Shown: in pieces, positions 1-64,000 of the stretch
Layout of the letters: the number at the start of each line of letters is the position of its first letter
How positions within the stretch are numbered: the first letter of the stretch is position 1
Assembly (NCBI RefSeq): GCF_013426915.1
Contig: NZ_AP023179.1
Location: 2,356,001 to 2,420,000 of the forward strand
Direction of reading: 5' to 3'
DNA: 64,000 bases
DNA from: Paraburkholderia sp. PGU19
GTDB taxonomy: Bacteria > Pseudomonadota > Gammaproteobacteria > Burkholderiales > Burkholderiaceae
The notes under the pieces: generated by a model
What the model was told of the DNA's origin: nothing
Seen by the model: only the letters and a program-made list of their open reading frames with translations
Database searches by the model: none
Translations under genes and position numbers: made by a program

Positions 1-158
1 GGCTGACCAATCTGCTCGCGATTCTGTTCGTGGTCGCGTGCCTGTACGACTCGCGCTACGACGAGTACGGCACGCTGACGCTCGCGTCGGGCGCGATGGG
101 TCTCGTCGTGATGGGCATCCAGGAGTTTCTCAGGCCCGCGTTCGAAATGTCGCTTTGA
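1..158 (+). CDS. 3' end of an unidentified membrane protein gene (partial)
   Basis: An open frame enters from the left edge and ends at TGA 156-158, giving about 51 C-terminal residues. The first half (LTNLLAILFVVACLY) is hydrophobic and looks like a transmembrane helix. A second mildly hydrophobic stretch with GAMGLVVMG follows, and the end is EFLRPAFEMSL. The third-position G/C preference matches the neighbouring real genes, which supports coding. Too little is visible to name a family. It runs convergently towards the DUF899 gene. Confidence 0.45.
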   Translation, partial: LTNLLAILFVVACLYDSRYDEYGTLTLASGAMGLVVMGIQEFLRPAFEMSL

Positions 159-203
159 ACGCGGGTCCGGAATGGCAGGCCGCCTTCCACGCCTGAGAGC
201 CCA

Positions 204-980
204 TCACTTGTGCGCCGCGTCATGACAGCAGGCGCCCGTCTGCTGTTTTTCCTGCGCCAGCGTCTTGCCCGTCACGCCGTCGTCATAGCTGTCGTGACGG
301 CGCAGCCAGCCCATCATCTTGTTCTCGTCCTCATCGCGGCCCTTCGGCACGAAATCGAGCAGCGTATACGTGCCGATCAGCGGCTCGCCGCCACGACCGT
401 ATGACGAGAACGTGCGAAAGATCTCGCCCTTGTCGTTGCGGTAAAACACGCTCATGCCGGGCAGTTCGTCGCACGCATAGTCCTGCGTCTCGAAGTTGTA
501 GACGACTTTGCCATGCGCTTCCTGCTCCGGCGCGAACGACACGTCGAAGTCGTAATTGAAGTCGCTGCCGAACGACGACACCCAAGGGAACTGCCATCCC
601 ATGCGTGTTTTGTACGCATCTATCTTCTCGAGCGGCGCGCGCGAAACGGCCACATACGTCACGTCGCGGTGCGCGAGATGCACGAGCGCGCCGTCGATGT
701 GATCCGACAGGAACGAGCAGCCGGGACAGCCCTGCTCCCAGTCCGGCCCGAGCATGAAGTGATAGACGATCAACTGGCTGCGTCCCGCGAACAGGTCGGC
801 AAGCGTCTTCGTGCCTTCGCGCGTATCGAACGTGTAGGCCTTGTCGACCTTCATCCACGGCAGCGCCTGACGCTTCTTGACGAGCGCGTCACGGGCGCGC
901 GTAAAAGCCTTTTCCTCCGCCAGATGCGCGCGTTGCGCGGCCAGCCATGCTTCGCGTGAAACGATCTTGTGCTCTTCCAT
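204..980 (-). CDS. DUF899 family thioredoxin-like protein
   Basis: A 258-residue protein with the organisation of the DUF899 family: an N-terminal helical arm, then a thioredoxin-like core. WEQGCPGCSFLSDH (Cys85, Cys88) supplies a CxxC pair, and residues such as VYHFMLGPDW and YDFDVSF are typical of the family. A further Cys pair and His residues lie at the extreme C-terminus (TGACCHDAAHK). The start is supported by a GGAGGAG sequence a few bases before ATG. It is the third gene of an operon with an ArsR repressor and an SRPBCC protein, 51 bp after the latter. That trio recurs in proteobacteria. The physiological reaction of DUF899 proteins is not established; a thiol-redox role is inference from the fold. 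Confidence 0.85.
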   Translation of the reverse strand: MEEHKIVSREAWLAAQRAHLAEEKAFTRARDALVKKRQALPWMKVDKAYTFDTREGTKTLADLFAGRSQLIVYHFMLGPDWEQGCPGCSFLSDHIDGALVHLAHRDVTYVAVSRAPLEKIDAYKTRMGWQFPWVSSFGSDFNYDFDVSFAPEQEAHGKVVYNFETQDYACDELPGMSVFYRNDKGEIFRTFSSYGRGGEPLIGTYTLLDFVPKGRDEDENKMMGWLRRHDSYDDGVTGKTLAQEKQQTGACCHDAAHK

Positions 981-1031
981 CTGCTCCTCCAGTTGCGCGG
1001 CCGTATCGCTGTTTGCAATCGGTCGCGGCCT

Positions 1032-1460
1032 TCACGAGAAATAGCGTTCGAGTCCGTCGAGCGCTTCCGTCCATCCGCCGCGATGCGCGTCGCGCGCGGC
1101 TTCGTCAAAGAACTGTTCGTGCGTGAGCGTGAGCCATGTGCCGTCGCCATCGGCTTTCAGCGAAAACGTGACGATGGACTCACGTTCCGGCGTCGAGTGG
1201 AATGCCCAGCTATAGACGAGCTTTTCGTTGACCGCGACTTCACGGAACAGGCCACTCACGTCATGCATTTCGCCGTCCGGCGCGCGCATGATCATGTGAA
1301 AGCGGCCGCCCACCTTCAACTCCATCTCCGAGAGGATCACGTCGCAGCCGCCGGGATGCAGCCACTTCATGATCTGCTGCGGGTCGGTCCACGCACTGAA
1401 GACTTTTTCCGGCGACGCGTTGATGTGTCGCTGGAGCGTGAGACTGGGGCGGGCGGACAT
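1032..1460 (-). CDS. SRPBCC / AHSA1-like protein
   Basis: A 142-residue START/Bet v1-type protein. It opens with SLTLQRHINASPEKVFSAWTD and PQQIMKWLHPGG, the standard N-terminus of the activator of Hsp90 homologue 1-like (AHSA1) group, and ends with a helix containing WTEALDGLERYF. Such proteins bind hydrophobic ligands. Those encoded with ArsR-type repressors are usually part of small stress or detoxification operons. The chosen ATG has GGAGG nine bases upstream and discards an implausible N-terminal extension. The gene overlaps the end of the arsR-like gene by 94 bp in another frame, so translation of the two is probably coupled. The ligand is unknown. Confidence 0.85.
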   Translation of the reverse strand: MSARPSLTLQRHINASPEKVFSAWTDPQQIMKWLHPGGCDVILSEMELKVGGRFHMIMRAPDGEMHDVSGLFREVAVNEKLVYSWAFHSTPERESIVTFSLKADGDGTWLTLTHEQFFDEAARDAHRGGWTEALDGLERYFS

Positions 1461-1783
1461 GACGGCTCCTCCACATAGGCGGCCAGTTGATCGAGTGCTT
1501 CGGACCAGAACTGCTGATAGCGTTGCAGCCAGGACATGGCCTGCTCCATCGGCGCGGCGGACAGACGGCATGAGACTGTGCGGCCCGTCTTGGTGCGAGT
1601 GATGAGGCCCGCGTCGGCCAGCACGTCGAGATGCTTCATGACGGCCGGCAGAGACATGGCGAATGGTTCTGCGAGTTGGGAGACTGACACGTCTCCCCTT
1701 TCCGATAGACGCGCGAGTAGCGCGCGGCGGGTTGGGTCCGCTAGCGCGGCGAACGTGCGATCAAGGTCTTGTAACTTAACCAT
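1367..1783 (-). CDS. ArsR family winged-helix transcriptional repressor
   Basis: A 138-residue protein starting MVKLQDLDRTFAALADPTRR, the usual beginning of ArsR-type repressors, followed by a winged helix (roughly residues 14-85: VSVSQLAEPFAMSLPAVMKH, LDVLADAGLITRTKTGR). No CxC metal-binding motif is seen in the recognition region, so it is more like the ArsR proteins paired with SRPBCC genes than an arsenic sensor. The C-terminal third reads through the start of the SRPBCC gene in another frame, with a Ser/Arg-rich tail. A perfect 9-bp inverted repeat straddles its start codon, which suggests autorepression. It is the first gene of a three-gene operon. Confidence 0.9.
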   Translation of the reverse strand: MVKLQDLDRTFAALADPTRRALLARLSERGDVSVSQLAEPFAMSLPAVMKHLDVLADAGLITRTKTGRTVSCRLSAAPMEQAMSWLQRYQQFWSEALDQLAAYVEEPSCPPAPVSRSSDTSTRRRKKSSVRGPTRSRS

Positions 1784-1794
1784 GAGGTTAAGTT
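1773..1794. promoter_or_regulatory. Probable ArsR operator over the arsR start codon
   Basis: AACTTAACC, ATGA, GGTTAAGTT: a perfect 9-bp inverted repeat with a 4-bp spacer whose centre contains the ATG of the repressor gene (start at 1783, read leftwards). ArsR-family dimers bind such A/T-rich dyads. The location predicts direct autorepression of the whole arsR-SRPBCC-DUF899 operon. Binding itself is inferred. Confidence 0.6.
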
Positions 1795-2480
1795 TAGGTC
1801 GCTGGGGCGATGTGTCAAGGGTTTGGTTTTTTTGCCGCTTCGCGGTCGAGCCTTCGTGGCGCGGGCGTTGCCGGGCGGTGTTTTGGGTTTCGCGTTGGCA
1901 TCGGCGTGTTGCCTTCGTGCCTCGTGCTTCGCGCGTCGCCGTTTTGTTTCTTGGCCTTCGCGTTGGCATCCGCGATTTGCCTTCGTGCTTCAAGCGTCGC
2001 CCCTGTGCGGGGCGGCACCTACTTTTCTTTGCCGCCGCAAAGAAAAGTAGGGGCAAAAGAAAGCGGCTCACACCGCCAATCCTTGTGTTTGCCTGAGGGC
2101 CCCCAACCGGTCCTACGCTTCACACGGCAATCACGTGACCCATGTTCGTTGCCAACGCTCTCTCTGTACGCATCACCCGCATCATGCACCCGCGTTGCAG
2201 CCTGCCGTGCCAGATAGTCCACCGCCGCCCAGGTGGCAAACTGTGTGTAGGCCGTAGTACTGCATACGCCTCACTCCGGACCGATAGCGCACGCGTCCCA
2301 CCCTGTAAGAGCGCCAAGCTATACGCCGCGACAACCTACACACAGTTTGCCACTTGGGCGGCACATGCCGTTCGCTGCCGCTAGCGCGTGTGCGGGTGTT
2401 TGAAGCGGGTGAGGCGCGCATTTGAAGCGTTGGCAACGCACGCGAACAGAAATGCTGCCGTGTGAAGCGTAATTCTATTT

Positions 2481-2993
2481 CTAATTCAACAGTGAATTAA
2501 TGATCCAAGGCCACGCGACGATGGAGCGAACCCGTTGATGGTCCAGCTCAAGGTCGCGAAGCGAGTCACACAGATGGTGTTCGAGCGCGTCGATGCTGTC
2601 GAAGACACGGTTGTGAAAGGACTTTTCCCGCAGATCGTCCCAGAGATGTTCAACTGGATTGAGCTCAGGCGAGTACGGCGGGAGCGTGAGCAGGCGCAGA
2701 TTGTGGGCCAGCCTGAGCGAAGCACTCTGATGCCACCCGGCGCCATCGAGGACCATCACGATTCGGTCGTCGGGATGACGCGCGCAGACCTCATCGAGAA
2801 ACAGCTGCATGCAGGCGCCATTGACGTGCGGCAGGATCAGCGAGTCGAGTGCGCCATCAGTCACGGAGACGGCGGCATAAGCGTACGTGTACTCCTGCGT
2901 CACCATCGCCTGACACAGCGGGCGAGTGGGTTTGGGGCACCAGCAACGCCGCGTGTCGGAGATGCGACCGAAGCGCGCTTCGTCCTGAAACAT
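2481..2993 (-). CDS. IS630-type transposase, C-terminal DDE part (frame B)
   Basis: The catalytic half of the transposase. It contains MFQDEARFGR (first Asp), VMVLDGAGWH (second Asp) and TLPPYSPELNPVEHLWDDLR (third acidic residue), the DDE_3 signature of IS630 elements. In the same frame it extends upstream without a stop to an A8 run (3054-3061), where it can be joined to frame A by a -1 shift. The junction then reads WKKKLPDVILEIERAW, which is continuous IS630 homology. It is probably not translated independently from the internal ATG. The full shifted product would be about 352 residues. Confidence 0.88.
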   Translation of the reverse strand: MFQDEARFGRISDTRRCWCPKPTRPLCQAMVTQEYTYAYAAVSVTDGALDSLILPHVNGACMQLFLDEVCARHPDDRIVMVLDGAGWHQSASLRLAHNLRLLTLPPYSPELNPVEHLWDDLREKSFHNRVFDSIDALEHHLCDSLRDLELDHQRVRSIVAWPWIINSLLN

Positions 2994-3538
2994 CAGGCGG
3001 ATCGCCCCTTGGCCCGGCCACGCGCGCTCGATTTCGAGGATGACGTCGGGGAGTTTTTTTTCCAGGCGTCCTGGGCGGCCACATCGGCCTGGGGGTGTCG
3101 CTTGTCGGGTGCCAGCTTGCGCCAGCCATGACGGTGTAGCAGGTTGTAGGCGGAAGCCAGGGCAACCTTGCGCCCAAGTCGTTCGTCCAGCGCCTGCTTG
3201 ATCTCGCCCACCACCAGGATGCCGCCCGCACTGGCCTTCTCGAAGAAGGGCGCAAGAAAGGCCGCCTCTTCTTCTCGCGTCATATTCTCCCGGCGGCGAC
3301 CACCTGGCGTGGGGCGGTCGACCTCAGGCAGCCCGCCCGCCAGGATGAAGCGCCGGCGCAACTGACAGGCCCAGCCGACCGACACGCCAATCGCTTGCGC
3401 GGTCTGCGCGAGCGTCAGCCCGAATTCCAGCGGTAACAGTACTGCTTGTGCCTGCCGCAATTCATCTACCGTCCTGGCCTCGACCACGAGCCGCTTCGCC
3501 CTTTCGAGAACTTCACCACCACTCGCTTGACGAACCAT
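2993..3538 (-). CDS. IS630-type transposase, N-terminal helix-turn-helix part (frame A)
   Basis: A 181-residue frame with a paired helix-turn-helix: QTAQAIGVSVGWACQLRRRF and a second segment around GEIKQALDERLGRKVALASA, NLLHRHGWRKL. After DAWKK it meets an A8 run on the coding strand (3054-3061). The 0 frame continues for about 20 low-complexity residues (SSSKSSARGRAKGRSA) and stops, whereas the -1 frame continues into the DDE domain. This is the usual arrangement of IS630 members that use programmed -1 frameshifting or polymerase slippage, so the element may be intact rather than decayed. Confidence 0.88.
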   Translation of the reverse strand: MVRQASGGEVLERAKRLVVEARTVDELRQAQAVLLPLEFGLTLAQTAQAIGVSVGWACQLRRRFILAGGLPEVDRPTPGGRRRENMTREEEAAFLAPFFEKASAGGILVVGEIKQALDERLGRKVALASAYNLLHRHGWRKLAPDKRHPQADVAAQDAWKKNSPTSSSKSSARGRAKGRSA

Positions 3539-3794
3539 CGCACATCCCTCAACACAAGAAAGGTGCGCTTATTATTTCACTATTGAATTAGAAATGGAAT
3601 AAGACCGGTTGGGGGCCCTCAGGCAAGAACTAGCGCTGGCGGTGTGAGCCGCTTTCTTTTGCCTACTTTTCTTTGCGGCGGCAAAGAAAAGTAGGTGCCG
3701 CCCCGCACAGGGGCGACGCCTGAAGCTAGATAACAAATCGCGGACGCCAACGCAAAGGCGAAAACACCACCCCAGCGTCGCAGACAAAAAAACT

Positions 3795-5192
3795 TCAGAT
3801 CGCCCACCCGCCGAGATAAAACACAGCAAGCACAACAGCAATCGCAACCGTCCCGACATTGAGCTTGCGCCATTCCCCGCTAACGACACGCCCAATCACC
3901 AGCGTACAGAACCCAAGCATGATGCCCGTCACGATATTAGCCGTCAGCACGATAAAAACAGCACACACGAGCCCCGACATTGAATCGACCATATCGTCCA
4001 TATGCAGCTTGCTCACGCTGGAGAGCATCAGCAGCCCGACATACATCAAAGCAGGCGCAGTAGCATAAGAAGGCACAAGCGCGGCAAGCGGCGAAAAGAA
4101 CATCACGACGAGAAACAGCAACCCAACGACAGCCGCAGCCAGTCCCGTCTTCGCGCCCGCAGCAACACCAACCGTCGACTCAATATACGCAGCAGCCGGC
4201 GCCCCGCCCATAAAACCCGAGAAAATCGAACTGAGCGAATCAGCCGTCAACGCGCGGCCACCGTTGATAATGCGGCCATTCTCGTCGAGCTGACCAGCCT
4301 GCCCGGCAACGGCGCGGATCGTACCCGTCGCATCGAACACAGCCGTCATCACCAGCGCAAGCACGCTAGGCAGCACAGCAAGCGACAACGCGCCCTTGAT
4401 ATCCATCGCTCCGATCAGCGACGCATGCCCCGGCGCACTCAACGAAGGCAGCGCGAACACACCATGAAACGCAACAGCAGGATCGAGCAGCAACGCAAGC
4501 GCCGAAATCGCGACGATCACGATCAGGATCGACCCCGGCACGCGGCGGCGCACCAGACCGAAGATGGCGGCGAGCCCGCCCACCGACATCAGCACAGGCA
4601 ACGACGTGATATTCCCCAGCGCGACGGGCAGTCCCGGCCCAGGATTCTTCACGACGAGGCCGACATCGTTCGCGGCGATCAGCAGCAGAAAGAGACCGAT
4701 GCCGATGCCCGTCCCATGCGCAACGCCCGCAGGCAGATTGCGCAGAATCCACGAGCGCACACCCGTCACCGAGATCCCGGTGAATACGAGGCCCATCAGG
4801 AACACCGCGCCGAGCGCGACATTCGGCTGCAAGCCCTTGCCGAGCACGAGCCCGAACGCGGTAAAGGCCGTCAGCGAAATTGCGCAGCCGATCGCAATGG
4901 GCAGGCGCGCCCAGATGCCCATCAGCAGCGAGCCGAATGCCGTCGTCAGGCACACGGCGACAAACACCGCGCTGGTGTCGAAGCCCGCCTTGCCGAACAT
5001 GCCCGGCACGACGAACACGGAATAGACCATCGCGAGAAACGTCGTGATGCCGGCGACGATTTCCTGGCGTCCCGTGCTGCCGCGCGCCGTGATGTCGAAA
5101 AAGCGGTCAATGAACGCCGCCGGCTGGTCGCGAGTCTTGTCGAACGCCTCGCTCCCGGCTTCCGCGATGCTCTGGGCCTGGGGTTCCATCAT
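3795..5192 (-). CDS. AzgA-type (NCS2-like) purine permease
   Basis: A 465-residue polytopic inner-membrane protein of the AzgA / AdeP-GhxP group, which imports adenine, guanine or hypoxanthine by proton symport. Family features: [20 protein letters not shown] near residue 50, [28 protein letters not shown], and the [20 protein letters not shown] stretch that lines the substrate site. Length and 12-14 hydrophobic segments fit. AAGGAGG eight bases before the first of two consecutive ATG codons sets the start. An upstream ATG lies in front of that ribosome-binding site and was not used. The exact base transported cannot be told. The 3' end, abutting repeat copy A, has noticeably more T-ending codons than the 5' end. 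Confidence 0.9.
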
Positions 5193-5787
5193 GATGAGTG
5201 CCTCCTTTATCAGCATGCCGAAACGGCTGCCGTCACAGGCTCGCCGTCATCAGGTTCGTCTCGTTGAGTAGTAGATGTAGTGCGTGTTGCGCTTTCCGCA
5301 TGGCGCGCAGGTGCGCATCGTCCTCGTGACGGCGGGTAATCCGTCGCTGGACGATCGATCGACATCGCGTTCCGTTTTCACCAGTCCACGACCCACTTCA
5401 CGCCGTTCTTTTTATGCTGAAGCGAAGGTTAGGCGAATCCCAATATATCTCCCATCGCAATAAAAACATGCCGCGCATGTCGCAACGCGTATATCGCTTG
5501 ACACGCGGCAATGCGGGCTGCGCACCCGGGTGTTAACACCTACGGTTGCGGCCTGCCCGACGCGCGTGTGAAGCCCTGCTGAAAGGGCTTTGAAGCCTGC
5601 TGCCGGACCTGTCCAACGCAGCCAAAACAGGGGCCGTTCGACGTCACGGGTTAAACTCTCGGCAAACCATGCCTTTAACTCATTGCCGGCGAGGCTCTCG
5701 ATGCCTGCATGAATCGCTGGATCGTCTCTTGCGACAGCACCTGCACACCTGCATCGGCCCGCCGCCCTGGCCACGGAGTCCCACTTG
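5193..5787. other. Intergenic region between the purine permease and the PRC lipoprotein gene
   Basis: About 595 bp without a supported gene, between divergent starts. The permease side has its AAGGAGG site and then over 200 bp of leader without a convincing promoter. The middle (about 5410-5520) is A/T-richer than the surroundings and includes TTGACA at 5498 on the plus strand, but no good -10 element follows at the right distance. I looked for a purine-type riboswitch fold and could not support one by eye. Confidence 0.4.
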
Positions 5788-6828
5788 ATGATTGGCGGTT
5801 TCCTACGTCCAGCCTTCCGTCTTTTGCTGTTGGCCGTTTTTGCGGCCTTTGCCGCCATGATGTCGGGCTGCAGCCTGTTCGGACCGACCGAGCAGCCGCC
5901 TGCGCCCATCACCGAAGCCACGGTGACGCCGCTAGTCGTTCCCGCCCTCGAACCCGCCTCCGAGCCGGACCAGGCCGAGGCGCCTGAACCCAAGGAACCG
6001 AAGAAGCCGCGACCGCCCGTCGTGCGCCCGCACAAGCCGGAGCCGCCGCCGCCCGTCGTCGCGCCCGCGCCGCCGCCTCCGCCGCCCGCTCCTGCCCCCA
6101 TCATCGTGACCCGCACGCTCGATCGCAACACGACGCATGGCCTGCTCGACAGCGAAGTGCAGAAGCTCGACGGCAAGGTGCTCGGCCGCGCCATCGACAT
6201 GACGGCTGACGGCAGCGGCACGCCGCGCCAGATGATCGTCAACCTGCAGGGATTTCTCGGCATCGGCGACCGCAAGGTCGGTTTTCCGTGGACTGCGTTC
6301 CGCTTCGCGCCAGGCGCGAAAGGCGCGCCCATCACGATCACGACCCCGCCAAACCAGTTGGCCGCGACCAACCGGGCGAAGCCGTCGGCTTCGCTCGCGA
6401 CGCCGCTTGCGGCCGTGACGGCCGCGCCCGCGGTGCCGCCGGGGCAAATGGAACTGATGGATGCCGACGTCGAGCGTCCGAACGGCGGCAAGGTGGGCCG
6501 CGTGATCGACGTGCTGATCGATGTGAACGCGCAGCCGCAGGCCGTCGTGCTCGACGTGAGCGGCATCATCAGCCCCGATCGCCGTGCGATCGCCGCGAAC
6601 TGGTCGGCGTTGCGCTTCGTCGCCAAGGACAAGACGCTGCGTCCGTTGATGGATCTCAATGACGCGCAGATCAAGGCGTCGCCCACTTACGAGTCAGACA
6701 AGCCGATCCGCGCGGTCTCGCCCGCCCCTGCTCCCACTCCAGTTCCCGCGTCCGCTCCTGCACCCGCTACAACGGCTGGCCCTTCATCGTCCGCTGTTGC
6801 GGCCTCAACCGCACGCACTTCACGATGA
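5788..6828 (+). CDS. Proline-rich lipoprotein with two PRC-barrel-like domains
   Basis: A 346-residue exported protein. The N-terminus is hydrophobic (FRLLLLAVFAAFAAMMSGCS), ending in a lipobox-type MSGC, so lipidation is expected. It is followed by a long Pro/Lys/Glu linker (PEPKEPKKPRPP, then APAPPPPPPAPAP) like periplasm-spanning segments. Two related domains follow: one with GLLDSEVQKLDGKVLGRAID and MIVNLQGFLGIGD, the other with MELMDADVERPNGGKVGRVI and VVLDVSGIISPDRR, both resembling PRC barrels. A second Pro/Ala-rich tail ends the protein. GGAG ten bases before ATG supports the start; a TTG codon just upstream is less likely. The stop overlaps the next gene by 4 bp. The function is unknown. 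Confidence 0.75.
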   Translation: MIGGFLRPAFRLLLLAVFAAFAAMMSGCSLFGPTEQPPAPITEATVTPLVVPALEPASEPDQAEAPEPKEPKKPRPPVVRPHKPEPPPPVVAPAPPPPPPAPAPIIVTRTLDRNTTHGLLDSEVQKLDGKVLGRAIDMTADGSGTPRQMIVNLQGFLGIGDRKVGFPWTAFRFAPGAKGAPITITTPPNQLAATNRAKPSASLATPLAAVTAAPAVPPGQMELMDADVERPNGGKVGRVIDVLIDVNAQPQAVVLDVSGIISPDRRAIAANWSALRFVAKDKTLRPLMDLNDAQIKASPTYESDKPIRAVSPAPAPTPVPASAPAPATTAGPSSSAVAASTARTSR

Positions 6829-8096
6829 CGAGCCGTCTCATGGTCAACGCACGCAGTCTCCGCGCCCTCGACTGGCTCAACTTCTTCGTTGCCAACGTGC
6901 AGACGGGATTCGGGCCGTTCATTGCTTCGTACCTTGCATCGCACAAGTGGACGCAGGGCGAGATTGGACTCGCGCTGTCAGTCGGCACGATCAGCGCGAT
7001 GGTGAGCCAGGTGCCTGGCGGCGCGGCCGTCGATGCGCTGCGCAACAAGAAAGGCGCGGCTGCCTGGGCGATCATCGCGATCATTCTCAGCGCCGTGCTG
7101 CTTGCGGCGAGCCCGACCGTGCTGCCCGTGATGGCCGCCGAGGTCTTTCACGGCTTTGCGAGTTGCATGCTCGTGCCGGCGATGGCGGCCATCTCGTTCG
7201 CGCTCGTCGGCCGACACGACCTGGGCGACCGGCTTGGGCGCAATGCGCGCTGGGCGTCGATTGGGAGCGCTGTCGCTGCGGGTTTGATGGGGCTGTTCGG
7301 CGAATATTTCTCGGCACGCGCGGTGTTCTGGCTGACTGCCGTGCTTGCGGCGCCTGCACTCTTTGCGTTGTCGATGATCACGATGCCGCAGCATCAACCT
7401 TTGCCCGCGCACCAACCCGCGAAGAAGGAGCGCGACGACGCCGAAGAAAAGGAATCGATCTTCGAGTTGCTGCGTGACAAGCGGATGTTGATCTTTGCTG
7501 CGTGCGTCGTGCTGTTCCATCTGTCGAATGCGGCCATGCTCAATCTCGCGGCGGGTGAAGTGACGGCGGGCATGGGCGATAACGTGCAGCTGGTGATTGC
7601 TGCGTGCATTATCGTGCCGCAAGCGATTGTGGCGATGTTGTCGCCCTGGGTTGGGCGCACTGCCGAGCGCTGGGGACGGCGGCCTATTCTGCTGCTTGGG
7701 TTTTCTGCGCTGCCGGTGCGGGCTTTGCTGTTTGCTGGCGTTAGCAGCCCTTACCTGCTCGTGCCTGTACAGATGCTCGATGGCATTAGCGCTGCTGTGT
7801 TCGGTGTGATGCTGCCGCTGATTGCTGCTGATGTTGCCGGCGGCAAGGGGCGTTATAACCTCACTATTGGGCTGTTTGGCCTCGCGGCGGGGATTGGGGC
7901 GACGCTTTCTACTGCTGTTGCCGGGTTTATCGCCGATCGCTTCGGCAATGCGGTTAGCTTTTTTGGGCTCGCCGGTGCAGGGGCGCTTGCTGTGTTGCTT
8001 GTTTGGGCTGCTATGCCTGAGACTCGTGATGCGAATGGAGGTGTGCAGGAGAAGCCTGCACCCGCTGATGATGGGTCGTTGAAGCGGGCTAAGTGA
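6825..8096 (+). CDS. Major facilitator superfamily transporter
   Basis: A 423-residue protein with about 12 hydrophobic helices in two halves. They are separated by a charged loop (AKKERDDAEEKESIFELLRD) near the middle, typical of MFS carriers. MFS-type conserved segments include VGTISAMVSQVPGGAAVDAL in the first half and SPWVGRTAERWGRRPILLLG in the second. It starts within the stop of the lipoprotein gene (ATGA overlap), so the two are one transcription unit. The substrate is unknown; the pattern (LDWLNFFVANVQTGFGPFIA) resembles uncharacterised sugar or drug efflux-type MFS proteins of Burkholderia. Codon usage shifts from C-ending to T-ending along the gene, strongest in the last 300 bp before repeat copy B. 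Confidence 0.88.
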   Translation: MTSRLMVNARSLRALDWLNFFVANVQTGFGPFIASYLASHKWTQGEIGLALSVGTISAMVSQVPGGAAVDALRNKKGAAAWAIIAIILSAVLLAASPTVLPVMAAEVFHGFASCMLVPAMAAISFALVGRHDLGDRLGRNARWASIGSAVAAGLMGLFGEYFSARAVFWLTAVLAAPALFALSMITMPQHQPLPAHQPAKKERDDAEEKESIFELLRDKRMLIFAACVVLFHLSNAAMLNLAAGEVTAGMGDNVQLVIAACIIVPQAIVAMLSPWVGRTAERWGRRPILLLGFSALPVRALLFAGVSSPYLLVPVQMLDGISAAVFGVMLPLIAADVAGGKGRYNLTIGLFGLAAGIGATLSTAVAGFIADRFGNAVSFFGLAGAGALAVLLVWAAMPETRDANGGVQEKPAPADDGSLKRAK

Positions 8097-8200
8097 AGCG
8101 GGTTTTTTTATCTTGCGACGCTGGGTGGGTTGTTTTTTTGCTGGCATCCGCGTCATGTCTTCGTGGTTCACGTGCTCGCCATTCGGTGTGGTGGCCTTTG

Positions 8201-8862
8201 CGCTGGCATCCGCGATTCGTTAGCGTGCTTCAAGCGTCGCCCCTGTGCGGGGCGGCACCTACTTTTCTTTGCCGCCGCAAAGAAAAGTAGGCAAAAGAAA
8301 GCGGCTCACACCGCCAGCTCTTGTGCTTGCCTGAGGGCCTCCAACAGGTTCCTACGCTTCACACGGCAACCTGCTTGTTCCGCATTCGTTGCCAGCGCTC
8401 TTGCGGTGCGCCTCAACCACTTCACGCACCCGCGCTGCATCATGCCGTGCCATATATTCCACGGCCGCCCAGGTGGCAAACTGTGTGTAGGCCCTTGTGC
8501 TCCACACGCCTCACCCCGGTCCGATAGCGCACGCGTTCCACCCTGTAAGAGCGCCAAGCTATACGCCGCGACAACCTACACACCGTTTGCCACCTGGGCG
8601 GCACATACCATTCGCTGCCGCTTGCCCGAGTACGGGTATTCGAAGCGGGTGATGCGTTCATTTATAGCGTTGGCAACTAACATCAAATCAGCGCGTTGCC
8701 GTGTGAAGCATAAGACCGGTTGGGGGCCCTCAGGCAAGAACTAGCGCTGGCGGTGTGAGCCGCTTTCTTTTGCCTACTTTTCTTTGCGGCGGCAAAGAAA
8801 AGTAGGTGCCGCCCCGCACAGGGCGACGCGTGAAGCTAGATAACAAATCGCGGATGCCAGCG
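8201..8862. repeat. 660-bp palindromic repeat, copy B (intact)
   Basis: An uninterrupted copy between two convergent transporter genes. The ends are CGCTGGCATCCGCG and its inverse. A perfect 14-bp hairpin lies at 8259-8290 and its mirror near 8776-8808. The inner inverted pair contains GGTGGCAAACTGTGTGTAGG and its near-complement. Further inverted flanks carry GCGACGCTGGGTGGGTT (about 8115) and its inverse (about 8876), so the full dyad may reach 8101-8905. No conserved protein domain is visible. The hairpins followed by T-runs probably terminate both neighbouring genes. Confidence 0.88.
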
Positions 8863-8906
8863 AAAACACAAGCAACCCACCCAGCGTCGCAGACAAAACA
8901 AAACCT

Positions 8907-10256
8907 TCAATCAATAGGCCGCCCAGCCGTCTCACGAACAAACGGCAACGCCAACAAAGAGACCAAACCGCACCCAATCAGATACCACGCCGGCGCAAGC
9001 GTACTCCCGGACAACTGAATAAGCCACGTAGCAAAGAACTGCGCAAAACCACCAAAAATCGACACCCCAAGACAATAAACAATCGACATCCCAGTAGCGC
9101 GAATGTCGCGAGGAAACATCTCAGGCAGCATGACGATATTAGGCACAGCCGTAAACGCAACAAGTACACCGAGCCCAGCAACAACCGAAAGCAAAACCGG
9201 CACGGTAGGCACAGCATTAATAACCATAAACGCAGGATAAACACCCGCAATCAACAGAACCCGCGAAACCCAAAGCACCCGCTTGCGCCCATACCGATCC
9301 GACAACGACCCAGCAAACGGCGAGCAGATCACCGTAACAAGAGCAGCCGTCCAAGAAGCCCATAACGCCAGCGACATCGGCATATGCAAGATCTTGATCG
9401 CATAAGTAGAAAGATAAAACAGCACGATATAGTTCGCGGCCGTGCCGCCAATCGTCGTCACGACGCCCGTCGCAATCGAGCCCATATGCGTGCCGAAAAT
9501 CTCGCGCACAGGCTTCGAAACCGTCACAGCTTCGAGAGCGGGCGAATGATCTGAAGCCGCCGGCAAAGGCAACGTTTCATCCAGATGCCGCCGGATATAC
9601 ACGCCAATCGGCCCCATCGCCATGCCGATCACGAACGGCACACGCCAACCCCAGCTTTCGAGCGCATGCGTCGAGAGCATTGCGGCCAACGCGACCCCAA
9701 GCAGCGACCCGACCACCGTGTTCAATCCCTGGCTCACGAACTGCCAGCTGCCATAAAAGCCGCGCGTGCGGTCGCTGCCGTACTCCATCAAGAGCGATGT
9801 CGACGCGCCTATCTCGCCGCCCAGCGCAAAGCCCTGAATCAGCCGCGCAAGAATCACAAGCACGGGCGCAGCAAGCCCAATCGATGCATACGTCGGCGCG
9901 AACGCAATGATCGCCGAGCCCAGCGTCATCAGCCACAGGGTCAGGCTCATCGCCGCCTTGCGGCCCGCACGGTCCGCGTACGCGCCAAGCACCACACCGC
10001 CCACCGGCCGCATGATGAAGCCCACACCAAATGTGCCGACAGCGAGCATCAGTTGCGCAAGCTGCCCTTCGACAGGAAAGTACAGCTTGCCGATGATCGT
10101 CGCGAAGAAGCTGTAGATCGTGAAGTCGAAGAACTCAAGGCCGTTGCCAAGCGTGATCGCGGCGATCGCTTTCGCGTGGCTCGCGCGCTGCGGCTGTACA
10201 CCGCTCGTTGAAACGCTGTCGTCCGACGTAGAAGTCGTTGCGGCTGTGTAAGTCAT
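8907..10256 (-). CDS. MHS family (MFS) metabolite:proton symporter
   Basis: A 449-residue MFS carrier of the metabolite:H+ symporter group (relatives of CitA, KgtP, ShiA and ProP). Seen: AITLGNGLEFFDFTIYSFFA at the first helix, the loop-2 motif GAYADRAGRKAAM, RLIQGFALGGEIGASTSLLM in helix 4, and AGSLSDRYGRKRVLW in the second half. About 12 helices are apparent. A GGGAGA site lies just before the ATG. It is followed upstream on the same strand, 18 bp away, by an M20 amidohydrolase gene, so the pair probably imports and hydrolyses the same compound. The substrate is not evident. Confidence 0.88.
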   Translation of the reverse strand: MTYTAATTSTSDDSVSTSGVQPQRASHAKAIAAITLGNGLEFFDFTIYSFFATIIGKLYFPVEGQLAQLMLAVGTFGVGFIMRPVGGVVLGAYADRAGRKAAMSLTLWLMTLGSAIIAFAPTYASIGLAAPVLVILARLIQGFALGGEIGASTSLLMEYGSDRTRGFYGSWQFVSQGLNTVVGSLLGVALAAMLSTHALESWGWRVPFVIGMAMGPIGVYIRRHLDETLPLPAASDHSPALEAVTVSKPVREIFGTHMGSIATGVVTTIGGTAANYIVLFYLSTYAIKILHMPMSLALWASWTAALVTVICSPFAGSLSDRYGRKRVLWVSRVLLIAGVYPAFMVINAVPTVPVLLSVVAGLGVLVAFTAVPNIVMLPEMFPRDIRATGMSIVYCLGVSIFGGFAQFFATWLIQLSGSTLAPAWYLIGCGLVSLLALPFVRETAGRPID

Positions 10257-10274
10257 ATCCGTCTCCCGGATGCG

Positions 10275-11447
10275 TCAGACGAGAAATGATTGCGCGAGTC
10301 GTACCCAATATGCGGCGCCCGTCGCAAGGCAATCGTCGTTGAAGTCGTAGCCTGGGTTGTGCACCATGCAGCCGCCCTCGCCGTCTCCGTTGCCGATGAT
10401 CAGATACGCACCCGCACATTTTTCGAGCATGAACGCGAAGTCCTCGCTGCCCGTCAGCGGCTGCATGTCGGCGATCAGGCCGTCGTCGCCGACCCAGTCA
10501 CGCGCGACCTGCGTCGCGAATGCCGTCATCTGCGCATCGTTGACGAGCACGGGATAGCGTCGCTGATAGTCGACCTCGGCGCGCGCGTTGTACACCGACG
10601 CTTGTCCATGCACGACTTCCAGAATGCGCGTCTCCAGAAAGTCGCGGACTTCCGGCTTCAGCGCGCGCACGGAGAGGCGCATCTCAGCCGTCTCCGGAAT
10701 CACGTTGGGCGCTTCGCCCGCGTGAATCGCGCCGACCGTGATGATCGCCATATCGAGCGGCGCGACGTTGCGCGACACGATGGTCTGCAACGCCAGCACG
10801 ATCTGCGCGCACACGACGACGGGATCGACGGCCTTATGCGGCACCGCGCCGTGTCCGCCGCGCCCTGTCACTTTGACGATGACGGTATCCGACGACGCCA
10901 TGAACGAACCCGGCAGAAAACCGAACTTGCCCGTCGGATGACCCGGCATGTTGTGCATCGCGAACACGGCGTCGCACGGGAAGCGCTCGAACAGCCCGTC
11001 CTCGATCATCTTCTTCGCGCCGGCAAGGCCCTCTTCGGCGGGCTGGAAGATCAGGTTCAGCGTGCCGTCGAACGAACGTTCCTGCGCGAGATGCTTCGCT
11101 GCGGCGAGCAGCATCGCCGTGTGGCCGTCGTGGCCGCATGCGTGCATCTTGCCGGGCAGCTTGCTCGCGTACGGCAGGCCCGTCTGCTCGTGGATGGGCA
11201 GCGCGTCCATGTCGGCGCGCAGGCCGAGCTTGCGCGTACCGCTGCCTACTTTCAGTTGCCCGACGACACCCGTGCTACCCAGCCCGCGCGTCACGGTGTA
11301 GCCCCACTCGGCGAGCTTGTCGGCGACCAGCTCGCCCGTCACGTGTTCTTCGTACGCAAGCTCCGGATGCGCATGGATGCGGCGGCGCAGCGCAATCATT
11401 TCTGCTTCGAGATCGGCGATGCCGGCGGGGATGACCATGGTATTCAC
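10275..11447 (-). CDS. M20 family amidohydrolase (hippurate hydrolase-like)
   Basis: A 390-residue peptidase-M20D-type amidohydrolase. Such enzymes remove an acyl group from N-acyl or N-aroyl amino acids, or hydrolyse related amides. Metal-site motifs are present: LRADMDALPIHEQTGLPY, HACGHDGHTAMLLAA, FQPAEEGLAGAKKMI and, near the end, PLTGSEDFAFML. The dimerisation-domain segment GRGGHGAVPHKAVDPV is intact. The start is a GTG eight bases after GGAG. It is the first gene of a two-gene operon with the MHS symporter and is divergent from a LysR regulator across a strong palindrome. Cytosolic. The real substrate is unknown. Confidence 0.9.
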   Translation of the reverse strand: MNTMVIPAGIADLEAEMIALRRRIHAHPELAYEEHVTGELVADKLAEWGYTVTRGLGSTGVVGQLKVGSGTRKLGLRADMDALPIHEQTGLPYASKLPGKMHACGHDGHTAMLLAAAKHLAQERSFDGTLNLIFQPAEEGLAGAKKMIEDGLFERFPCDAVFAMHNMPGHPTGKFGFLPGSFMASSDTVIVKVTGRGGHGAVPHKAVDPVVVCAQIVLALQTIVSRNVAPLDMAIITVGAIHAGEAPNVIPETAEMRLSVRALKPEVRDFLETRILEVVHGQASVYNARAEVDYQRRYPVLVNDAQMTAFATQVARDWVGDDGLIADMQPLTGSEDFAFMLEKCAGAYLIIGNGDGEGGCMVHNPGYDFNDDCLATGAAYWVRLAQSFLV

Positions 11448-11522
11448 GCTGCTGTCTCCATCGATGTCTGTGAACCCAGCATAGCCGTCCGTTATTTTGA
11501 CGGGCAGGCGGGAAACGGTTAC

Positions 11523-11545
11523 GGTGGCAACCAGTGGTTGTCACC
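11523..11545. promoter_or_regulatory. Probable LysR operator between the amidohydrolase and its regulator
   Basis: A 23-bp dyad: GGTG, G, CAACCA, G, TGGTTG, T, CACC. Ten of eleven arm positions pair. It includes the T-N11-A pattern expected for LysR-type sites and lies between divergent starts, 28 bp before the LysR ATG. Confidence 0.6.
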
Positions 11546-11572
11546 CTAGATGCCACCTTTCATCCTCCCGAC

Positions 11573-12523
11573 ATGAAACTGCATCAACTCAGCACGCTCG
11601 CCGCCATCGCGGAGACAGGCAGCATCCGCGCCGCGGCGCGGCAACTGGGCCTGTCCCCTGCCGCCGTCACCAAGTCGGTGCGCGAACTCGAAGCGGACCT
11701 GCGCGCACCGCTGGTGATACGCGGCACATCGGGCGTCGCGTTCACCGAATACGGACGCGCGCTCGTCGTGCATGCGCGGCTCGTGCTCGGTCAACTCGCG
11801 CGCGCCGAGGCCGAACTCGAAGCAATGCGTGGCGCGTCGGCCGGAAAACTCTCGGTGGGCGTCACACCGTGGCTCGCGCTGACGTTTTTGCCCGAGACGG
11901 TCAACCGCTTCAAGCAGAAAATGCCCGACGTGCAACTGGAATTCTTCGAAGGATTGTTGGCCGTCGTGCAGCCGCGTCTGCGCGACGGCAGCCTCGACTT
12001 TTCGATCGGGCGGCCGCCGCCTGCGTCGCCGCAATCGGAGTTTCACAACGTGCCGCTTTTTTCGACGCATTCGGCCGTCGTCGCGCGACGCGGGCATCCG
12101 TTGGGCGAATGCCGTACGCTGCACGAACTGCAAGACGCCGAATGGGTGTTGAACTGGGACCCCGCGAGCCGGGAGTCGATGGCCGACAATCTGTTCCGCA
12201 AGCGCGGGATGAGGGTGCCGCACACGATCCATCTCGCGCATTCATTTGCGATCGTGCTAGGCCTGCTTCAGCAGACGGATTTCCTCAGTATCTTTCCGTG
12301 GCCGCTCGTCGAGGTGAACATTGCGAAGCAGAATCTGCGCGCGCTGCCGTTGCGCGAAGTAGTCGATGAGACGATCGTCAGTATCACGTCGCGGCGCGGC
12401 GTGCCTGTCAGTCCGGCGGGCGCGTGTTTTATCGAATGCCTGCGTGAAGTGATCGACGAAGGCGCGCGGTCGCAGGATGCGGACCGCCGCCGTCTGTTTC
12501 ATTCGATCGAACTGCTTTTCTAG
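11573..12523 (+). CDS. LysR family transcriptional regulator
   Basis: A 316-residue LysR-type regulator. The N-terminal helix-turn-helix runs MKLHQLSTLAAIAETGSIRA, then LGLSPAAVTKSVRELEADL. The effector domain of the periplasmic-binding type begins after about residue 90 (GKLSVGVTPWLALTFLPETV). The ATG was chosen because the family starts at this position. It is divergent from the M20 amidohydrolase / MHS operon across a near-perfect palindrome, so it most likely controls that operon in response to its substrate. It meets the aldehyde dehydrogenase gene tail to tail with only 3 bp between stop codons. Confidence 0.9.
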   Translation: MKLHQLSTLAAIAETGSIRAAARQLGLSPAAVTKSVRELEADLRAPLVIRGTSGVAFTEYGRALVVHARLVLGQLARAEAELEAMRGASAGKLSVGVTPWLALTFLPETVNRFKQKMPDVQLEFFEGLLAVVQPRLRDGSLDFSIGRPPPASPQSEFHNVPLFSTHSAVVARRGHPLGECRTLHELQDAEWVLNWDPASRESMADNLFRKRGMRVPHTIHLAHSFAIVLGLLQQTDFLSIFPWPLVEVNIAKQNLRALPLREVVDETIVSITSRRGVPVSPAGACFIECLREVIDEGARSQDADRRRLFHSIELLF

Positions 12524-12526
12524 GGC

Positions 12527-13954
12527 TTATTTCCCGTATCCGACGACGCCCTTGATCTCCAGAAAGTCTTCGAGTCCGAACTCGCCGTATTCGCGCCCAT
12601 TGCCCGACTGGCGATAGCCGCCAAACGGCGCTTCCGGCGAGTACTCAGCGTAGTTCAGATAGATCGTGCCTGTGCGCAGCCGCTTCGCGACGGCGCGCGC
12701 ACGTTCGAGCGACGCCGACTGAATATAGCCCGCGAGACCATAGATGCTGTCGTTGGCCATTGCGACGGCTTCGTCTTCCGTGTCGTAGCCGAGAATCGAC
12801 AGCACGGGTCCGAAGATTTCTTCGCGTGCGATCGTCATGTCGTGCGTCACGTGGCCGAACACAGTCGGGCGCACATAGTAGCCGTCGCCCAGGCCTTGGG
12901 GACGTCCCGGTCCGCCCGCTGCGAGCACCGCGCCTTCGCGCACGCCTGCATCGATCATCGATTGGATCTTGTCGAACTGCTGCTGGCTGATCACGGGGCC
13001 CATATCGCTCGACGGCGCGTCCGCCGGACCGGCGACGAGCGCATCGGCCACTTCCTTCGCATAGGCCAACGCTTCGTCCATCCGCGCGCGAGGCACGAAC
13101 ATGCGCGTGGGCGCATCGCACGACTGCCCGCTGTTATCGAAGCATGCGCGCGCGCCACGCGTGACGGCATCGCGCAGATCGGCATCCTCCAGAATCAGGT
13201 TCGCGGACTTGCCGCCCAGTTCCTGATGCACGCGCTTGACGGTATCGGCGGCGGCTTTTGCGACTTGCACGCCTGCGCGCGTCGATCCCGTGAACGACAT
13301 CATGTCGATGTCCTTGTGACGCGACATGGCATCGCCCACCACCTGCCCTTCGCCGTTGACGAGATTGAACACGCCTGCGGGCACGCCTGCTTCATGCAGG
13401 ATTTCCGCGTACAGCATCGCGCTCATCGGGGCGAGTTCGGATGGCTTCAGCACCATCGTGCAACCGGCTGCGAGTGCGGGCGCGACTTTCGTCGTGATCT
13501 GCAACGCGGGCCAGTTCCACGGCGTGATGAGGCCGCATACGCCGACGGGCTCCTTGCGGATCAGCATGCTGCCTTTTAGCTGCTCGAAGTCGAAATGCTG
13601 CAGCGTGCGGATCATCGTTTCCAGATGCGCGGTGCCCGTCCATGCCTGGGCGTCGTGGGCGAACCGTTTGGGCGCGCCCATTTCGCGGCTGATCGCCTCG
13701 ACCATGTCGTCGTAGCGCTTGCGATAGACCTCGAGGATCGCTTGCAGCAGATCGATGCGCTGTTGCACTGTGGTTTCAGAATACGATGCGAAGGCTTTTT
13801 TGGCCGCCGCTACTGCGAGATCGACGTCGCCCGCACTGCCGAGCGAAATCGTTGCGAACGGTTTAGCGGTGGATGGGTCGATTACGTCGAGTGTTTTGGG
13901 CTCGATCGGGTCGATCCAGTTTCCGTCGATATAGAACTGCGTGGCGTGCTGCAT
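12527..13954 (-). CDS. NAD(P)-dependent aldehyde dehydrogenase
   Basis: A 475-residue ALDH-superfamily enzyme that oxidises an aldehyde to the acid in the cytosol. Key residues are visible: ITPWNWPALQ (cofactor-site Asn), MSFTGSTRAG (dinucleotide-binding turn), VHQELGGKSANLILEDADLR (general-base Glu), NSGQSCDAPTRMFVPR (nucleophile Cys) and the late EEIFGPVLSILGY motif. The length is standard. AGGAA precedes the ATG. It stands alone on its transcript but neighbours a cupin gene and an FAD-dependent amine-oxidase-like gene. An amine-to-aldehyde-to-acid route is therefore possible but unproven. Confidence 0.92.
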   Translation of the reverse strand: MQHATQFYIDGNWIDPIEPKTLDVIDPSTAKPFATISLGSAGDVDLAVAAAKKAFASYSETTVQQRIDLLQAILEVYRKRYDDMVEAISREMGAPKRFAHDAQAWTGTAHLETMIRTLQHFDFEQLKGSMLIRKEPVGVCGLITPWNWPALQITTKVAPALAAGCTMVLKPSELAPMSAMLYAEILHEAGVPAGVFNLVNGEGQVVGDAMSRHKDIDMMSFTGSTRAGVQVAKAAADTVKRVHQELGGKSANLILEDADLRDAVTRGARACFDNSGQSCDAPTRMFVPRARMDEALAYAKEVADALVAGPADAPSSDMGPVISQQQFDKIQSMIDAGVREGAVLAAGGPGRPQGLGDGYYVRPTVFGHVTHDMTIAREEIFGPVLSILGYDTEDEAVAMANDSIYGLAGYIQSASLERARAVAKRLRTGTIYLNYAEYSPEAPFGGYRQSGNGREYGEFGLEDFLEIKGVVGYGK

Positions 13955-14105
13955 GATGTATTCCTGTAGTTGGTCCGATACGTTACATCGACTGTTCTCG
14001 AACTACATGTCTTCAAATCGAAATTCATTGGCGAGCGTCTTTAGCTCAGACTCGCGTTTCCCAATCAACCCGCTTTGATCTGCTATTCATTCTGGAGACT
14101 TTGAC

Positions 14106-14477
14106 ATGAGCAACATTACTTTTACCCGTATCGATGCGAAGGGTCCTGGCGCTATGGGCCTGCAGCCGGCGTTGCATGATCCTGCTGATGTGATTCTCGA
14201 TGGCGCTAAAGCGCCGCATGCGTTGACTGCTTTTTCTGATGCTGAGAATGTGCTTACCGCTGGGGTCTGGCAGTGCGATGCCGGTACACTCAAGTTGTCT
14301 GATCTGCCGATTCATGAAGTCTGTGTGCTGATTGAAGGTGAAGTCGTGATTACCAGCGAGGATGGGCGTTCCGATCACTATAAGGCTGGTGATGCGTTCA
14401 TTTTGCACAAGGGCTTCTCGGGTACCTGGCATATGCCTGTTGCTACTAAGAAGTACAGTGTTGTTTATTGTGGTTGA
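14106..14477 (+). CDS. Cupin domain protein (DUF861 type)
   Basis: A 123-residue single-cupin protein: HEVCVLIEGEVVITSEDG forms the first conserved cupin stretch and YKAGDAFILHKGFSGTWHMP the second, as in the DUF861 / (S)-ureidoglycine-aminohydrolase-like group. These small cupins are often encoded beside PuuB-like FAD oxidoreductases, as here. GGAG seven bases before ATG sets the start. Nearly the whole gene uses T-ending codons, unlike the strongly C/G-ending genes around it. It is followed by a clear hairpin terminator. The ligand or reaction is unknown. Confidence 0.85.
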   Translation: MSNITFTRIDAKGPGAMGLQPALHDPADVILDGAKAPHALTAFSDAENVLTAGVWQCDAGTLKLSDLPIHEVCVLIEGEVVITSEDGRSDHYKAGDAFILHKGFSGTWHMPVATKKYSVVYCG

Positions 14478-14495
14478 GGGTCTGGTTTAAACCGG

Positions 14496-14521
14496 CCGCG
14501 CGGTTTATGCGCGGTTTTTTT
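14496..14521 (+). terminator. Intrinsic terminator after the cupin gene
   Basis: CCGCGC, 7-nt loop, GCGCGG, followed by seven T, starting 18 bp after the cupin stop codon. Confidence 0.8.
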
Positions 14522-14554
14522 GTGCTTGCCGTAAGGCTGGCATTCGGGCCTTTT

Positions 14555-14644
14555 CGCTGGCATCCGCGTTTTGTTAGCGTGCTTCAGGCGTCGCCCTGTG
14601 CGGGGCAACGCTAGCAAACCAATAACATCACGCGGATGCCAGCG
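14555..14644. repeat. 90-bp miniature derivative of the palindromic repeat (copy D)
   Basis: Both termini of the long repeat are present as a perfect 15-bp inverted pair (CGCTGGCATCCGCGT and its complement). Only about 60 bp remain between them: TTAGCGTGCTTCAGGCGTCG and a shortened CCCTG...CGGGG hairpin on one side, and CTAGCAAACCAATAAC, matching the right-end segment of copies A and B, on the other. The central 570 bp of the long form is absent. It lies between the convergent cupin and FAD-oxidoreductase genes, like copies B and C. The right flank also shares GCGTCGCAGACAAAA with the flanks of copies A and B. Confidence 0.75.
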
Positions 14645-14728
14645 TAAGCGTAAGCAAAAACCAACCAAACCGGATGCCACCACAAACACAAGCACACCAC
14701 CAAAAGCGTCGCAGACAAAACAAAAACA

Positions 14729-14758
14729 AAAACCAAAACCAAAACCAAAACCAAAACC
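14729..14758. repeat. Five tandem AAAACC hexamers at the end of the FAD oxidoreductase gene
   Basis: Five exact AAAACC units run up to the stop codon of the minus-strand oxidoreductase gene; read in its direction they are GGTTTT repeats starting within TAG. A simple-sequence tract, possibly with a T-rich terminator function. Confidence 0.85.
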
Positions 14759-16149
14759 TACATCGGAAACCCAAGCGCCTTAATAGAATTAATCCACCAC
14801 CTCCGCCATCCACCCCGATCATCCGCCCCATCAAAAGCATTAAACGTGATCTTGGCAGCGATCCACCGCACAGGCTCTGGCGGAATATAAGAAGACCCCT
14901 TCCGCGAGATATCAAGCGAAGTGATCAACGTATCGCGATTCCAGAGCATTTCGAGCCCCATCCTCGCGCCGAAGCGGCTTCCGGCGACACCAAACCCGGT
15001 ATACCCGGCAACAAAAACAGTCTTCCCACCGTGATACTTACGCGCAAAAACCGCCCCGCGAGAACAGTAATCAATCGGCCCACCCCACGCATGCGTGAAC
15101 TTCACATCATCCAGCTGCGGGAAAGTCCGATAAAAAGCCTCTGCGAGTTTGTAGTAAGTGCGCTCATCACGATCCTGCGCAGGATTGTTATCGCCACCAA
15201 AGTGATAACTAACACGCCCGCCAAAAATGATCCGGTTATCTTTCGTGAGACGAAAATAATTGAGCTGCGTGCGCGTGTCATACACGCCCTGCCGGTTCTT
15301 CCAGCCAATACGCGCCATCTGCTCTTCCGTTAGCGGACTCGTCGCGACGATGTGATCACGCACCTGCATCACACGCCGGTTGATATCCGTCACGCCAACA
15401 TTCGCCGTACCCGTGCCGAGCAACACACGCGGCGTATCAATCCGCCCCGCCTGCGTATGCACGACCATCTTCTTGCCCGCGTCTTCGAGACGCGTCAACG
15501 GCGAATGCTCATACAACCGCACGCCAAGTTTCAAGGCTGCCGCCTTGAGCCCCCAAGCAAGCTTCGCGGGATGAATCGTCCCACTACGATTACGCGACCA
15601 CATCGCACCTGCAAACAACGGCGAATCCAGTTGCTCTCGCGCCTTCTCGCTGTCGAGCAATACAACATCATGCCCATGCGACATATGCAGTTCGAAGTCA
15701 TTCTGCAAATGGTCGAGATGCTTTTCGTCGACGGCCACCGTCATTTCGCCGTTCCATTCGACATCGGCTTCGATGCCATAGCGAACAAGCGATTCCTTGA
15801 ACCCGTCGAGATTCTCCTGCCCCAGACGCTCGAGTACATCGAGATCTTTCGGGAACACGCGCGTCGCATTCGGCAGCCCGTGCATCACGGACGTCGAGAT
15901 GATTCCGCCCGGACGGCCTGACGCTCCATATGCAATCTTGCCCGCTTCGATCAGCACGACATCCAGACGAGGATCGTTCTCCTTCGCCTGAATGGCTGCC
16001 CACAAACCCGTAAAGCCTCCGCCGACGATCACGAGATCGGCCGCGGTGGGCCCGATCAGTTCGCGTTCAACGGCAGGCGCCGCCGGATTGTCCAGCCAGA
16101 ACGGAAACAGCTTGACACCTTCGAATGCGCGTTTGACCGACTCGCTCAT
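14758..16149 (-). CDS. FAD-dependent amine oxidoreductase (PuuB-like, DAO family)
   Basis: A 463-residue flavoprotein of the D-amino-acid-oxidase superfamily, close in architecture to gamma-glutamylputrescine oxidase. The FAD Rossmann motif VIVGGGFTGLWAA lies at about residues 40-52 and AYGASGRPGGI follows in the usual place. The C-terminal FAD-contact segment is VFVAGYTGFGVAGSRFGARM. These enzymes oxidise amine groups to aldehydes or imines with O2. AGGTGAG precedes the ATG. It is cotranscribed downstream of an NCS1 permease (61 bp away) and beside a DUF861 cupin and an aldehyde dehydrogenase, which together suggest breakdown of an imported amine or N-heterocycle. The substrate is not determined. 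Confidence 0.88.
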   Translation of the reverse strand: MSESVKRAFEGVKLFPFWLDNPAAPAVERELIGPTAADLVIVGGGFTGLWAAIQAKENDPRLDVVLIEAGKIAYGASGRPGGIISTSVMHGLPNATRVFPKDLDVLERLGQENLDGFKESLVRYGIEADVEWNGEMTVAVDEKHLDHLQNDFELHMSHGHDVVLLDSEKAREQLDSPLFAGAMWSRNRSGTIHPAKLAWGLKAAALKLGVRLYEHSPLTRLEDAGKKMVVHTQAGRIDTPRVLLGTGTANVGVTDINRRVMQVRDHIVATSPLTEEQMARIGWKNRQGVYDTRTQLNYFRLTKDNRIIFGGRVSYHFGGDNNPAQDRDERTYYKLAEAFYRTFPQLDDVKFTHAWGGPIDYCSRGAVFARKYHGGKTVFVAGYTGFGVAGSRFGARMGLEMLWNRDTLITSLDISRKGSSYIPPEPVRWIAAKITFNAFDGADDRGGWRRWWINSIKALGFPM

Positions 16150-16210
16150 CTTCTCACCTGCTCTATTCCAGTCTTTGATAATGATGCCACTAGCGGCATG
16201 CTCTCTTTTA

Positions 16211-17812
16211 TTACGCGGCGTCCTGCGTGTCGAATACTTCTTCGCGCGGCGCCGTCATCCTGTTGCCTCGCAGGCCTTCCGCCGTGCGCGGTTCGACCAC
16301 CTTGATCCGCGCATGCGTGGCCTTGTGGCTGCCGCGCAGCCATCGTCGACCTTGCGGTCCATATACGCCGTCCGGCTCAGGGAAGCATTGCAGCAACGTC
16401 ACGTACAGCGTGCAAGCCATCGTCAACGCGACAGGCAAGCTGATATCGAGACCACCCGCGAGTTCGCCGAGCGGGCCGACGAACTGATCCGGCAAATTGA
16501 CGAAGCACAGGCCCGTCAGCGCGCTCGGCACCCACGCGCCCATCGCGCGCCAGTTCCAGCCGTGCGTGAACCAGTAATGGCCACCACGTCCGCCGCGATT
16601 GAACACCTGCAGGTCGTCGGACAGATAGAAGCCGCGGCGCGTCACGTAGCCGATGATCATGATCACCATCCACGGGCAGCTGCATGTGTTGATGAGCACC
16701 GAGAACGTCGACACGCTTTCCACGAGATTGAACACGAAGCGCCCGAGAAAGATGAAGCCAATCGCAGCACAGCCGATCAGGAACGTCGCACGCACGCGGT
16801 TGAGCAGCTTCGGGAACATGCTCGACATGTCGAGGCCCGTACCGTACAGCGCCGTCGTACCCGTCGACATGCCGCCGATAATCGCAATCAGACACACGGG
16901 CAGGAAGAACCAGTTCGGCGAGATCGCCAGCAATCCGCCGACGTAGTTATTCGACGCGATAAAGTCCGGTGCCTTCTGCGCGATGATCGTCGCCGTCGCG
17001 AGGCCGAAGAAGAACGGCACGAAAGTCGCGATCTGCGCGACCATCACGGCCAGCATCGTGCGATGCCTCGGCGTGTTCTGCGGAATGTAGCGCGCCCAGT
17101 CGCCCATCGTCGAAGCGAACGAAACGGGATTGCTCAGTGCCACGAGCACCGCGCTCACGAAGGCCGGCCAGAAACCGACCGCGCCCATCGCAAACTTGCC
17201 AGCGTAGTGGCTGTCGAACGGACCGGCGAACGCGAAGATGCCCGCGATGAACAGCAGACTCGCCGTCCACACGGCGATCTTGTTGACCCACAGCATGAAG
17301 CGAAAGCCGTAGATGCACACGGTCAGCACGAGCACCGCAAAGACGCCGTATGCGGCGCTCAGCGTAAAGCCGTTCACAGGCAGCCCGAGCAGATGATTCG
17401 CGCCGCCCACGAGCGCATCGCCCGAACTCCACACGGCGAGCGAAAAGAACGCGACGGACGTCAGCAGCGCGAGAAACGAGCCGACGATCCGTCCATGAAT
17501 ACCAAAGTGCGCGCCCGACGAAACGGGATCGTTCGTGCCGTTGCGCATGCCGAACAGGCTCATCGGCGCAAGAATGCACGAGCCGACCAGCACGCCGATC
17601 ACGATCGACGCGACGCCCGCCCAAAACGACAGGCCGAGCAGCACGGGAAAGCTGCCGAGCACGGAAGTGGAAAACGTGTTGCAGCCGCCGAACAGCAGGC
17701 GGAACAGATCGATAGGCCGCGCATAGCGGGACGCGTCGGGGATACGTTCGAAACCAAAGGTCTCGACGGTCGTGATGCTGCTGTTGTTGCTCTCGTTGGG
17801 GTTGCTGCTCAT
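16211..17812 (-). CDS. NCS1 family purine/cytosine/allantoin-type permease
   Basis: A 533-residue inner-membrane transporter of the nucleobase:cation symporter-1 family with about 12 helices. Indicators: FERIPDASRYARPIDLFRLL before the first helix, GGCNTFSTSVLGSFPVLLGL in helix 1, NPVSFASTMGDWARYIP in the middle, and TCSCPWMVIMIIGYVTRRGF late in the protein. The start is the ATG heading MSSNPNES; a longer in-frame extension lacks hydrophobic or family-like character. It is the first gene of a two-gene unit with the PuuB-like oxidoreductase. NCS1 members carry cytosine, allantoin, hydantoins, thiamine and similar compounds; which one applies here is open. Confidence 0.88.
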   Translation of the reverse strand: MSSNPNESNNSSITTVETFGFERIPDASRYARPIDLFRLLFGGCNTFSTSVLGSFPVLLGLSFWAGVASIVIGVLVGSCILAPMSLFGMRNGTNDPVSSGAHFGIHGRIVGSFLALLTSVAFFSLAVWSSGDALVGGANHLLGLPVNGFTLSAAYGVFAVLVLTVCIYGFRFMLWVNKIAVWTASLLFIAGIFAFAGPFDSHYAGKFAMGAVGFWPAFVSAVLVALSNPVSFASTMGDWARYIPQNTPRHRTMLAVMVAQIATFVPFFFGLATATIIAQKAPDFIASNNYVGGLLAISPNWFFLPVCLIAIIGGMSTGTTALYGTGLDMSSMFPKLLNRVRATFLIGCAAIGFIFLGRFVFNLVESVSTFSVLINTCSCPWMVIMIIGYVTRRGFYLSDDLQVFNRGGRGGHYWFTHGWNWRAMGAWVPSALTGLCFVNLPDQFVGPLGELAGGLDISLPVALTMACTLYVTLLQCFPEPDGVYGPQGRRWLRGSHKATHARIKVVEPRTAEGLRGNRMTAPREEVFDTQDAA

Positions 17813-18071
17813 GTCTCCGACTCCTCTGACGGCCAGGGAAATCACACGGCTCGCTACTGGCTGGCGGCGTCCGCTTTTTAACAAATGTCTGGCCGCCACT
17901 GTAAAGAGAAACAATTCGGGCAAAAATATCGTCGGCGCAACCTTTACTTCGATATCGGTCGATGTAAGTGGAAATCCTTATCCAGCAAGGCTTCCCAAGC
18001 GGATCGCGACGTCCACGAAAGTCTCGAAAGCAGCTTGCGGCGTGCAAAACGTCGAAAACAATCGGCAGATT

Positions 18072-19025
18072 TCAGGTAGAGCGGCGCTTCCTTGCGGCCG
18101 CAACGGCAGGCATCGGAATCGGCACGCTGCCCTTCGTGCCCTGTTCGATCAGAAAGTCGCGGAACAGGCTCGCGACATGCGGCAGGCGCTTGTCCGACAC
18201 GTGCATCACGTACCAGTCACGCTCGATCGGGTTGTCGGGCAGCGGCAGCAGCGCGAGTAAGCCCGCCTGAAATTCGAGCGAACACGCGTGCAGCGACAGA
18301 AACGAAATGCCGAGCCCCGCTTCCACCAGTTGCTTGATTGCCTCGTTGCTCGACAGCTCGGAACCGATATGAAGCTTGTGGCCCGCCTGCCTGAACAGGT
18401 TTTCGACCGTCGAACGCGTGCCCGAGCCGCGCTCGCGCACGAACAGGTTCGCTGATTCCAGATCGCCGAGTGTGAGGCGCTTCTTTTTCATCAGCGCGTG
18501 CGAAGGCGACGCGACGAAGGCCATCGGATGCTTCGCGAACACCGTCGCCACCGTGCGCAATTCACGCGGCGGGCTGCCCATTACGGCGAGATCGATTTCA
18601 TGCGTCGCGAGCATGCGGATGATGTCCGCGCGATTGCCCACCTTGAATTGCACCTTCACTTGCGGACGCGCTTCCGTGAAGCGCACGAGAAACGGCGGGA
18701 TCAGATACTCGGCCGTCGTGATCGCGCCGATGCGCAGCGTGCCGCCCTGCTCGCCGTGCAACGCGGCGAGATCGTCGGCAGCGCCGTTCCACAGGTCGAG
18801 AATTTCGAGTGCATAGCGCGCGAGTATTTCGCCCGCCGCCGTCAGTTGCACGCCGCGCCCCACGCGCTGCAGCAGCGGCGCGCCCGCTGCGTCTTCCAGC
18901 AAGCGGATTTGCAGCGACACGGCGGGCTGCGTCAACCGCAATTCCTCTGCCGCGCCCGACACGCTGCCAAGCTTCGCCACCGTATGAAGCGCCTTCAATT
19001 GACGAAATGTCGCTACCTTTAACAT
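18072..19025 (-). CDS. LysR family regulator (CbbR-like)
   Basis: A 317-residue LysR-type regulator with the N-terminal helix-turn-helix ATFRQLKALHTVAKLGSVSG and LTQPAVSLQIRLLEDAAG, and a substrate domain containing GTLRIGAITTAEYLIPPFLV and MGSPPRELRTVATVFAKHPM. That pattern is closest to CbbR-type regulators. The start is the ATG before LKVATFRQ; the longer version would overlap its own operator region. It is divergent from the type II NADH dehydrogenase gene, which is its most probable target. CbbR-like proteins sense NADPH or sugar-phosphate metabolites, but no RuBisCO genes are present here, so the name is only a family label. Confidence 0.88.
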   Translation of the reverse strand: MLKVATFRQLKALHTVAKLGSVSGAAEELRLTQPAVSLQIRLLEDAAGAPLLQRVGRGVQLTAAGEILARYALEILDLWNGAADDLAALHGEQGGTLRIGAITTAEYLIPPFLVRFTEARPQVKVQFKVGNRADIIRMLATHEIDLAVMGSPPRELRTVATVFAKHPMAFVASPSHALMKKKRLTLGDLESANLFVRERGSGTRSTVENLFRQAGHKLHIGSELSSNEAIKQLVEAGLGISFLSLHACSLEFQAGLLALLPLPDNPIERDWYVMHVSDKRLPHVASLFRDFLIEQGTKGSVPIPMPAVAAARKRRST

Positions 19026-19039
19026 AAGTGAAAACCTAT

Positions 19040-19056
19040 ATGTTCTGTACAAACAT
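19040..19056. promoter_or_regulatory. Candidate LysR operator upstream of the CbbR-like gene
   Basis: ATGTT, 7 nt, AACAT, an inverted repeat holding a T-N11-A pattern, 14 bp before the regulator's ATG and within the divergent intergenic region shared with the NADH dehydrogenase gene. Confidence 0.45.
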
Positions 19057-19153
19057 TAAATTGTGCTGCGGTTTCGCCCAATTCTATACTCGACCTCACT
19101 GATGATGTTCACGCATGAATCCGCCTTGAAAACGTTTCAGGAGAGTACGCATC

Positions 19154-20506
19154 ATGACCTCGATCGATCGACACACCGCAAGTAGCACAAGAACTGCGCC
19201 GCACCGAATCGTCGTCGTTGGCGGCGGCGTAGGCGGACTGGGACTCGCAACGCGTCTGGGCGAATCGCTCGGCAAGAGCGGGCATGCGCAAGTCGTACTC
19301 GTCGACCGCTCGCCGACGCACTTCTGGAAGCCGCTGCTGCACGAAGCCGCGTCAGGCCAGATCGATCCCGCCACGCATCAGCTGCAATTCGCGGTGCAGG
19401 CGCGGCGTCATGGCTTCGAGTTCGAACAGGGTGCGCTGCAATCGCTCGATCGCGCGCAGCGTCACATCACGATCAGCGCAACGCGTGATGACAATGGCCG
19501 CGAAGTGCTCCCCGCGCGTCAAATCGCGTTCGATACGCTCGTGCTCGCGCTCGGCAGCGTGACCAACTACTTCGGCGTCAAGGGCGCGGAACAACATGCG
19601 CTGCCGCTGGAGTCCGTCACGCACGCGGAATCGTTCCGCCGCAAGCTGCTCGATGCCTGCACGCGGGCGAATCATGTACGGCGTGTGAGCGGCGCGCAGC
19701 AGGTGCAGCCGGTATCGATCAACATCGTCGGGGCAGGCGCGACGGGTGTCGAGCTTGCAGCGGCCTTGCGCGACAGCATCCGTTTGATGCACCGCTACAG
19801 CCTTTTCGCACTCGACCCGGAACGCGACTTTCGTATCAGGTTGATCGAAGGCACGGAGCGTGTATTGCCCGCGCTGTCGCAACGCATCTCAGCGCGCGCG
19901 CAGCGGATACTCGGCGGTCTCGGCGTCGAAGTGCTCACGACAACACGCGTGACGGAAGTACGCGCAGATGCCGTGCTCACCCACGACGGTCAGCATCTGC
20001 CGAGCGACATCGCCATCTGGACCGCGGGCATCGCCGGGCCGCCCGTGTTGCGCGTGCTCGACGGCATCGACGTGAACCGCAATGCGCAAGTGCTCGTGAC
20101 GCGCACGCTGCAAACCACGAATGACGCGAACATCTTCGCGCTCGGCGATTGCGCGGCCTGCCCTTCGCATGCGGACGGCTTTCTCGCGCCGCGTGCCCAG
20201 GTTGCGCATCAGCAGGCGATGTTCCTGGCACGCGCGCTGAAGTGCCGTGTCGGCGGCGAAACGCTGCCCGAGTTCACGTATCGCGACGCGGGCACGCTGG
20301 TCGGCTTCGGCGATGTGGGCACGATCGGCAGTCTGAGCGGCCTGCGCGAGCGGTCCGTGTTCGTCGACGGCTGGCTCGCCACCGTCGTGTACCGGCTGAT
20401 CTATCGCCGGCACGTGATGACGGTTACCGGCTTCGCGCGCATGGCGCTCGATACGGCGAGCCATTGGCTGCGGCGCCGCGTGCATCCCGTGATCCGGCTG
20501 CATTGA
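19154..20506 (+). CDS. ndh: Type II NADH dehydrogenase (NAD(P)/FAD-dependent oxidoreductase)
   Basis: A 450-residue single-subunit flavoprotein that passes electrons from NADH to quinone without pumping protons. Two dinucleotide-binding motifs are seen: IVVVGGGVGGLGLATRLG at residues 19-36 (FAD) and INIVGAGATGVELAAALRD around residue 195 (NADH). Other marks are FWKPLLHEAASGQ, SDIAIWTAGIAG and FALGDCAACP. The C-terminus is a hydrophobic/basic amphipathic tail (VVYRLIYRRHVMTVTG, then RRRVHPVIRLH) that would anchor it to the membrane face. AGGAGAG stands upstream of the ATG. It is divergent from the CbbR-like regulator. Confidence 0.9.
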   Translation: MTSIDRHTASSTRTAPHRIVVVGGGVGGLGLATRLGESLGKSGHAQVVLVDRSPTHFWKPLLHEAASGQIDPATHQLQFAVQARRHGFEFEQGALQSLDRAQRHITISATRDDNGREVLPARQIAFDTLVLALGSVTNYFGVKGAEQHALPLESVTHAESFRRKLLDACTRANHVRRVSGAQQVQPVSINIVGAGATGVELAAALRDSIRLMHRYSLFALDPERDFRIRLIEGTERVLPALSQRISARAQRILGGLGVEVLTTTRVTEVRADAVLTHDGQHLPSDIAIWTAGIAGPPVLRVLDGIDVNRNAQVLVTRTLQTTNDANIFALGDCAACPSHADGFLAPRAQVAHQQAMFLARALKCRVGGETLPEFTYRDAGTLVGFGDVGTIGSLSGLRERSVFVDGWLATVVYRLIYRRHVMTVTGFARMALDTASHWLRRRVHPVIRLH

Positions 20507-20545
20507 GCCGCGCATTACCCAGTCACGCACAGAAACGGCAGGCGG

Positions 20546-21439
20546 TCAGTCGAGAAACTCGGCGGACCGCTTGCGCAGCGCGGCCCCGAAATCGTCGAGC
20601 CAGCCGATCGACAGCCGCCAGCTCTGCCAATACAGATCGACGTCGAGATGCTTGCCCGGCGCCATGTCGATCAGTTCGCCGCTTTCCAGTTGCGCGGCGA
20701 TCATTCGCTCCGGGCACATGCCCCAACCCATCCCCGTCGCGCACGCGCGCAAGAAGCCGGATACGTGCGGAATCCAGTGCGTCGGCGCATCGACTTCGCC
20801 ACGCGTGATCTTCTGCACGAAGCGCTTTTGCAGTTGATCCTTCGGATTGAAGTCGACGCACGGCGCGGCGCGCAGCGTGTCGCGACTGATGCCCTCGCTG
20901 AAATAACGCTCGTAAAACGCAGGCGTGCAGACGGCGCGGTAACGCATGCGCCCCAGACGCGTCGAGCGGCAGCCCTGCACCGGCTCCGATTGCGTCGTCA
21001 CCGCGCCCTGCACGCTGCCGTCGCGAATCCGCTGCGCCGTATGGTCCTGATCGTCGATCACCAGATCGAGCAGCATGCCGCGCTCGGCGCAAAAGTCCGC
21101 GACGGCGTCGATGAACCATGTGCCGACGCTGTCGTCGTTCACCGCGACGCGCAAGGTCGGCCACGGTTCGAGCAGCGCGCCGGGCAACTCGGGCATGCGG
21201 CCATTGAGCTCCGCCTCCAGCAATTGCACGCGCTCCGTATGCCTGCACAGCAGCGCGCCCGAGCGGGTCGCCGTGCACGGCTGCCCGCGCTTGACGAGCA
21301 CGCTGCCGACGCGCTCCTCCAGCAGTTTCACCCGCTGCGACACGGCGGAAGGCGTCACATTCAGCGCCGCAGCCGCGCGGTCGAACGAGCCATGACGCAC
21401 GACAGCCGCGAGCGCATCCAGCAAAGCATAGTCGAGCAT
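20546..21439 (-). CDS. argP: LysR family transcriptional regulator ArgP
   Basis: A 297-residue regulator of the ArgP (IciA) type. The N-terminus MLDYALLDALAAVVRHGSFD and the helix-turn-helix AALNVTPSAVSQRVKLLEER match this group closely. ArgP senses lysine and arginine and activates an amino-acid exporter. Its target is evident: a LysE/ArgO exporter gene is divergent and 96 bp away. The intergenic region has an A/T-rich stretch (ATTAGTTTCTCTTATTCT, 21468-21485) that may be its site. AAGGAA precedes the ATG. It converges with the ndh gene. Confidence 0.93.
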   Translation of the reverse strand: MLDYALLDALAAVVRHGSFDRAAAALNVTPSAVSQRVKLLEERVGSVLVKRGQPCTATRSGALLCRHTERVQLLEAELNGRMPELPGALLEPWPTLRVAVNDDSVGTWFIDAVADFCAERGMLLDLVIDDQDHTAQRIRDGSVQGAVTTQSEPVQGCRSTRLGRMRYRAVCTPAFYERYFSEGISRDTLRAAPCVDFNPKDQLQKRFVQKITRGEVDAPTHWIPHVSGFLRACATGMGWGMCPERMIAAQLESGELIDMAPGKHLDVDLYWQSWRLSIGWLDDFGAALRKRSAEFLD

Positions 21440-21535
21440 TAGCGTTCCTTAAGCGGCGTTACGGAAATTAGTTTCTCTTATTCTATCGACGACGGCACAC
21501 TCACGCATCCGATTCCTTCTCTCCTTCACACCATC

Positions 21536-22159
21536 ATGAACTTGCTGGCTTTTTCGCATGGCGCCGCGTTGTGCGCCTCGTTGATCGTCACTATTGGGGC
21601 GCAGAACGCGTTTGTGCTCCGTCAAGGCATCATGCGCTCGCATATCGGCAAGATCGTGCTGCTGTGCACGCTGTCGGATATCCTGCTGATCGGCGCGGGT
21701 GTCGGTGGCGCATCGGTGCTGGTCGAGCGTTATCCGACCTTCATCCACGCGCTGCTGTACGTGGGTCTCGCGTATCTCACGTGGTTCGGGATCAGCGCTT
21801 TGGTGCGCGCGGTGCGCCCCGGGCATGCCACGCTCGATACCGATGCGAAAGCCGACACCGCGCCGCCCGCGCAACGCGCGCTGCCCATCGTGCTGATGAC
21901 GCTCGCGTTCACGTGGCTCAATCCGCACGTCTATCTGGATACGTTTCTGTTGATCGGGACGGCAGGTGCACGTGAAGCGCAGGGCTCGCGCGCCGCGTTC
22001 GCGGTCGGCGCAATGGCCGTTAGCGCGATCTGGTTCGTTGCACTGGGGTATGGAGCGCGCGCGCTTGCGCCGCTGTTCAAGCGGGCCACTGCCTGGCGCG
22101 TGCTGGATGGCGCGATCGGCAGCATGGTGTTGCTGCTCGCCGTCACGCAGTTGCGCTGA
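21536..22159 (+). CDS. LysE/ArgO family amino-acid exporter
   Basis: A 207-residue membrane protein with about six helices. The family signature near the N-terminus is complete: SLIVTIGAQNAFVLRQGIMR. A second conserved stretch, LTLAFTWLNPHVYLDTFLLI, follows. LysE and ArgO export excess lysine and arginine under control of LysG or ArgP. The divergent argP gene immediately upstream supports that role. No clear Shine-Dalgarno sequence precedes the ATG, but the family start position fits. The final helix ends ...LLLAVTQLR. Confidence 0.93.
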   Translation: MNLLAFSHGAALCASLIVTIGAQNAFVLRQGIMRSHIGKIVLLCTLSDILLIGAGVGGASVLVERYPTFIHALLYVGLAYLTWFGISALVRAVRPGHATLDTDAKADTAPPAQRALPIVLMTLAFTWLNPHVYLDTFLLIGTAGAREAQGSRAAFAVGAMAVSAIWFVALGYGARALAPLFKRATAWRVLDGAIGSMVLLLAVTQLR

Positions 22160-22175
22160 TACGCGAGCCTGCCGT

Positions 22176-23111
22176 TCAGCGCGTGAGCGAGACCTTCGTG
22201 AGCGGCTCGGCGTCTTTGATGATCGAGTGGCTCATGCCGATGGTCTGCAACCCGCCATCGGCCACATACGGCACGATGCCGAGCGCGCTGATCTTCTGCA
22301 CGATCTCACGGCGGCAGGCTTCGTCTTCCGGCGGACAATAATCGATTGAAATGACGGGCAGGCTGTAACGTTCGTGTATCTCGCGCGCCTGGGCGAGCAG
22401 CCATTCGCGGTCGTTGCCGGGTACTTCGCTGTAGCGCTGATTCGCCTGATCCCAGCGGCCAAACAGCGATTCGAACGCGACGGCCGCAACCTGATCGTGC
22501 ACCTGCGGCAGAATCTCGAAACCCCGGTTCAGTATCAGCCGCGCCTGCGGATAGCGGGCCTTCAATTCGCGCAACACTGCGCCAATGCCCGCCTGCTGCT
22601 GCATCCGTTCGGCGTCCGTCTTCGCGACGAGTTGATACGAATCCAGCGTATCGAGAAAAAAGCCGCGATACCCGCGTTCCCACAACGGCGTGATGATCTG
22701 GTCGACGAAAAACGCGGGCCATCCCGAAGCGGTCTGGTCCACGACCGTCGATGACCAAGCCGCGTTGCTGCCCGCGAACCACGTCTTCGGCATCTGCGCG
22801 TAGTACGCGCGCTCTTTCGTCACTTCGCCGACGCTCACATACGCGTACCAGTTCGGGCAATGCGCCGTATGCGCGCGTGGGTCGAAACCGCTGTCGGGTT
22901 CGATCACCACGGTATCGAACGGTTCGAAGCGCTCGGCCTGCACGTTCGCGCCGTAGAAGAGCGCAACCGCCCCGATTCCCGTCGATGAAGCCCGCTTGCA
23001 GGCGGCCAGCGCGGGCCGCACCCACGCAACCGACAGCAACAGGATGACCACCGCCGCGCAAGCGACGACGATCCACGAAACGCCCAGACGGGCGAACGAA
23101 CTGGCTGTCAT
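22176..23111 (-). CDS. Stand-alone PelA-type glycoside hydrolase domain (GH166-like), membrane-anchored
   Basis: A 311-residue protein made of an N-terminal membrane segment (WIVVACAAVVILLLSVAWV) and one TIM-barrel domain like the N-terminal hydrolase domain of PelA. It has WYAYVSVGEVTKE, ERGYRGFFLDTLDSYQLVAK (Asp154, Asp157) and AVAFESLFGRWD with Glu214, the position corresponding to the catalytic Glu reported for Pseudomonas PelA. It starts 7 bp after pelG and is the last gene of the pel operon. The PelA protein encoded here lacks the AFESLF glutamate, so this gene may supply the Pel-cleaving activity (1,4-linked galactosaminoglycan) on the periplasmic side. The complementation idea is inference. 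The standard seven-gene pel operon has no such gene. Confidence 0.85.
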   Translation of the reverse strand: MTASSFARLGVSWIVVACAAVVILLLSVAWVRPALAACKRASSTGIGAVALFYGANVQAERFEPFDTVVIEPDSGFDPRAHTAHCPNWYAYVSVGEVTKERAYYAQMPKTWFAGSNAAWSSTVVDQTASGWPAFFVDQIITPLWERGYRGFFLDTLDSYQLVAKTDAERMQQQAGIGAVLRELKARYPQARLILNRGFEILPQVHDQVAAVAFESLFGRWDQANQRYSEVPGNDREWLLAQAREIHERYSLPVISIDYCPPEDEACRREIVQKISALGIVPYVADGGLQTIGMSHSIIKDAEPLTKVSLTR

Positions 23112-23118
23112 AAAACGT

Positions 23119-24492
23119 TCAATTGCGCAGCATGTAAGTTTCGTATTCGAGCTTGCTGAACTTGCGATCCAGGAGTTGCACTGCGGCAGCGACGAGAATC
23201 AGCAGCGTCAGCGCGAAGCCATAACCATAATAGTCTGGCTGCATGTACAGCGTAATACCCGTCAGGATGCCGTTCAACAGCACGAACGCAAGACACAGAC
23301 GCAACACCGTGCGCCTCGCATCGAGATAGAAGAACACGTTCAGCAGACCGAGCAGCAACACCTGCAGGCTCGCCGCGATCACGTCGACCATCATCAGCGG
23401 CATATACAGCGACGAAATGCCGAGCGCATCGAGCACCAGATGGCCGAACGCGAGAATCAGCAGCAGCACCACCGCCTGAATCTTCACGATCTCATACAGG
23501 CCCGCGCGCACGCTGCCGACCATCATGTCGCGCATGTCGTTGATATGGCGCAGCGTCGCGCCGCTGCGCACGGCGTCGTAGAAGCGGTCGTAGTATTCGA
23601 CGAAATCGGCTTCGATGCGCACGAGGAACGTCGCCATGCCCGGCATCACGCACACGTAGGCGATGAAAACGGGAATGTCGTAAATGACGGACGCATGCAG
23701 CGGCCCGATGACTTTCGACCCTGTGCCCGGCGCATACCAGAACATGAACTTGTCGAGCCACACGCCGAGGTTGAACAGGAACCCGACCATCGCGAGACTC
23801 GGATACGCAAAGCGCTTCTGGAACACCTCGAACGAGATGAAGCGCGGGCTGCGATAGTTGCGATAGATCAGCCCCGACAAACCAGCAAGCAGCACGACAT
23901 GCCCAGCGACGAAGCCGCCGAGCAAACCCGACAACCCGTGCGAATTGAGCATCAGCGCGAACGCGACGGTACAGCCGTAACCGATCGCGAACACAAAGAG
24001 AATCTGCCGGTACTGCTTTACGCTCGACAGAAAGATCACCGCGATCCAGATGTTGCTGACGACGACGAAGCCCGCCACCATCAGCAGCCGGTACATCAGC
24101 GGCTCGCCCTGAAAGCCGAACGCGACGGCAAGCACGCCGAGCACGCCCGACGCCGCCGTCGAAACCAGAACGACGCCGTTGTAGTTCGACAGCACGAGAT
24201 CATCGCGCTTCTCGAAGATCCGGTCGGAAATGAAGCGTGTGAACGACAGTTGCAGCGGCCCCGTGAGGATCAGACTGCACGCAATCAGATACGTCACCGA
24301 TACCTGGAACTGCACGATCGCGTACTTCGGTATCACGAACGCGAGGCTCATCACGCCGATGATCAGAATGCCGAAGATCGACAGGATCAGCGGACCGGAA
24401 CTGATCAGCCCCGCATACGCGTAAGCGCGTGCGACGCCGAACAGCGTCTGCCGCTTCAGAATCTTGCGAAGCTCGAAACCAATGCCAGCCAT
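23119..24492 (-). CDS. pelG: PelG, Pel polysaccharide inner-membrane transporter
   Basis: A 457-residue polytopic protein (about 12 helices), the same length as known PelG, related to the MOP/Wzx-type flippases. The N-terminus MAGIGFELRKILKRQTLFGV and the segment KFMFWYAPGTGSKVIGPLHA are characteristic. PelG forms the inner-membrane synthase complex with PelD, PelE and PelF and moves the growing Pel chain across the membrane. The ATG overlaps the pelF stop codon (ATGA), which supports this start over a longer in-frame one. It is followed at 7 bp by the extra hydrolase gene. Confidence 0.95.
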   Translation of the reverse strand: MAGIGFELRKILKRQTLFGVARAYAYAGLISSGPLILSIFGILIIGVMSLAFVIPKYAIVQFQVSVTYLIACSLILTGPLQLSFTRFISDRIFEKRDDLVLSNYNGVVLVSTAASGVLGVLAVAFGFQGEPLMYRLLMVAGFVVVSNIWIAVIFLSSVKQYRQILFVFAIGYGCTVAFALMLNSHGLSGLLGGFVAGHVVLLAGLSGLIYRNYRSPRFISFEVFQKRFAYPSLAMVGFLFNLGVWLDKFMFWYAPGTGSKVIGPLHASVIYDIPVFIAYVCVMPGMATFLVRIEADFVEYYDRFYDAVRSGATLRHINDMRDMMVGSVRAGLYEIVKIQAVVLLLILAFGHLVLDALGISSLYMPLMMVDVIAASLQVLLLGLLNVFFYLDARRTVLRLCLAFVLLNGILTGITLYMQPDYYGYGFALTLLILVAAAVQLLDRKFSKLEYETYMLRN

Positions 24493-26120
24493 CAGCGCAC
24501 CCCTTCCGTCTGTGTCGACTGTGCCGCTGCCGCCCTGCCCGCATGCATCGGGCAACCGCCGCCCTGCCCGCCTTCAGCGGCTTTGACTTGCGAAGGCGCC
24601 GCCATCAAACGCTGATACAGCACACGATATTGATCGATCATCTGCGCCTTCGTATAGAAACGCCGCACGCGCGCCAGTCCCGCCTGTTGCGCGGCAAGCC
24701 AGCGAGGCTCGTCGCCGAGCAGATCGAGCACGGCCTGCGCGAACGCTGCAGGATTCGCGATCGGCACCACGCTCCCCGCTGCACCCAATGCGCGGTCCTC
24801 GTCGCCGTAGCCTTCGATCAACTGCCGGCACGAACCCACGTCCGTCGTGATCGACGGGATGCCCGCTGCGAAGCCTTCCAGCACGACGAGCGGCAAGGCC
24901 TCACTGATCGACGTCAGCGCGAGCACATCGACCTTCGGCAGAATCTCGTCGATGCGCTGAAAGCCGAGAAACTTCACGTTATTCGCAAGACCCAGGCTTT
25001 CCGCGAGCGCGCGGCATTCCTGCGCGTACGACGGATCTTCTTCTTCAGGCCCGACGATCCATCCTTCGATATCGGGCATCGCGCGCGATGCGATGAACAG
25101 CGCGCGAATGTAAGTCTTGATGTCCTTGATCGGCACCACGCGGCCGATCAGCGCGACCACGTTGCGCGGCCGTACGACGCGCTTGTCGACGAGCGGCGCG
25201 AGACCGTCCACGTCCACGCCGTTCGGAATGTTGCGCGTACGCGCGGCCTGCGCGCCGTCCGTGATCTGCCGCTGACGGTTCGCTTCGTACAGCGCGACGA
25301 TATCGTCGGCGGCGTCATAGGCGAGCTTGCCGAGCGCCTCGAAGAAACGCACCCACAGTTCGCGGAAGTAACTGATCTTCGAAATGTCGCGTTCGAACGC
25401 GCCGCGGTTGTCGCGAATCCACTGGCTTTGCAGCAGGTCGATCTTGCGCTCTTTCGTATAGATGCCGTGCTCGGACACGAGCAGCGGCCGCCCCGTCCGA
25501 TAGTGCAGCAAGGCGCCCAGAAAGCCCGCATATCCCGTCGACACCGTGTGATAGACCTTCGCGGGCGGCAACTGCTCGGCGACGCGCGCAAGCTGCCACA
25601 GCGGCTTGTGCATGATGCGCACGGTCCAGAAGTAATCGGTGAACGATGGGTCCGTGCAATAGCGGTGATACTGATCGACGATGAAGTCCCACGCCGCGCG
25701 GCTCGTCAGGAACTGTTCCTCGCTGAGCGGCGCCTTGTCGCCGATCAGCTGCACCATATCGGCCATCATCGCGCCGGCATCGACTTCGCCGCCGTTACGC
25801 CAGGCTTCGTGCAGCGCCGCCGATTGCGCGAACGCCTGCGCATCACCGGGAATTTCGCGCGCCGCCTGATCGTCCGCACCGGACGTCTCGTACAGATAGT
25901 GCGCCTCGAAGTGCACGACGTTGTCGGGCAGCGCATAGGCGGCCGCCTTGTAATCCTCTTCGCGGCTGCCGATGAACGCAATCGCGAAGCGGATCTCCGG
26001 ATACGAGCGGAGCATTTCGTTGACCCAGCTCGACACGCCGCCGCGCACGTACGGGAACGTGCCTTCGAGCAGCAGGCAGACATCGGCGTCCGCAGCGCGG
26101 CGCAACAGTGACGGTTTCAT
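24492..26120 (-). CDS. pelF: PelF, Pel polysaccharide glycosyltransferase (GT4)
   Basis: A 542-residue cytosolic GT-B enzyme that polymerises Pel from UDP-amino sugars. Family marks: DVCLLLEGTFPYVRGGVSSW at the N-terminus, SEHGIYTKERKIDLLQS, NIPNGVDVDGLAP, VVALIGRVVPIKDIKTYIRA at the start of the C-terminal domain, and TSISEALPLVVLEGFAAGIP with the EX7E-type acidic pair. The C-terminal tail after about residue 515 is an unusual Gly/Ala-rich stretch. The start overlaps the pelE stop (ATGA). Because of a frame shift inside pelE, the open frame continues upstream of this ATG into the pelE N-terminus. Confidence 0.95.
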   Translation of the reverse strand: MKPSLLRRAADADVCLLLEGTFPYVRGGVSSWVNEMLRSYPEIRFAIAFIGSREEDYKAAAYALPDNVVHFEAHYLYETSGADDQAAREIPGDAQAFAQSAALHEAWRNGGEVDAGAMMADMVQLIGDKAPLSEEQFLTSRAAWDFIVDQYHRYCTDPSFTDYFWTVRIMHKPLWQLARVAEQLPPAKVYHTVSTGYAGFLGALLHYRTGRPLLVSEHGIYTKERKIDLLQSQWIRDNRGAFERDISKISYFRELWVRFFEALGKLAYDAADDIVALYEANRQRQITDGAQAARTRNIPNGVDVDGLAPLVDKRVVRPRNVVALIGRVVPIKDIKTYIRALFIASRAMPDIEGWIVGPEEEDPSYAQECRALAESLGLANNVKFLGFQRIDEILPKVDVLALTSISEALPLVVLEGFAAGIPSITTDVGSCRQLIEGYGDEDRALGAAGSVVPIANPAAFAQAVLDLLGDEPRWLAAQQAGLARVRRFYTKAQMIDQYRVLYQRLMAAPSQVKAAEGGQGGGCPMHAGRAAAAQSTQTEGVR

Positions 26121-27176
26121 GTGGACCAGTAACGCGCAACAGGTTTGAGCATCGGCAGCGTCGCGGCATTGCCGAGCGACGCGAGCAGTTCGGACACGCG
26201 CGCATAATCGCCGCGCAGATATTCGACTTCGGCAAGCCACGGCACCAGACGCTCGCGCGGAAAACCGAGCGATTGCGCGCGGTCCATGTGCTGCGCGGCT
26301 TCGTCCGCGGCGCCGTTGGTCAATGCGAGGCGGCCGCGAATCATCCACAGCGCGGCATCGCTGGCGTCGATTTCGAGCGCGGCGCGCGCATGGCGGTCGG
26401 CCTGTTCGAGCGTGTGCCGATAGACGACGCCCTGCACGAGGTTTTGATAGATCAGCTCGAAATACAGCTCGGCGAGATGCCGGTTGATCGCATGACGATC
26501 GCCTTCCGACTGCGCATCTTCCAGCGTCTTCGACGCATGGAAAATGCGCTGCATCACGTCGTTTTCCGCCTGATCCAGCGTGCCGTACGCGATCAGCCGC
26601 ACGTCTTCGACCGGGTCCGCGAGCAGATCGCGCAGCAGCGTGCCCGTGGTGCGGGTCGGCATGCTCTGGATCGCGACGAGCGCCGACAGGCGATCGGCGA
26701 TCGGCGGCCGCGACCTTCGTGTTCACAAGCCGCGCCTGCAAGCGCGCACCGCCGCCGTGCGAGACACGCGACATCAGATACGTGACGAACTCGGGCGCGG
26801 GCACGTCGCCCATCTCATCGTCCGCATGCGAGGCCGGATAGCACGCCGCCCAGATGCAGCTCACCAGCACGACGAGACCGCCGAGCAGCGGCACGAACGT
26901 GCACGCAAGGCCGAGCAACAGCAAGCTCCACGCACGCGGCTCGCGATAACGCAGCGGCAGCAGCAGGCGGAACAGCAACGCCTGGAGCACGCCGCACACG
27001 ATGTTGAACGCAACGGCGGGCAACAGCGGATCGTACGCGGTGGGCGTATTCGCGAAGTACACGATGCCCACGCACTGAACGCCGGCAACGATGACGATGC
27101 CAAACGCCGCGAGCACGGCGACCAGCGCGGCCACGAACCCGCCGCCGCTGGAGCGGTTTGCGGTGGCCTTATCCAT
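26117..27176 (-). pseudogene. pelE: pelE, interrupted by a 7-bp tandem duplication (frameshift)
   Basis: PelE is the inner-membrane TPR protein that joins PelD to PelF/PelG. Here the N-terminal part (MDKATANRSSGGGFVAALVA, two hydrophobic segments, then GGGARLQARLVNTKVAAADR) lies in one frame. The C-terminal TPR part (MPTRTTGTLLRDLLADPVED to MLKPVARYWST) lies in another. At the junction GATCGCC occurs twice in tandem; deleting one copy restores AADRLSALVAIQSMPTR without a break. As written, the N-terminal frame has no stop and runs on into PelF. The start overlaps the pelD end and the stop overlaps pelF, as in an intact operon. It may be a true mutation, a phase-variable site or a sequencing error. 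Confidence 0.85.
26689..26705. repeat. 7-bp tandem duplication inside pelE
   Basis: GGCGATC, GGCGATC, GGC on the plus strand (GATCGCC twice on the coding strand). The second unit shifts the pelE frame; with a single unit both halves of PelE are in one frame. Confidence 0.9.
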
Positions 27177-28587
27177 CGATACCACTGCGCAGAAGAAGGC
27201 GCTTCAACGCCAGGCCCGGCTCGTCGCCGCCCAGATGCAGCGTGTGCACGCCGATGCGCGCGCCTTCGAGGTCCAGATTGAACTGCGCGCGCAGGCTCGA
27301 TTCGATCCGAGCGAGGTAGCCGTCGACGCCCGTCGCGTCGGTTGCGGGCATCAGATTCAGCAGCACCGACTGCCCTGCCGATTTCACCGGCCACATCAGA
27401 TCGAGCGACCGGCGGCGGCGCATCACGTGCTCGAAGAACGAATCGCCGGCATCGTCATGCGGGAACACCAGCGCCACCAGCGACGACGTGATGCCCGCCG
27501 TGCGTTCGAGCCGCGTGAGCCGGCTCACGTCGAGCGCGAACTCGTACGGGCAATCGGGCACCGCGTGCAGGATCTCGCGCACCTGCTGCGAGTGCTCGAC
27601 GCCGTCGGCGTAATAGCCGAGCAGCACGAGCAGCAGTTGCAGATTGTCGAAGTTCAGCGACAGGAACGGCATGCGGCGGATCGCGAGCATCGCGAGCATG
27701 GTGCCGTCCGCGGAGATCAGCGGCGCGCACACCAGCAGATGCGTATTCGTCACCGGTCGCTCTTCGCTCTTCAGATGCGCGACGGCACGCGTTTCGAGCG
27801 CGCGCTGCACGAGTTCGTCGCGCGGATCGAAGTCGAACGTATCGCCGATATGCGCGAGCGCGTCGCGCCCGACCTTGCCGTCATGCACGGGATACAGCGC
27901 AGCCACTTCGATCTGGCACGCCTGCGCGATGAATTCGAGCAACTCGCGCGTGCCGGGCATGTCGCCGGAACTGCGCGGCTTCGTGTCGAGACCATGCGCG
28001 ACGGAAATGCGGCGCAGCTCGGTGATCGAATCGCGCAGCGTGGTCGGCTTGGTCAACAGGTCCTTTTCGAGGCGCTCGTGCGACAGGCGCATCAGATAAT
28101 GACTGTTCGTGATCGCGACGAGCCGGTCGTTCAGATAGTCGTTGATCGCGTTCGCGCGCTGCGCGCGGCTGCCCCACGTATCGCCGAAGTGACCCGCGAC
28201 GATAGTCTGCAGTACGCCGCCCGTGAAGAACAGCGTCGGCCACGCGGCCGAACTGCCGTGCATCAGCACCTGCGTGAACACCTGGTATGCGCCGATCAGC
28301 ATCGCGCAGCCGAGCAGGCCGAGCAGCGTGCCATAACGCAGCGCGACGATGAGCGGCGCGAACCACAGCCACGGAAAGCCCGTGTGCAGCAGGAACGGAT
28401 TGTTGTGATCGAGCGCATAGGAAGCCGCGAAGACCACGCCGATGAACACGACCGTCTCCACGATGGAAAACGGACGCGACACCGCGGGCGCGACGAGGCG
28501 CCGCCACGCGCTCAGGTTGCCGAACGGGTTCGATTGGCGCGGTTTCGCCGCGGCACTGGCGGCGCTTTGCGCGGTGACGGTATTCAC
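27169..28587 (-). CDS. pelD: PelD, cyclic-di-GMP-binding inner-membrane protein
   Basis: A 472-residue protein. Four hydrophobic segments fall within about residues 40-135, then a linker helix, a GAF-like domain (about 170-335, with ELLEFIAQACQIEVAALYPV) and a degenerate GGDEF-like domain at the end. RRRRSLDLMW contains R393-x-x-D396, the RxxD inhibitory-site motif, and R427 lies 34 residues later, the spacing of the Arg pair that binds c-di-GMP in Pseudomonas PelD. No active GGDEF sequence is present. PelD switches Pel synthesis on post-translationally when c-di-GMP is high. It overlaps pelE by 8 bp. Confidence 0.94.
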   Translation of the reverse strand: MNTVTAQSAASAAAKPRQSNPFGNLSAWRRLVAPAVSRPFSIVETVVFIGVVFAASYALDHNNPFLLHTGFPWLWFAPLIVALRYGTLLGLLGCAMLIGAYQVFTQVLMHGSSAAWPTLFFTGGVLQTIVAGHFGDTWGSRAQRANAINDYLNDRLVAITNSHYLMRLSHERLEKDLLTKPTTLRDSITELRRISVAHGLDTKPRSSGDMPGTRELLEFIAQACQIEVAALYPVHDGKVGRDALAHIGDTFDFDPRDELVQRALETRAVAHLKSEERPVTNTHLLVCAPLISADGTMLAMLAIRRMPFLSLNFDNLQLLLVLLGYYADGVEHSQQVREILHAVPDCPYEFALDVSRLTRLERTAGITSSLVALVFPHDDAGDSFFEHVMRRRRSLDLMWPVKSAGQSVLLNLMPATDATGVDGYLARIESSLRAQFNLDLEGARIGVHTLHLGGDEPGLALKRLLLRSGIDG

Positions 28588-28675
28588 GGCCGACTCCTCA
28601 TCACGTGTCGAGTTGCACTGGTATTGCAGATTGCCGCGCGCATGTCGCGAAGCACATGACAGACGCGCGACGCCA

Positions 28676-29227
28676 TCAGCCGCGCGTGCGCAGCGGCGAC
28701 AGCAGGCTGCCGATCAGCGACGACGCGACGCTCGACAGGCTCGAGCGCGTCCAGCCGCTCTTCGAACCCGTCGCGCTCCACACCACCTGGCCCGACGCCA
28801 CGTCGATCAGCTCGAACGTCACGCCCGCGACGGGCTCGCCATCCACGCCGACCTTGTAGCGCCACTCTTCGACAGCGCCCGTCAGCACGTACTTCACGCG
28901 CTGCTCACGCGCCCATGCGAGCTTCTTCTCGCCGATATCGCGCTGCGCGGTGTCGAACATCGCGTTCGCGGATGCATCGACGGGTGCGAGGCGCACATCG
29001 GCAAAGCCGTTCTGACGCAATGCGTTCGCCGCAATCGCCGCGGCGCTGCTGCCCGCTGCCGGCGTTTCCGTGAAGTTCGCCATCGTCACCACGGCGACTG
29101 AGTCCTTCGATTCGATGGCAGGCGAGCCCGCCTGGCGAATCGAACCGCATGCGCCCAGCACCAGCGCCGAAGCGGCCGCTGCCGCCACCCACTTGATCAA
29201 ACGTGTCCAGCCGTTGATGTTGCTCAT
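28676..29227 (-). CDS. pelC: PelC, outer-membrane lipoprotein of Pel export
   Basis: A 183-residue lipoprotein with signal segment WVAAAAASALVLGAC, Cys at the lipobox, then a compact alpha/beta domain (SKDSVAVVTMANFTETPAAG, LTGAVEEWRYKVGVDGEPVA, FELIDVASGQVVWSATGSKS). In known systems PelC forms a 12-subunit ring at the inner face of the outer membrane, just below the PelB pore, guiding the cationic polymer. GAGGAG seven bases before ATG selects this start. The gap of 88 bp to pelD is the longest within the operon and contains nothing recognisable. Confidence 0.92.
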   Translation of the reverse strand: MSNINGWTRLIKWVAAAAASALVLGACGSIRQAGSPAIESKDSVAVVTMANFTETPAAGSSAAAIAANALRQNGFADVRLAPVDASANAMFDTAQRDIGEKKLAWAREQRVKYVLTGAVEEWRYKVGVDGEPVAGVTFELIDVASGQVVWSATGSKSGWTRSSLSSVASSLIGSLLSPLRTRG

Positions 29228-29266
29228 CGAACCACTCCTCAGAAATGTCGTTATCGTCCCAATTCG

Positions 29267-29311
29267 CCGAATCAGTAGAACCCGAATCAGTAAAGCCCGA
29301 ATCAATAGAAC
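29267..29311. repeat. Three tandem 15-bp units at the pelB-pelC junction
   Basis: CCGAATCAGTAGAAC, CCGAATCAGTAAAGC, CCGAATCAATAGAAC in direct succession. The third unit overlaps the last codons and stop of pelB; the other two lie in the 74-bp spacer to pelC. Probably slippage-derived. Confidence 0.8.
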
Positions 29312-32300
29312 CATTTGTACCGCGCGCCCAGCAATGTGACGGGCGTGCCGATCTTCGACACGCGCTGATGCTGCAGGAACACCGCCAGGTGATCGCCGCC
29401 AAACACCGTGCCCGCAACGCCGATACTCACGTCCGGGCCCCAGCCCTGAATCGAGTCGTGCACGATGCCCACGTCGAAGAAAGGACGCCATGCATGCGTG
29501 TACTGCTCGAGCAGATCGTTGCCGAAGCCGAAGTAAAAGCCGTATTGCGTGTACGTGTCCGGCATGAAGTCCTGCGGCGACGCAGGCTGCAAGGCCGTCG
29601 GCAACAGGCGCGTCATCAGCGCGTCGGCCTGGCCGCTTGCGCCGTAGGCGCCGTGCGTGATCAGCGCGCGCAACGTGTAGTCCGGGTAGGTCGTGCGGAT
29701 ACGGTAGGTCACTTCGGCCGTCGACAGCACGCCGCTGCCGATGTAGTTGCGCGCCTGGCTATAGAAGCGGTCCGCTTCGACGCTGCCCGTGAGCGTGATC
29801 CGCTCCGTCATGCGATACGTGAGATCGCCGATCACGTTGTCCTTCATGCCGCCGACCAGCAGCGTCTGGTTTTCATCCGCGACCTGGTTGCGGCCCGCGC
29901 GCACGCCGAGCGTCAGCGGCGAGTTGCGCCCCACTTCGCCCGCGAGATCGAGCGTGTAGAACGCAGCCGAGCCGACGCGCCGACCGCCCGTGACCGTGAA
30001 CGACGTGTCGCGCGTTTGCCGCTCGCCGTAGATGTTGAGCCAGCGGTCGACGGACGGCACGTTGACCAGCTGCGTGATGTCGGTCGAATGCTGGAAGTGC
30101 TGCACGGCCGTCACGCCAACCAGATAGCGCTCGGCAATCTTGCGGCTGGCCGCGAGCGTCGTCTCGACGTAATCGAGCGGATGCTCGATGTGATTGACGA
30201 CATCGGCGTCGATCGATTGCGGCCAGTCGAGCGTCGTTTCCGTCACGCGCGTATGCAGGTCGGTGTCTTCCGGCGCGCCGTCGAGCGCGTTGAACGCGAG
30301 CTGCTGCGCGCGGTCGGGCCGGTCGACGGCAATCGTCGCGTCGATGCGGTCGTTGACGGGCAGGCGCGAGCGCTCCACCGCGAGCAGACGTTCCATCTCG
30401 GGGATATCGTTCTCGGCGAGCGCGATGGTCAGCTGTGCATCGGCGGGACGCGACAGACGCTCCGCGTATTGCTGCGCGAGCCACCGCTTCGCCAGCGGAT
30501 TGCTTTCCTTCGACAGCGCCCACGCCACGGCCACTTCTTTCGCGACGGCGCCGCGCACCCGCGCGTTCTCCGGCAGCCCGGCGCCATCCAGCGGCGCGCC
30601 ACCCGGCAGCCCCTTCGCCGTGCCGATCATCGTGCGGCGCACGATCGAATTGTCAGCCGATGCGGGCCGCGTCGACATCAGGCTGTCGAGCAGCGCAGCG
30701 GACGCATCGCCCGTTGCGAATTCGGCTGAGAGCGTCACTCGCCGGCCACGCAGGTCTTCGAGCGTCTCGGCGTCCTGCGCGGTGCGCCCACGCATTGCCG
30801 CGCGTTGCGCGCCATGCAGCTTCACGAGCTGCGCTTCGTCCTGCTGCATCTGCAGCCACACCTTCTTGCGGATCGACCACGCGAGGCCGTCGTGCCCCGC
30901 CTGCTCCTGCGCGTCGGCATAGGTGAGCAGCCACAGCGGATCGCGCGACATCATCGCCGACTGGCGGCGCAGATATTCGAGCGCGGCGACGGGCCGGTTC
31001 AGGCGCATTTCGGCGGCTGCGTACGGCTCCCACAAGGCCGAGCTTTGATCGGCACTACCGCGCCAGCGCTTCAACGCTTCGCGCAGATCGCCGTCGCTGC
31101 CGTAGTCGACCAAGGTCCACAGGTACGCGGCGCGCAGATCGGAACTGGCGCCCGGCAAATCGACGGCGCGCTTCAGATCGGCGAGCGCCCTCTGCGGCTC
31201 GTTGATGAGGCGATAGTATTCGGCGCGCACGCCGAGCAGCGCGGGCGAGGCTTCCGCCGCCTTGAGTTCGTCGGGCGTGAGACTCGCGAGCAGCGTCGCG
31301 ATGCGGTCCATCGCCTGCGCGTCGGTGTAGTAGAAAATCGCGTCCTGCAACGCGCGCACCGTGTGATCGCGGCGATAACGCAATTCGGCGACGCGGCCCG
31401 CATCGATCGGATACGGGTCGTAGAAGTACGTCATGTCGCCGAGGTCTTCGGGCGTCGCCGCGCCGCTCGCGATCAGATGGAAATACGCTTCGTTCGCGTC
31501 GTCGTCCCGTTGCAGCAGACGCGCGAGTTCCGCGTAGTTGCGCCAGAAGTCCTCGTCGCTGTCTTTCGCGCCCGCGCGCGCCGTCTTCAGCGCGGCCAGC
31601 GACGCACGATAGTCGCCCTGCCGGTACAGCACGCTCGCCGTGCGCAGCGCCGCATTCGCGTCGTTCGGATGACGTGCCTGCACCGCGCGGTACGTTGCGA
31701 GCGCCTGATCGTCGTGACCCGTGCGCTCCGCGAGCTGGCCGATGCGCTGATCGATCGCATCGGCGTTCGTCGCGCGCGGCAGCGAGCGCAGGAACGCGAG
31801 GCCATCGTCGGGACGGCCGAGACGTTCGTACGTTGCCGTCACGTTGTCGATCAGCTTCAGGTCGTTCGGTTTCGCACGCGCTTCGTGTACGAGTGCTGTC
31901 AGATAGGCTTCGTCGTCGTCGAGCATCGGCGCGATGCGCAGCACGTTCTGCCAGCCGACCTGATCGTTCGACAGTTGCGCATAGTCGAGCCACGACTTCA
32001 GCGCGAGCGACGGATCGCGATTCCATTCGGCGACCTGCGCGAGGCGCTTGACCCATTCCACCGAACGCGGATCGCGCTGCACCTGCTGCGCGGCGACTTT
32101 CTGCGCGCTCGCCAGATCGCCCGATTCGACGAAGGCCTGAAACACGACATTGGCCACGCTCGGGTCCGAGCGGACGGCGGAAGTGTCAACGCTGTTCACA
32201 CTGCTGGCGGCTTGCGGCGCTTGCGCTACCGGTGCTACCGGCGCTGCTTGCGTGGCGACGCGGATCACGCGCACTTCGCCCTGCTCTTGCGCCGCTGCCT

Positions 32301-33282
32301 CGCGCATCGCGGCGCGCAGGCTGACGAGCGAGCCGCCATGCCGATACGCGACGGGACCATCCATATACGCATAACCCGCTTGCGCCACGTTGCGCACATG
32401 CTCGGCTAGCGGCGACGTCGGCTCGGCGAGCGCGTACTTCGCCAGCAGCTTCGCGTACCGGTCGACAGCATCCGGACGATTCGCCGCGCGCGCGAGATTG
32501 AGCAACACGATGAGCGTGGCGGGATCGTCGGCGAGCTTGCCGAGATGCGCGTCGGCGGCCGTCAGCGCGTCGTCGAGCAGATTGCCCGACTGCAGTGTGC
32601 GCACGCCCGCGACGAAGCAACGGCGCTGTTCGTCGCGCGTCTGCGCCACGGCTTCCTGACGGAACCATGCATCGGCGGCAGCGTGATAGTCGCCGACCTG
32701 CAGCGCGTAGCGCGTGATCTGCGTGTCCCACTTCGTGCGTCCGTCGGGATCGTTGGCCGACAGACGCGCGTACAGATGCGCCGCGAGATCGGGCATGCCG
32801 ACGGCGGCCGAACGCTGCGCGAGCCACTCCAGATCCTTCGGCGCCCACGGCAGCTTCGCAGCCTGCGTCAGGCGCGCGCGGAGCTCGTCGAGCGCGGGCG
32901 CGCGGCGCGGATCGTCTTCGGGAATCGCGAAGGTGCGCTGCTCCGTCACCGACAGATGCAGCATCATCGCGCTACGCATCATGTCGTCGGTGCCGAGCGC
33001 TTCCATGCGCGTGGCGATGCGCTCGGCGTCGTCGGTGCGCCCCAGATACAGATACTGCGCACCCAGCAGCGAGAGGAATTCCTCGTTGTCGGGCCGCACC
33101 TTCGACCACGCTTCCAGGTACGCGACGCTCAACTCGCTCGGCGCACCGACGGACGCGACGCGCTGGCGCAAGCCACCGCGCGGCGACACGCCGTACATGG
33201 TCGCGAGCACGACGCCCGCGAGCGAGTAGACGAGCCACGTCGGAACGATACGGGGACGTTTGTCGTTCGTTTTATCGTTCAC
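29302..33282 (-). CDS. pelB: PelB, TPR/beta-barrel outer-membrane Pel exporter
   Basis: A 1326-residue protein, somewhat longer than the roughly 1190 residues of Pseudomonas PelB. Order: short cytosolic N-terminus, one membrane helix (VPTWLVYSLAGVVLATMYGV), a long helical TPR array (for example ALATYRAVQARHPNDANAAL), then a C-terminal beta-barrel of about 350 residues ending LLGARYKWFY with the aromatic last residue typical of outer-membrane barrels. The barrel exports Pel; the TPR region binds the PelA deacetylase. The start is a GTG that overlaps the pelA stop by 11 bp (VNDKTNDKRPR); the frame upstream of it has no family character. Confidence 0.94.
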   Translation of the reverse strand: MNDKTNDKRPRIVPTWLVYSLAGVVLATMYGVSPRGGLRQRVASVGAPSELSVAYLEAWSKVRPDNEEFLSLLGAQYLYLGRTDDAERIATRMEALGTDDMMRSAMMLHLSVTEQRTFAIPEDDPRRAPALDELRARLTQAAKLPWAPKDLEWLAQRSAAVGMPDLAAHLYARLSANDPDGRTKWDTQITRYALQVGDYHAAADAWFRQEAVAQTRDEQRRCFVAGVRTLQSGNLLDDALTAADAHLGKLADDPATLIVLLNLARAANRPDAVDRYAKLLAKYALAEPTSPLAEHVRNVAQAGYAYMDGPVAYRHGGSLVSLRAAMREAAAQEQGEVRVIRVATQAAPVAPVAQAPQAASSVNSVDTSAVRSDPSVANVVFQAFVESGDLASAQKVAAQQVQRDPRSVEWVKRLAQVAEWNRDPSLALKSWLDYAQLSNDQVGWQNVLRIAPMLDDDEAYLTALVHEARAKPNDLKLIDNVTATYERLGRPDDGLAFLRSLPRATNADAIDQRIGQLAERTGHDDQALATYRAVQARHPNDANAALRTASVLYRQGDYRASLAALKTARAGAKDSDEDFWRNYAELARLLQRDDDANEAYFHLIASGAATPEDLGDMTYFYDPYPIDAGRVAELRYRRDHTVRALQDAIFYYTDAQAMDRIATLLASLTPDELKAAEASPALLGVRAEYYRLINEPQRALADLKRAVDLPGASSDLRAAYLWTLVDYGSDGDLREALKRWRGSADQSSALWEPYAAAEMRLNRPVAALEYLRRQSAMMSRDPLWLLTYADAQEQAGHDGLAWSIRKKVWLQMQQDEAQLVKLHGAQRAAMRGRTAQDAETLEDLRGRRVTLSAEFATGDASAALLDSLMSTRPASADNSIVRRTMIGTAKGLPGGAPLDGAGLPENARVRGAVAKEVAVAWALSKESNPLAKRWLAQQYAERLSRPADAQLTIALAENDIPEMERLLAVERSRLPVNDRIDATIAVDRPDRAQQLAFNALDGAPEDTDLHTRVTETTLDWPQSIDADVVNHIEHPLDYVETTLAASRKIAERYLVGVTAVQHFQHSTDITQLVNVPSVDRWLNIYGERQTRDTSFTVTGGRRVGSAAFYTLDLAGEVGRNSPLTLGVRAGRNQVADENQTLLVGGMKDNVIGDLTYRMTERITLTGSVEADRFYSQARNYIGSGVLSTAEVTYRIRTTYPDYTLRALITHGAYGASGQADALMTRLLPTALQPASPQDFMPDTYTQYGFYFGFGNDLLEQYTHAWRPFFDVGIVHDSIQGWGPDVSIGVAGTVFGGDHLAVFLQHQRVSKIGTPVTLLGARYKWFY

Positions 33283-36139
33283 AGCGGATCTCGACGGGCT
33301 GATAGTGGGCTTCGAGGGCATTGAGCGCGGGCGTGTCGAAGCGTACGTAGGCGCCGTCGCGTTGCAGCGGCACCGCGCGGCCCGCGATGCTCGCGGTGCA
33401 GCTTTGTGCATTCGCGAGCTTCACGAACGGCTGGTAGTAGCTGCCGAACTCGAACGACAGGTTCTTGCCGTCGCGCTTGAAATCGCGCACGAAGCCATTG
33501 GCTTCGGCGATGTACGGCAGCGCATCCGCTTTCGACAGCGCACCTGCAGCGTCAAAAGACACGCGCGCCGCGCCATCGGTGATATGGATGTACGTGCCGT
33601 CCGGGCCCGCCGCGTAGCCCGTCACGCCGCGCGACGCATGCAGATCGGGCGATGTTGTCAGCGGCCAGTGCAGTTCGCGCACTTCGCCGTTGCCGCGCAC
33701 GATCCAGTCGCTCGACTTCGCGTTCGACGCCTCGCTCTGCACCGTGCGCGCGACGGCGAACGAACGCCAGTCGAGCACCTTGTGCGCGTAGTCCGTCATA
33801 TGCACGGGCAGCACCGGCTGCTTGAGCACGGCCGCGAAAATCTGGTCGAGCGCGCGCAGCGACGCGACCTTCGTGCCGCTATACATGTGGTAGTAGATGT
33901 CGATCGGCTTGAAGCGCAGCGGCTTGTCCGTCATGTCGAAGGTTTCGAGCACGCGCGTGAAGCCATAGAACGGGCCGAGCCAGTCGTTCGTGTAGACGTT
34001 CTCGTCCTGGTTCGGCGCATACACCTGATACGCGCCCGGCCCTTTCAGCACGCCGATGGGCGCGATATTGGTCCAGCTGTTCGCGCTCTTCGTGATCACG
34101 GTGTCGCCGCCGTTCACGTTGTCGACGCCCGCCTGATAAACCTTCCGCACGACGATCGCGGGCGGCTCGCAGTTGCCCGGCCACTGCAGGATCGTCGTCT
34201 TCTTGCCCGGGGGCGCGAGACGCGTATTGATGTAGTCGATCGAGCCCGTAACTTCACGGTCGATATTGAACGTGTAGTTCGGGATGTTCAGCGAGAACGC
34301 CGTGTCACCGCCGCCGCGGTCGATACGCTCGCCCGTCTTCGCATCGACGTTCTCCCACTCGAACGGATGCGAATACGTGTGCGTGCCGATCGCGACATAA
34401 GGCAGCGCGAACATCTTGCGCGCGATCTCTTCGAGTCGCGGCGAGATCTGCGGATACAGGCCCTTCGGCCCCACTTCGCCTTCGATCACCGACAGCGTCA
34501 TCGGCACCTTGTAGCGCGTGAAAATCTGCTGGAACAGCGCTTCGCCCGAATAGTCGGCGCCCGGGAATTCCGCGCGCGACGCGAAGCCGTCGCCATCCAC
34601 GTGCGACATAAACAGACGCCGGCCGTTTTCCGTCGTGACGCTCGGCGACGGCATCGGTTGCAGACGCAACGCCTGACGCAGGAACTCGATCGGCTGAATG
34701 GCCCAGCGCTCCTGGCCGATGCCGTTGAGCGAGACCACTGTGTAGGGGCTCATCGCGAAGCCGCCCCACGGCGTGATCGCAATCTGGTCGAGCGTCGCTT
34801 CGCCGCTCTTCACCCGCAGCAGCGACTTGCTCGCGCTGCCGACTTGCACGCCCGTCAGATCGCGCGTGCCGAGCTTTGGATCGACTTCGAAACCCACCAT
34901 CGGATCGCGCGTGACAACTTCGATCTTGTCAGCGAACGGCCCTGCCACGGCTTGAAGATCGAGCGCGCGCCCTTCATCTTCTGCTGCATCGAAGCCGAAC
35001 TGGCCGAGAAACACCATCGGCACGCGCGCGGCGAGACGCGCATCGACCCACGCGCGCCACGCGCCGCTGTTCGGCGTCTCGTCGCCCTGTAGCCACGCGA
35101 CGACGCCCGCATAGCGGTCCGGCGTGATGCCCTCGGGCAACGGCTCGTGGACGTTCGCGTATTCGACGTCGTAGCCGAGATAGTTGAGCGGCGTCGCGAG
35201 ATCGCGCACGCCAGGTGTTTCGTCGAGCGGCAAGTCTTCGTCGCTGTCCTGCACGATCAGCACCTTCCGCGGCAGCACTTCAATCGCGCCGATGCCGACC
35301 GCGTTCATCGATGCGTTCGTCACATACGGCGTGACGCCCGCGGCGAGCACCTGCGCGGCCGTTGCGCGCGCGCAGGCGCGGTCGTCGGCGGGACAGGTTT
35401 CGATCGATACGACGGGCACGCCCGTCGATTGCGTGAACTGTTGCGCGGCGGCGCTGCGCGCGTCGCGCTCGCCTGCCGCGACATTGCCGCTCGCCGCGTC
35501 GCGCACGAGCGACGGGCCGACCACCGCATATAGCGCTTTCGCGTGCGGCAACGCGGCCTGCAACGCCGCGTCGCCGCCGATCACGAGACGCGCGTCGGGA
35601 TGCGCAGCGCGGATCGCATCGACGGCTGCAATGGCCGCCGGCGTGTCGAGCAGGAAGCCGCGATAGCCGCGCTGCCAGAGCGGTTCGATCTGTGCAGCGA
35701 CGAATGCGTCGGGCGTGGCTTGCGCGGCATCGGCATGCGTGCGCGCAAGCCACACGGTATGACGCAACGGATGCGCGACAGGGTCGAAGCCGCTGGCGGG
35801 ATCGATCACGACGGCATCGAACGCCTGCAACTCGCCAACGGGCACGCGCGAGCCATAGAAGAATGCGAGATTGACGTGCGGCGCCTGTGCGCCGCCCGAT
35901 GCTTGCGCGTGCAACTGAGCAGACGCGGGAGCCTGGGCCTGAGTCTGCGCATGCGCGGCGACGCCCTGCAGCGCAAGCGCGGCTGTCGCCGTGAGCGCAA
36001 CCATGCGAGCGTGCGCGAGCGCACGAACGAGAGCGCGCGATTGCGCCATCATCGCTCTGTACATTCGCGGCTTATCGCCTTGCATTACCCCGTCGAGCGC
36101 CGGTCGCGCTTCGAATATCGATTGAATCCCCACTGGCAT
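33272..36139 (-). CDS. pelA: PelA, Pel deacetylase with a degenerate hydrolase domain
   Basis: A 955-residue periplasmic protein. The signal segment is MVALTATAALALQGVAAHAQ; starts at 36139, 36085 or 36064 are all possible. Then come a hydrolase-type barrel (about 88-285), a reductase-like domain (290-400) and a CE4-like deacetylase. The deacetylase keeps its metal residues: SHVDGDGF (Asp515, Asp517) and GTHTYSHPF (His587, His591). The hydrolase barrel is eroded: GYRGFLLDTPAAIAAV keeps only the first Asp, and the AFESLF motif is replaced by LYAVVGPSLV, losing the catalytic Glu. It is the first gene of the operon. Deacetylation makes Pel cationic for export; hydrolysis is probably absent from this protein. 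Confidence 0.92.
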   Translation of the reverse strand: MPVGIQSIFEARPALDGVMQGDKPRMYRAMMAQSRALVRALAHARMVALTATAALALQGVAAHAQTQAQAPASAQLHAQASGGAQAPHVNLAFFYGSRVPVGELQAFDAVVIDPASGFDPVAHPLRHTVWLARTHADAAQATPDAFVAAQIEPLWQRGYRGFLLDTPAAIAAVDAIRAAHPDARLVIGGDAALQAALPHAKALYAVVGPSLVRDAASGNVAAGERDARSAAAQQFTQSTGVPVVSIETCPADDRACARATAAQVLAAGVTPYVTNASMNAVGIGAIEVLPRKVLIVQDSDEDLPLDETPGVRDLATPLNYLGYDVEYANVHEPLPEGITPDRYAGVVAWLQGDETPNSGAWRAWVDARLAARVPMVFLGQFGFDAAEDEGRALDLQAVAGPFADKIEVVTRDPMVGFEVDPKLGTRDLTGVQVGSASKSLLRVKSGEATLDQIAITPWGGFAMSPYTVVSLNGIGQERWAIQPIEFLRQALRLQPMPSPSVTTENGRRLFMSHVDGDGFASRAEFPGADYSGEALFQQIFTRYKVPMTLSVIEGEVGPKGLYPQISPRLEEIARKMFALPYVAIGTHTYSHPFEWENVDAKTGERIDRGGGDTAFSLNIPNYTFNIDREVTGSIDYINTRLAPPGKKTTILQWPGNCEPPAIVVRKVYQAGVDNVNGGDTVITKSANSWTNIAPIGVLKGPGAYQVYAPNQDENVYTNDWLGPFYGFTRVLETFDMTDKPLRFKPIDIYYHMYSGTKVASLRALDQIFAAVLKQPVLPVHMTDYAHKVLDWRSFAVARTVQSEASNAKSSDWIVRGNGEVRELHWPLTTSPDLHASRGVTGYAAGPDGTYIHITDGAARVSFDAAGALSKADALPYIAEANGFVRDFKRDGKNLSFEFGSYYQPFVKLANAQSCTASIAGRAVPLQRDGAYVRFDTPALNALEAHYQPVEIRCER

Positions 36140-36644
36140 ACGATTTTTTCTTCGGTTTATTACTTTTTTACCGACCGGCTTTAAAGCGCCGGTTTTCCCC
36201 GGGATTTATGTCCCTACGGCAGCATTGGATGACCAAATGTCAAATACCCGGCCATCCGCCACATGCGGATGAAAATCTGCAGACTGGAAAGATCAGAGGA
36301 TATGAAGCGCTATCTCTGTGAATCGGCGCGAATTCTAACGCGTCCAACGTCAAAAAAGACGGGTGTCGCAAAAATATCACGCGGCTGAAAACGCTTTAAC
36401 GACGGGCAAAAAGCGATACTGGATTAATCTGAGAAAGGCTCGCAAACGTTAAACAGATAATCGCGAACGCATATTCACTTTTCATTATTTTTCAATTTGG
36501 CGCCAACACAATACCCGATATTTGATGCAGGGCGTGTCCATTTTAAAGTCCAATATTTCGCTATTGAGAGGCGCGCAAACGATTTCGCGGTTGCAACGCG
36601 TTGCAACTCGCGTCGACGCGCACGTTCATGCGATCATCGGGCGT
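36140..36644. other. Divergent control region between pelA and an AraC-type gene
   Basis: About 500 bp that is clearly A/T-richer than the surrounding genes, as expected for promoters. On the minus strand TTGACA occurs at 36239-36244 but no convincing -10 element follows. A dyad ACCGGC, 8 nt, GCCGGT lies at 36175-36194, just ahead of pelA, and could act in the leader. I saw no sigma-54 type GG-N10-GC element on the pelA side. The long upstream frame of the AraC gene (from 36522) lacks family similarity and was left out. Confidence 0.4.
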
Positions 36645-37460
36645 ATGAACGATCAACGTTTTTGGTGCGATCCGCAGCTGCCGTTCGTCGAAAGCCGGCT
36701 CGCTTCTCATTCCCGCGCGTGCTATGTGCCGCATACGCACGACACGCTATCGATCGGCGCCGTCGACAGCGGACACAGCAACTACACGTGCGGTGACGAC
36801 CGCGCGCGCCTCGGTCCGGGCAGTCTCGTGCTGATCCCGGCGATGCGGGTCCACTCGTGCAATCCCGATAAGGAGAGCGAGTGGAGCTATCAGATGCTTC
36901 ATCTCGACGTCGCATGGGCGAGCGCAGTGCTGCACGAGAACGGCAGCGCGGACGCCGATACCGTGCTCGCGTGTCCGTCGATCAACCAGAACCGCGAAGC
37001 GTACCTGCGTTACTGCGCGCTCAACCGGCTGTTGTTCTCGAACGCGGATAGCGCCGAGAAGGAAGCCGCACTGATCCTGTTCGTCAGCGAACGCTCGTGG
37101 CTCGGCGAGGCGCGCGACGTGCCGCCCGTGCCGCGCATCGCAGCCGAACGCCTCGCGCGCATCACCCGTCTTCTGCATGACGCGTACGGCGAGCGCCTGC
37201 CCATCGCGCAACTCGCGCAGATGGCGGGCATGAGCCGCTATGCGTTCATTCGCGCGTTCCGTGCTGCGACGGGCATGTCGCCCCACGCGTATCAGCTCGA
37301 TCTGCGCATCAACGCGGCGCGACGTCTGTTGCGTCACGGACGCGCGCTCACGGCCATCGCGCATGAACTCGGTTTCGCGGATCAGGCGCATTTCCAGCGC
37401 GCCTTCAAGGAGCGCGTCGCGATGACGCCCGGCGCTTACCGCCGCGCGGCCGTATCGTAA
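36645..37460 (+). CDS. AraC family transcriptional regulator
   Basis: A 271-residue regulator with an N-terminal cupin-like sensor (CYVPHTHDTLSIGAVDSGHS, RLGPGSLVLIPAMRVHSCNP) and a C-terminal pair of helix-turn-helices (LPIAQLAQMAGMSRYAFIRA and LTAIAHELGFADQAHFQRAF). The MNDQRFWC start is preferred because the sensor domain begins there. A LysE-family exporter gene follows at 88 bp on the same strand, a pairing common in proteobacteria, so it probably controls that exporter. It is also divergent from pelA, so a role in Pel control cannot be excluded. Confidence 0.88.
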   Translation: MNDQRFWCDPQLPFVESRLASHSRACYVPHTHDTLSIGAVDSGHSNYTCGDDRARLGPGSLVLIPAMRVHSCNPDKESEWSYQMLHLDVAWASAVLHENGSADADTVLACPSINQNREAYLRYCALNRLLFSNADSAEKEAALILFVSERSWLGEARDVPPVPRIAAERLARITRLLHDAYGERLPIAQLAQMAGMSRYAFIRAFRAATGMSPHAYQLDLRINAARRLLRHGRALTAIAHELGFADQAHFQRAFKERVAMTPGAYRRAAVS

Positions 37461-37548
37461 GCGCGCTCTTCTGCGTCGCGCCGCGCACTTTTCTTCAATA
37501 TCTTCGTTCGCCTGTCCAGCAGACTCCCGTCAAACACAAGGAGTCGAG

Positions 37549-38199
37549 ATGGGTCTTTCTCTGCAGCAATTCGCGATGGTCGCGGGCGCGCATCTTCTTG
37601 CGCTGCTCAGCCCCGGCCCGGATTTTTTTCTGATCGCGCGCAGTGCGCTGTTGCGCGGCTGGCGCAAGACGGGCGCCGTATGCTTCGGTATTGCCTGCGC
37701 GAACGGCGTGTTCATCGCACTCGCGGTGGGCGGCTTTGCGGCGCTGAATCGGCATGGGATCGCCTTCGCGCTCGTGCAGGCGGCGGGCTGCGCGTATCTG
37801 TTCTATCTCGGCGTATTGATGCTTCGGCATGCAAGAGCGGCATCGATTGCGGCGCATGTGCAGGATGATTCGCCTGCCTCGAAGACGGGCGCGTGGCATG
37901 CGCGTTTCGCGATTGGCTTTGCATCCGCGATTCTCAATCCGAAGAACGCGCTCTTCTACGCAAGCCTGTTTGCGTTGCTCGCGGCCCGCGATGCGCCGTT
38001 CGGCGCACAGATCATGTACGGCGTATGGATGTTCGCTGCCGTATTCGGGTGGGATCTGCTCGTCGCGATGGGCATCGGACATCCGGCCGTGGTCGCGCGC
38101 TTCACGAGGCATAGCGCCGCGATCGAACGCGTCACGGGCGTCGTGCTGCTCGCAATCGCAGCGAGCGTGCTGACGATGCTTACACGCGAGTGGCTATGA
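37549..38199 (+). CDS. LysE family amino-acid/metabolite exporter
   Basis: A 216-residue membrane protein of the RhtB/LysE superfamily with about six helices: AGAHLLALLSPGPDFFLIAR at the N-terminus is the RhtB-type signature, GIACANGVFIALAVGGFAAL follows, and FAIGFASAILNPKNALFYAS is the second conserved block. AAGGAG seven bases before ATG. Family members export homoserine, threonine, leucine or other amino acids. The pairing with the upstream AraC-type gene suggests induction by the exported compound. It differs clearly from the other LysE-type gene in this window. Confidence 0.9.
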   Translation: MGLSLQQFAMVAGAHLLALLSPGPDFFLIARSALLRGWRKTGAVCFGIACANGVFIALAVGGFAALNRHGIAFALVQAAGCAYLFYLGVLMLRHARAASIAAHVQDDSPASKTGAWHARFAIGFASAILNPKNALFYASLFALLAARDAPFGAQIMYGVWMFAAVFGWDLLVAMGIGHPAVVARFTRHSAAIERVTGVVLLAIAASVLTMLTREWL

Positions 38200-38223
38200 G
38201 GTCGTTGTAGCAATGACTCTGCG

Positions 38224-38715
38224 TCATCGATTGTTATCGATCAATGCGGCAAGCTCATCGATCCTGTCAGGCGCAAACACGCTGATGCCATGCCGTTCGA
38301 GCAATGCGGCCGTCACGCCGGATGCGTCGTGCGCGACGCGCGAAAACGTGCCGTCGTAGATGAAGCTGCTGCCGCACGATGGACTGCCGTCGGCAAGCAG
38401 CGCATAGCGGCAGCCATGCGCAAGCGCCTGCTGGAGCGCGTGGCGCGCCCCGTCGAGGAAAAGCGCGGTGACGTCCGCGCCATCGTTATCGCGGATGCTG
38501 GCCGTGCCGTCCAGCACGTCGCGTCCATTGCGGCGCAACTGGATTTCGGCCGGACGGCGCGGCGTGCCGAAGCCTGCCGCCACTTCCGGGCACACGACGA
38601 CGAGCCGCCCTTCATCGTGCCACGTCTGCAGCAGCACGCTTGCGAGCGTCTTCGCGGAACCGTCGTATCGCACCGGCAGACCGGCGAGGCACGCGCTAAC
38701 GAGTATCCTTTCCAT
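38224..38715 (-). CDS. DUF523 family protein
   Basis: A 163-residue protein of the DUF523 family: [20 protein letters not shown] at the start, [20 protein letters not shown] in the middle and [19 protein letters not shown] with its conserved Cys residues. The positions of Cys9 and the SPSCGSS Cys suggest thiol or metal chemistry, but no reaction is established for the family. The ATG before ERILVSAC is the family start; the in-frame extension upstream is low-complexity. It converges with the exporter gene and is divergent from the DUF1328 gene. Confidence 0.85.
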
Positions 38716-38880
38716 AAGGGGACGATTGGGTTTCAGTGCGCCGCGGCGTTCGACCGATGCGAGATGGGCACGGGTGTTGCTCCATCCCGTGACGGCGGCG
38801 CCTGTGTCTGTCGATGCGGTTCCCGCGCGTGGGTCGGTCATCGGATCGATCTGTCCAGCAATCCTTTGGTGGAGACTTCC

Positions 38881-39042
38881 ATGCTTCGATACGCTGCCAT
38901 CTTTTTCGTCATCGCCATTATCGCGGCAATCTTCGGGTTTGGCGGCATCGCCGCCGGCGCTGCCGAAATAGCGAAGGTGCTGTTCTTTATCTTTATCGTG
39001 ATCTTTCTCGTTACGCTGCTCATGGGCGTGATCAGACGTTGA
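38881..39042 (+). CDS. DUF1328 small membrane protein
   Basis: A 53-residue protein: [20 protein letters not shown], then [20 protein letters not shown] and a final [13 protein letters not shown]. Two hydrophobic helices joined by the conserved GFGGIA/AAEIAK turn identify the DUF1328 (UPF0391) family, which is often induced by stress and of unknown role. GGAG seven bases before ATG supports the start. Confidence 0.9.
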
Positions 39043-39151
39043 GGCTGCACGCGGGTCTTTTGCATCTTCACGCGTTAGCGAAGTGACCGCCCTTGCCGGC
39101 GGACGTGCAATTTATAGTGCGTCCGCTTGCAATACTTTCCTCCCCCTAGCA

Positions 39152-39355
39152 CTACGCCCCGGCGCGCGACTCCAGCGCGCTCAGCGCCTCATCCAGCCTT
39201 CGCGCGCGGTTCTTCTGAGCAGGAATACGCGCGGCGGCCGACACGTCGTCGACGCGCTTGCGCCAGTACGACAGCGGTATGTGATCCGTGCCGGAAATCC
39301 GCGCCAATACATGCTCGAGATGGTCGAGAGCGGACTCAAGCTGGTGATGGTTCAT
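39152..39355 (-). CDS. Small conserved-looking hypothetical protein
   Basis: A 67-residue frame beginning MNHHQLESALDHLEHVLARI and ending RARRLDEALSALESRAGA. It is predicted mostly helical and charged, with no membrane segment. GGGGAAAGG lies just before the ATG. Codon usage is like the host's real genes, which is the main reason to keep it. No family is recognised and no neighbour explains it. It could be a small cytosolic helical protein; confidence is limited because of length. Confidence 0.5.
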   Translation of the reverse strand: MNHHQLESALDHLEHVLARISGTDHIPLSYWRKRVDDVSAAARIPAQKNRARRLDEALSALESRAGA

Positions 39356-39583
39356 GCCTTTCCCCGTGGCACCGTCCGCGCGGACCGACTGTGTCGTCGT
39401 GTGTCCATCGCGGCGGTGTCGAATTGATATGTCTTTCAGGAGGCCACTATAACGCTCGCCATCGGGATGACTCATCGAACGGCGAGCGTTTGCAGCCCTC
39501 GGACGCACAATATGACATCCGGGAAAAATCCCCCGCAAGCCCGCCGTCGCCGCCGTTGCGTATACGAGGAATCCTCATAACTT

Positions 39584-40255
39584 TCACGCGCTTGTAAAAC
39601 TGTCATCCTCCGGCGCCAGTCGCGGCATGTCGGGACTGAGATCGTAGTTCAGGAAACCGAGAATCAGCCGGACCATTTCGTCTTCGAACGCATCGGTGCC
39701 GAAGTAATGCGGGCGCTCCAGCGCCGTCGCGAGCAGCACGCCGGAGATCGCGCGAAACAGCACGAAGCGCGCTTCGTCGCGCGCAATACGTTTGCCCAGA
39801 TCCGGGTTCTCGCGGTTCAGCGTGCCTGCGATCAGTTCGAAGTAGCGCCGCATGCCCTGGCCGATCGCCGTGTCGGGCGCAGCGTCCGCCCATTCGGCGC
39901 GCAGGATGCTGTAGAGGCGCGGACGGTCGCCGATGAACGCCGCCGTCACGCGCATCATGCGGCGTGCGTTCAGGCCCGTGCCGAACGGCGCGGGCTGCGT
40001 GAGCGCTTCCTTCATCATCGCTGTGAGGCGTTCCAGCTCGCGACGCGCGAGCGCTTCGATCAACCCATCCTTGTTCGGAAAGTACTGGTAGATCGCGCCG
40101 ATGCTGAAGCCTGCCGTATCGGCGACGCGCTGTGTCGTCAGCCCTGCCTTGCCATGGGATTCGAGCGTGCGGGCGGCGGCTTCGAGAATGCTGTCGAGCG
40201 CGAATTCGGCGCGCGCCTGCTTGGGCTGCCGACGCGACGTGTGAGTCGTGGGCAA
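39584..40255 (-). CDS. TetR family transcriptional regulator
   Basis: A 223-residue regulator with the TetR helix-turn-helix at the N-terminus (FALDSILEAAARTLESHGKA, TQRVADTAGFSIGAIYQYFP, NKDGLIEALARREL) and an all-helical ligand domain. The start is a TTG five bases after GGAG; no nearby ATG keeps the DNA-binding domain whole. A 19-bp dyad lies 67 bp upstream and is probably its own operator. No efflux or oxidoreductase partner sits directly beside it, so its targets are unknown. Confidence 0.88.
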   Translation of the reverse strand: MPTTHTSRRQPKQARAEFALDSILEAAARTLESHGKAGLTTQRVADTAGFSIGAIYQYFPNKDGLIEALARRELERLTAMMKEALTQPAPFGTGLNARRMMRVTAAFIGDRPRLYSILRAEWADAAPDTAIGQGMRRYFELIAGTLNRENPDLGKRIARDEARFVLFRAISGVLLATALERPHYFGTDAFEDEMVRLILGFLNYDLSPDMPRLAPEDDSFTSA

Positions 40256-40322
40256 AGAAACTCCGTGAATGAATGAAGGTTGAAGATCGTTGGGTGTGCA
40301 ACCTGATGTGCCATCGAACCTC

Positions 40323-40341
40323 GATGCAAGCAGTTTGCATC
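40323..40341. promoter_or_regulatory. Probable TetR operator
   Basis: GATGCAA, 5 nt, TTGCATC: a perfect 7-bp inverted repeat, 67 bp upstream of the TetR gene start, the size and symmetry expected of a TetR-family site. Confidence 0.5.
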
Positions 40342-40421
40342 AACCATGCCGATGATGAAACACCATGACGAGAAAACGGTGCACGATGCCGCAGCGAGGT
40401 TATCACGCGCCTCGCCGCCTA

Positions 40422-41318
40422 TCACCGGCGTGGCGCTCTAGACGTGCGCTCGATGAAGTCGAGATCGAGCGCTTCGCAGAGGAAGGTCCGCAATGCGTCG
40501 ATGGCTGTTTCCTGCGCGCTCGCCGCCTGCCGCACGAACAGGCCGAGGTCGGCGGCGGGCGGCTCCGGCAGGCCGTCGGCGGCGCCGAGCACGCGCATCG
40601 TGTCGTAACGGATATTGCCGTCGAGCAGCACCGATACACCCAGCCCCGCCTCGACAGCCGACTGCACGGCGGGCAGGCTCGTGCTCGTGCAGACGACGCG
40701 CCACGCAATGCCCGCGCGCCGCAGCACCGTCATCACCTGCTGCTGCCACAGACACGCTCCGCCCAACGCGACGAGCGGCAGCGGCGACTGCGGGTCGGCA
40801 AGATAACCGCGCGCGCCGACCCAGAAGAGCGGCTGTGTCCACGTGACGAGCGGCGTGGCGTCGACCATCGCGGGATCGCCGACGAGCACATCGAGCGCGC
40901 CATCGTTGAGGCGTTGCGACAGCGCCGCGCTCGCATCGACGACGATCTCCAGCGCAACCTGCGGATGCGCGGCCGAAAAGCGCCGCAACGCGCGCGGCAG
41001 GCGGCCCACGGCAACGTCTTCGAGCATCCCCAGGCGCACGGTGCCCGCCACGTCGCCGACTTCGAGCGCGCGCCGGGCGTCCTCGCCCGCGCCGAGAATC
41101 GCGTGCGCGTACGGCAGCAGCCGGTGCCCGGCGTCCGTCAGCCGCACGCCTCGCGGCGAGCGCTCGAGCAGCCGCTGGCCGATGTCGTCTTCCAGACGGC
41201 GCAACTGCATGCTCACGGCCGCCTGCGTGCGCGCAAGACGCACCGCCGCCGCGCTGACCCCGCCCGTTTCGGCGACCGTCACGAAGGCTCTGAGAAGGCT
41301 GCTGTCGAAGTCGCGCAT
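40422..41318 (-). CDS. LysR family transcriptional regulator
   Basis: A 298-residue regulator whose N-terminus MRDFDSSLLRAFVTVAETGG and helix-turn-helix VRLARTQAAVSMQLRRLEDD are standard. The effector domain begins around GTVRLGMLEDVAVGRLPRAL. The ATG before RDFDSSL is preferred over one eight codons upstream because the family begins here. It is divergent from an EamA transporter gene with an A/T-rich dyad between them, so it probably regulates that exporter. Confidence 0.9.
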   Translation of the reverse strand: MRDFDSSLLRAFVTVAETGGVSAAAVRLARTQAAVSMQLRRLEDDIGQRLLERSPRGVRLTDAGHRLLPYAHAILGAGEDARRALEVGDVAGTVRLGMLEDVAVGRLPRALRRFSAAHPQVALEIVVDASAALSQRLNDGALDVLVGDPAMVDATPLVTWTQPLFWVGARGYLADPQSPLPLVALGGACLWQQQVMTVLRRAGIAWRVVCTSTSLPAVQSAVEAGLGVSVLLDGNIRYDTMRVLGAADGLPEPPAADLGLFVRQAASAQETAIDALRTFLCEALDLDFIERTSRAPRR

Positions 41319-41340
41319 TATTAGCGTCCGTGATAGCGGC

Positions 41341-41359
41341 ATAAGAAATATCAGCTTAT
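41341..41359. promoter_or_regulatory. Candidate LysR operator in the LysR/EamA intergenic region
   Basis: ATAAG, 9 nt, CTTAT, an inverted repeat in the short region between the divergent LysR and EamA genes. Confidence 0.4.
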
Positions 41360-41380
41360 CTTAATCCCCGTTTCGTCGAT

Positions 41381-42313
41381 ATGATGGGCCTGTCTGAAGT
41401 GCGCCCGCTCAAATCCATGAAAAATTCCACGCTCGCCGAACCGATCTCCTTTGACACCGCGCCGCCGTCGAGCGCCCCCAGGCGCCATATCGGCATGGCT
41501 GCGCTGCTCGGCCTGCTGTCGATGTCATGCGTGCAATTCGGCGCCGCCCTCTCCGCGCCGACGATGGCCGCATTCGGCGCGTTCAGCACGACGTGGTTGC
41601 GGCTTGCGTGGGCCGCTGTGATTCTCGCGCTCGTCGTGCGTCCGAAGCTGCGCAGCTACTCGCGTGCTCACTGGTTGGCGGCGGGCGTGCTCGGCGTGGC
41701 GATGGCGGGCATGACGCTATGTTTTTTTTCGGCGATCGAGCGCATTCCGCTCGGCCTTGCCGTTGCGATCGACTTTCTCGGACCGCTCACTGTCGCGACG
41801 CTCGGCGTGCGCCGCTTGCGCACGTTGCTGTGGCCGCTGCTCGCCGTCGCGGGCGTGCTGCTGCTCGCGCATGATCGTTCGGGTTGGATCGGCGAGCCTG
41901 TCGGCATGTTGCTCGCGGTGGGCGCCGCGTGCGGCTGGGGCGGCTATATCGTGTTGATGAAAAAGACGGGCGTGCTGTTCGATGGGCTGGAGGGGCTCTC
42001 CGTGTCGCTGATCGCGGCAGCGCTCGTCGCGACGCCCTTCGGCCTCGTCGAGCACGGCCTGCACATCGCGCCGATGCAGCTCGCCGCTACCGCGGGCCTC
42101 GCGGTGCTCGTGCCGCTGCTGCCGTATGCGCTTGAAATGATCGCGCTGCGCCACATGCCTGCGGCGTCGTTCGGCATTCTGATGAGCGTCGAGCCGGCCA
42201 TCGGTGCGGCGGCGGGTTTTATCGTGCTGAATCAGCCGATGACGGCGCTGCAACTGGCAGGCACGCTGTTCGTCGTGAGCGCGAGTGTGGGCGTGATCGT
42301 GACGTCGAAGTGA
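41381..42313 (+). CDS. EamA family transporter (RhtA-like)
   Basis: A 310-residue membrane protein with ten predicted helices in two EamA repeats. FSAIERIPLGLAVAIDFLGP in the first half and LEMIALRHMPAASFGILMSV, then EPAIGAAAGFIVLNQ in the second, resemble RhtA, the threonine/homoserine exporter. The start is uncertain: no good ribosome-binding site precedes either the first ATG or the one at MKNSTLAE (41417). Divergent from a LysR regulator. It is probably an efflux carrier for amino acids or related metabolites. Confidence 0.88.
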   Translation: MMGLSEVRPLKSMKNSTLAEPISFDTAPPSSAPRRHIGMAALLGLLSMSCVQFGAALSAPTMAAFGAFSTTWLRLAWAAVILALVVRPKLRSYSRAHWLAAGVLGVAMAGMTLCFFSAIERIPLGLAVAIDFLGPLTVATLGVRRLRTLLWPLLAVAGVLLLAHDRSGWIGEPVGMLLAVGAACGWGGYIVLMKKTGVLFDGLEGLSVSLIAAALVATPFGLVEHGLHIAPMQLAATAGLAVLVPLLPYALEMIALRHMPAASFGILMSVEPAIGAAAGFIVLNQPMTALQLAGTLFVVSASVGVIVTSK

Positions 42314-42396
42314 ACCGGGTGGGTCGGGTCTGAATGATGCGGCATGTGGGCCGTCTACAATTGACGGATCGCATGCCGACCTGCAAGGAACACATC

Positions 42397-42786
42397 ATGA
42401 CCGACGACGAACGCGCCATTCGCCAACTGATCGATACCTGGCTCGCCGCCAGCAAGGCAGGCGACACGGCAACCGTGCTGAGCCTGATGACTGACGACGC
42501 GATCTTCATGGTGCCCGGGCAGAAGCCGTTCGGCAAAGCCGCGTTTATGGCGGCGTCCGAAGGACAGAAGAATGTCGATATCGACGGCAAGAGCGAGATT
42601 CTGGAGCTTCAGGTGATGGGGGACTGGGCTTTTCTGCGCTCGCAGCTCGAAGTCACTATCACGCAGAAGGAGGGCTCTGCGCCGCCCGTGCGTCACGCTG
42701 GGAACACGCTCACGATTCTGCGCAAGGAAATTGATGGGCGGTGGCTGCTGGCGAGGGATGCGAATTTGCTTGTGGTGCAGGGATAA
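42397..42786 (+). CDS. NTF2-like protein (SgcJ/EcaC, DUF4440 type)
   Basis: A 129-residue single-domain protein of the SnoaL/NTF2-like fold: DERAIRQLIDTWLAASKAGD at the start, SLMTDDAIFMVPGQKPFGKA and a final GRWLLARDANLLV. Proteins of this group are labelled SgcJ/EcaC-type or DUF4440 and have no single known activity. AAGGAA eight bases before ATG fixes the start. The 3' end, which borders repeat copy C, changes to T- and G-ending codons. Confidence 0.85.
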   Translation: MTDDERAIRQLIDTWLAASKAGDTATVLSLMTDDAIFMVPGQKPFGKAAFMAASEGQKNVDIDGKSEILELQVMGDWAFLRSQLEVTITQKEGSAPPVRHAGNTLTILRKEIDGRWLLARDANLLVVQG

Positions 42787-42830
42787 ACGCTTTTGGGTTT
42801 TTCGTTTTTTGGTTTTTGATTTTGCTTCTG

Positions 42831-43490
42831 CGCTGGCATCCGCGTTGCGTTAGCGTGCTTCAAGCGTCGCCCCTGTGCGGGGCGGCACCTACTTTTCTTT
42901 GCCGCCGCAAAGAAAAGTAGGCAAAAGAAAGCGGCTCACACCGCCAGTTCTTGTGTTTGCCTGAGGGCCCCCAAAGGGTCTTACGCTTCACACGGCAATC
43001 ACGTGACTTCATGCTTGTTGCCAGCGCTCTTGCGGTGCGCCTCACCCACTTCACGCCCCCGCGTTTCAGATGCCTTGCCAGATAGTCCACCGCCGCCCAG
43101 GTGGCAAACTGTGTGTAGGCCGTAGCACCGCACGCGCCTCACTTCGGACCGATAGCGCGCGCATGCCACCGTGTAAAAGCGCCAAGCTATACGCCGCGAC
43201 AACCTACACACAGTTTGCCACCTGGGCGGCGCAAACCATTCGCTCCCGCTAGCTCTTGTTCGGGTGTTTGAAGCGGGTGAGGCGGTCATTCAGCGCGTTG
43301 GCAACACACGCGACCAAGGACGTTGCCGTGTGAAGCGTAAGAACCTTTGGGGGCCCTCAGGCAAACACAAGAACTGGCGGTGTGAGCCGCTTTCTTTTGC
43401 CTACTTTTCTTTGCGGCGGCAAAGAAAAGTAGGTGCCGCCCCGCACAGGGGCGACGCTTGAAGCACGCTAACGAAACGCGGATGCCAGCG
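42831..43490. repeat. 660-bp palindromic repeat, copy C (intact)
   Basis: It lies between convergent genes. The outer arms are long inverted repeats with few mismatches; each carries the 14-bp CTACTTTTCTTTGC hairpin. The inner arms 43093-43119 and 43203-43229 are a perfect 27-bp inverted pair separated by 83 nt. The ends are CGCTGGCATCCGCG and its inverse. Compared with copy B it lacks the farther GCGACGCTGGG flank. A 60-codon frame (43070-43252) is also open in copies A and B but has no known domain. Confidence 0.88.
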
Positions 43491-43556
43491 AAAATGCCAG
43501 ACCAACCAAACCAGCGCAGAACCAAAACCCACGAGTCGCGACTCAACGAACGAACA

Positions 43557-46271
43557 TCATCTTTCCCAAGGCGCCGCCCTGTCATCGCCATGACAGTTGT
43601 ACTGCGCCAGCGCCTGCTTAACGACATCACGCGCAATCGCACCTTCATCGACGAGAGCCTTCAACGCCGCAATCACAATCGACGCACGATCCACTTCAAA
43701 GAACGCCCGCAGTGCCGCACGCGTATCGCTGCGCCCGAATCCGTCCGTACCGAGCGTCACGTAGCGGCGCGGCACGTACGCGCGAATCAACTCGGGCACG
43801 GCTCGCACGTAATCGGTTGCGGCAATCACCGGACCGCGCGACGCAGCAAGCGCAGAGCTCACATACGGCATCGCATTTTCGGCATCGCCGAACAGACGCT
43901 CCGCACGCTCCGATGCGACGCCATCGCGATGCAGCTCGGTAAAGCTCGTCACGCTCCACACGGCGGCGTCGATATTCCAGTCGTCCTTCAACATGCGAGC
44001 GGCCGCCTGCACTTCGCCGAGTATCGCGCCCGAGCCCAGCAACTGGACCTGCGCAGTTTCCAGCGAAGAAACATCCAGCGGATACATGCCCTTCAGCACG
44101 CCTTCGCGCACGCGATCAAAAGAAACCGCAGGCAACGACGGCTGCGCGTAGTTCTCGTTCGTGACGGTCACGTAATAGAACACATCGCGCTGCCGCCCGA
44201 TCATTTCTTGCATGCCTTCTTCGACGATCATCGCCACTTCATAGGCAAACGCCGGATCGTACGCGCGGCAGTTCGGCACTGTCGATGCTGCCAGATGGCT
44301 CGTGCCGTCCTGATGCTGCAAGCCCTCGCCGCCGAGCGTCGTCTTGCCCGCCGTCGCACCGATCAGGAAGCCTCGCGCGCGCTGATCGGCTGCGGCCCAG
44401 ATGAGGTCGCCAATGCGCTGGAAGCCGAACATCGAGTAGTAGATGTAGAACGGCAGCATGGGCAAATCGTGCACGCTGTACGACGTCGCCGCCGCGATCC
44501 ACGACGACACCGCGCCCGCCTCCGAGATGCCCTCTTCGAGAATCTGCCCGCCCGTGTCCTCGCGGTAGTAGAGCATCGAGCCCATGTCTTCCGGCTCGTA
44601 CAACTGCCCGAGCGGCGAATAGATGCCAACCTGGCGGAACAGGTTGGCCATGCCGAAGGTGCGCGCCTCGTCGGCGACGACGGGCACGACGCGCGGCCCA
44701 AGCGACGCGTCTTTCAACAGGCTGCCGAGCATCCGCACGATCGCCATCGTCGTCGACATTTCCTTGCCGTTCGCGTCCAGCGCGAATTGTCCCCATGATG
44801 ACATCGCAGGCACGGTCGGTGTCTGCGATGCCGCTTTCCGCCTTCTGGGCAGATAGCCTCCCAAGGCAGCCCGGCGTGCATGCAGGTATTGCATTTCCGG
44901 GCTGTTTTCTGCTGGTTTGTAGAACTTGAGCTGCTCGACGTCGCTATCGGACAACGGCAGGCGAAAGCGGTCGCGGAACGCCTTCAACTGCTCGACGTCG
45001 AGCTTTTTCTGCTGATGCGTCGTCATGCGCCCCTGGCCGATTGCGCCCATGCCGAAGCCCTTCATCGTCTTCGCGAGAATCACCGTGGGCTGGCCGCTGT
45101 GCTTCAACGCGCGGTCATACGCAGCATGCAGCTTGCGCACGTCGTGGCCGCCGCGCCGCAAGCGGTCGATATCGTCGTTGCTCAGATGCGCGGCGAGCGC
45201 GGCAAGCTCCGGGTTCTGCCCGAAGAAGCGCTCGCGGTTGTAGGCGCCGTCGTTGGCCGAGAAGGTCTGGAACTGGCCGTCCACCGTGTGCGCGAACGCG
45301 CGCAGCAAGGCGCCCGTGCGATCGCGCGCAAAGAGGGCATCCCAGTCCGAGCCCCACACGACCTTGATGACGTGCCAGCCCGCGCCCGTGAACTGCGCTT
45401 CGAGTTCGTCGATGATGCGGCCGTTGCTGCGCACCGGACCGTCGAGCCGCTGCAGATTGCAGTTGATCACGAACACCAGGTTGTCGAGCCCTTCGCGCGC
45501 CGCCAGTGACAATGCCCCGATCGATTCCGGCTCGTCCATCTCGCCGTCGCCGAAGAAGCCCCACACCTTGCGGCCTTCCGTCTTTTGCAGGCCGCGGTTT
45601 TGCAGGTAGCGCATGAAGCGCGCCTGGTAAATCGAGTTGATCGGCCCGATGCCCATCGAGCCCGTCGGGAACTGCCAGAAGTCCGGCATCAGCCACGGAT
45701 GCGGATACGAACACAAGCCCGGCCCTGCGATCTCGCGGCGATAGTGTTCGAGATGCGTCTCGTCGAGAAAGCCTTCGAGGAAAGCGCGTGCATACACGCC
45801 CGGCGACGAATGCGGCTGGAAGTAGACGAGATCGCCGCCATGCAACTCATTCGAGGCACGGAAAAAATGATTGAAGCCGACTTCGAACAGATCAGCCGCC
45901 GACGCGTAGCTCGCAATGTGGCCGCCCAGTTCCCCATACGCGCGATTGGCCCGCACCACCATCGCGAGCGCGTTCCAGCGCAATGCAGCGGCGAGCTTTT
46001 CCTCGGTGTCGAGGTCGCCCGGATACGGCGGCTGCTGATCGACGGAAATCGTGTTCGCGTACGGCGTAACGTTCGCGCGCGCCGTCGCGACGCCGTTACC
46101 CAGCGCATGCGCGGCCAGCCGGTCGAACAGATATTGCGCGCGTTCGAGGCCGACGTGCTGGACGACGCCATCGAGCGCAGCCAGCCATTCGGCCGTCTCC
46201 TGCGGATCGCTGTCGATGCGAGCTTGAGTGAGAGCAAGAACGGGGCGGGCACCGCTCGATAAGTCCGTCAT
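43557..46271 (-). CDS. mdeB: Homodimeric 2-oxoacid dehydrogenase E1 (MdeB-like, AceE family)
   Basis: A 904-residue thiamine-diphosphate enzyme of the AceE type. The ThDP motif is visible: GFFGDGEMDEPES at about 239 and VINCNLQ at 268-274. Other family blocks are SSPGVYARAFLEGFL and MLPFYIYYSMFGFQRIGDLI. No aceF or lpd gene is nearby, so this is not the housekeeping PDH operon. The divergent Lrp-type regulator matches the mdeR/mdeB arrangement of Pseudomonas putida methionine catabolism, in which MdeB handles 2-oxobutyrate. The methionine gamma-lyase gene (mdeA) is missing here. The substrate is thus inferred. GGAG seven bases before ATG. Confidence 0.85.
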   Translation of the reverse strand: MTDLSSGARPVLALTQARIDSDPQETAEWLAALDGVVQHVGLERAQYLFDRLAAHALGNGVATARANVTPYANTISVDQQPPYPGDLDTEEKLAAALRWNALAMVVRANRAYGELGGHIASYASAADLFEVGFNHFFRASNELHGGDLVYFQPHSSPGVYARAFLEGFLDETHLEHYRREIAGPGLCSYPHPWLMPDFWQFPTGSMGIGPINSIYQARFMRYLQNRGLQKTEGRKVWGFFGDGEMDEPESIGALSLAAREGLDNLVFVINCNLQRLDGPVRSNGRIIDELEAQFTGAGWHVIKVVWGSDWDALFARDRTGALLRAFAHTVDGQFQTFSANDGAYNRERFFGQNPELAALAAHLSNDDIDRLRRGGHDVRKLHAAYDRALKHSGQPTVILAKTMKGFGMGAIGQGRMTTHQQKKLDVEQLKAFRDRFRLPLSDSDVEQLKFYKPAENSPEMQYLHARRAALGGYLPRRRKAASQTPTVPAMSSWGQFALDANGKEMSTTMAIVRMLGSLLKDASLGPRVVPVVADEARTFGMANLFRQVGIYSPLGQLYEPEDMGSMLYYREDTGGQILEEGISEAGAVSSWIAAATSYSVHDLPMLPFYIYYSMFGFQRIGDLIWAAADQRARGFLIGATAGKTTLGGEGLQHQDGTSHLAASTVPNCRAYDPAFAYEVAMIVEEGMQEMIGRQRDVFYYVTVTNENYAQPSLPAVSFDRVREGVLKGMYPLDVSSLETAQVQLLGSGAILGEVQAAARMLKDDWNIDAAVWSVTSFTELHRDGVASERAERLFGDAENAMPYVSSALAASRGPVIAATDYVRAVPELIRAYVPRRYVTLGTDGFGRSDTRAALRAFFEVDRASIVIAALKALVDEGAIARDVVKQALAQYNCHGDDRAAPWER

Positions 46272-46397
46272 GGCACAACTCCGGCTGAAAAACGTACGTG
46301 AAGACGACTCGAAAACGTGTAATCAGCTTACCCATGCATCCGCAAAATGTGCGTCTCTTTTGCTTGCGCCGCCGCTTTCAGATAGTGTATTTATTCC

Positions 46398-46427
46398 TGT
46401 AAATCGACCCAACGCGGAATATTTACA
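46398..46427. promoter_or_regulatory. Probable Lrp-type operator before the Lrp/AsnC gene
   Basis: TGTAAAT, 16 nt, ATTTACA: a perfect 7-bp inverted repeat ending two bases before the regulator's ATG, in the region shared with the divergent mdeB-like gene. Confidence 0.5.
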
Positions 46428-46429
46428 CC

Positions 46430-46969
46430 ATGAGTTCAGACGCAAAACCGGCCGCGCGGCGGCTGGACCGCATCGACATCGCGATCCTGCAGCAGCTTCA
46501 GCAGAACGCGCGCATCACCAACGCGGAACTGGCGCGCGCCGTCAATCTGTCGCCGACACCCTGCTTCAACCGCGTGCGCGCGCTCGAAAAGCTCGGCCTG
46601 TTCCGTCAGCAGGTCACGCTGCTCGATGCCGGGGCGCTCGGCCTGCGCATCAACGTGTTCATTCAGGTGAGCCTCGAAAAGCAGGTCGAAGACGCGCTGC
46701 GCCGCTTCGAGCAGGAAGTCGGCGAGCGGCCCGAGGTGATGGAGTGCTATCTGATGACGGGCGACGCCGACTATCTGCTGCGCGTCGTCGTGCCCGACAT
46801 GCAGAGTCTCGAACGGTTCATCGTGCAGTGGCTGACGAAAATTCCCGGCGTGTCGAACATCCGTTCGAGCTTCGCGCTCAAGCAGGTGCGCTACAAGACA
46901 GCGTTGCCGCTGCCCGTCGCGGGCCTGACGCTGTCGACGGAGGATGACGCGCCGCGTGAGTGGGCCTGA
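46430..46969 (+). CDS. Lrp/AsnC family transcriptional regulator
   Basis: A 179-residue regulator with an N-terminal helix-turn-helix ([40 protein letters not shown]) and the RAM/ActE sensor domain ([20 protein letters not shown]). Size and sequence pattern fit Lrp/AsnC proteins that respond to amino acids. It is divergent from the mdeB-like E1 gene, which it most likely controls, as MdeR does. An inverted repeat overlaps its translation start region and suggests autoregulation. Confidence 0.92.
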
Positions 46970-46991
46970 TCTGGACCGCGCGCCGGGTTGA

Positions 46992-48626
46992 TTAGCGCGG
47001 CGGCGTCACGCGCTCGCGCAGTTCGCGCCGGATGACCTTGCCTGTCGCCGTCATCGGCAGCGCGTCGACGAAATGGATCGCGCGCGGATACTCGTGCGCC
47101 GCGAGATGCGTCTTCACGTGCTCCTGCAGCGTCTGCACGAGCGCGTCGCTTGCCTGATAGCCGGGGTTCAGCACGACGAACGCAGTGACGATCTCCGTGC
47201 GCTGCGCGTCGGGCGCACCGACCACGGCCGCCATGCGCACAGCGGGATGACGCAGCAGGCAGTCTTCGATCGGCGCGGGACCGATCCGGTAACCGGCACT
47301 CGTGATCACGTCGTCGTCGCGACCGACGAAGCGGATAAAGCCGTCCGCGTCCATCAATCCCATGTCGCCCGTCAGCAGCCAGTCGCCGCGAAACTTGTCG
47401 CGCGTGGCGGATTCATTGCGCCAGTAGCCGAGGAACATCACCGGGTCCGGCGCGTGGATCGCGATGTTGCCGGGCTCGCCGCGCGGCACCGTGTGCCCCG
47501 TGTCATCGACGATCGCCACGCGATGGCCCGGCACCACCTTGCCGATCGAACCGAAGCATGGCTCGAACAACGTCGAGCATGACGACACGACCACGTTGCA
47601 TTCCGTCTGCCCGTAGAACTCGTTGATCGTCACGCCGAGCGCGCGCCGTCCCCATTCGATCAACTCCGCACCGAGCGATTCGCCGCCGCTCGCCACCGCA
47701 CGCAGCGACAGTGTCCAGCGCTCGGGATGTTCGACGGTGCGCATCATCTTCAGCGCCGTCGGCGGCAGGAAGGTATGCGTGACCGCATGACGCTGCATCA
47801 GGTCGAACGCGGCCTCGCCGTCGAACTTCTCGAAGCGCCGCGCCAGTACGGCCACGCCGTGATGCCACGACGGCAGCAGCACATCGAACAGCCCGCCGAT
47901 CCATGCCCAGTCGGCGGGCGTCCACATCAGGCGCGCGTCGTTCGGGAAGAACGCTTGCGGCATCTCGACGCCGGGCAGATGGCCGAGCAGCACGCGATGC
48001 GCATGCAGCGCGCCCTTCGGCTTGCCCGTCGTGCCGGACGTGTAGATGATGACGGCGGGATCGTCGGCCAAGGTCGGCTCCGCGTCGAAAGCGGCGGGCG
48101 ATTCGTTCAACGCCGACCAGAACGATTCGACCTGCAATGCGGCATCCGCGTGGTCGGTGTCGACGCAGAAGATCGAGCGCAATTCAGGCAGGCTCGCACG
48201 CACCGAGGCGATCTTTTGCGCGCCGCCGAGGTCTGTGACGAGCGCGACGGCGCCGCTGTCGGACAAACGATATTGCAGCGCGTCGGGACCGAACAGCGCG
48301 AAGAGCGGCACGGCGATCGCGCCGCACTTGTAGACGGCGAGATGCGCGAGCGCCGTCTCAACCGATTGCGCGAGAAAGATGCCGACGCGCTCGCCCTTCT
48401 TCACGCCGCTTTTGCGCAGCGCATTGGCGAAGCGATCGGACAGCGACTTGAGTTCGTCGAAGGTATAGCGCGTTGCCTGCCCGTCGCGCGTCTCGCAGAT
48501 CAACGCGAGACGGCCGCTGCCGTTGGCCCACTTGTCGCAGGCATCGATGCCGATGTTGTACTGCGGCGGAATGCGCCATTCAAACGCGGCGACCAGGCCG
48601 TCGTAGGTGTCAGCGGCGTGAAGCAT
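46992..48626 (-). CDS. AMP-dependent acyl-CoA synthetase
   Basis: A 544-residue adenylate-forming enzyme that activates an acid to its CoA thioester. P-loop motif AVIIYTSGTTGKPKGALHAH; later INEFYGQTECNVVVSSCS, GDWLLTGDMGLMDADGFIRF, VGRDDDVITSAGYRIGPAPI, and the catalytic Lys in PMTATGKVIRRELRE. The length and the WTPADWAWIGGL segment fit the medium/short-chain group related to acetyl-CoA synthetase. AGGAG precedes the ATG. It converges with the Lrp gene with 22 bp between stops. A short-chain acid such as one from 2-oxoacid metabolism is a reasonable substrate but unproven. Confidence 0.9.
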   Translation of the reverse strand: MLHAADTYDGLVAAFEWRIPPQYNIGIDACDKWANGSGRLALICETRDGQATRYTFDELKSLSDRFANALRKSGVKKGERVGIFLAQSVETALAHLAVYKCGAIAVPLFALFGPDALQYRLSDSGAVALVTDLGGAQKIASVRASLPELRSIFCVDTDHADAALQVESFWSALNESPAAFDAEPTLADDPAVIIYTSGTTGKPKGALHAHRVLLGHLPGVEMPQAFFPNDARLMWTPADWAWIGGLFDVLLPSWHHGVAVLARRFEKFDGEAAFDLMQRHAVTHTFLPPTALKMMRTVEHPERWTLSLRAVASGGESLGAELIEWGRRALGVTINEFYGQTECNVVVSSCSTLFEPCFGSIGKVVPGHRVAIVDDTGHTVPRGEPGNIAIHAPDPVMFLGYWRNESATRDKFRGDWLLTGDMGLMDADGFIRFVGRDDDVITSAGYRIGPAPIEDCLLRHPAVRMAAVVGAPDAQRTEIVTAFVVLNPGYQASDALVQTLQEHVKTHLAAHEYPRAIHFVDALPMTATGKVIRRELRERVTPPR

Positions 48627-48659
48627 CCAGTGTCTCCTGAGTATTGGGTACGCGCCCGC

Positions 48660-48842
48660 TCATGCTACTCCGCAAGCAAGGCCTGCGGCGCGCCCCGCTA
48701 TTTCGCGCTCGAAGCCCAGCGCGCCGCCCAGCAGCAACGCGAGTCCAAGGCGCATCACGACTTGCGTGATCGCCTTGATGTCGTCGAGATCTGAGAATTC
48801 CCGGGCTACTGTCAACCAGACTTCATGCCACCATCCAGCCAT
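48660..48842 (-). pseudogene. Truncated MgtC/SapB family protein
   Basis: Sixty residues matching only the N-terminus of MgtC-type proteins: MAGWWHEVWLTVAREFSDLD, then VVMRLGLALLLGGALGFERE and IAGRAAGL. In intact members the protein continues with a conserved RTH segment and four further helices. Here it ends ACGVA and stops, and the acyl-CoA synthetase gene follows 34 bp later. It therefore looks like the 5' remnant of a gene that lost its rest by deletion. A Shine-Dalgarno-like GAGGAGG lies before the ATG, so a short product might still be made. Confidence 0.7.
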
Positions 48843-49015
48843 GCCCTCCTCCTCTCGACACGGCAACGCACGCGCTGTGCCGCTGCGGGAAAGCATAATG
48901 TAATGTCAACGCATGTAGCCGGGTAGCGATACCGACACACTGAAGCCCGCTAAAGTTTTTTTCAGTTGCCTGTTGCGGCCCTCGCCCGCGACAATGCGCC
49001 AAACGAGGGAGGACT

Positions 49016-49288
49016 ATGAAGAAGTGCATTCTGCTCGCCGGAATTGGCGTGCTTACCGCGTGTACGGCGGTATCAGGCGTGGACAGAAAGCAGAACGGCT
49101 ACCTCTCGGTCACGAGTCACGGACGCTTCAGCCTGATTTCGTGGAATAGCGTCCGCAACGCGGGGATCAAGCATGCCAAGGCGTATTGCCGCGAACAGAA
49201 CAAGGAATTGCACACCGTCGAGATCCACACGAACGGCGTGCGCAGCGCAGGCACTCAAACTGTCGAAGTGGTGTTCGAGTGCGTCTGA
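49016..49288 (+). CDS. Small putative lipoprotein
   Basis: A 90-residue protein starting MKKCILLAGIGVLTACTAVS: a short signal peptide with a lipobox-type LTAC, so it is probably lipidated and exported. The mature part has DRKQNGYLSVTSHGRFSLIS and a final TQTVEVVFECV, with two more Cys residues that could pair. GGGAGGA before ATG is a strong ribosome-binding site. No family is firmly recognised; the layout resembles small YecR-like lipoproteins. It converges with the DUF2591 gene. Confidence 0.7.
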   Translation: MKKCILLAGIGVLTACTAVSGVDRKQNGYLSVTSHGRFSLISWNSVRNAGIKHAKAYCREQNKELHTVEIHTNGVRSAGTQTVEVVFECV

Positions 49289-49294
49289 TGCAAT

Positions 49295-49352
49295 GACGAA
49301 CGGTACGCCGTATGGCTTGCCGTTCGGCTTGCCATATGGCACGCCGTTCGTC
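49295..49352. terminator. Large hairpin between convergent genes
   Basis: The 21-nt arms 49295-49315 (GACGAACGGTACGCCGTATG...) and 49332-49352 pair at about 17 positions around a 16-nt loop. The loop side also shows 12-bp direct repeats (GGCTTGCCGTTC, GGCTTGCCATAT, GGCACGCCGTTC). Its place just past both stop codons suggests a bidirectional terminator, although no T-run follows. Confidence 0.5.
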
Positions 49353-49357
49353 GGCGC

Positions 49358-49729
49358 TCAGTGGAGGCCCGCTTCGTCCGCGACCGTGTCGCCGAAATGG
49401 CTCGCGACGAACGCGCGCATCGCGGCGATCAACGGCGATTCGCCGACCTGCTCGATGGTGCTCGCGCCGGCGGGAACCGACCCCGTCCAGGACGCGCGAT
49501 CGCCCGCCGCGGCCGGCACGAGATGGATTCTCGCCCGTTCGATGATCGGGCCGCATTGCGCCCAGTCCGTGGACGGCGCGAACGCGGCTTCGAGCGCGCC
49601 GGCAGGATCGCCGTCGCAGGCGGGCTCCTCGATCCAGCAGAAGCCGTCGTCGACGCGCGGCTTCGGCAGATTGTCCGCTCGTGCGACCCAGTAATCGAGT
49701 AACGCGCCTTCCAGCTCTGAAACTCTCAT
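49358..49729 (-). CDS. DUF2591 (NinX-like) family protein
   Basis: A 123-residue protein beginning MRVSELEGALLDYWVARADN, the opening of the DUF2591 family, and ending IAAMRAFVASHFGDTVADEA, its usual C-terminus. Members occur in phages (NinX) and as chromosomal orphans in Burkholderia; their function is unknown. GAGGAG seven bases before ATG selects the start. There are no other phage genes around it, so a prophage origin is not supported here. Confidence 0.8.
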   Translation of the reverse strand: MRVSELEGALLDYWVARADNLPKPRVDDGFCWIEEPACDGDPAGALEAAFAPSTDWAQCGPIIERARIHLVPAAAGDRASWTGSVPAGASTIEQVGESPLIAAMRAFVASHFGDTVADEAGLH

Positions 49730-49855
49730 CTCTGCTCCTCGTGGAGATCGTATGTGCTGAACGCAGCATCGATTGTGCATCAAGTTCGTGTTGCGCTTTG
49801 TGACGCCGCAAGATCCGTTCGCGGCGACTTACGTCCAACTCAAGTGCGAGGCACC

Positions 49856-50635
49856 ATGACGTTCGACTATCGACAGGCAGTTCTGCGCGCAAAACCGTCG
49901 CATAAGCGCTCGCATGCGCGGTCGCACGCGCTGGCGGCCGTGTTGCTCGGCATCGCCGCGATGCAGGCCGATGCAGCCGCTGGCCCAGCGCACGCGGCGG
50001 CCACGGCGAACCGGCCGGTCATCATCGACGCGCAAGGCGATTCGACGATGTTTGGCTATCAAACGTCGGACGGTTTCAACAAGTCGTGGCAAACGCCGGA
50101 CAATCCGCCCGCCCTGCTTCAGGCGGCGCTGCAGGCCCGCTTCGGCCCGCATGTGATCGTGCAGAACAACGGCGTGCCGGGCGCGACGCTCGTCGATCGC
50201 GAGAAAGGCATCAACGGATATAGCCAGCCTTACGCGCAATGGGCCGCGACGTCGCCGGCGCATATCGTGATCGTCAACTTCGCGCTCAACGACGCCGACA
50301 ATCACGTGAAGGAGCCGCCTTCCGCGTTTCGCGCGCACCTGATGCGCTTTATCGAAGAGTCGCAAGGCGCGGGCCGGATCGTCGTACTCGAAGAGCCGAA
50401 CCCGGTCGATTATTCCGTGAACAAAAGGATCGTGCCGCGCTATGTCGCTGTCGTCGATGAAATGGCGAAGCATTACCGGCTCGCGCTGATCCGGCAGTAC
50501 GCGTATATCGGCGCGATGCATGACTGGCGTTCGCTGCTGATCGACGGCGTGCATCCAACCGATGCGCTGTATCGGCTCAAGGCCGAACGGCAGCGCGAAG
50601 TGGTCGAGCCGATCGTCGCGAAACTGGTCGAGTGA
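49856..50635 (+). CDS. SGNH/GDSL hydrolase, probably exported
   Basis: A 259-residue esterase-type protein. An N-terminal basic and hydrophobic segment (HALAAVLLGIAAMQADAAAG) looks like a signal peptide with an A-x-A cleavage region. The catalytic blocks are present: IDAQGDSTMFGY (Ser nucleophile), VIVNFALNDADNH (Asn of block III) and IDGVHPTDA (Asp-His of block V). GAGG lies before the ATG. Such enzymes cleave acyl esters of carbohydrates or lipids; the substrate is unknown. It converges with a PAAR gene 12 bp away. Confidence 0.85.
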   Translation: MTFDYRQAVLRAKPSHKRSHARSHALAAVLLGIAAMQADAAAGPAHAAATANRPVIIDAQGDSTMFGYQTSDGFNKSWQTPDNPPALLQAALQARFGPHVIVQNNGVPGATLVDREKGINGYSQPYAQWAATSPAHIVIVNFALNDADNHVKEPPSAFRAHLMRFIEESQGAGRIVVLEEPNPVDYSVNKRIVPRYVAVVDEMAKHYRLALIRQYAYIGAMHDWRSLLIDGVHPTDALYRLKAERQREVVEPIVAKLVE

Positions 50636-50647
50636 TCGGGCGAGGCT

Positions 50648-50935
50648 TCACTCGCCGACTGAAAACGTCTGCTGCGAAGCGATCAGCTTCGGCGGCGGCT
50701 CGCATTTGCAGATGCAGAGGTCGTCGCTCAACGCGGCGTGACGGCCATCGGGCGCCGTCATCACTTCGCGCGTGCCGTCGCACTTGATCTTCCCCGTCGT
50801 GTTGCACGCGGGGCAGATCACGTTGTCGCCTTCATGCGCGACGTCGCGGCCTTCGAGTTGGATCGTCGACGACACGGCTTGCACGGTGCCGCTCACCGTC
50901 GTCTTGTCGCCGTTCAGGATCAGATAGCGTTTCAT
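50648..50935 (-). CDS. PAAR domain protein
   Basis: A 95-residue protein starting MKRYLILNGDKTTVSGTVQA, with DVAHEGDNVICPACNTTGKI, CDGTREVM and LCICKCEPPPKL. The paired Cys residues and the size match the PAAR proteins that cap the VgrG spike of type VI secretion systems and bind a metal at the tip. No other type VI gene is in the window, so this is an orphan tip protein that would need a system encoded elsewhere. No effector domain is fused to it. Confidence 0.82.
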   Translation of the reverse strand: MKRYLILNGDKTTVSGTVQAVSSTIQLEGRDVAHEGDNVICPACNTTGKIKCDGTREVMTAPDGRHAALSDDLCICKCEPPPKLIASQQTFSVGE

Positions 50936-50978
50936 GGTAAGCATTCGACAAATCTTCTTGTGCTCTAATACGCCACAA

Positions 50979-51011
50979 TAAAAAACCGTCGAATCGTATT
51001 GAATTCGACGG
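50979..51011 (-). terminator. Intrinsic terminator of the 2-HCT transporter operon
   Basis: On the minus strand CCGTCGAAT, 8-nt loop, ATTCGACGG is followed by six T, 24 bp after the transporter stop codon. Confidence 0.8.
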
Positions 51012-51034
51012 CTCGATCAACGCGAAGCACGGGA

Positions 51035-52390
51035 TCATCTCCAGTACGCAAACACCCCCAACGCCGCCATCACCGTCAACGCGCCGCCAATACGCGTCGC
51101 AATCTGCGCAAACGGCATCAATTCCATCCGGTTGGCTGCCGTGAGAATCGCCACGTCCCCCGTCCCGCCGAGCCCGCTATGCGTGGCATTGACGATAGCG
51201 GCTTCAACGGGATACATGCCGACCAGCCTGCCGACGAAAAAGCCCGTCACAGTCAGCGCCAGCACCGTCGAAACCGCCGTGACGATATTGACCCAATGAA
51301 ACGCCGTGACGATTTCGCCCCACGGCGTCATGGCGACGCTGATCGCGAACATCAGCGGATACGTCACAGCCGTCGAGAAAAAACCGTACATGAAGCGCGC
51401 GCCGCCTCGCACGCGCGGCGAAACGACCTGGAACAGTTGCGCCGCGACGACCAGCACGAGCATCACGACGGGCGCGGGCCAGCCGAACAGTTGATGACTG
51501 AGCACACCAAGCAGATAGAACGCGATGGCCGTCGAACCCGCCGCCGCGACCGAGCCGACGTCGAATTCGAACGACGCCGGGCGTTGCGCGATGTCTTCAT
51601 CGCTGCCGTCCGCTTTGGTCAAACGTCCGTTGCCCGTCCATTCGGGCCTGCGCGTGCCGAGATAGCTCAGCAAGCCGGCGCAACAGATCGCCGCGATATT
51701 GCCGAGCATCACCGCCGACAGGACCTGCGCAAACAGCGGCCCTTGCTCGACGCCCAGAATCTGCGCGTAACCCGCCGACAACGGCAGCGCGCCCTCTCCC
51801 ACCCCGCCCGCCATGATCGGCACGACGACCATGAACAACGCGTGGCGCGCATCGAGCCCGAGCGCGGTCCCCACAGCAGTGCCGATCAGTGCCGCAGCGA
51901 CGGAACCCGCCGCAACGGGAATGAAGATCCGCACGAAGCCTCTGATCAACATCTGACGGTCCATGCTGAGCACACTGCCGACAATGATTGCCGCGATGAA
52001 TAGATACAGAAAATTCGAAGTCTTCGTGAAGGTCGTCACTGCCTTGACGACGGGCTCGGGCATCAGTTTGTAGTACACCAGCATCGACGGAATGAAGGCC
52101 GCAAAAATCGACGTGGCCCCGATGTGGCGAATCCACGGAATGCGCTTCGCCAGTTCGGCGCAGGTGAAGCCGCCCACCGCGACGAGCGCGATGCCTGTCG
52201 GCAGATCCGCTGCGAGCTTGCCTTTCGCCGCCATCGCGCCGAGCACGCCCAGCATCAGCACATAGACGGGCAATGGCAACGAACCGATGCGCAGGTCGAA
52301 CACGCGCCACCACCATTCGATAACGGCATGCGGCGCTTGCGCCTCGCTGCTCGAAGCAGCGCCCAACGCGGCTTGCGTCGACGATTTCAT
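51035..52390 (-). CDS. 2-hydroxycarboxylate transporter (2-HCT / CitS family)
   Basis: A 451-residue inner-membrane carrier of the CitS/CitP/MleP family, which takes up citrate, malate, citramalate or lactate with Na+ or H+. Both re-entrant-loop GGxG motifs are visible: PIMAGGVGEGALPLSAGYA and HSGLGGTGDVAILTAANRM, followed by the C-terminal RMELMPFAQIATRIGG with its conserved Arg. About 11-12 helices. GGAGA seven bases before ATG supports the start; longer forms overlap the preceding atoE-like gene. It is the last gene of the CitE/CoA-transferase operon, 38 bp after the AtoE-type gene. Confidence 0.9.
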   Translation of the reverse strand: MKSSTQAALGAASSSEAQAPHAVIEWWWRVFDLRIGSLPLPVYVLMLGVLGAMAAKGKLAADLPTGIALVAVGGFTCAELAKRIPWIRHIGATSIFAAFIPSMLVYYKLMPEPVVKAVTTFTKTSNFLYLFIAAIIVGSVLSMDRQMLIRGFVRIFIPVAAGSVAAALIGTAVGTALGLDARHALFMVVVPIMAGGVGEGALPLSAGYAQILGVEQGPLFAQVLSAVMLGNIAAICCAGLLSYLGTRRPEWTGNGRLTKADGSDEDIAQRPASFEFDVGSVAAAGSTAIAFYLLGVLSHQLFGWPAPVVMLVLVVAAQLFQVVSPRVRGGARFMYGFFSTAVTYPLMFAISVAMTPWGEIVTAFHWVNIVTAVSTVLALTVTGFFVGRLVGMYPVEAAIVNATHSGLGGTGDVAILTAANRMELMPFAQIATRIGGALTVMAALGVFAYWR

Positions 52391-52428
52391 TGGATGGTCT
52401 CCGTTCATTGTTTCGACGGGCGCCCCGC

Positions 52429-53793
52429 TCATACGAGCAGCAGCAAGGCGGCGCCATACACGAGCGCGCCGACGATAAACGTCATCACGGTAAAGCCGAG
52501 CACGCGCTGCACGCCGATGCCCGCCATCGCGACGACGGGCGCGGCCCAGAACGGCTGCATCATGTTCGACACCTGCTCGCCCATCGCGACGGCCATCGTC
52601 GTCGCGGGGACGGACGCATGCAGCGCGACGGCGGCAGGCACGACGAACGGCCCTTGCACTGCCCAGTGGCCGCCGCCGCTCGGAATGAAAAACGTGACGA
52701 TCAGCGAGCAGACGTAACTCCAGAACGGCAGCGTATGCGCGTTGGAAATAGCGATGAAGAAATGGGAAATGACGTTCGGCAAACCGGTCGCATCCATCAT
52801 GCCCATGATTCCGCCGTACAGCGGGTATTGCAGCATCATCGAACCTGTCTGCCGGGCGGCGTTCTTGACGGCATCCGCGTAAGCGAGCGGATAGCCATGC
52901 AGGATCACGCCCGCAATGAACATCACGAAGATCACCGCGTTGACGCCGGAAAACGCGATGTGCTCTGACTGCGCGAGCGCCAGCAGCGCAATGCCCGTCG
53001 CACCGATGAATGCCGAGCCGAGCCACGAATATTCGATCCAGCGCGCGAAGCTCAGCTTGCCCGTGGGCTTCTCACGCGGCGGCGTATCGGGATGCTTCTG
53101 CGTATCGAGCAGCACGGCATCTTCGTCGCGCGGCTTGAGCCATGCGAGAACGAACGGCATCGCCAGCAGCATCGCGATGGTCGGCACCAGATTGAAACCC
53201 GTGAATACCGTTGCACTGAACGGCAGCACCTCGCCCGTGATCTTCTGCACGACGTTCATCGCGCTGCCCGGCGTCGACTGCGCAAGCGCAATCGAACTGG
53301 AGATGCCGCTTGCCCACACGACCCATCCCGAGAAGCCCGCCGCGACGATCCACGCGAAGTCGACGCGCATGCGCTTGGCGACTTCGCGCGCCAGCAACGC
53401 GCTGACGACCAGCCCCAGGCCCCAGTTGCAAAACGACGCAACGGCCACGAGCACGAACGTGAGCGTCGCGGCCTGCACGGGTGTGCGAGCAACGGAAACA
53501 AGTGCCTTGAACACGCGTTGCACGATGGGCGCGTGAGCGAATGCGTGACCCGTCACGAGCACCAGCGTGATCTGAAACGCGAACGTGAGAATGTCGAAGA
53601 AGCCCTTGTACCAGCCACCGACCAGCTTGCCCAACGACGCATGTGGCGCGAACATCGCCGACAACACCGCGACGATCGCCGTAATCAGGATCGCGAGCAC
53701 GAACGGATCGGGGATGGTGCGCTCGAACAGGCCGATCGTCGCCTCGGTGAAGCGGGTCTTGCGCACTGACGATGGCGCAACGGTGGATTTCAT
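52429..53793 (-). CDS. AtoE-type short-chain fatty acid transporter
   Basis: A 454-residue membrane protein with about 12 helices of the AtoE family. Marks: RTIPDPFVLAILITAIVAVL near the start, FCNWGLGLVVSALLAREVAK, PLYGGIMGMMDATGL, and FFIPSGGGHWAVQGPFVVPA with its Ser/Gly/His cluster. Family members take up acetoacetate or short-chain acids. GGAG seven bases before ATG supports the start at MKSTVAPSS. It lies in the middle of an operon with a second carboxylate carrier, so the operon may import two related acids or one acid by two routes. Confidence 0.9.
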   Translation of the reverse strand: MKSTVAPSSVRKTRFTEATIGLFERTIPDPFVLAILITAIVAVLSAMFAPHASLGKLVGGWYKGFFDILTFAFQITLVLVTGHAFAHAPIVQRVFKALVSVARTPVQAATLTFVLVAVASFCNWGLGLVVSALLAREVAKRMRVDFAWIVAAGFSGWVVWASGISSSIALAQSTPGSAMNVVQKITGEVLPFSATVFTGFNLVPTIAMLLAMPFVLAWLKPRDEDAVLLDTQKHPDTPPREKPTGKLSFARWIEYSWLGSAFIGATGIALLALAQSEHIAFSGVNAVIFVMFIAGVILHGYPLAYADAVKNAARQTGSMMLQYPLYGGIMGMMDATGLPNVISHFFIAISNAHTLPFWSYVCSLIVTFFIPSGGGHWAVQGPFVVPAAVALHASVPATTMAVAMGEQVSNMMQPFWAAPVVAMAGIGVQRVLGFTVMTFIVGALVYGAALLLLV

Positions 53794-53883
53794 TACATGT
53801 CTCCGGGTTGGAATGTGCCCGCGCATCGTTGGGCTTTGTGTGGTCGGCGGGTCGTCTCTTCAGGACTGTTCAGTGCAAGGCGC

Positions 53884-54720
53884 TCAGGTGCCGAATCCGT
53901 ATAGCGTTGCCGCGTTGTCGGCGAGGATGCGATCGCGCGTGGCCGTGTCATTCGTCCATTCGCCGAGCAGACCGAGCAGCAAGGGATCGTCGGGCTTGTG
54001 CGTCTCCGTCACGTGCGGCCAGTCGCTGCCCCACACCAGCCGGTCCGGCACGGCCGAGATCCATGCTCGCGCAGTCGGCGCTGCATCGGCATAGCGGCGG
54101 TCGAGTCCTTCGATCGAATCGAGGTACGGGCCGGACAGCTTGATCCACGCGCGCCCGGCATCGGCGAGACGGCGCACGATGGGAAACGCCGCGTGCGCCG
54201 CGCCATCGGGCAACGGAAGGCGCGCGCAATGATCGAACACGATCGTCGATGGAAGACGCGCGAGCAGCGCTGCGTGCTCGACGATCTGCGTGGCCGTCCA
54301 ATGCAGTTGCACATGCCAGCCGAGTTCCGCCACGCGTGCTGCCAGCGGCTCGACCATGTCAAAGCCGACCACGGCGTTCGCCGGTGTATAGAGCGTGAAG
54401 CGGATGCCGCGAATGCCGCCCGCGTGCAGCGTTTCAAGCTCGGCGTCCGTCACATCGGGACGCACGACGGCGACGCCGCGCGCATTCGCAATGCCGATCT
54501 GGCGAATCGCATCGAGCGTCACGGCGTTGTCGGTGCCGTAGATGCGCGGCGTCACGATCACCACGCGCTGCGTACCGATCCGCGCCTGCACTTCGCGATA
54601 CGCGGCCACATCCGCCGCGTCGACAAAACCTGCCGCGTCGCGATGCGCGAGGAACGCGCGGTTATAGATGTGAATGTGCGAATCGCAAGCGCCTGGTGGC
54701 GTGTGCCGATGTGCGTCCAT
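53884..54720 (-). CDS. Amidohydrolase family 2 protein (LigI-like)
   Basis: A 278-residue TIM-barrel hydrolase of the amidohydrolase superfamily, nearest in pattern to 2-pyrone-4,6-dicarboxylate lactonase (LigI). Seen: CDSHIHIYN (metal/substrate HxH), GGIRGIRFTLYTPANAV, HVQLHWTATQIVEHAALLAR, IVFDHCARLP and the late RLVWGSDWPHVTET with the catalytic Asp. These enzymes open lactone rings of carboxylated compounds. AAAGGAG precedes the ATG. It lies 28 bp after the CoA-transferase gene in the same operon, which suggests that a carboxylated lactone feeds the route. Confidence 0.87.
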   Translation of the reverse strand: MDAHRHTPPGACDSHIHIYNRAFLAHRDAAGFVDAADVAAYREVQARIGTQRVVIVTPRIYGTDNAVTLDAIRQIGIANARGVAVVRPDVTDAELETLHAGGIRGIRFTLYTPANAVVGFDMVEPLAARVAELGWHVQLHWTATQIVEHAALLARLPSTIVFDHCARLPLPDGAAHAAFPIVRRLADAGRAWIKLSGPYLDSIEGLDRRYADAAPTARAWISAVPDRLVWGSDWPHVTETHKPDDPLLLGLLGEWTNDTATRDRILADNAATLYGFGT

Positions 54721-54748
54721 GCGTGTCTCCTTTCTTTTCTGCGGCTGT

Positions 54749-55954
54749 CTACAGCACGGCCCGCTTCTCGCGCAGACTGTCGATGTCCGCGTCGGAGCAT
54801 CCCGCGTCGCGCAGCACCGCGTCCGAATGCTCGCCGAACGCGGGCGCCGCGAACGGCTCGGGCAACGGCGTCGCGCCAAAGCGGATCGGATGCTTGAAAC
54901 CGCGATACCGTCCGACACCCGGATACGCGAAGTCAGTCACCATGTCTTCGGCGAGCACCTGCGGATGGTCGAACATGTCTTCGATGCCGCGCGCCGCGGC
55001 GCACGGTACGGCGTCGCCGAAATGCGTTTCCCATTCGAGCGCCGTGCGAGCCTGCAACGCCGCGCGGAGCTTCGGAACGATTTCGTCGCAATGCAATGCA
55101 CGCTTGCGCACCGTGTCGTAGCGTTCATTCTCGGCAAGATCCTTGAGGCCCGTCTTTTCGCACAGCGCCTGCCAGAAGTGCGGCGTGTTCGCCGACAGAT
55201 ACAGATAGCCCTGGCGCGTCGGATGAATACCCGTGATGCCGCCCGAGCGCATGTCGCGGCCCATCTCTTTCGGTTCGTCGTCGGCCCAGATCATGCGGGC
55301 CGACTGCATCGCCAGCGCGCTGCGCAGCAACGACACGCCCACGTACTGACCGGCGCCGCTACGCTCGCGATCGAACAGCGCGGACGACACGCCCGCCGCG
55401 ACCAGCGCGGCCGCATAGTAGTCGACCACCGAGCCATACACGATTTCGGGTGGACCGTCGCGGTGGCCTTGCAGCGCGCAGATGCCTGTCATGGTTTGCA
55501 GCACCTGGTCGTAGCCCGCCTTGTCGCGGTTGGGGCCCGTTTCGCCATACCCTGTCACCGCGCAGTAGATCAGCCGCGAATTGACCTCTCGCAACTGCTC
55601 GTAACCAATCCCGAGGCGCTCCGGCACGCCCGGCCGGAAGTTGTGCACGAGCACATCGGCCGTCTTCACGAGACGCATCATGACGTCGAGCGCCTCGGGC
55701 TGTTTCAGGTCCAGCGCGAGGCCGCGCTTGCTGCGGTTCACGCCGAGAAAGGCGCGGCTTTCGGCTTCGAGCGTCGAAGGATACTTGCGCAGGTTGTCCC
55801 CCGAAGGCGGCTCGATCTTGATGACTTCGGCGCCCTGATCGGCGAGCAGCGTGCAACCGTACGGCCCCGCGATATAGGCGCTCAGGTCCAGCACGCGCAA
55901 GCCGGCGAGCGGTCCCTGCTGTCGTGCGTCGGCTGATTGCGATGGTTGTTGCAT
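54749..55954 (-). CDS. Family III CoA-transferase (CaiB/BaiF)
   Basis: A 401-residue CoA-transferase: GLRVLDLSAYIAGPYGCTLL, then ADQGAEVIKIEPPSGDNLRK at the N-terminus, NRSKRGLALDLKQPEA, and IVYGSVVDYYAAALVAAGV with the conserved Asp that forms the acyl-enzyme anhydride in this family. It moves CoA from a donor thioester to a carboxylic acid. The ATG of MQQPSQSA, preceded by TGGAGAAA, is used. It sits between a CitE-type lyase gene (48 bp upstream) and the LigI-like gene, which suggests activation of a hydroxy-acid followed by cleavage. Confidence 0.92.
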   Translation of the reverse strand: MQQPSQSADARQQGPLAGLRVLDLSAYIAGPYGCTLLADQGAEVIKIEPPSGDNLRKYPSTLEAESRAFLGVNRSKRGLALDLKQPEALDVMMRLVKTADVLVHNFRPGVPERLGIGYEQLREVNSRLIYCAVTGYGETGPNRDKAGYDQVLQTMTGICALQGHRDGPPEIVYGSVVDYYAAALVAAGVSSALFDRERSGAGQYVGVSLLRSALAMQSARMIWADDEPKEMGRDMRSGGITGIHPTRQGYLYLSANTPHFWQALCEKTGLKDLAENERYDTVRKRALHCDEIVPKLRAALQARTALEWETHFGDAVPCAAARGIEDMFDHPQVLAEDMVTDFAYPGVGRYRGFKHPIRFGATPLPEPFAAPAFGEHSDAVLRDAGCSDADIDSLREKRAVL

Positions 55955-56002
55955 CTGTTTCTCCAACTCAATTCGATGTGCGTGCAACGAGAGTGCGTTG
56001 CT

Positions 56003-56905
56003 TTACAAAGCTGTGTTGCCGACGACGGCGCGCTGCTCGCCCGTCAGCAGTTCGAGACGCGCGGCGTGCTGCACGAGCGCACGCGCACGCTCGAAGAACG
56101 GCGGATCGATCATCCTGCCGTCGACGACGTACGCGCCCAGCCCTTTGCTCTGCGCATCGCGTGCCGCTTCGACGACGCGCACCGCATGTGCGATGTCCGC
56201 GTCGGACGGACGGAATACGTCGTTGGCCAGCGCGATCTGGCTCGGGTGAATGCAGCTTTTGCCGAGAAAGCCCATCGCGTGCGCGAGCTGCGCTTCGGCG
56301 CGGAAGCCCGCTTCGTCCTTGATGTTGGCAAACGCCGAGTCGTACGCGAAGACGTTCGCCTCGCCTGCTGCGATGCGCAGCGTGAACATCGCCTGCTGAA
56401 TAGCCGCCTGCTCGCGACGCGCGATGCCAAGCGGCTCGAACAGATCGCCCAGCCCGAGTTGCAACCCGGCGACGCGCGGATGCGCGGCGGCGAGTTCCGC
56501 AGCGCGCCGCAACGCCTTCGGCGATTCGATGTTGAGCAGCAAGCGCACGGGCACGCTCACGCCGTTTGCCTGCTCGGCCTGTTCGAGCGCGGCGGCAGCG
56601 GCGCGCACGTCGTCCGCGCTTTCGGGTTTCGGGAGATTCAGATAGTCGAGACCGGGCTGCACGACCGCGTCGAGATCGGCGGGGAAATACGGCGTGTCGA
56701 GCGCGTTGACGCGCACGATCAGCACCTTGCGATGCTCGCGCACCGCGCTGTCGCGCAACAGTTCGCGCAGCGCGAGGCGCGCTTGCGGCTTGCGCTCCGG
56801 TGAGACGGCATCTTCGAGATCGAACGAGAGGGCATCGGCGGCGCTCGCGAGCGCCTTGGCGAACAGCTCCGGGCGCGATGCCGGCACGAACAGCTTGCTT
56901 CTCAT
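56003..56905 (-). CDS. CitE-like lyase (HpcH/HpaI family)
   Basis: A 300-residue TIM-barrel lyase: MRSKLFVPASRPELFAKALA, LSFDLEDAVSPERK (metal-binding Glu/Asp), RVNALDTPYFPADLD, LLLNIESPKALRRAAELAAA and GLGDLFEPLGI. This is the CitE / malyl- or citramalyl-CoA lyase group, which splits 3-hydroxyacyl-CoA compounds into acetyl-CoA and an oxoacid. GGAG before the ATG. It is the first gene of the operon and is divergent from a LysR regulator. Together with the CoA-transferase it would complete activation and cleavage; the exact hydroxy-acid is not determined. Confidence 0.9.
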   Translation of the reverse strand: MRSKLFVPASRPELFAKALASAADALSFDLEDAVSPERKPQARLALRELLRDSAVREHRKVLIVRVNALDTPYFPADLDAVVQPGLDYLNLPKPESADDVRAAAAALEQAEQANGVSVPVRLLLNIESPKALRRAAELAAAHPRVAGLQLGLGDLFEPLGIARREQAAIQQAMFTLRIAAGEANVFAYDSAFANIKDEAGFRAEAQLAHAMGFLGKSCIHPSQIALANDVFRPSDADIAHAVRVVEAARDAQSKGLGAYVVDGRMIDPPFFERARALVQHAARLELLTGEQRAVVGNTAL

Positions 56906-56960
56906 GTCTCCGTTCCAGTTGCTTATTGGCTGGCAACCAGTCTACGGAGAGACAGGTTTT

Positions 56961-57003
56961 AGATAAACTATCTGCACCTATCTTCAAATCATAGAATATC
57001 TAT
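56961..57003. promoter_or_regulatory. Paired dyads in the CitE/LysR divergent region
   Basis: AGATA, 3 nt, TATCT (56961-56973) and ATAGA, 3 nt, TCTAT (56991-57003). Two small A/T-rich palindromes 30 bp apart centre to centre, about three helical turns, directly before the LysR ATG. They fit recognition and activation half-sites of a LysR tetramer. A further CTGG-CCAG dyad lies at about 56924-56936. Confidence 0.55.
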
Positions 57004-57007
57004 CGTC

Positions 57008-57916
57008 ATGGACATCAACTTTCTCGGCAATCTGCTGCTGGTCGTCGATACGGGCTCGATGGCCGAGGCGGCGCGTCGCGTCGGCGTGACGCCTGCGGCG
57101 ATCGCGCAGCAGGTGCAGGCGCTCGAACGCGAACTCGGCGTGCCCCTGCTCGTGCGCGCGGGGCGCACGGTGATTCCGACGGAAGCGGGTCATCGCGTGA
57201 TCGCGCGCGCGAGGAACCTCGTGCGTGAATTCGCGGAGTTGAAGGCGTTCGCGCTTGAAGACGAAGCTGCGGGTGAATTGCGCATCGGCACGATCACGAC
57301 GGCGCTGCTGTCGCTGCTGCCTGATGTTCTGGCCGCATTCGCGCGTGCGTTTCCGCAGGCGAACGTGCTGATACGCGCGGGTACTTCGATGGAACTGTAC
57401 GAGACCTTGCAACGTGGCGACCTCGACGTTGCTGTCTGCCTGCATCCCGCGTTCGCGCTGCCCAAGGCGTATGACTGGCATCTGCTGCGGGAGGAACCGA
57501 TTGTCGTGCTTGCGCCGGCACGGCTGAAGGATGAGGACCCGCATGAACTGCTGCGGCGTGAGCCGTTTATCCGCTATGACCGATCGCTCGGCGGCGGCAA
57601 GCAGGCGGATCAATATCTGCGGTCGGCTCGGATCGTTCCGCGTGAGCTTTTTGAACTGAATTCGTTGATGGCGATTGCGATGATGGTTGATCGGGGACTG
57701 GGCGTGTCGCTGGTGCCGGATATTGTGTCGCCGCTGACGACGACGTTAAAGATCGCGAGGCTCGCGCTGCCGACGCCGACGGAGCCAAGGCGGTTCGGTG
57801 TGCTGTGGCATAAGACGTCACCGCGTGGGCGGTTGATCAAGGGGTTTTTGCAGTGCGCGGATGGGGTGCTGGGGTATGGAGATGGCGATGGGAGGAAGAC
57901 GCGGCGTCTTCGGTGA
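57008..57916 (+). CDS. LysR family transcriptional regulator
   Basis: A 302-residue regulator with N-terminal MDINFLGNLLLVVDTGSMAE and helix-turn-helix RRVGVTPAAIAQQVQALERE, then an effector domain (GELRIGTITTALLSLLPDVL). It is divergent from the five-gene CitE/CoA-transferase/transporter operon with a 102-bp intergenic region carrying paired dyads, so it is the likely operon activator. No Shine-Dalgarno sequence is obvious. The last third has more T-ending codons than the first. It ends ahead of a tRNA gene read in the opposite direction. Confidence 0.9.
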   Translation: MDINFLGNLLLVVDTGSMAEAARRVGVTPAAIAQQVQALERELGVPLLVRAGRTVIPTEAGHRVIARARNLVREFAELKAFALEDEAAGELRIGTITTALLSLLPDVLAAFARAFPQANVLIRAGTSMELYETLQRGDLDVAVCLHPAFALPKAYDWHLLREEPIVVLAPARLKDEDPHELLRREPFIRYDRSLGGGKQADQYLRSARIVPRELFELNSLMAIAMMVDRGLGVSLVPDIVSPLTTTLKIARLALPTPTEPRRFGVLWHKTSPRGRLIKGFLQCADGVLGYGDGDGRKTRRLR

Positions 57917-58006
57917 GTTGAAGATCTTGCCGTCGTGACCGGGCTGTTGGCTCTCGTGACGGGCTCGACGGGAGCATGCAGTCCAGCGACATGAGCCAGA
58001 AAACAA

Positions 58007-58041
58007 AATAACCCGCAAATCAGTGATTTGACGGGGTTATT
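58007..58041 (-). terminator. Bidirectional hairpin after tRNA-Ser and the LysR gene
   Basis: AATAACCC and GGGTTATT enclose an inner stem CAAATCA / TGATTTG. On the minus strand it is followed by a T-rich run and lies 15 bp past the tRNA 3' end. It can also serve the convergent LysR gene. Confidence 0.75.
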
Positions 58042-58055
58042 TATTGGCAATCTTT

Positions 58056-58146
58056 TGGCGGAGAGACGGGGATTCGAACCCCGGATAGGTTATTAACCTA
58101 TACACGCTTTCCAGGCGTGCGACTTAAACCGCTCATCCATCTCTCC
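58056..58146 (-). tRNA. tRNA-Ser (anticodon GGA)
   Basis: A 91-nt class II tRNA. The acceptor stem GGAGAGA pairs with TCTCTCC, discriminator G and encoded CCA. The anticodon stem-loop CACGC-CTGGAAA-GCGTG carries GGA. A long variable arm (TATAGGTTAATAACCTAT) is the hallmark of serine tRNAs. The T arm is CCGGG-GTTCGAAT-CCCCG. It reads UCC and UCU codons. Confidence 0.97.
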
Positions 58147-58208
58147 GGCGGGGAGGCGCATTATAGCAGATTCCGCCGCCATTGCCACCTCGCCCGAAAG
58201 GCCAGCCG

Positions 58209-60227
58209 TCACGGATGGCGGATATAGTCCACCAGCGCTCTCGTGTAAGCGTCCGGCTTGCGGTCCACGAGGCTCACGAGCACCGTCACCAGAAACCCCG
58301 CCGGCACGCCGAACACACCCGAGCTGATCGGCTCGATACCGAACCAGCGCGGCCCGACAAAACCCGTCAACTGCGTGAAGAACGGATACGTCGACACGAT
58401 GTACCAGATGCACACCACCAGCCCCGCCACCATGCCTGCCACCGCGCCCAGGCGCGTCGTGCGCTTCCAGAACACCCCCAGCACGAGCACAGGAAAAAGA
58501 CTCGACGCCGCCAGCGAAAACGCCGCCCCCACCAGAAACAGAATATTCCCCGTATTCAGCGACGCCACATAAGACGCAAACAGCGCCACCCCAAGCAGCA
58601 GAATCTTCGAGATCGTCACCCGCTTCTGGCTCGACGCCTCGGGGTCGACCATGTGGTAGTACACATCGTGCGAAAGCGCATTGGCGATCGTCAGCAGCAG
58701 GCCATCGGCGGTTGAAAGCGCCGCCGCCAGCGCACCCGCCGCAATCAGCCCCGACATCACATACGGCAGCCCCGCAATCTCCGGCGCGGCGAGCACGACC
58801 ATGTCCGGCTGCATCTGGATCTCGCTCCAGCGCACGATGCCGTCGCCGTTCACATCGGCGATGCTCAGCAGGTACGGCTCGACATGCCGCCACTGCATCA
58901 CCCATTGCGGCAGGTCGGAAAACCGATGCCCGACCAGATTCGACAGAATCTCGTACTTGATCAGCACCGCGAGCACGGGCACCGTCAGATAGAACAGCGC
59001 GACGAAAAACAGCGTCCAGCCAACCGAGCGCCGCGCCGACGCGACCGACGTCGTCGTGTTGTAGCGCGTGAGGATATGCGGCAAGCTCGCCGTCCCCAGC
59101 GAAAGGCACAGCAGCAGCGACAGAAAATTGCGCAGGTGCAGCCGCCGTTCGTCCTCGTTCGCAGCGGGAAACGGCTCATGCATCGGCACGGGCGGCGCCG
59201 CGCGCTGCATCATCTCGTCGCGTTGCTGCGCCCACACGATCTGCGCCGTCGCCGGATCACGGGGAAAGCGCGCGATGCGCCGCTCCAGATCGGCGATCTC
59301 GCGCAACGGGCCGTTATGCCGCCGCAAATCGTCGAGCTGCACGGTGAGGCGGCCCTTCTCGTCGATATACGACTGCGGCAGGCTGTCGATCTGCGTCTGG
59401 ATCAGCGCGGCGCGCATCCGGTAGTCGTCGCGCACCGACTGCTCCGACGGCGCATCGCGCACCTGGCGCTCGAGCGACTCGACCCGCTCCATCAGGCGCC
59501 CGTAGTTGAGTTGCGGCACCCAGCCGAGCCCGTCCTTGTGCGCAATCATCGACACGGGAATCAGGAACGCCACGATCAGGATGATGTACTGCGCAACCTG
59601 CGTCCACGTCACCGCGCGCATGCCGCCGAGAAACGAGCACACCAGAATGCCCGCGAGCCCACAGAAAATGCCGATCGCAAAGTCGACCCCGATGAAGCGC
59701 GTCGCGATCAGTCCGACGCCCTGGATCTGCGCGACCAGATAGACGAACGAGCACAGGATCGCCGACAACGCGGCCAGGCCCCGCACCGCATTGCTCGAAA
59801 AGCGCGTGCCGAGAAAATCGGGAATCGTGTAGCGCGCGAGCTTGCGCACGTAGGGCGCGAGCAGAAACGCGACGAGGCAATAGCCGCCCGTCCAGCCCAT
59901 CATGTACGCGAGGCCGTCGTAGCCCGTTGCGTACAGGCTGCCGGCCAGCCCGATGAACGAGGCCGCCGACAGCCAATCCGCCGCCGTCGCCATGCCGTTG
60001 AACGCGGACGGCACGCGCCGCCCCGCCACGTAGTATTCGACGAGATCGGAAGTCCGCGACAGCAGGCCGATGACTGCATACACGGCAATCGGCACGAACA
60101 GAAACACATAGCCGATCCACGTGCCCGGCCCGCTGGCCGCCTCGATGCGCCAGAGCAGATAGATGAAGATCAGGAAGCCGAGCGTGTAGAGCGAATACGA
60201 GCGGATCAGCCGATGCGCGAGCTTCAT
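58209..60227 (-). CDS. Sodium:solute symporter (VC_2705 type) with an EF-hand loop
   Basis: A 672-residue SSS-family carrier with about 13 helices: DLVEYYVAGRRVPSAFNGMA, then TAADWLSAASFIGLAGSLYA at the N-terminal core, and TADGLLLTIANALSHDVYYH later. A charged, helical insertion of about 120 residues (240-365, SLERQVRDAPSEQ to NEDERRLHLRNF) separates two helices. Residues 458-469 (DVNGDGIVRWSE) form a canonical 12-residue EF-hand calcium loop. Its start overlaps the stop of the small DUF4212 subunit gene, and acsA lies upstream, so acetate or another short-chain acid is the probable cargo. The role of calcium is inference. Confidence 0.9.
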   Translation of the reverse strand: MKLAHRLIRSYSLYTLGFLIFIYLLWRIEAASGPGTWIGYVFLFVPIAVYAVIGLLSRTSDLVEYYVAGRRVPSAFNGMATAADWLSAASFIGLAGSLYATGYDGLAYMMGWTGGYCLVAFLLAPYVRKLARYTIPDFLGTRFSSNAVRGLAALSAILCSFVYLVAQIQGVGLIATRFIGVDFAIGIFCGLAGILVCSFLGGMRAVTWTQVAQYIILIVAFLIPVSMIAHKDGLGWVPQLNYGRLMERVESLERQVRDAPSEQSVRDDYRMRAALIQTQIDSLPQSYIDEKGRLTVQLDDLRRHNGPLREIADLERRIARFPRDPATAQIVWAQQRDEMMQRAAPPVPMHEPFPAANEDERRLHLRNFLSLLLCLSLGTASLPHILTRYNTTTSVASARRSVGWTLFFVALFYLTVPVLAVLIKYEILSNLVGHRFSDLPQWVMQWRHVEPYLLSIADVNGDGIVRWSEIQMQPDMVVLAAPEIAGLPYVMSGLIAAGALAAALSTADGLLLTIANALSHDVYYHMVDPEASSQKRVTISKILLLGVALFASYVASLNTGNILFLVGAAFSLAASSLFPVLVLGVFWKRTTRLGAVAGMVAGLVVCIWYIVSTYPFFTQLTGFVGPRWFGIEPISSGVFGVPAGFLVTVLVSLVDRKPDAYTRALVDYIRHP

Positions 60228-60589
60228 CGGTCGGCGGCGCGCTCGGCGAAGTCGTCGGTCGCGCTGGCTGCGAGCGCGCGCTGGAGCGCTGTGTCGGCGC
60301 GCTGCATCAGCACGATATACACGACGATCAGCGCCACGTACACGAGAATCGCGCCTTGCGCGCCCATGTAGAACGGCAGGCTGAAGCCCGCAAAGCGTGC
60401 GTGTTCGAGGTTTCGCGCGATGAGCGGCACGATGAACGACACAAAGAAGCCGATCAGCATCAACGCGACGATCAACATGATGTTAAAGCGCCAGTAGCGC
60501 GCGTGCGCGCGCGCCATCGCCGCCGTGACGGGCGGCGGCTCGGGCACGGGATTGATCGTGTGTCGCGATGTGTGGTGTGGCGCGGCCAT
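60224..60589 (-). CDS. DUF4212 small membrane subunit of the symporter
   Basis: A 121-residue protein with two membrane helices (FNIMLIVALMLIGFFVSFIV and GAQGAILVYVALIVVYIVLM) preceded by ARAHARYWRFN, the DUF4212 signature. Such proteins are almost always encoded directly before VC_2705-type sodium:solute symporters and resemble the small partner of the acetate carrier pair. The overlap with the symporter gene is ATGA, so the two are translationally coupled. The start at MAAPHHT is chosen by position; the ribosome-binding site is weak. Confidence 0.9.
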   Translation of the reverse strand: MAAPHHTSRHTINPVPEPPPVTAAMARAHARYWRFNIMLIVALMLIGFFVSFIVPLIARNLEHARFAGFSLPFYMGAQGAILVYVALIVVYIVLMQRADTALQRALAASATDDFAERAADR

Positions 60590-60682
60590 GCGCCTATTTA
60601 TCAAAAAGGTGTTGCATCGGCAATCGGGGTTGTCCGCTCAACGAATTCGTGCGGCGGGTCGAGACGACATCTCAAGCGTACG

Positions 60683-60715
60683 AAAAAACGGCGCACCCTA
60701 GCCGGATGCGCCGTT
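60683..60715 (-). terminator. Intrinsic terminator after acsA
   Basis: On the minus strand AACGGCGCA, 11-nt loop, TGCGCCGTT is followed by a T-run, 40 bp past the acsA stop codon. It separates acsA from the DUF4212/symporter pair. Confidence 0.8.
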
Positions 60716-60754
60716 TGCTGCTTCAAGTCTTTACGTCGTCGCAGGTGAGCGAGA

Positions 60755-62737
60755 TCAGCGCGATTCGCCCAGCTGATCCAGAATGGCCGGGTTTTCCAGC
60801 GTCGACACATCCTGCGTGATTTCCTCGCCCTTCGCGAGCGAACGCAACAGGCGACGCATGATCTTGCCCGAACGCGTCTTCGGCAGGTTGTCGCCGAAGC
60901 GGATGTCCTTCGGCTTCGCGATCGGACCGATTTCCTTGCCGACCCAGTTGCGCAGTTCCGCCGCAATCTTCGCGGCCTCTTCGCCTTCGGGACGCGAGCG
61001 CTTCAACACGACGAACGCACACACCGCTTCGCCCGTCGTTTCGTCCGGCCGGCCGACCACGGCCGCTTCCGCGACCAGCGGATTCGCCACCAGCGCCGAC
61101 TCGATCTCCATCGTGCCGAGACGGTGGCCCGACACGTTCAGCACGTCGTCGATACGGCCCATGATCGTGAAGAAGCCGGTGTCCTTGTCGCGCACCGAGC
61201 CGTCGCCCGCGAGGTACAGCTTGCCGCCGAGTTCTTCGGGGAAGTAGCTCTTCTTGAAGCGCTCCGGGTCGCCCCAGATTGCGCGGATCATCGCCGGCCA
61301 CGGACGCTTGACGACGAGAATGCCGCCCTGCCCGTTCGGCACGTCCTGGCCCGTTTCATCGACGATCGCGGCCATGATGCCCGGCAGCGGCAACGTGCAC
61401 GAGCCCGGCACGAGCGGCGTCGCGCCCGGCAGCGGCGTGATCATGTGGCCGCCCGTTTCCGTCTGCCACCACGTATCGACGATCGGGCAGCGCGAGCCGC
61501 CCACGTTCTCGTAGTACCACACCCACGCTTCCGGGTTGATCGGCTCGCCGACCGTGCCGATGATGCGCAGCGTCGACAGGTCGTAGCTCTTCGGATGCAC
61601 CTTCGCGTCCGCTTCGGCTGCCTTGATCAGCGAACGAATTGCCGTCGGCGCGGTGTAGAACACCGTGACCTTGTGCTTCTGGATCATGTCCCAGAAGCGG
61701 CCCGCGTTCGGATAGGTCGGCACGCCTTCGAACACGACCTGCGTGCCGCCGAGCGCGAGCGGCCCGTACGTGATGTAGCTGTGACCCGTGACCCAGCCGA
61801 TATCGGCCGTGCACCAGAAGACATCCGTCGGCTTCCAGTCGAAGGTCCACTTCATGGTCTGCGCGGCCCACAGCAGATAGCCGCCCGTGCTGTGCTGCAC
61901 GCCCTTCGGCTTGCCCGTCGAACCGGACGTGTAGAGGATGAAGAGGGGATGCTCGGCACTAACCCATTCGGGCGCGCATTGATCCGATTCGCTCGCGGTG
62001 ATCTCGTGCATCCACAGATCGCGCGTGTCGTCCCAGCCGATCTTCCCGCCTGTGCGCTTGTACACGACCACGCTCTTGACGGCCTCGCAGCCGCCCATCG
62101 CGAGTGCTTCATCAGCGATGTTCTTCAACGGCAGTGCCTTGCCGCCGCGCATCTGTTCGTCGGACGTAATCAGCGCGACAGCGCCGACATCGACGAGCCG
62201 TTCGTTCAGCGACTTCGACGAGAAGCCGCCAAACACGACCGAGTGCGTCGCGCCGATTCGCGCGCATGCCTGCATCGCGACGATGCCTTCAATCGACATC
62301 GGCATATAAATGACGACGCGATCGCCCTTCTTGATGCCGCGCTTCTTCAGCGCGTTCGCGAAACGCGACACGCGTTGCAGCATGTCGTTGTATGTGACGT
62401 TGGTGACGGTGCCGTCGTCGGCTTCGAAGATGATCGCGACGCGCTCGCCGTTGCCCGCTTCGACGTGACGGTCAATGCTGTTGTACGACGCGTTCAGTTC
62501 GCCGTCTTCATACCACTTGTAGAAAGGCGCATTCGATTCGTCGAGCACCTTCGTGAAGGGCTTTTTCCAGCTGAGCGTCTCGCGCGCCAGCCTGCCCCAG
62601 AAGCCTTCGTAATCGCGCTCGGCCTCGGCGACGAGCGCCTTGTACGCGTCCATGCCGGACACAGTAGCCTGCGCCGTCATTTCGGCGGAAGGCGGAAACA
62701 CGCGGCGTTCTTGAAGAACCGATTCAATCGCAGACAT
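60755..62737 (-). CDS. acsA: Acetyl-CoA synthetase
   Basis: A 660-residue enzyme making acetyl-CoA from acetate, ATP and CoA. It has the standard length and blocks: [20 protein letters not shown] style N-terminus, [20 protein letters not shown] (ATP loop), [44 protein letters not shown]-type [20 protein letters not shown], and [20 protein letters not shown] with the catalytic Lys that is usually controlled by acetylation. AAGGGG lies seven bases before the ATG. The neighbouring DUF4212/symporter pair fits acetate scavenging. Cytosolic. Confidence 0.96.
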
Positions 62738-63162
62738 CGACTACCCCTTGGTGAAGATGAAACGTCAATCCTTGCGGGTGCGCTCGCGATACGTGCCAGC
62801 CGTGGCCGGCGCAGCGCGTCGCTCCATATCGTCATACCCGTCATCGTGGCGCCGCATGATGTTGTCCCGCGGCGTGTCTCCCACCCTCGTGCGCATCGGC
62901 AGCGATGAGCACACAGCAATTCGGCGAATGACAACTGCGGCGTTGCACGTCGGGCGCGCCGCATGTTTTCATCAGCTTCGATCACTTCCCACGATAAGCG
63001 TTGCAACTTACCGCGTTCTTACGTGCGGGTCGAGCGTGTGTCAGGCTAAACACCAGGTGCGCGCGTAGGCTTGCGGCGCTGCAAGCAGTCCGCAAGGCTC
63101 GCTATGCGGCGATGTTAGCGCCCTTTTACAATGCTAACTGATCTAGTCGTCCGGATTCCAGC
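62738..63162. other. Divergent intergenic region between acsA and an EamA gene
   Basis: About 425 bp. The acsA ribosome-binding site lies at the left end. The rest shows no supported gene, tRNA or repeat. A weakly A/T-rich patch (about 63110-63145, with TTTTACAATGCTAACTG) probably carries the promoter of the EamA gene. I see no clear sigma-54 site for acsA. Confidence 0.4.
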
Positions 63163-64000
63163 TTGAACCGCTACTCACTGTTCCTCATCGCCGCAATGCT
63201 GCTCGTCGGCAGCAACGTCGGCATCGGCAAGTCGATTGTCGCGTTCGTCCCCGTTCCCCTCTTTGCCCTGCTGCGCTTCGTGATCGCCATGGCCGTGCTG
63301 TGGCCGCTGTTGCGCGTGAACAAGCTGCGCCGCGTGAAAGCGGGCGAATGGCTCAATCTCTTCCTGCAGGCACTGTTCGGCACATTCGGGTTTACGCTGC
63401 TGATGCTCAACGGCGTGCATCGGACCAGCGCCGTCGCGGCGGGCGTCATCACGAGCACGATTCCCGCCGTGGTCGCGCTGTTCTCGTGGATCTTCCTCAA
63501 GGAAAAGCCGGATCGCCGCGCGCTGGCGTCGATTGCGCTGGCGATCGCCGGCGTGGTCGTCATCAATCTCGCGCACGCGGGCGCCGCCACGGGCGCACCC
63601 AGTGAAAGCTCCTTCGCCGGCAACCTGATGGTGCTCGGCGCGGTCTGCTGCGAATCGCTCTATGTGATCCTGTCGCGCCGGCTCACGCAGACGCTTGCGC
63701 CCATCGACATCTGCGCGTACACGCATCTGTTCGGCCTGTTGCTGATGCTGCCGCTCGGCGTGTCTTCGCTGTTCGCCTTCAACTACACGAACGTGCCCGT
63801 CGGCATCTGGACGCTGGTGCTCTGGTACGGCCTGTCGGCGAGCATCTTCTCGTTCTGGCTGTGGATGAAGGGCATCCGCCATGTGCCGGGCAGTCTCGCG
63901 GGCGTGTTCAGCGCCGTGCTGCCCGTCGCCGCCGCGGTCTACGGGATCGTGTTCCTCGACGAACGGCCGACGCTCGCGCATGGCATCGCGCTCGCCTGCG
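63163..64000 (+). CDS. EamA family transporter (partial, runs off the right edge)
   Basis: At least 279 residues with no stop before the window ends. Hydrophobic helices begin at once: FLIAAMLLVGSNVGIGKSIV, then FALLRFVIAMAVLWPLLRVN, HRTSAVAAGVITSTIPAVVA and, in the second repeat, GIRHVPGSLAGVFSAVLPVA followed by FLDERPTLAHGIAL, the usual end of EamA repeat 2. The start is taken as TTG 63163 (NRYSLFL); no in-frame ATG precedes the first helix. Probably an inner-membrane drug/metabolite exporter; the substrate is unknown. Divergent from acsA. Confidence 0.85.
   Translation, partial: MNRYSLFLIAAMLLVGSNVGIGKSIVAFVPVPLFALLRFVIAMAVLWPLLRVNKLRRVKAGEWLNLFLQALFGTFGFTLLMLNGVHRTSAVAAGVITSTIPAVVALFSWIFLKEKPDRRALASIALAIAGVVVINLAHAGAATGAPSESSFAGNLMVLGAVCCESLYVILSRRLTQTLAPIDICAYTHLFGLLLMLPLGVSSLFAFNYTNVPVGIWTLVLWYGLSASIFSFWLWMKGIRHVPGSLAGVFSAVLPVAAAVYGIVFLDERPTLAHGIALAC

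What the first reader, a model, noticed from the sequence alone, without database searches (positions are those of the whole stretch)
22176..36139. Pel operon with a hydrolase-eroded PelA and a separate intact PelA-type hydrolase gene at its end
In the sequence, PelA keeps its deacetylase residues (SHVDGDGF, GTHTYSHPF), but its N-terminal hydrolase barrel has lost the AFESLF glutamate (LYAVVGPSLV instead), the WYAYVSVGEV block and the second Asp of the LDTLDS motif. Seven bp after pelG an eighth gene encodes the same barrel with all of these intact, behind a membrane anchor. Known biology: PelA normally carries both activities, and its GH166 domain cleaves Pel to release polymer and disperse biofilm. 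Inference: the two activities have been split, with the hydrolase tethered to the inner membrane instead of travelling with PelA-PelB. That could change the ratio of cell-attached to secreted Pel.
Basis: partly seen in the sequence, partly recalled or inferred. Interest (0 to 1): 0.85.

Follow-up and report, generated by a model that had tools for sequence, protein, structure and literature searches.

The report
Biofilm-sugar enzyme split in two
In a large group of soil and plant bacteria, the enzyme that trims the Pel biofilm sugar appears to have handed its cutting job to a second, separate protein, while its own worn-down cutting domain is still kept; this offers a natural test of why cells cut a sugar they are exporting.

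The parts
33272..36139 (-). pelA, 955 aa: eroded N-terminal barrel plus intact deacetylase
   Evidence: best solved relative 9CGY
35270..35881 (-). eroded (pseudo-hydrolase) barrel of PelA, residues 87-290; D165 = D160 position kept (35645-35647), P209 at the E218 position (35513-35515)
33740..34642 (-). deacetylase part of PelA, about residues 500-800, with HVDGDG and HTYSH
   Evidence: HVDGDG and HTxSH invariant in alignment A3, 54 rows; matches CE4-type deacetylases
29302..33411 (-). pelB (open frame; true start probably inside)
   Evidence: Pfam TPR and PF24604 PelB barrel
28676..29299 (-). pelC (start approximate)
   Evidence: PDB 5T10/5T11/9H80
27169..28587 (-). pelD
   Evidence: PF16963 PelD_GGDEF
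26117..27185 (-). pelE, read in two frames in this assembly (switch within 26679-26698)
   Evidence: one frame in the closest relative L012
24492..26120 (-). pelF
   Evidence: NF038011 PelF; start by eye
23119..24498 (-). pelG
   Evidence: PF16933 PelG; start by eye
22176..23111 (-). eighth gene, stand-alone PelA-type hydrolase (HYD), 311 aa
23004..23093 (-). N-terminal hydrophobic helix of HYD, residues 7-36: anchor or signal peptide
   Evidence: KD17 2.91 for P0001, whose first 50 residues are the window's; helix in the model with low confidence
22470..22472 (-). codon of E214, equivalent of PaPelA E218
   Evidence: aligned with the Ala of the E218A entry 5TSY

Best explanation
This is a full-set Pel operon with two-protein processing. 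PelA is now a deacetylase that carries a folded but hydrolytically dead (or nearly dead) barrel; endo-cutting of Pel has moved to a separate exported hydrolase encoded right after pelG. Shown: gene order, motif states, predicted folds, purifying selection on both barrels, co-occurrence, and a single clade of split operons. Inferred: (a) HYD hydrolyses Pel and the PelA barrel does not; (b) HYD arose as an extra copy of a PelA barrel, which freed PelA's own barrel to lose its catalytic groove while keeping a structural or polymer-guiding role; (c) because HYD is not part of PelA it is not carried to PelB, so cutting can be set independently of deacetylation, most likely acting on polymer in the periplasm near the synthase or not taken up by PelA-PelB.
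For: HYD keeps the E218 and D160 equivalents in 120 of 120 listed relatives, and E101 in 119, N199 and R200 in 120; in the family survey 40 of 40 keep both. Of 41 split PelAs (window included) none has Tyr at 96 or NRGFE (table), and all have 23-38 residues between positions 95 and 160, where 40 of 40 HYD and 26 of 26 intact PelAs have exactly 65. Co-occurrence: 35/37 and 31/32 eroded against 0/25 and 0/25 intact. One clade of 35 split rows, SH-aLRT 99; 41 of 41 in one clade. dN/dS of the eroded barrel is 0.11-0.32 in 15 pairs; barrel/deacetylase ratio median 2.2, against 1.0 in 7 intact pairs, one-sided p 0.001. Folds. In P. aeruginosa E218A PelA leaves cell-associated Pel but little secreted Pel (PMC9894940 section 7); the isolated hydrolase domain does not bind PelB and the modelled polymer path bypasses it (PMC12022489 passages), so detaching it is mechanically plausible. 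Deleting the stand-alone pelAH of B. cereus raises biofilm (PMC7112168 passages).
Against: No activity or expression data. D160 is kept in 35 of 41 split PelAs (Glu in the other 6), and the E218 place is Glu in 3 and Asp in 14 of 41; P. xenovorans LB400 has both residues, and two f223 operons (L173, L174) have Glu at 218 but have lost D160. Residual activity in some species is therefore not excluded. Two split operons lack a cis HYD (L033, L040), so it is not strictly needed in cis. HYDs do not form one clade in the barrel tree, so a single origin of HYD is not shown. The split clade is one evolutionary event, so the co-occurrence is not many independent replicates. In S. intermedius, deleting the operon's hydrolase had no phenotype (PMC12345266 passages).
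Confidence: 0.75

Rival explanations
1. The PelA barrel is still a hydrolase with a different active site or preference (for example for fully acetylated or GalN-rich stretches), and HYD is an accessory enzyme.
For: D160 position kept in 35 of 41 (Glu in 6); Glu or Asp at the E218 position in 17 of 41; an acid at the end of strand 7 (I-D/E-x-C) is retained in nearly all; barrel under purifying selection.
Against: The E218 position drifts among Asp, Pro, Gly, Glu and Gln, even between close relatives (L021/L022 Asp, L023 Glu); the loop over the groove and 48 positions conserved in HYD are lost; in the window the sixth strand ends before Pro209 with no acid in VVGPSLV.
Confidence: 0.1
2. Plain decay: PelA's barrel is a remnant, kept only because it is attached to the deacetylase and needed for folding. 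(Overlaps with the best explanation; the odds are not exclusive.)
For: Relaxed selection relative to the deacetylase (ratio 2.2); erosion also in lone PelA genes; Gram-positive PelADA has no barrel at all (PMC7112168 passages).
Against: dN/dS stays at 0.11-0.32; the barrel is retained in all 41 split PelAs and in the Eoetvoesiella, Alcaligenaceae and Chromobacterium relatives; columns such as D108, G158, C249 and A261 are invariant over 54 rows.
Confidence: 0.35
3. HYD is not for the periplasmic Pel pathway but is a secreted dispersal or feeding enzyme for galactosaminoglycans, including fungal ones, that happens to sit in the operon.
For: AxA-type motifs in 99 of 116 scorable N-termini; hydrolase barrels without a matched PelA deacetylase occur in group g12; the host group includes fungus-associated strains (PMC4122924 passage); PelAH acts across kingdoms (PMC12054363 passage).
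Against: Position directly after pelG (the HYD open frame starts a median of 1 base from the pelG stop over 75 loci of two overlapping surveys; 13 of them have about 1.1-1.3 kb between) and strict association with eroded PelA.
Confidence: 0.2

Closest known systems
PelA of Pseudomonas (GH166 + CE21; PDB 5TCB, 9CGY)
   Different: In Pseudomonas one protein carries both active sites; here the barrel in PelA is worn and a second protein has it. PMC12022489 section 8 reports hydrolase and deacetylase active sites conserved in the full-length homologs it aligned.
Gram-positive pelDEADAFG with separate pelAH (B. cereus, PMC7112168, passages)
   Same: Deacetylase and hydrolase on separate genes
   Different: There PelADA has only the deacetylase, pelAH in bacilli is a flanking, divergently transcribed gene, and the operon has no pelB or pelC. 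Here PelA keeps a worn barrel, HYD is the last co-directional gene and the Gram-negative export set is present.
pelABCDEFGA of Burkholderia terrae BS001 (PMC4122924, passages)
   Same: Same gene order, including the extra gene called pelA; second pel cluster in the same genome
   Different: The passage I read treats it as duplication and reshuffling; it does not mention barrel erosion, split activities or other species.
GH114 / GH191 endo-galactosaminidases
   Same: Same barrel fold; catalytic pair equivalent (PMC12054363 passages); Pfam files HYD under PF03537

Membership tests
GH166 (PelA hydrolase family), small protein HYD | Catalytic Asp160/Glu218 pair | tested here: met
   D154 and E214; 120 of 120 listed relatives
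GH166 (PelA hydrolase family), small protein HYD | Barrel fold with the loop inserted after strand 3 | tested here: met
GH166 (PelA hydrolase family), small protein HYD | Endo-alpha-1,4-N-acetylgalactosaminidase activity | not testable with these tools
   needs purified protein
GH166, barrel of window PelA | Catalytic Asp160/Glu218 pair | tested here: not met
   Asp kept, Glu replaced by Pro209
GH166, barrel of window PelA | Fold | tested here: met
CE21 (PelA deacetylase) | HVDGDG and HTxSH motifs | tested here: met
   present in the window and invariant over 54 rows of A3
CE21 (PelA deacetylase) | De-N-acetylase activity | not testable with these tools
   needs purified protein
pelABCDEFG operon | All seven genes in order | tested here: met
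   pelE in two frames in this assembly
Gram-positive PelADA/PelAH type split | Deacetylase protein without hydrolase barrel | tested here: not met
   barrel present and folded in the model
GH114 | Pfam PF03537 match | tested here: met
   E 6.6e-19; PaPelA is GH166 by the papers, and structure puts HYD nearer GH166 than GH114

The most novel reading that the evidence does not exclude
The worn barrel of split PelA is a true pseudoenzyme with a gained job: a non-cutting Pel-binding or chain-guiding domain, which became possible once a second barrel took over hydrolysis in a common ancestor of these betaproteobacteria. Some of these organisms, the window's included, then run two Pel machines in one cell, one coupled (intact PelA) and one uncoupled (split), giving polymers of different length or acetylation.
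Probability: 0.3. Interest if true: 0.78.

Novelty: new variant of a known kind. Interest (0 to 1): 0.62.

Why it matters
Why exopolysaccharide machines carry an enzyme that cuts their own product is a standing question. Here evolution has done the separation: deacetylation and cutting are on different proteins, so the cutting gene can be removed without touching PelA, PelB or deacetylation. It also qualifies the published view that full-length PelA homologs have both active sites conserved (PMC12022489 section 8) and warns that homology to PelA does not imply hydrolase activity. The PelC chain of PDB 5T10 is 98% identical to PelCs of the split operons L020/L106 and 96% to that of P. xenovorans LB400; I take 5T10, from memory, to be the crystallised P. 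phytofirmans PelC mentioned in PMC12141448 and PMC12022489, so structural work outside Pseudomonas may already rest on this variant.

Tried and rejected
Pseudogene or assembly artefact for the worn barrel: rejected, since the same erosion is in 41 PelAs of the family survey (window included) with low dN/dS. Fission of pelA: not favoured for the window, because PelA still has its own barrel and HYD clusters with barrels of the other Pel operon type (58-row set, 99*, which also holds the long-branched Pseudomonas row); a possible real fission, or simply a broken frame, is L176. Universal loss of the catalytic Glu: I first read the motif table that way and wrote it so in the notebook; wrong. General membrane anchoring: not supported. 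A lipobox-like LAAC in the window's kin was noticed; an Arg at -6 makes it non-canonical (rule recalled); unresolved. Many independent co-gains: not supported, one clade only. The lone PelA-like genes are not a second EPS operon as far as seen: no pel genes around 12 of them, and those neighbours of L054 and L063 that hit Pfam are unrelated (several hit nothing; the other ten loci were not scanned with Pfam). Class-wide survey: 22 of 369 genomes with a barrel match and no eroded PelA seen outside the window's own genome, but the HYD query is weak for very eroded barrels, and six genomes with barrels in short frames (G555, G561, G616, G637, G717, G762) were not examined. Atom-level superposition could not be done (no coordinates given). 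Pfam found nothing in window PelA. PMC2864759 came up in listings only and was not read.
Full report
WHAT IS IN THE WINDOW. On the minus strand, pelA (36139-33272), pelB, pelC, pelD, pelE, pelF and pelG are followed, 7 bp after the pelG stop, by a 311-aa gene (23111-22176). Families: PelB barrel, PelD GGDEF, PelF and PelG are recognised, PelC by PDB match. PelA itself hits no Pfam family; the 311-aa protein hits PF03537 (GH114) at E 6.6e-19. The next gene downstream is a LysE-like exporter (by eye) on the other strand, ending 16 bp from the 311-aa gene's stop, so the operon should end here. I call the 311-aa protein HYD.

ACTIVE SITES. phmmer against PDB sequences pairs HYD residues 45-295 with the P. 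aeruginosa PelA hydrolase (5TCB, E 1.2e-37), and the Glu that is Ala in 5TSY (E218A) is E214 of HYD. D160A plus E218A is the double mutant used to inactivate the hydrolase of PaPelA (PMC12022489 passages). In window PelA the corresponding blocks are ARTHADA for AYLSVGE, LDTPAA for LDTLDS, a stretch without NRGFE, and VVGPSLV for VAVESIH: Asp160 stays (D165), Glu218 is Pro209. In the model the sixth barrel strand is residues 203-208, directly before Pro209. Between positions 95 and 160, HYD (40 of 40) and intact PelA (26 of 26) have exactly 65 residues, the 41 split PelAs 23-38 (median 34); between 160 and 218 it is 61 in all HYD and intact copies and a median of 45 (45-64) in split PelA. The first gap falls on the region of the inserted loop over the active site of this enzyme group (loop: PMC12054363 passages). 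Over 102 PelA rows without Glu at 218 and 120 HYD rows, 48 positions conserved in at least 95% of HYD are kept in under 10% of the eroded barrels (rows are the best 120 of 521 HYD hits and 117 of the best 120 of 235 PelA hits, three could not be cut to the barrel). That comparison set aside 15 PelA rows with Glu at 218; two of these carry PF03537 in the table and are intact, so 13 eroded PelAs have Glu there.

A CORRECTION THAT CUTS BOTH WAYS. Among the 41 split PelAs of the family survey (window included), the E218 place is Asp 14, Pro 11, Gly 8, Glu 3, Gln 2, other 3; P. xenovorans LB400 has Glu there with D160 kept; two f223 operons (L173, L174) have Glu there and have lost D160. In the 41, D160 is Asp in 35 and Glu in 6. 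So what defines the class is loss of the groove (Tyr96, NRGFE, the loop), not loss of Glu218 alone. The drift of that position among close relatives (L021 and L022 Asp, L023 Glu) speaks against its being catalytic, but activity in the Glu-bearing species is not excluded.

HOW COMMON. The family survey (398 genomes) had a barrel match in 120 (HYD query) and a PelA match in 122. I fetched 80 regions of my choosing, favouring eroded ones, and later 18 intact operons in full. Scored by script, with pelA, pelG and at least 1.5 kb beyond in the locus: eroded PelA 37 operons, 35 with HYD downstream on the same strand and 2 without (L033, L040); two more (L044, L045) have HYD directly upstream of pelA; intact PelA 25 (7 + 18), none with HYD. 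The window itself is not in these counts. Left out of them: 13 eroded loci without pelG (12 lone PelA genes, and L049, cut by a contig end), 18 intact loci without pelG, L069 (cut) and 2 loci without PelA (L041, L066). The named survey (the 80 best of 585 loci of a PelF scan; scored): eroded 32, of which 31 have HYD and 1 (L148) none in view; intact 25, none with HYD; 12 loci with the barrel cut too short for the script, 10 of them with HYD; 1 intact cut downstream; 10 without PelA. L148 lies on a contig of the same length (424,173) as that of L045, whose HYD is upstream. The two surveys overlap and must not be added. Genera with the split: Paraburkholderia, Burkholderia, Caballeronia, Trinickia, Robbsia, Pandoraea, Chromobacterium haemolyticum and a Xenophilus-named record; Pararobbsia with HYD upstream, and Eoetvoesiella, an Alcaligenaceae bacterium and a Burkholderiaceae MAG after refetching. 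The readable Cupriavidus and Ralstonia loci have intact PelA and no HYD. In the order survey 43 of 399 genomes had a barrel, and five genomes of family code f223 show a stand-alone barrel plus a weak PelA barrel; I read the operon in four of them and found the split in all four (in L175 PelA falls in two frames). In the class survey 22 of 369 had a barrel.

A CUTTER IS ALWAYS LEFT. In the 53 genomes in which I classified an eroded PelA (window, 40 with split operons, 12 with a lone PelA), one search lists at least one barrel with strong similarity to HYD (E below 1e-80), in cis or elsewhere. The two split operons without cis HYD are covered by an intact second operon (G343, L209) or by a lone HYD on another replicon (G051, L041), whose barrel groups with intact PelAs rather than with the cis HYDs. 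The window's genome (11.25 Mb, 5 contigs) has a second, ordinary pel operon on contig 2 with intact PelA and no HYD (L205). The window's genus is Paraburkholderia by inference: G350, same genus, has a contig of 380,545 bases like that of P. terricola LMG 20594.

EVOLUTION. Deacetylase tree with 73 rows from order-wide sampling (my selection of rows): the 35 split rows are one side of a branch (SH-aLRT 99), nested inside intact PelAs, next to the intact operon of genus code g24; likewise 41 of 41 in the 78-row tree. Quick searches without bootstrap. The barrel tree does not place HYDs in one clade: 29, 9, and two strays (long branches warned of); they sit among barrels of the second operon type, which suggests duplication or capture of a barrel rather than fission. 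Lone PelA genes of g24 and of G159 fall outside the split clade, so erosion probably happened more than once; forks in that part have supports of 82-99. dN/dS (Nei-Gojobori, 15 pairs of split operons, two of them with dS above 1): barrel 0.11-0.32, deacetylase 0.03-0.17, HYD 0.06-0.24 except 0.51 in one pair (L015/L024); in 7 intact pairs the barrel/deacetylase ratio has median 1.0 (0.5-2.3) against 2.2 in split pairs (one-sided Mann-Whitney p 0.001; pairs not all independent). Two lone pairs gave barrel values of 0.19 and 0.11.

WHERE HYD SITS. The window's HYD begins with a helix-forming hydrophobic segment (helix 7-36 in the model, low confidence). Of the 120 listed relatives, 4 had no usable N-terminus; 24 of 116 reach KD17 2.5, mostly the best-ranked ones, and 20 of these 24 also have an AxA-like motif; 72 of 116 are below 2.0. 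No signal-peptide program was available. Anchoring is thus a lineage feature at most, and cleavage cannot be ruled out.

HOW IT LIKELY WORKS. In P. aeruginosa, PelA's hydrolase makes the secreted, low-mass Pel; PelA E218A leaves cell-associated Pel and little secreted Pel (PMC9894940, abstract and section 7 read). [quoted passage not shown] So the barrel's cutting is not needed on the export path; moving it to a free or membrane-bound exported protein should leave deacetylation and export intact while letting the amount and place of cutting change. The barrel that remains in PelA may be needed for the compact four-domain shape or for guiding polymer. These last steps are inference.

PRIOR ART. 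The BS001 genome paper (passages) lists cluster 1 as pelABCDEFGA and cluster 2 as pelGFEDCBA and takes it for duplication with reshuffling. PMC7112194 (passages) describes rearrangements and duplications of pelA; the passages do not describe this. PMC12022489 (abstract, section 8 and passages) reports conserved active sites in the full-length homologs it aligned. PMC5735546 (passages) reports only pelB and pelD from three P. terrae genomes. My searches turned up no description of worn barrels plus an extra hydrolase in Gram-negative pel operons; I judged from listings and from the passages named here, in an open-access library only, so subscription papers are not covered. Sources name many of the split PelAs 'sugar ABC transporter' and many HYDs 'endo alpha-1,4 polygalactosaminidase'.

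Noticed in passing
window 26117-27185: pelE is read in two frames in this assembly, with the switch inside 26679-26698; the closest relative (L012) and most others have it as one open frame (L030 also has two). True break or assembly indel unknown.
   Followed up: partly
G000:C2:936124 onward (L205): The same genome holds a second, ordinary pel operon with intact PelA and no extra hydrolase.
   Followed up: yes
L054-L062, L064, L065; L063: Lone PelA-like genes with worn barrels and no pel genes around them, in genomes that also have an intact PelA. Function unknown.
   Followed up: partly
genomes G155, G205, G246, G268, G323, G333, G358 (group g12): Hydrolase barrels in open frames of about 390-570 aa in genomes where no PelA deacetylase was matched: possible orphan Pel or GAG hydrolases.
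   Followed up: no
L176: Hydrolase barrel and deacetylase of PelA in two adjacent open frames: a possible true fission or a broken frame.
   Followed up: no
L177, L178: More distant pel operons with a stand-alone hydrolase after pelG (L177) or at the front (L178) and no PelA deacetylase seen; L177 lies near its contig end.
   Followed up: no
PDB 5T10 against L020, L106, L121: A PelC chain in the PDB is 96-98% identical to PelCs from split operons.
   Followed up: partly
window 36522-37460: An AraC-like regulator (by eye) is divergently transcribed from pelA across about 380 bp; possible control of the operon.
   Followed up: no
L021-L023, L027, L039 and named L105, L107-L109, L115, L117, L121, L125: About 1.1-1.3 kb of extra DNA lies between pelG and the hydrolase in 13 of 75 loci (two overlapping surveys); content not read.
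   Followed up: no
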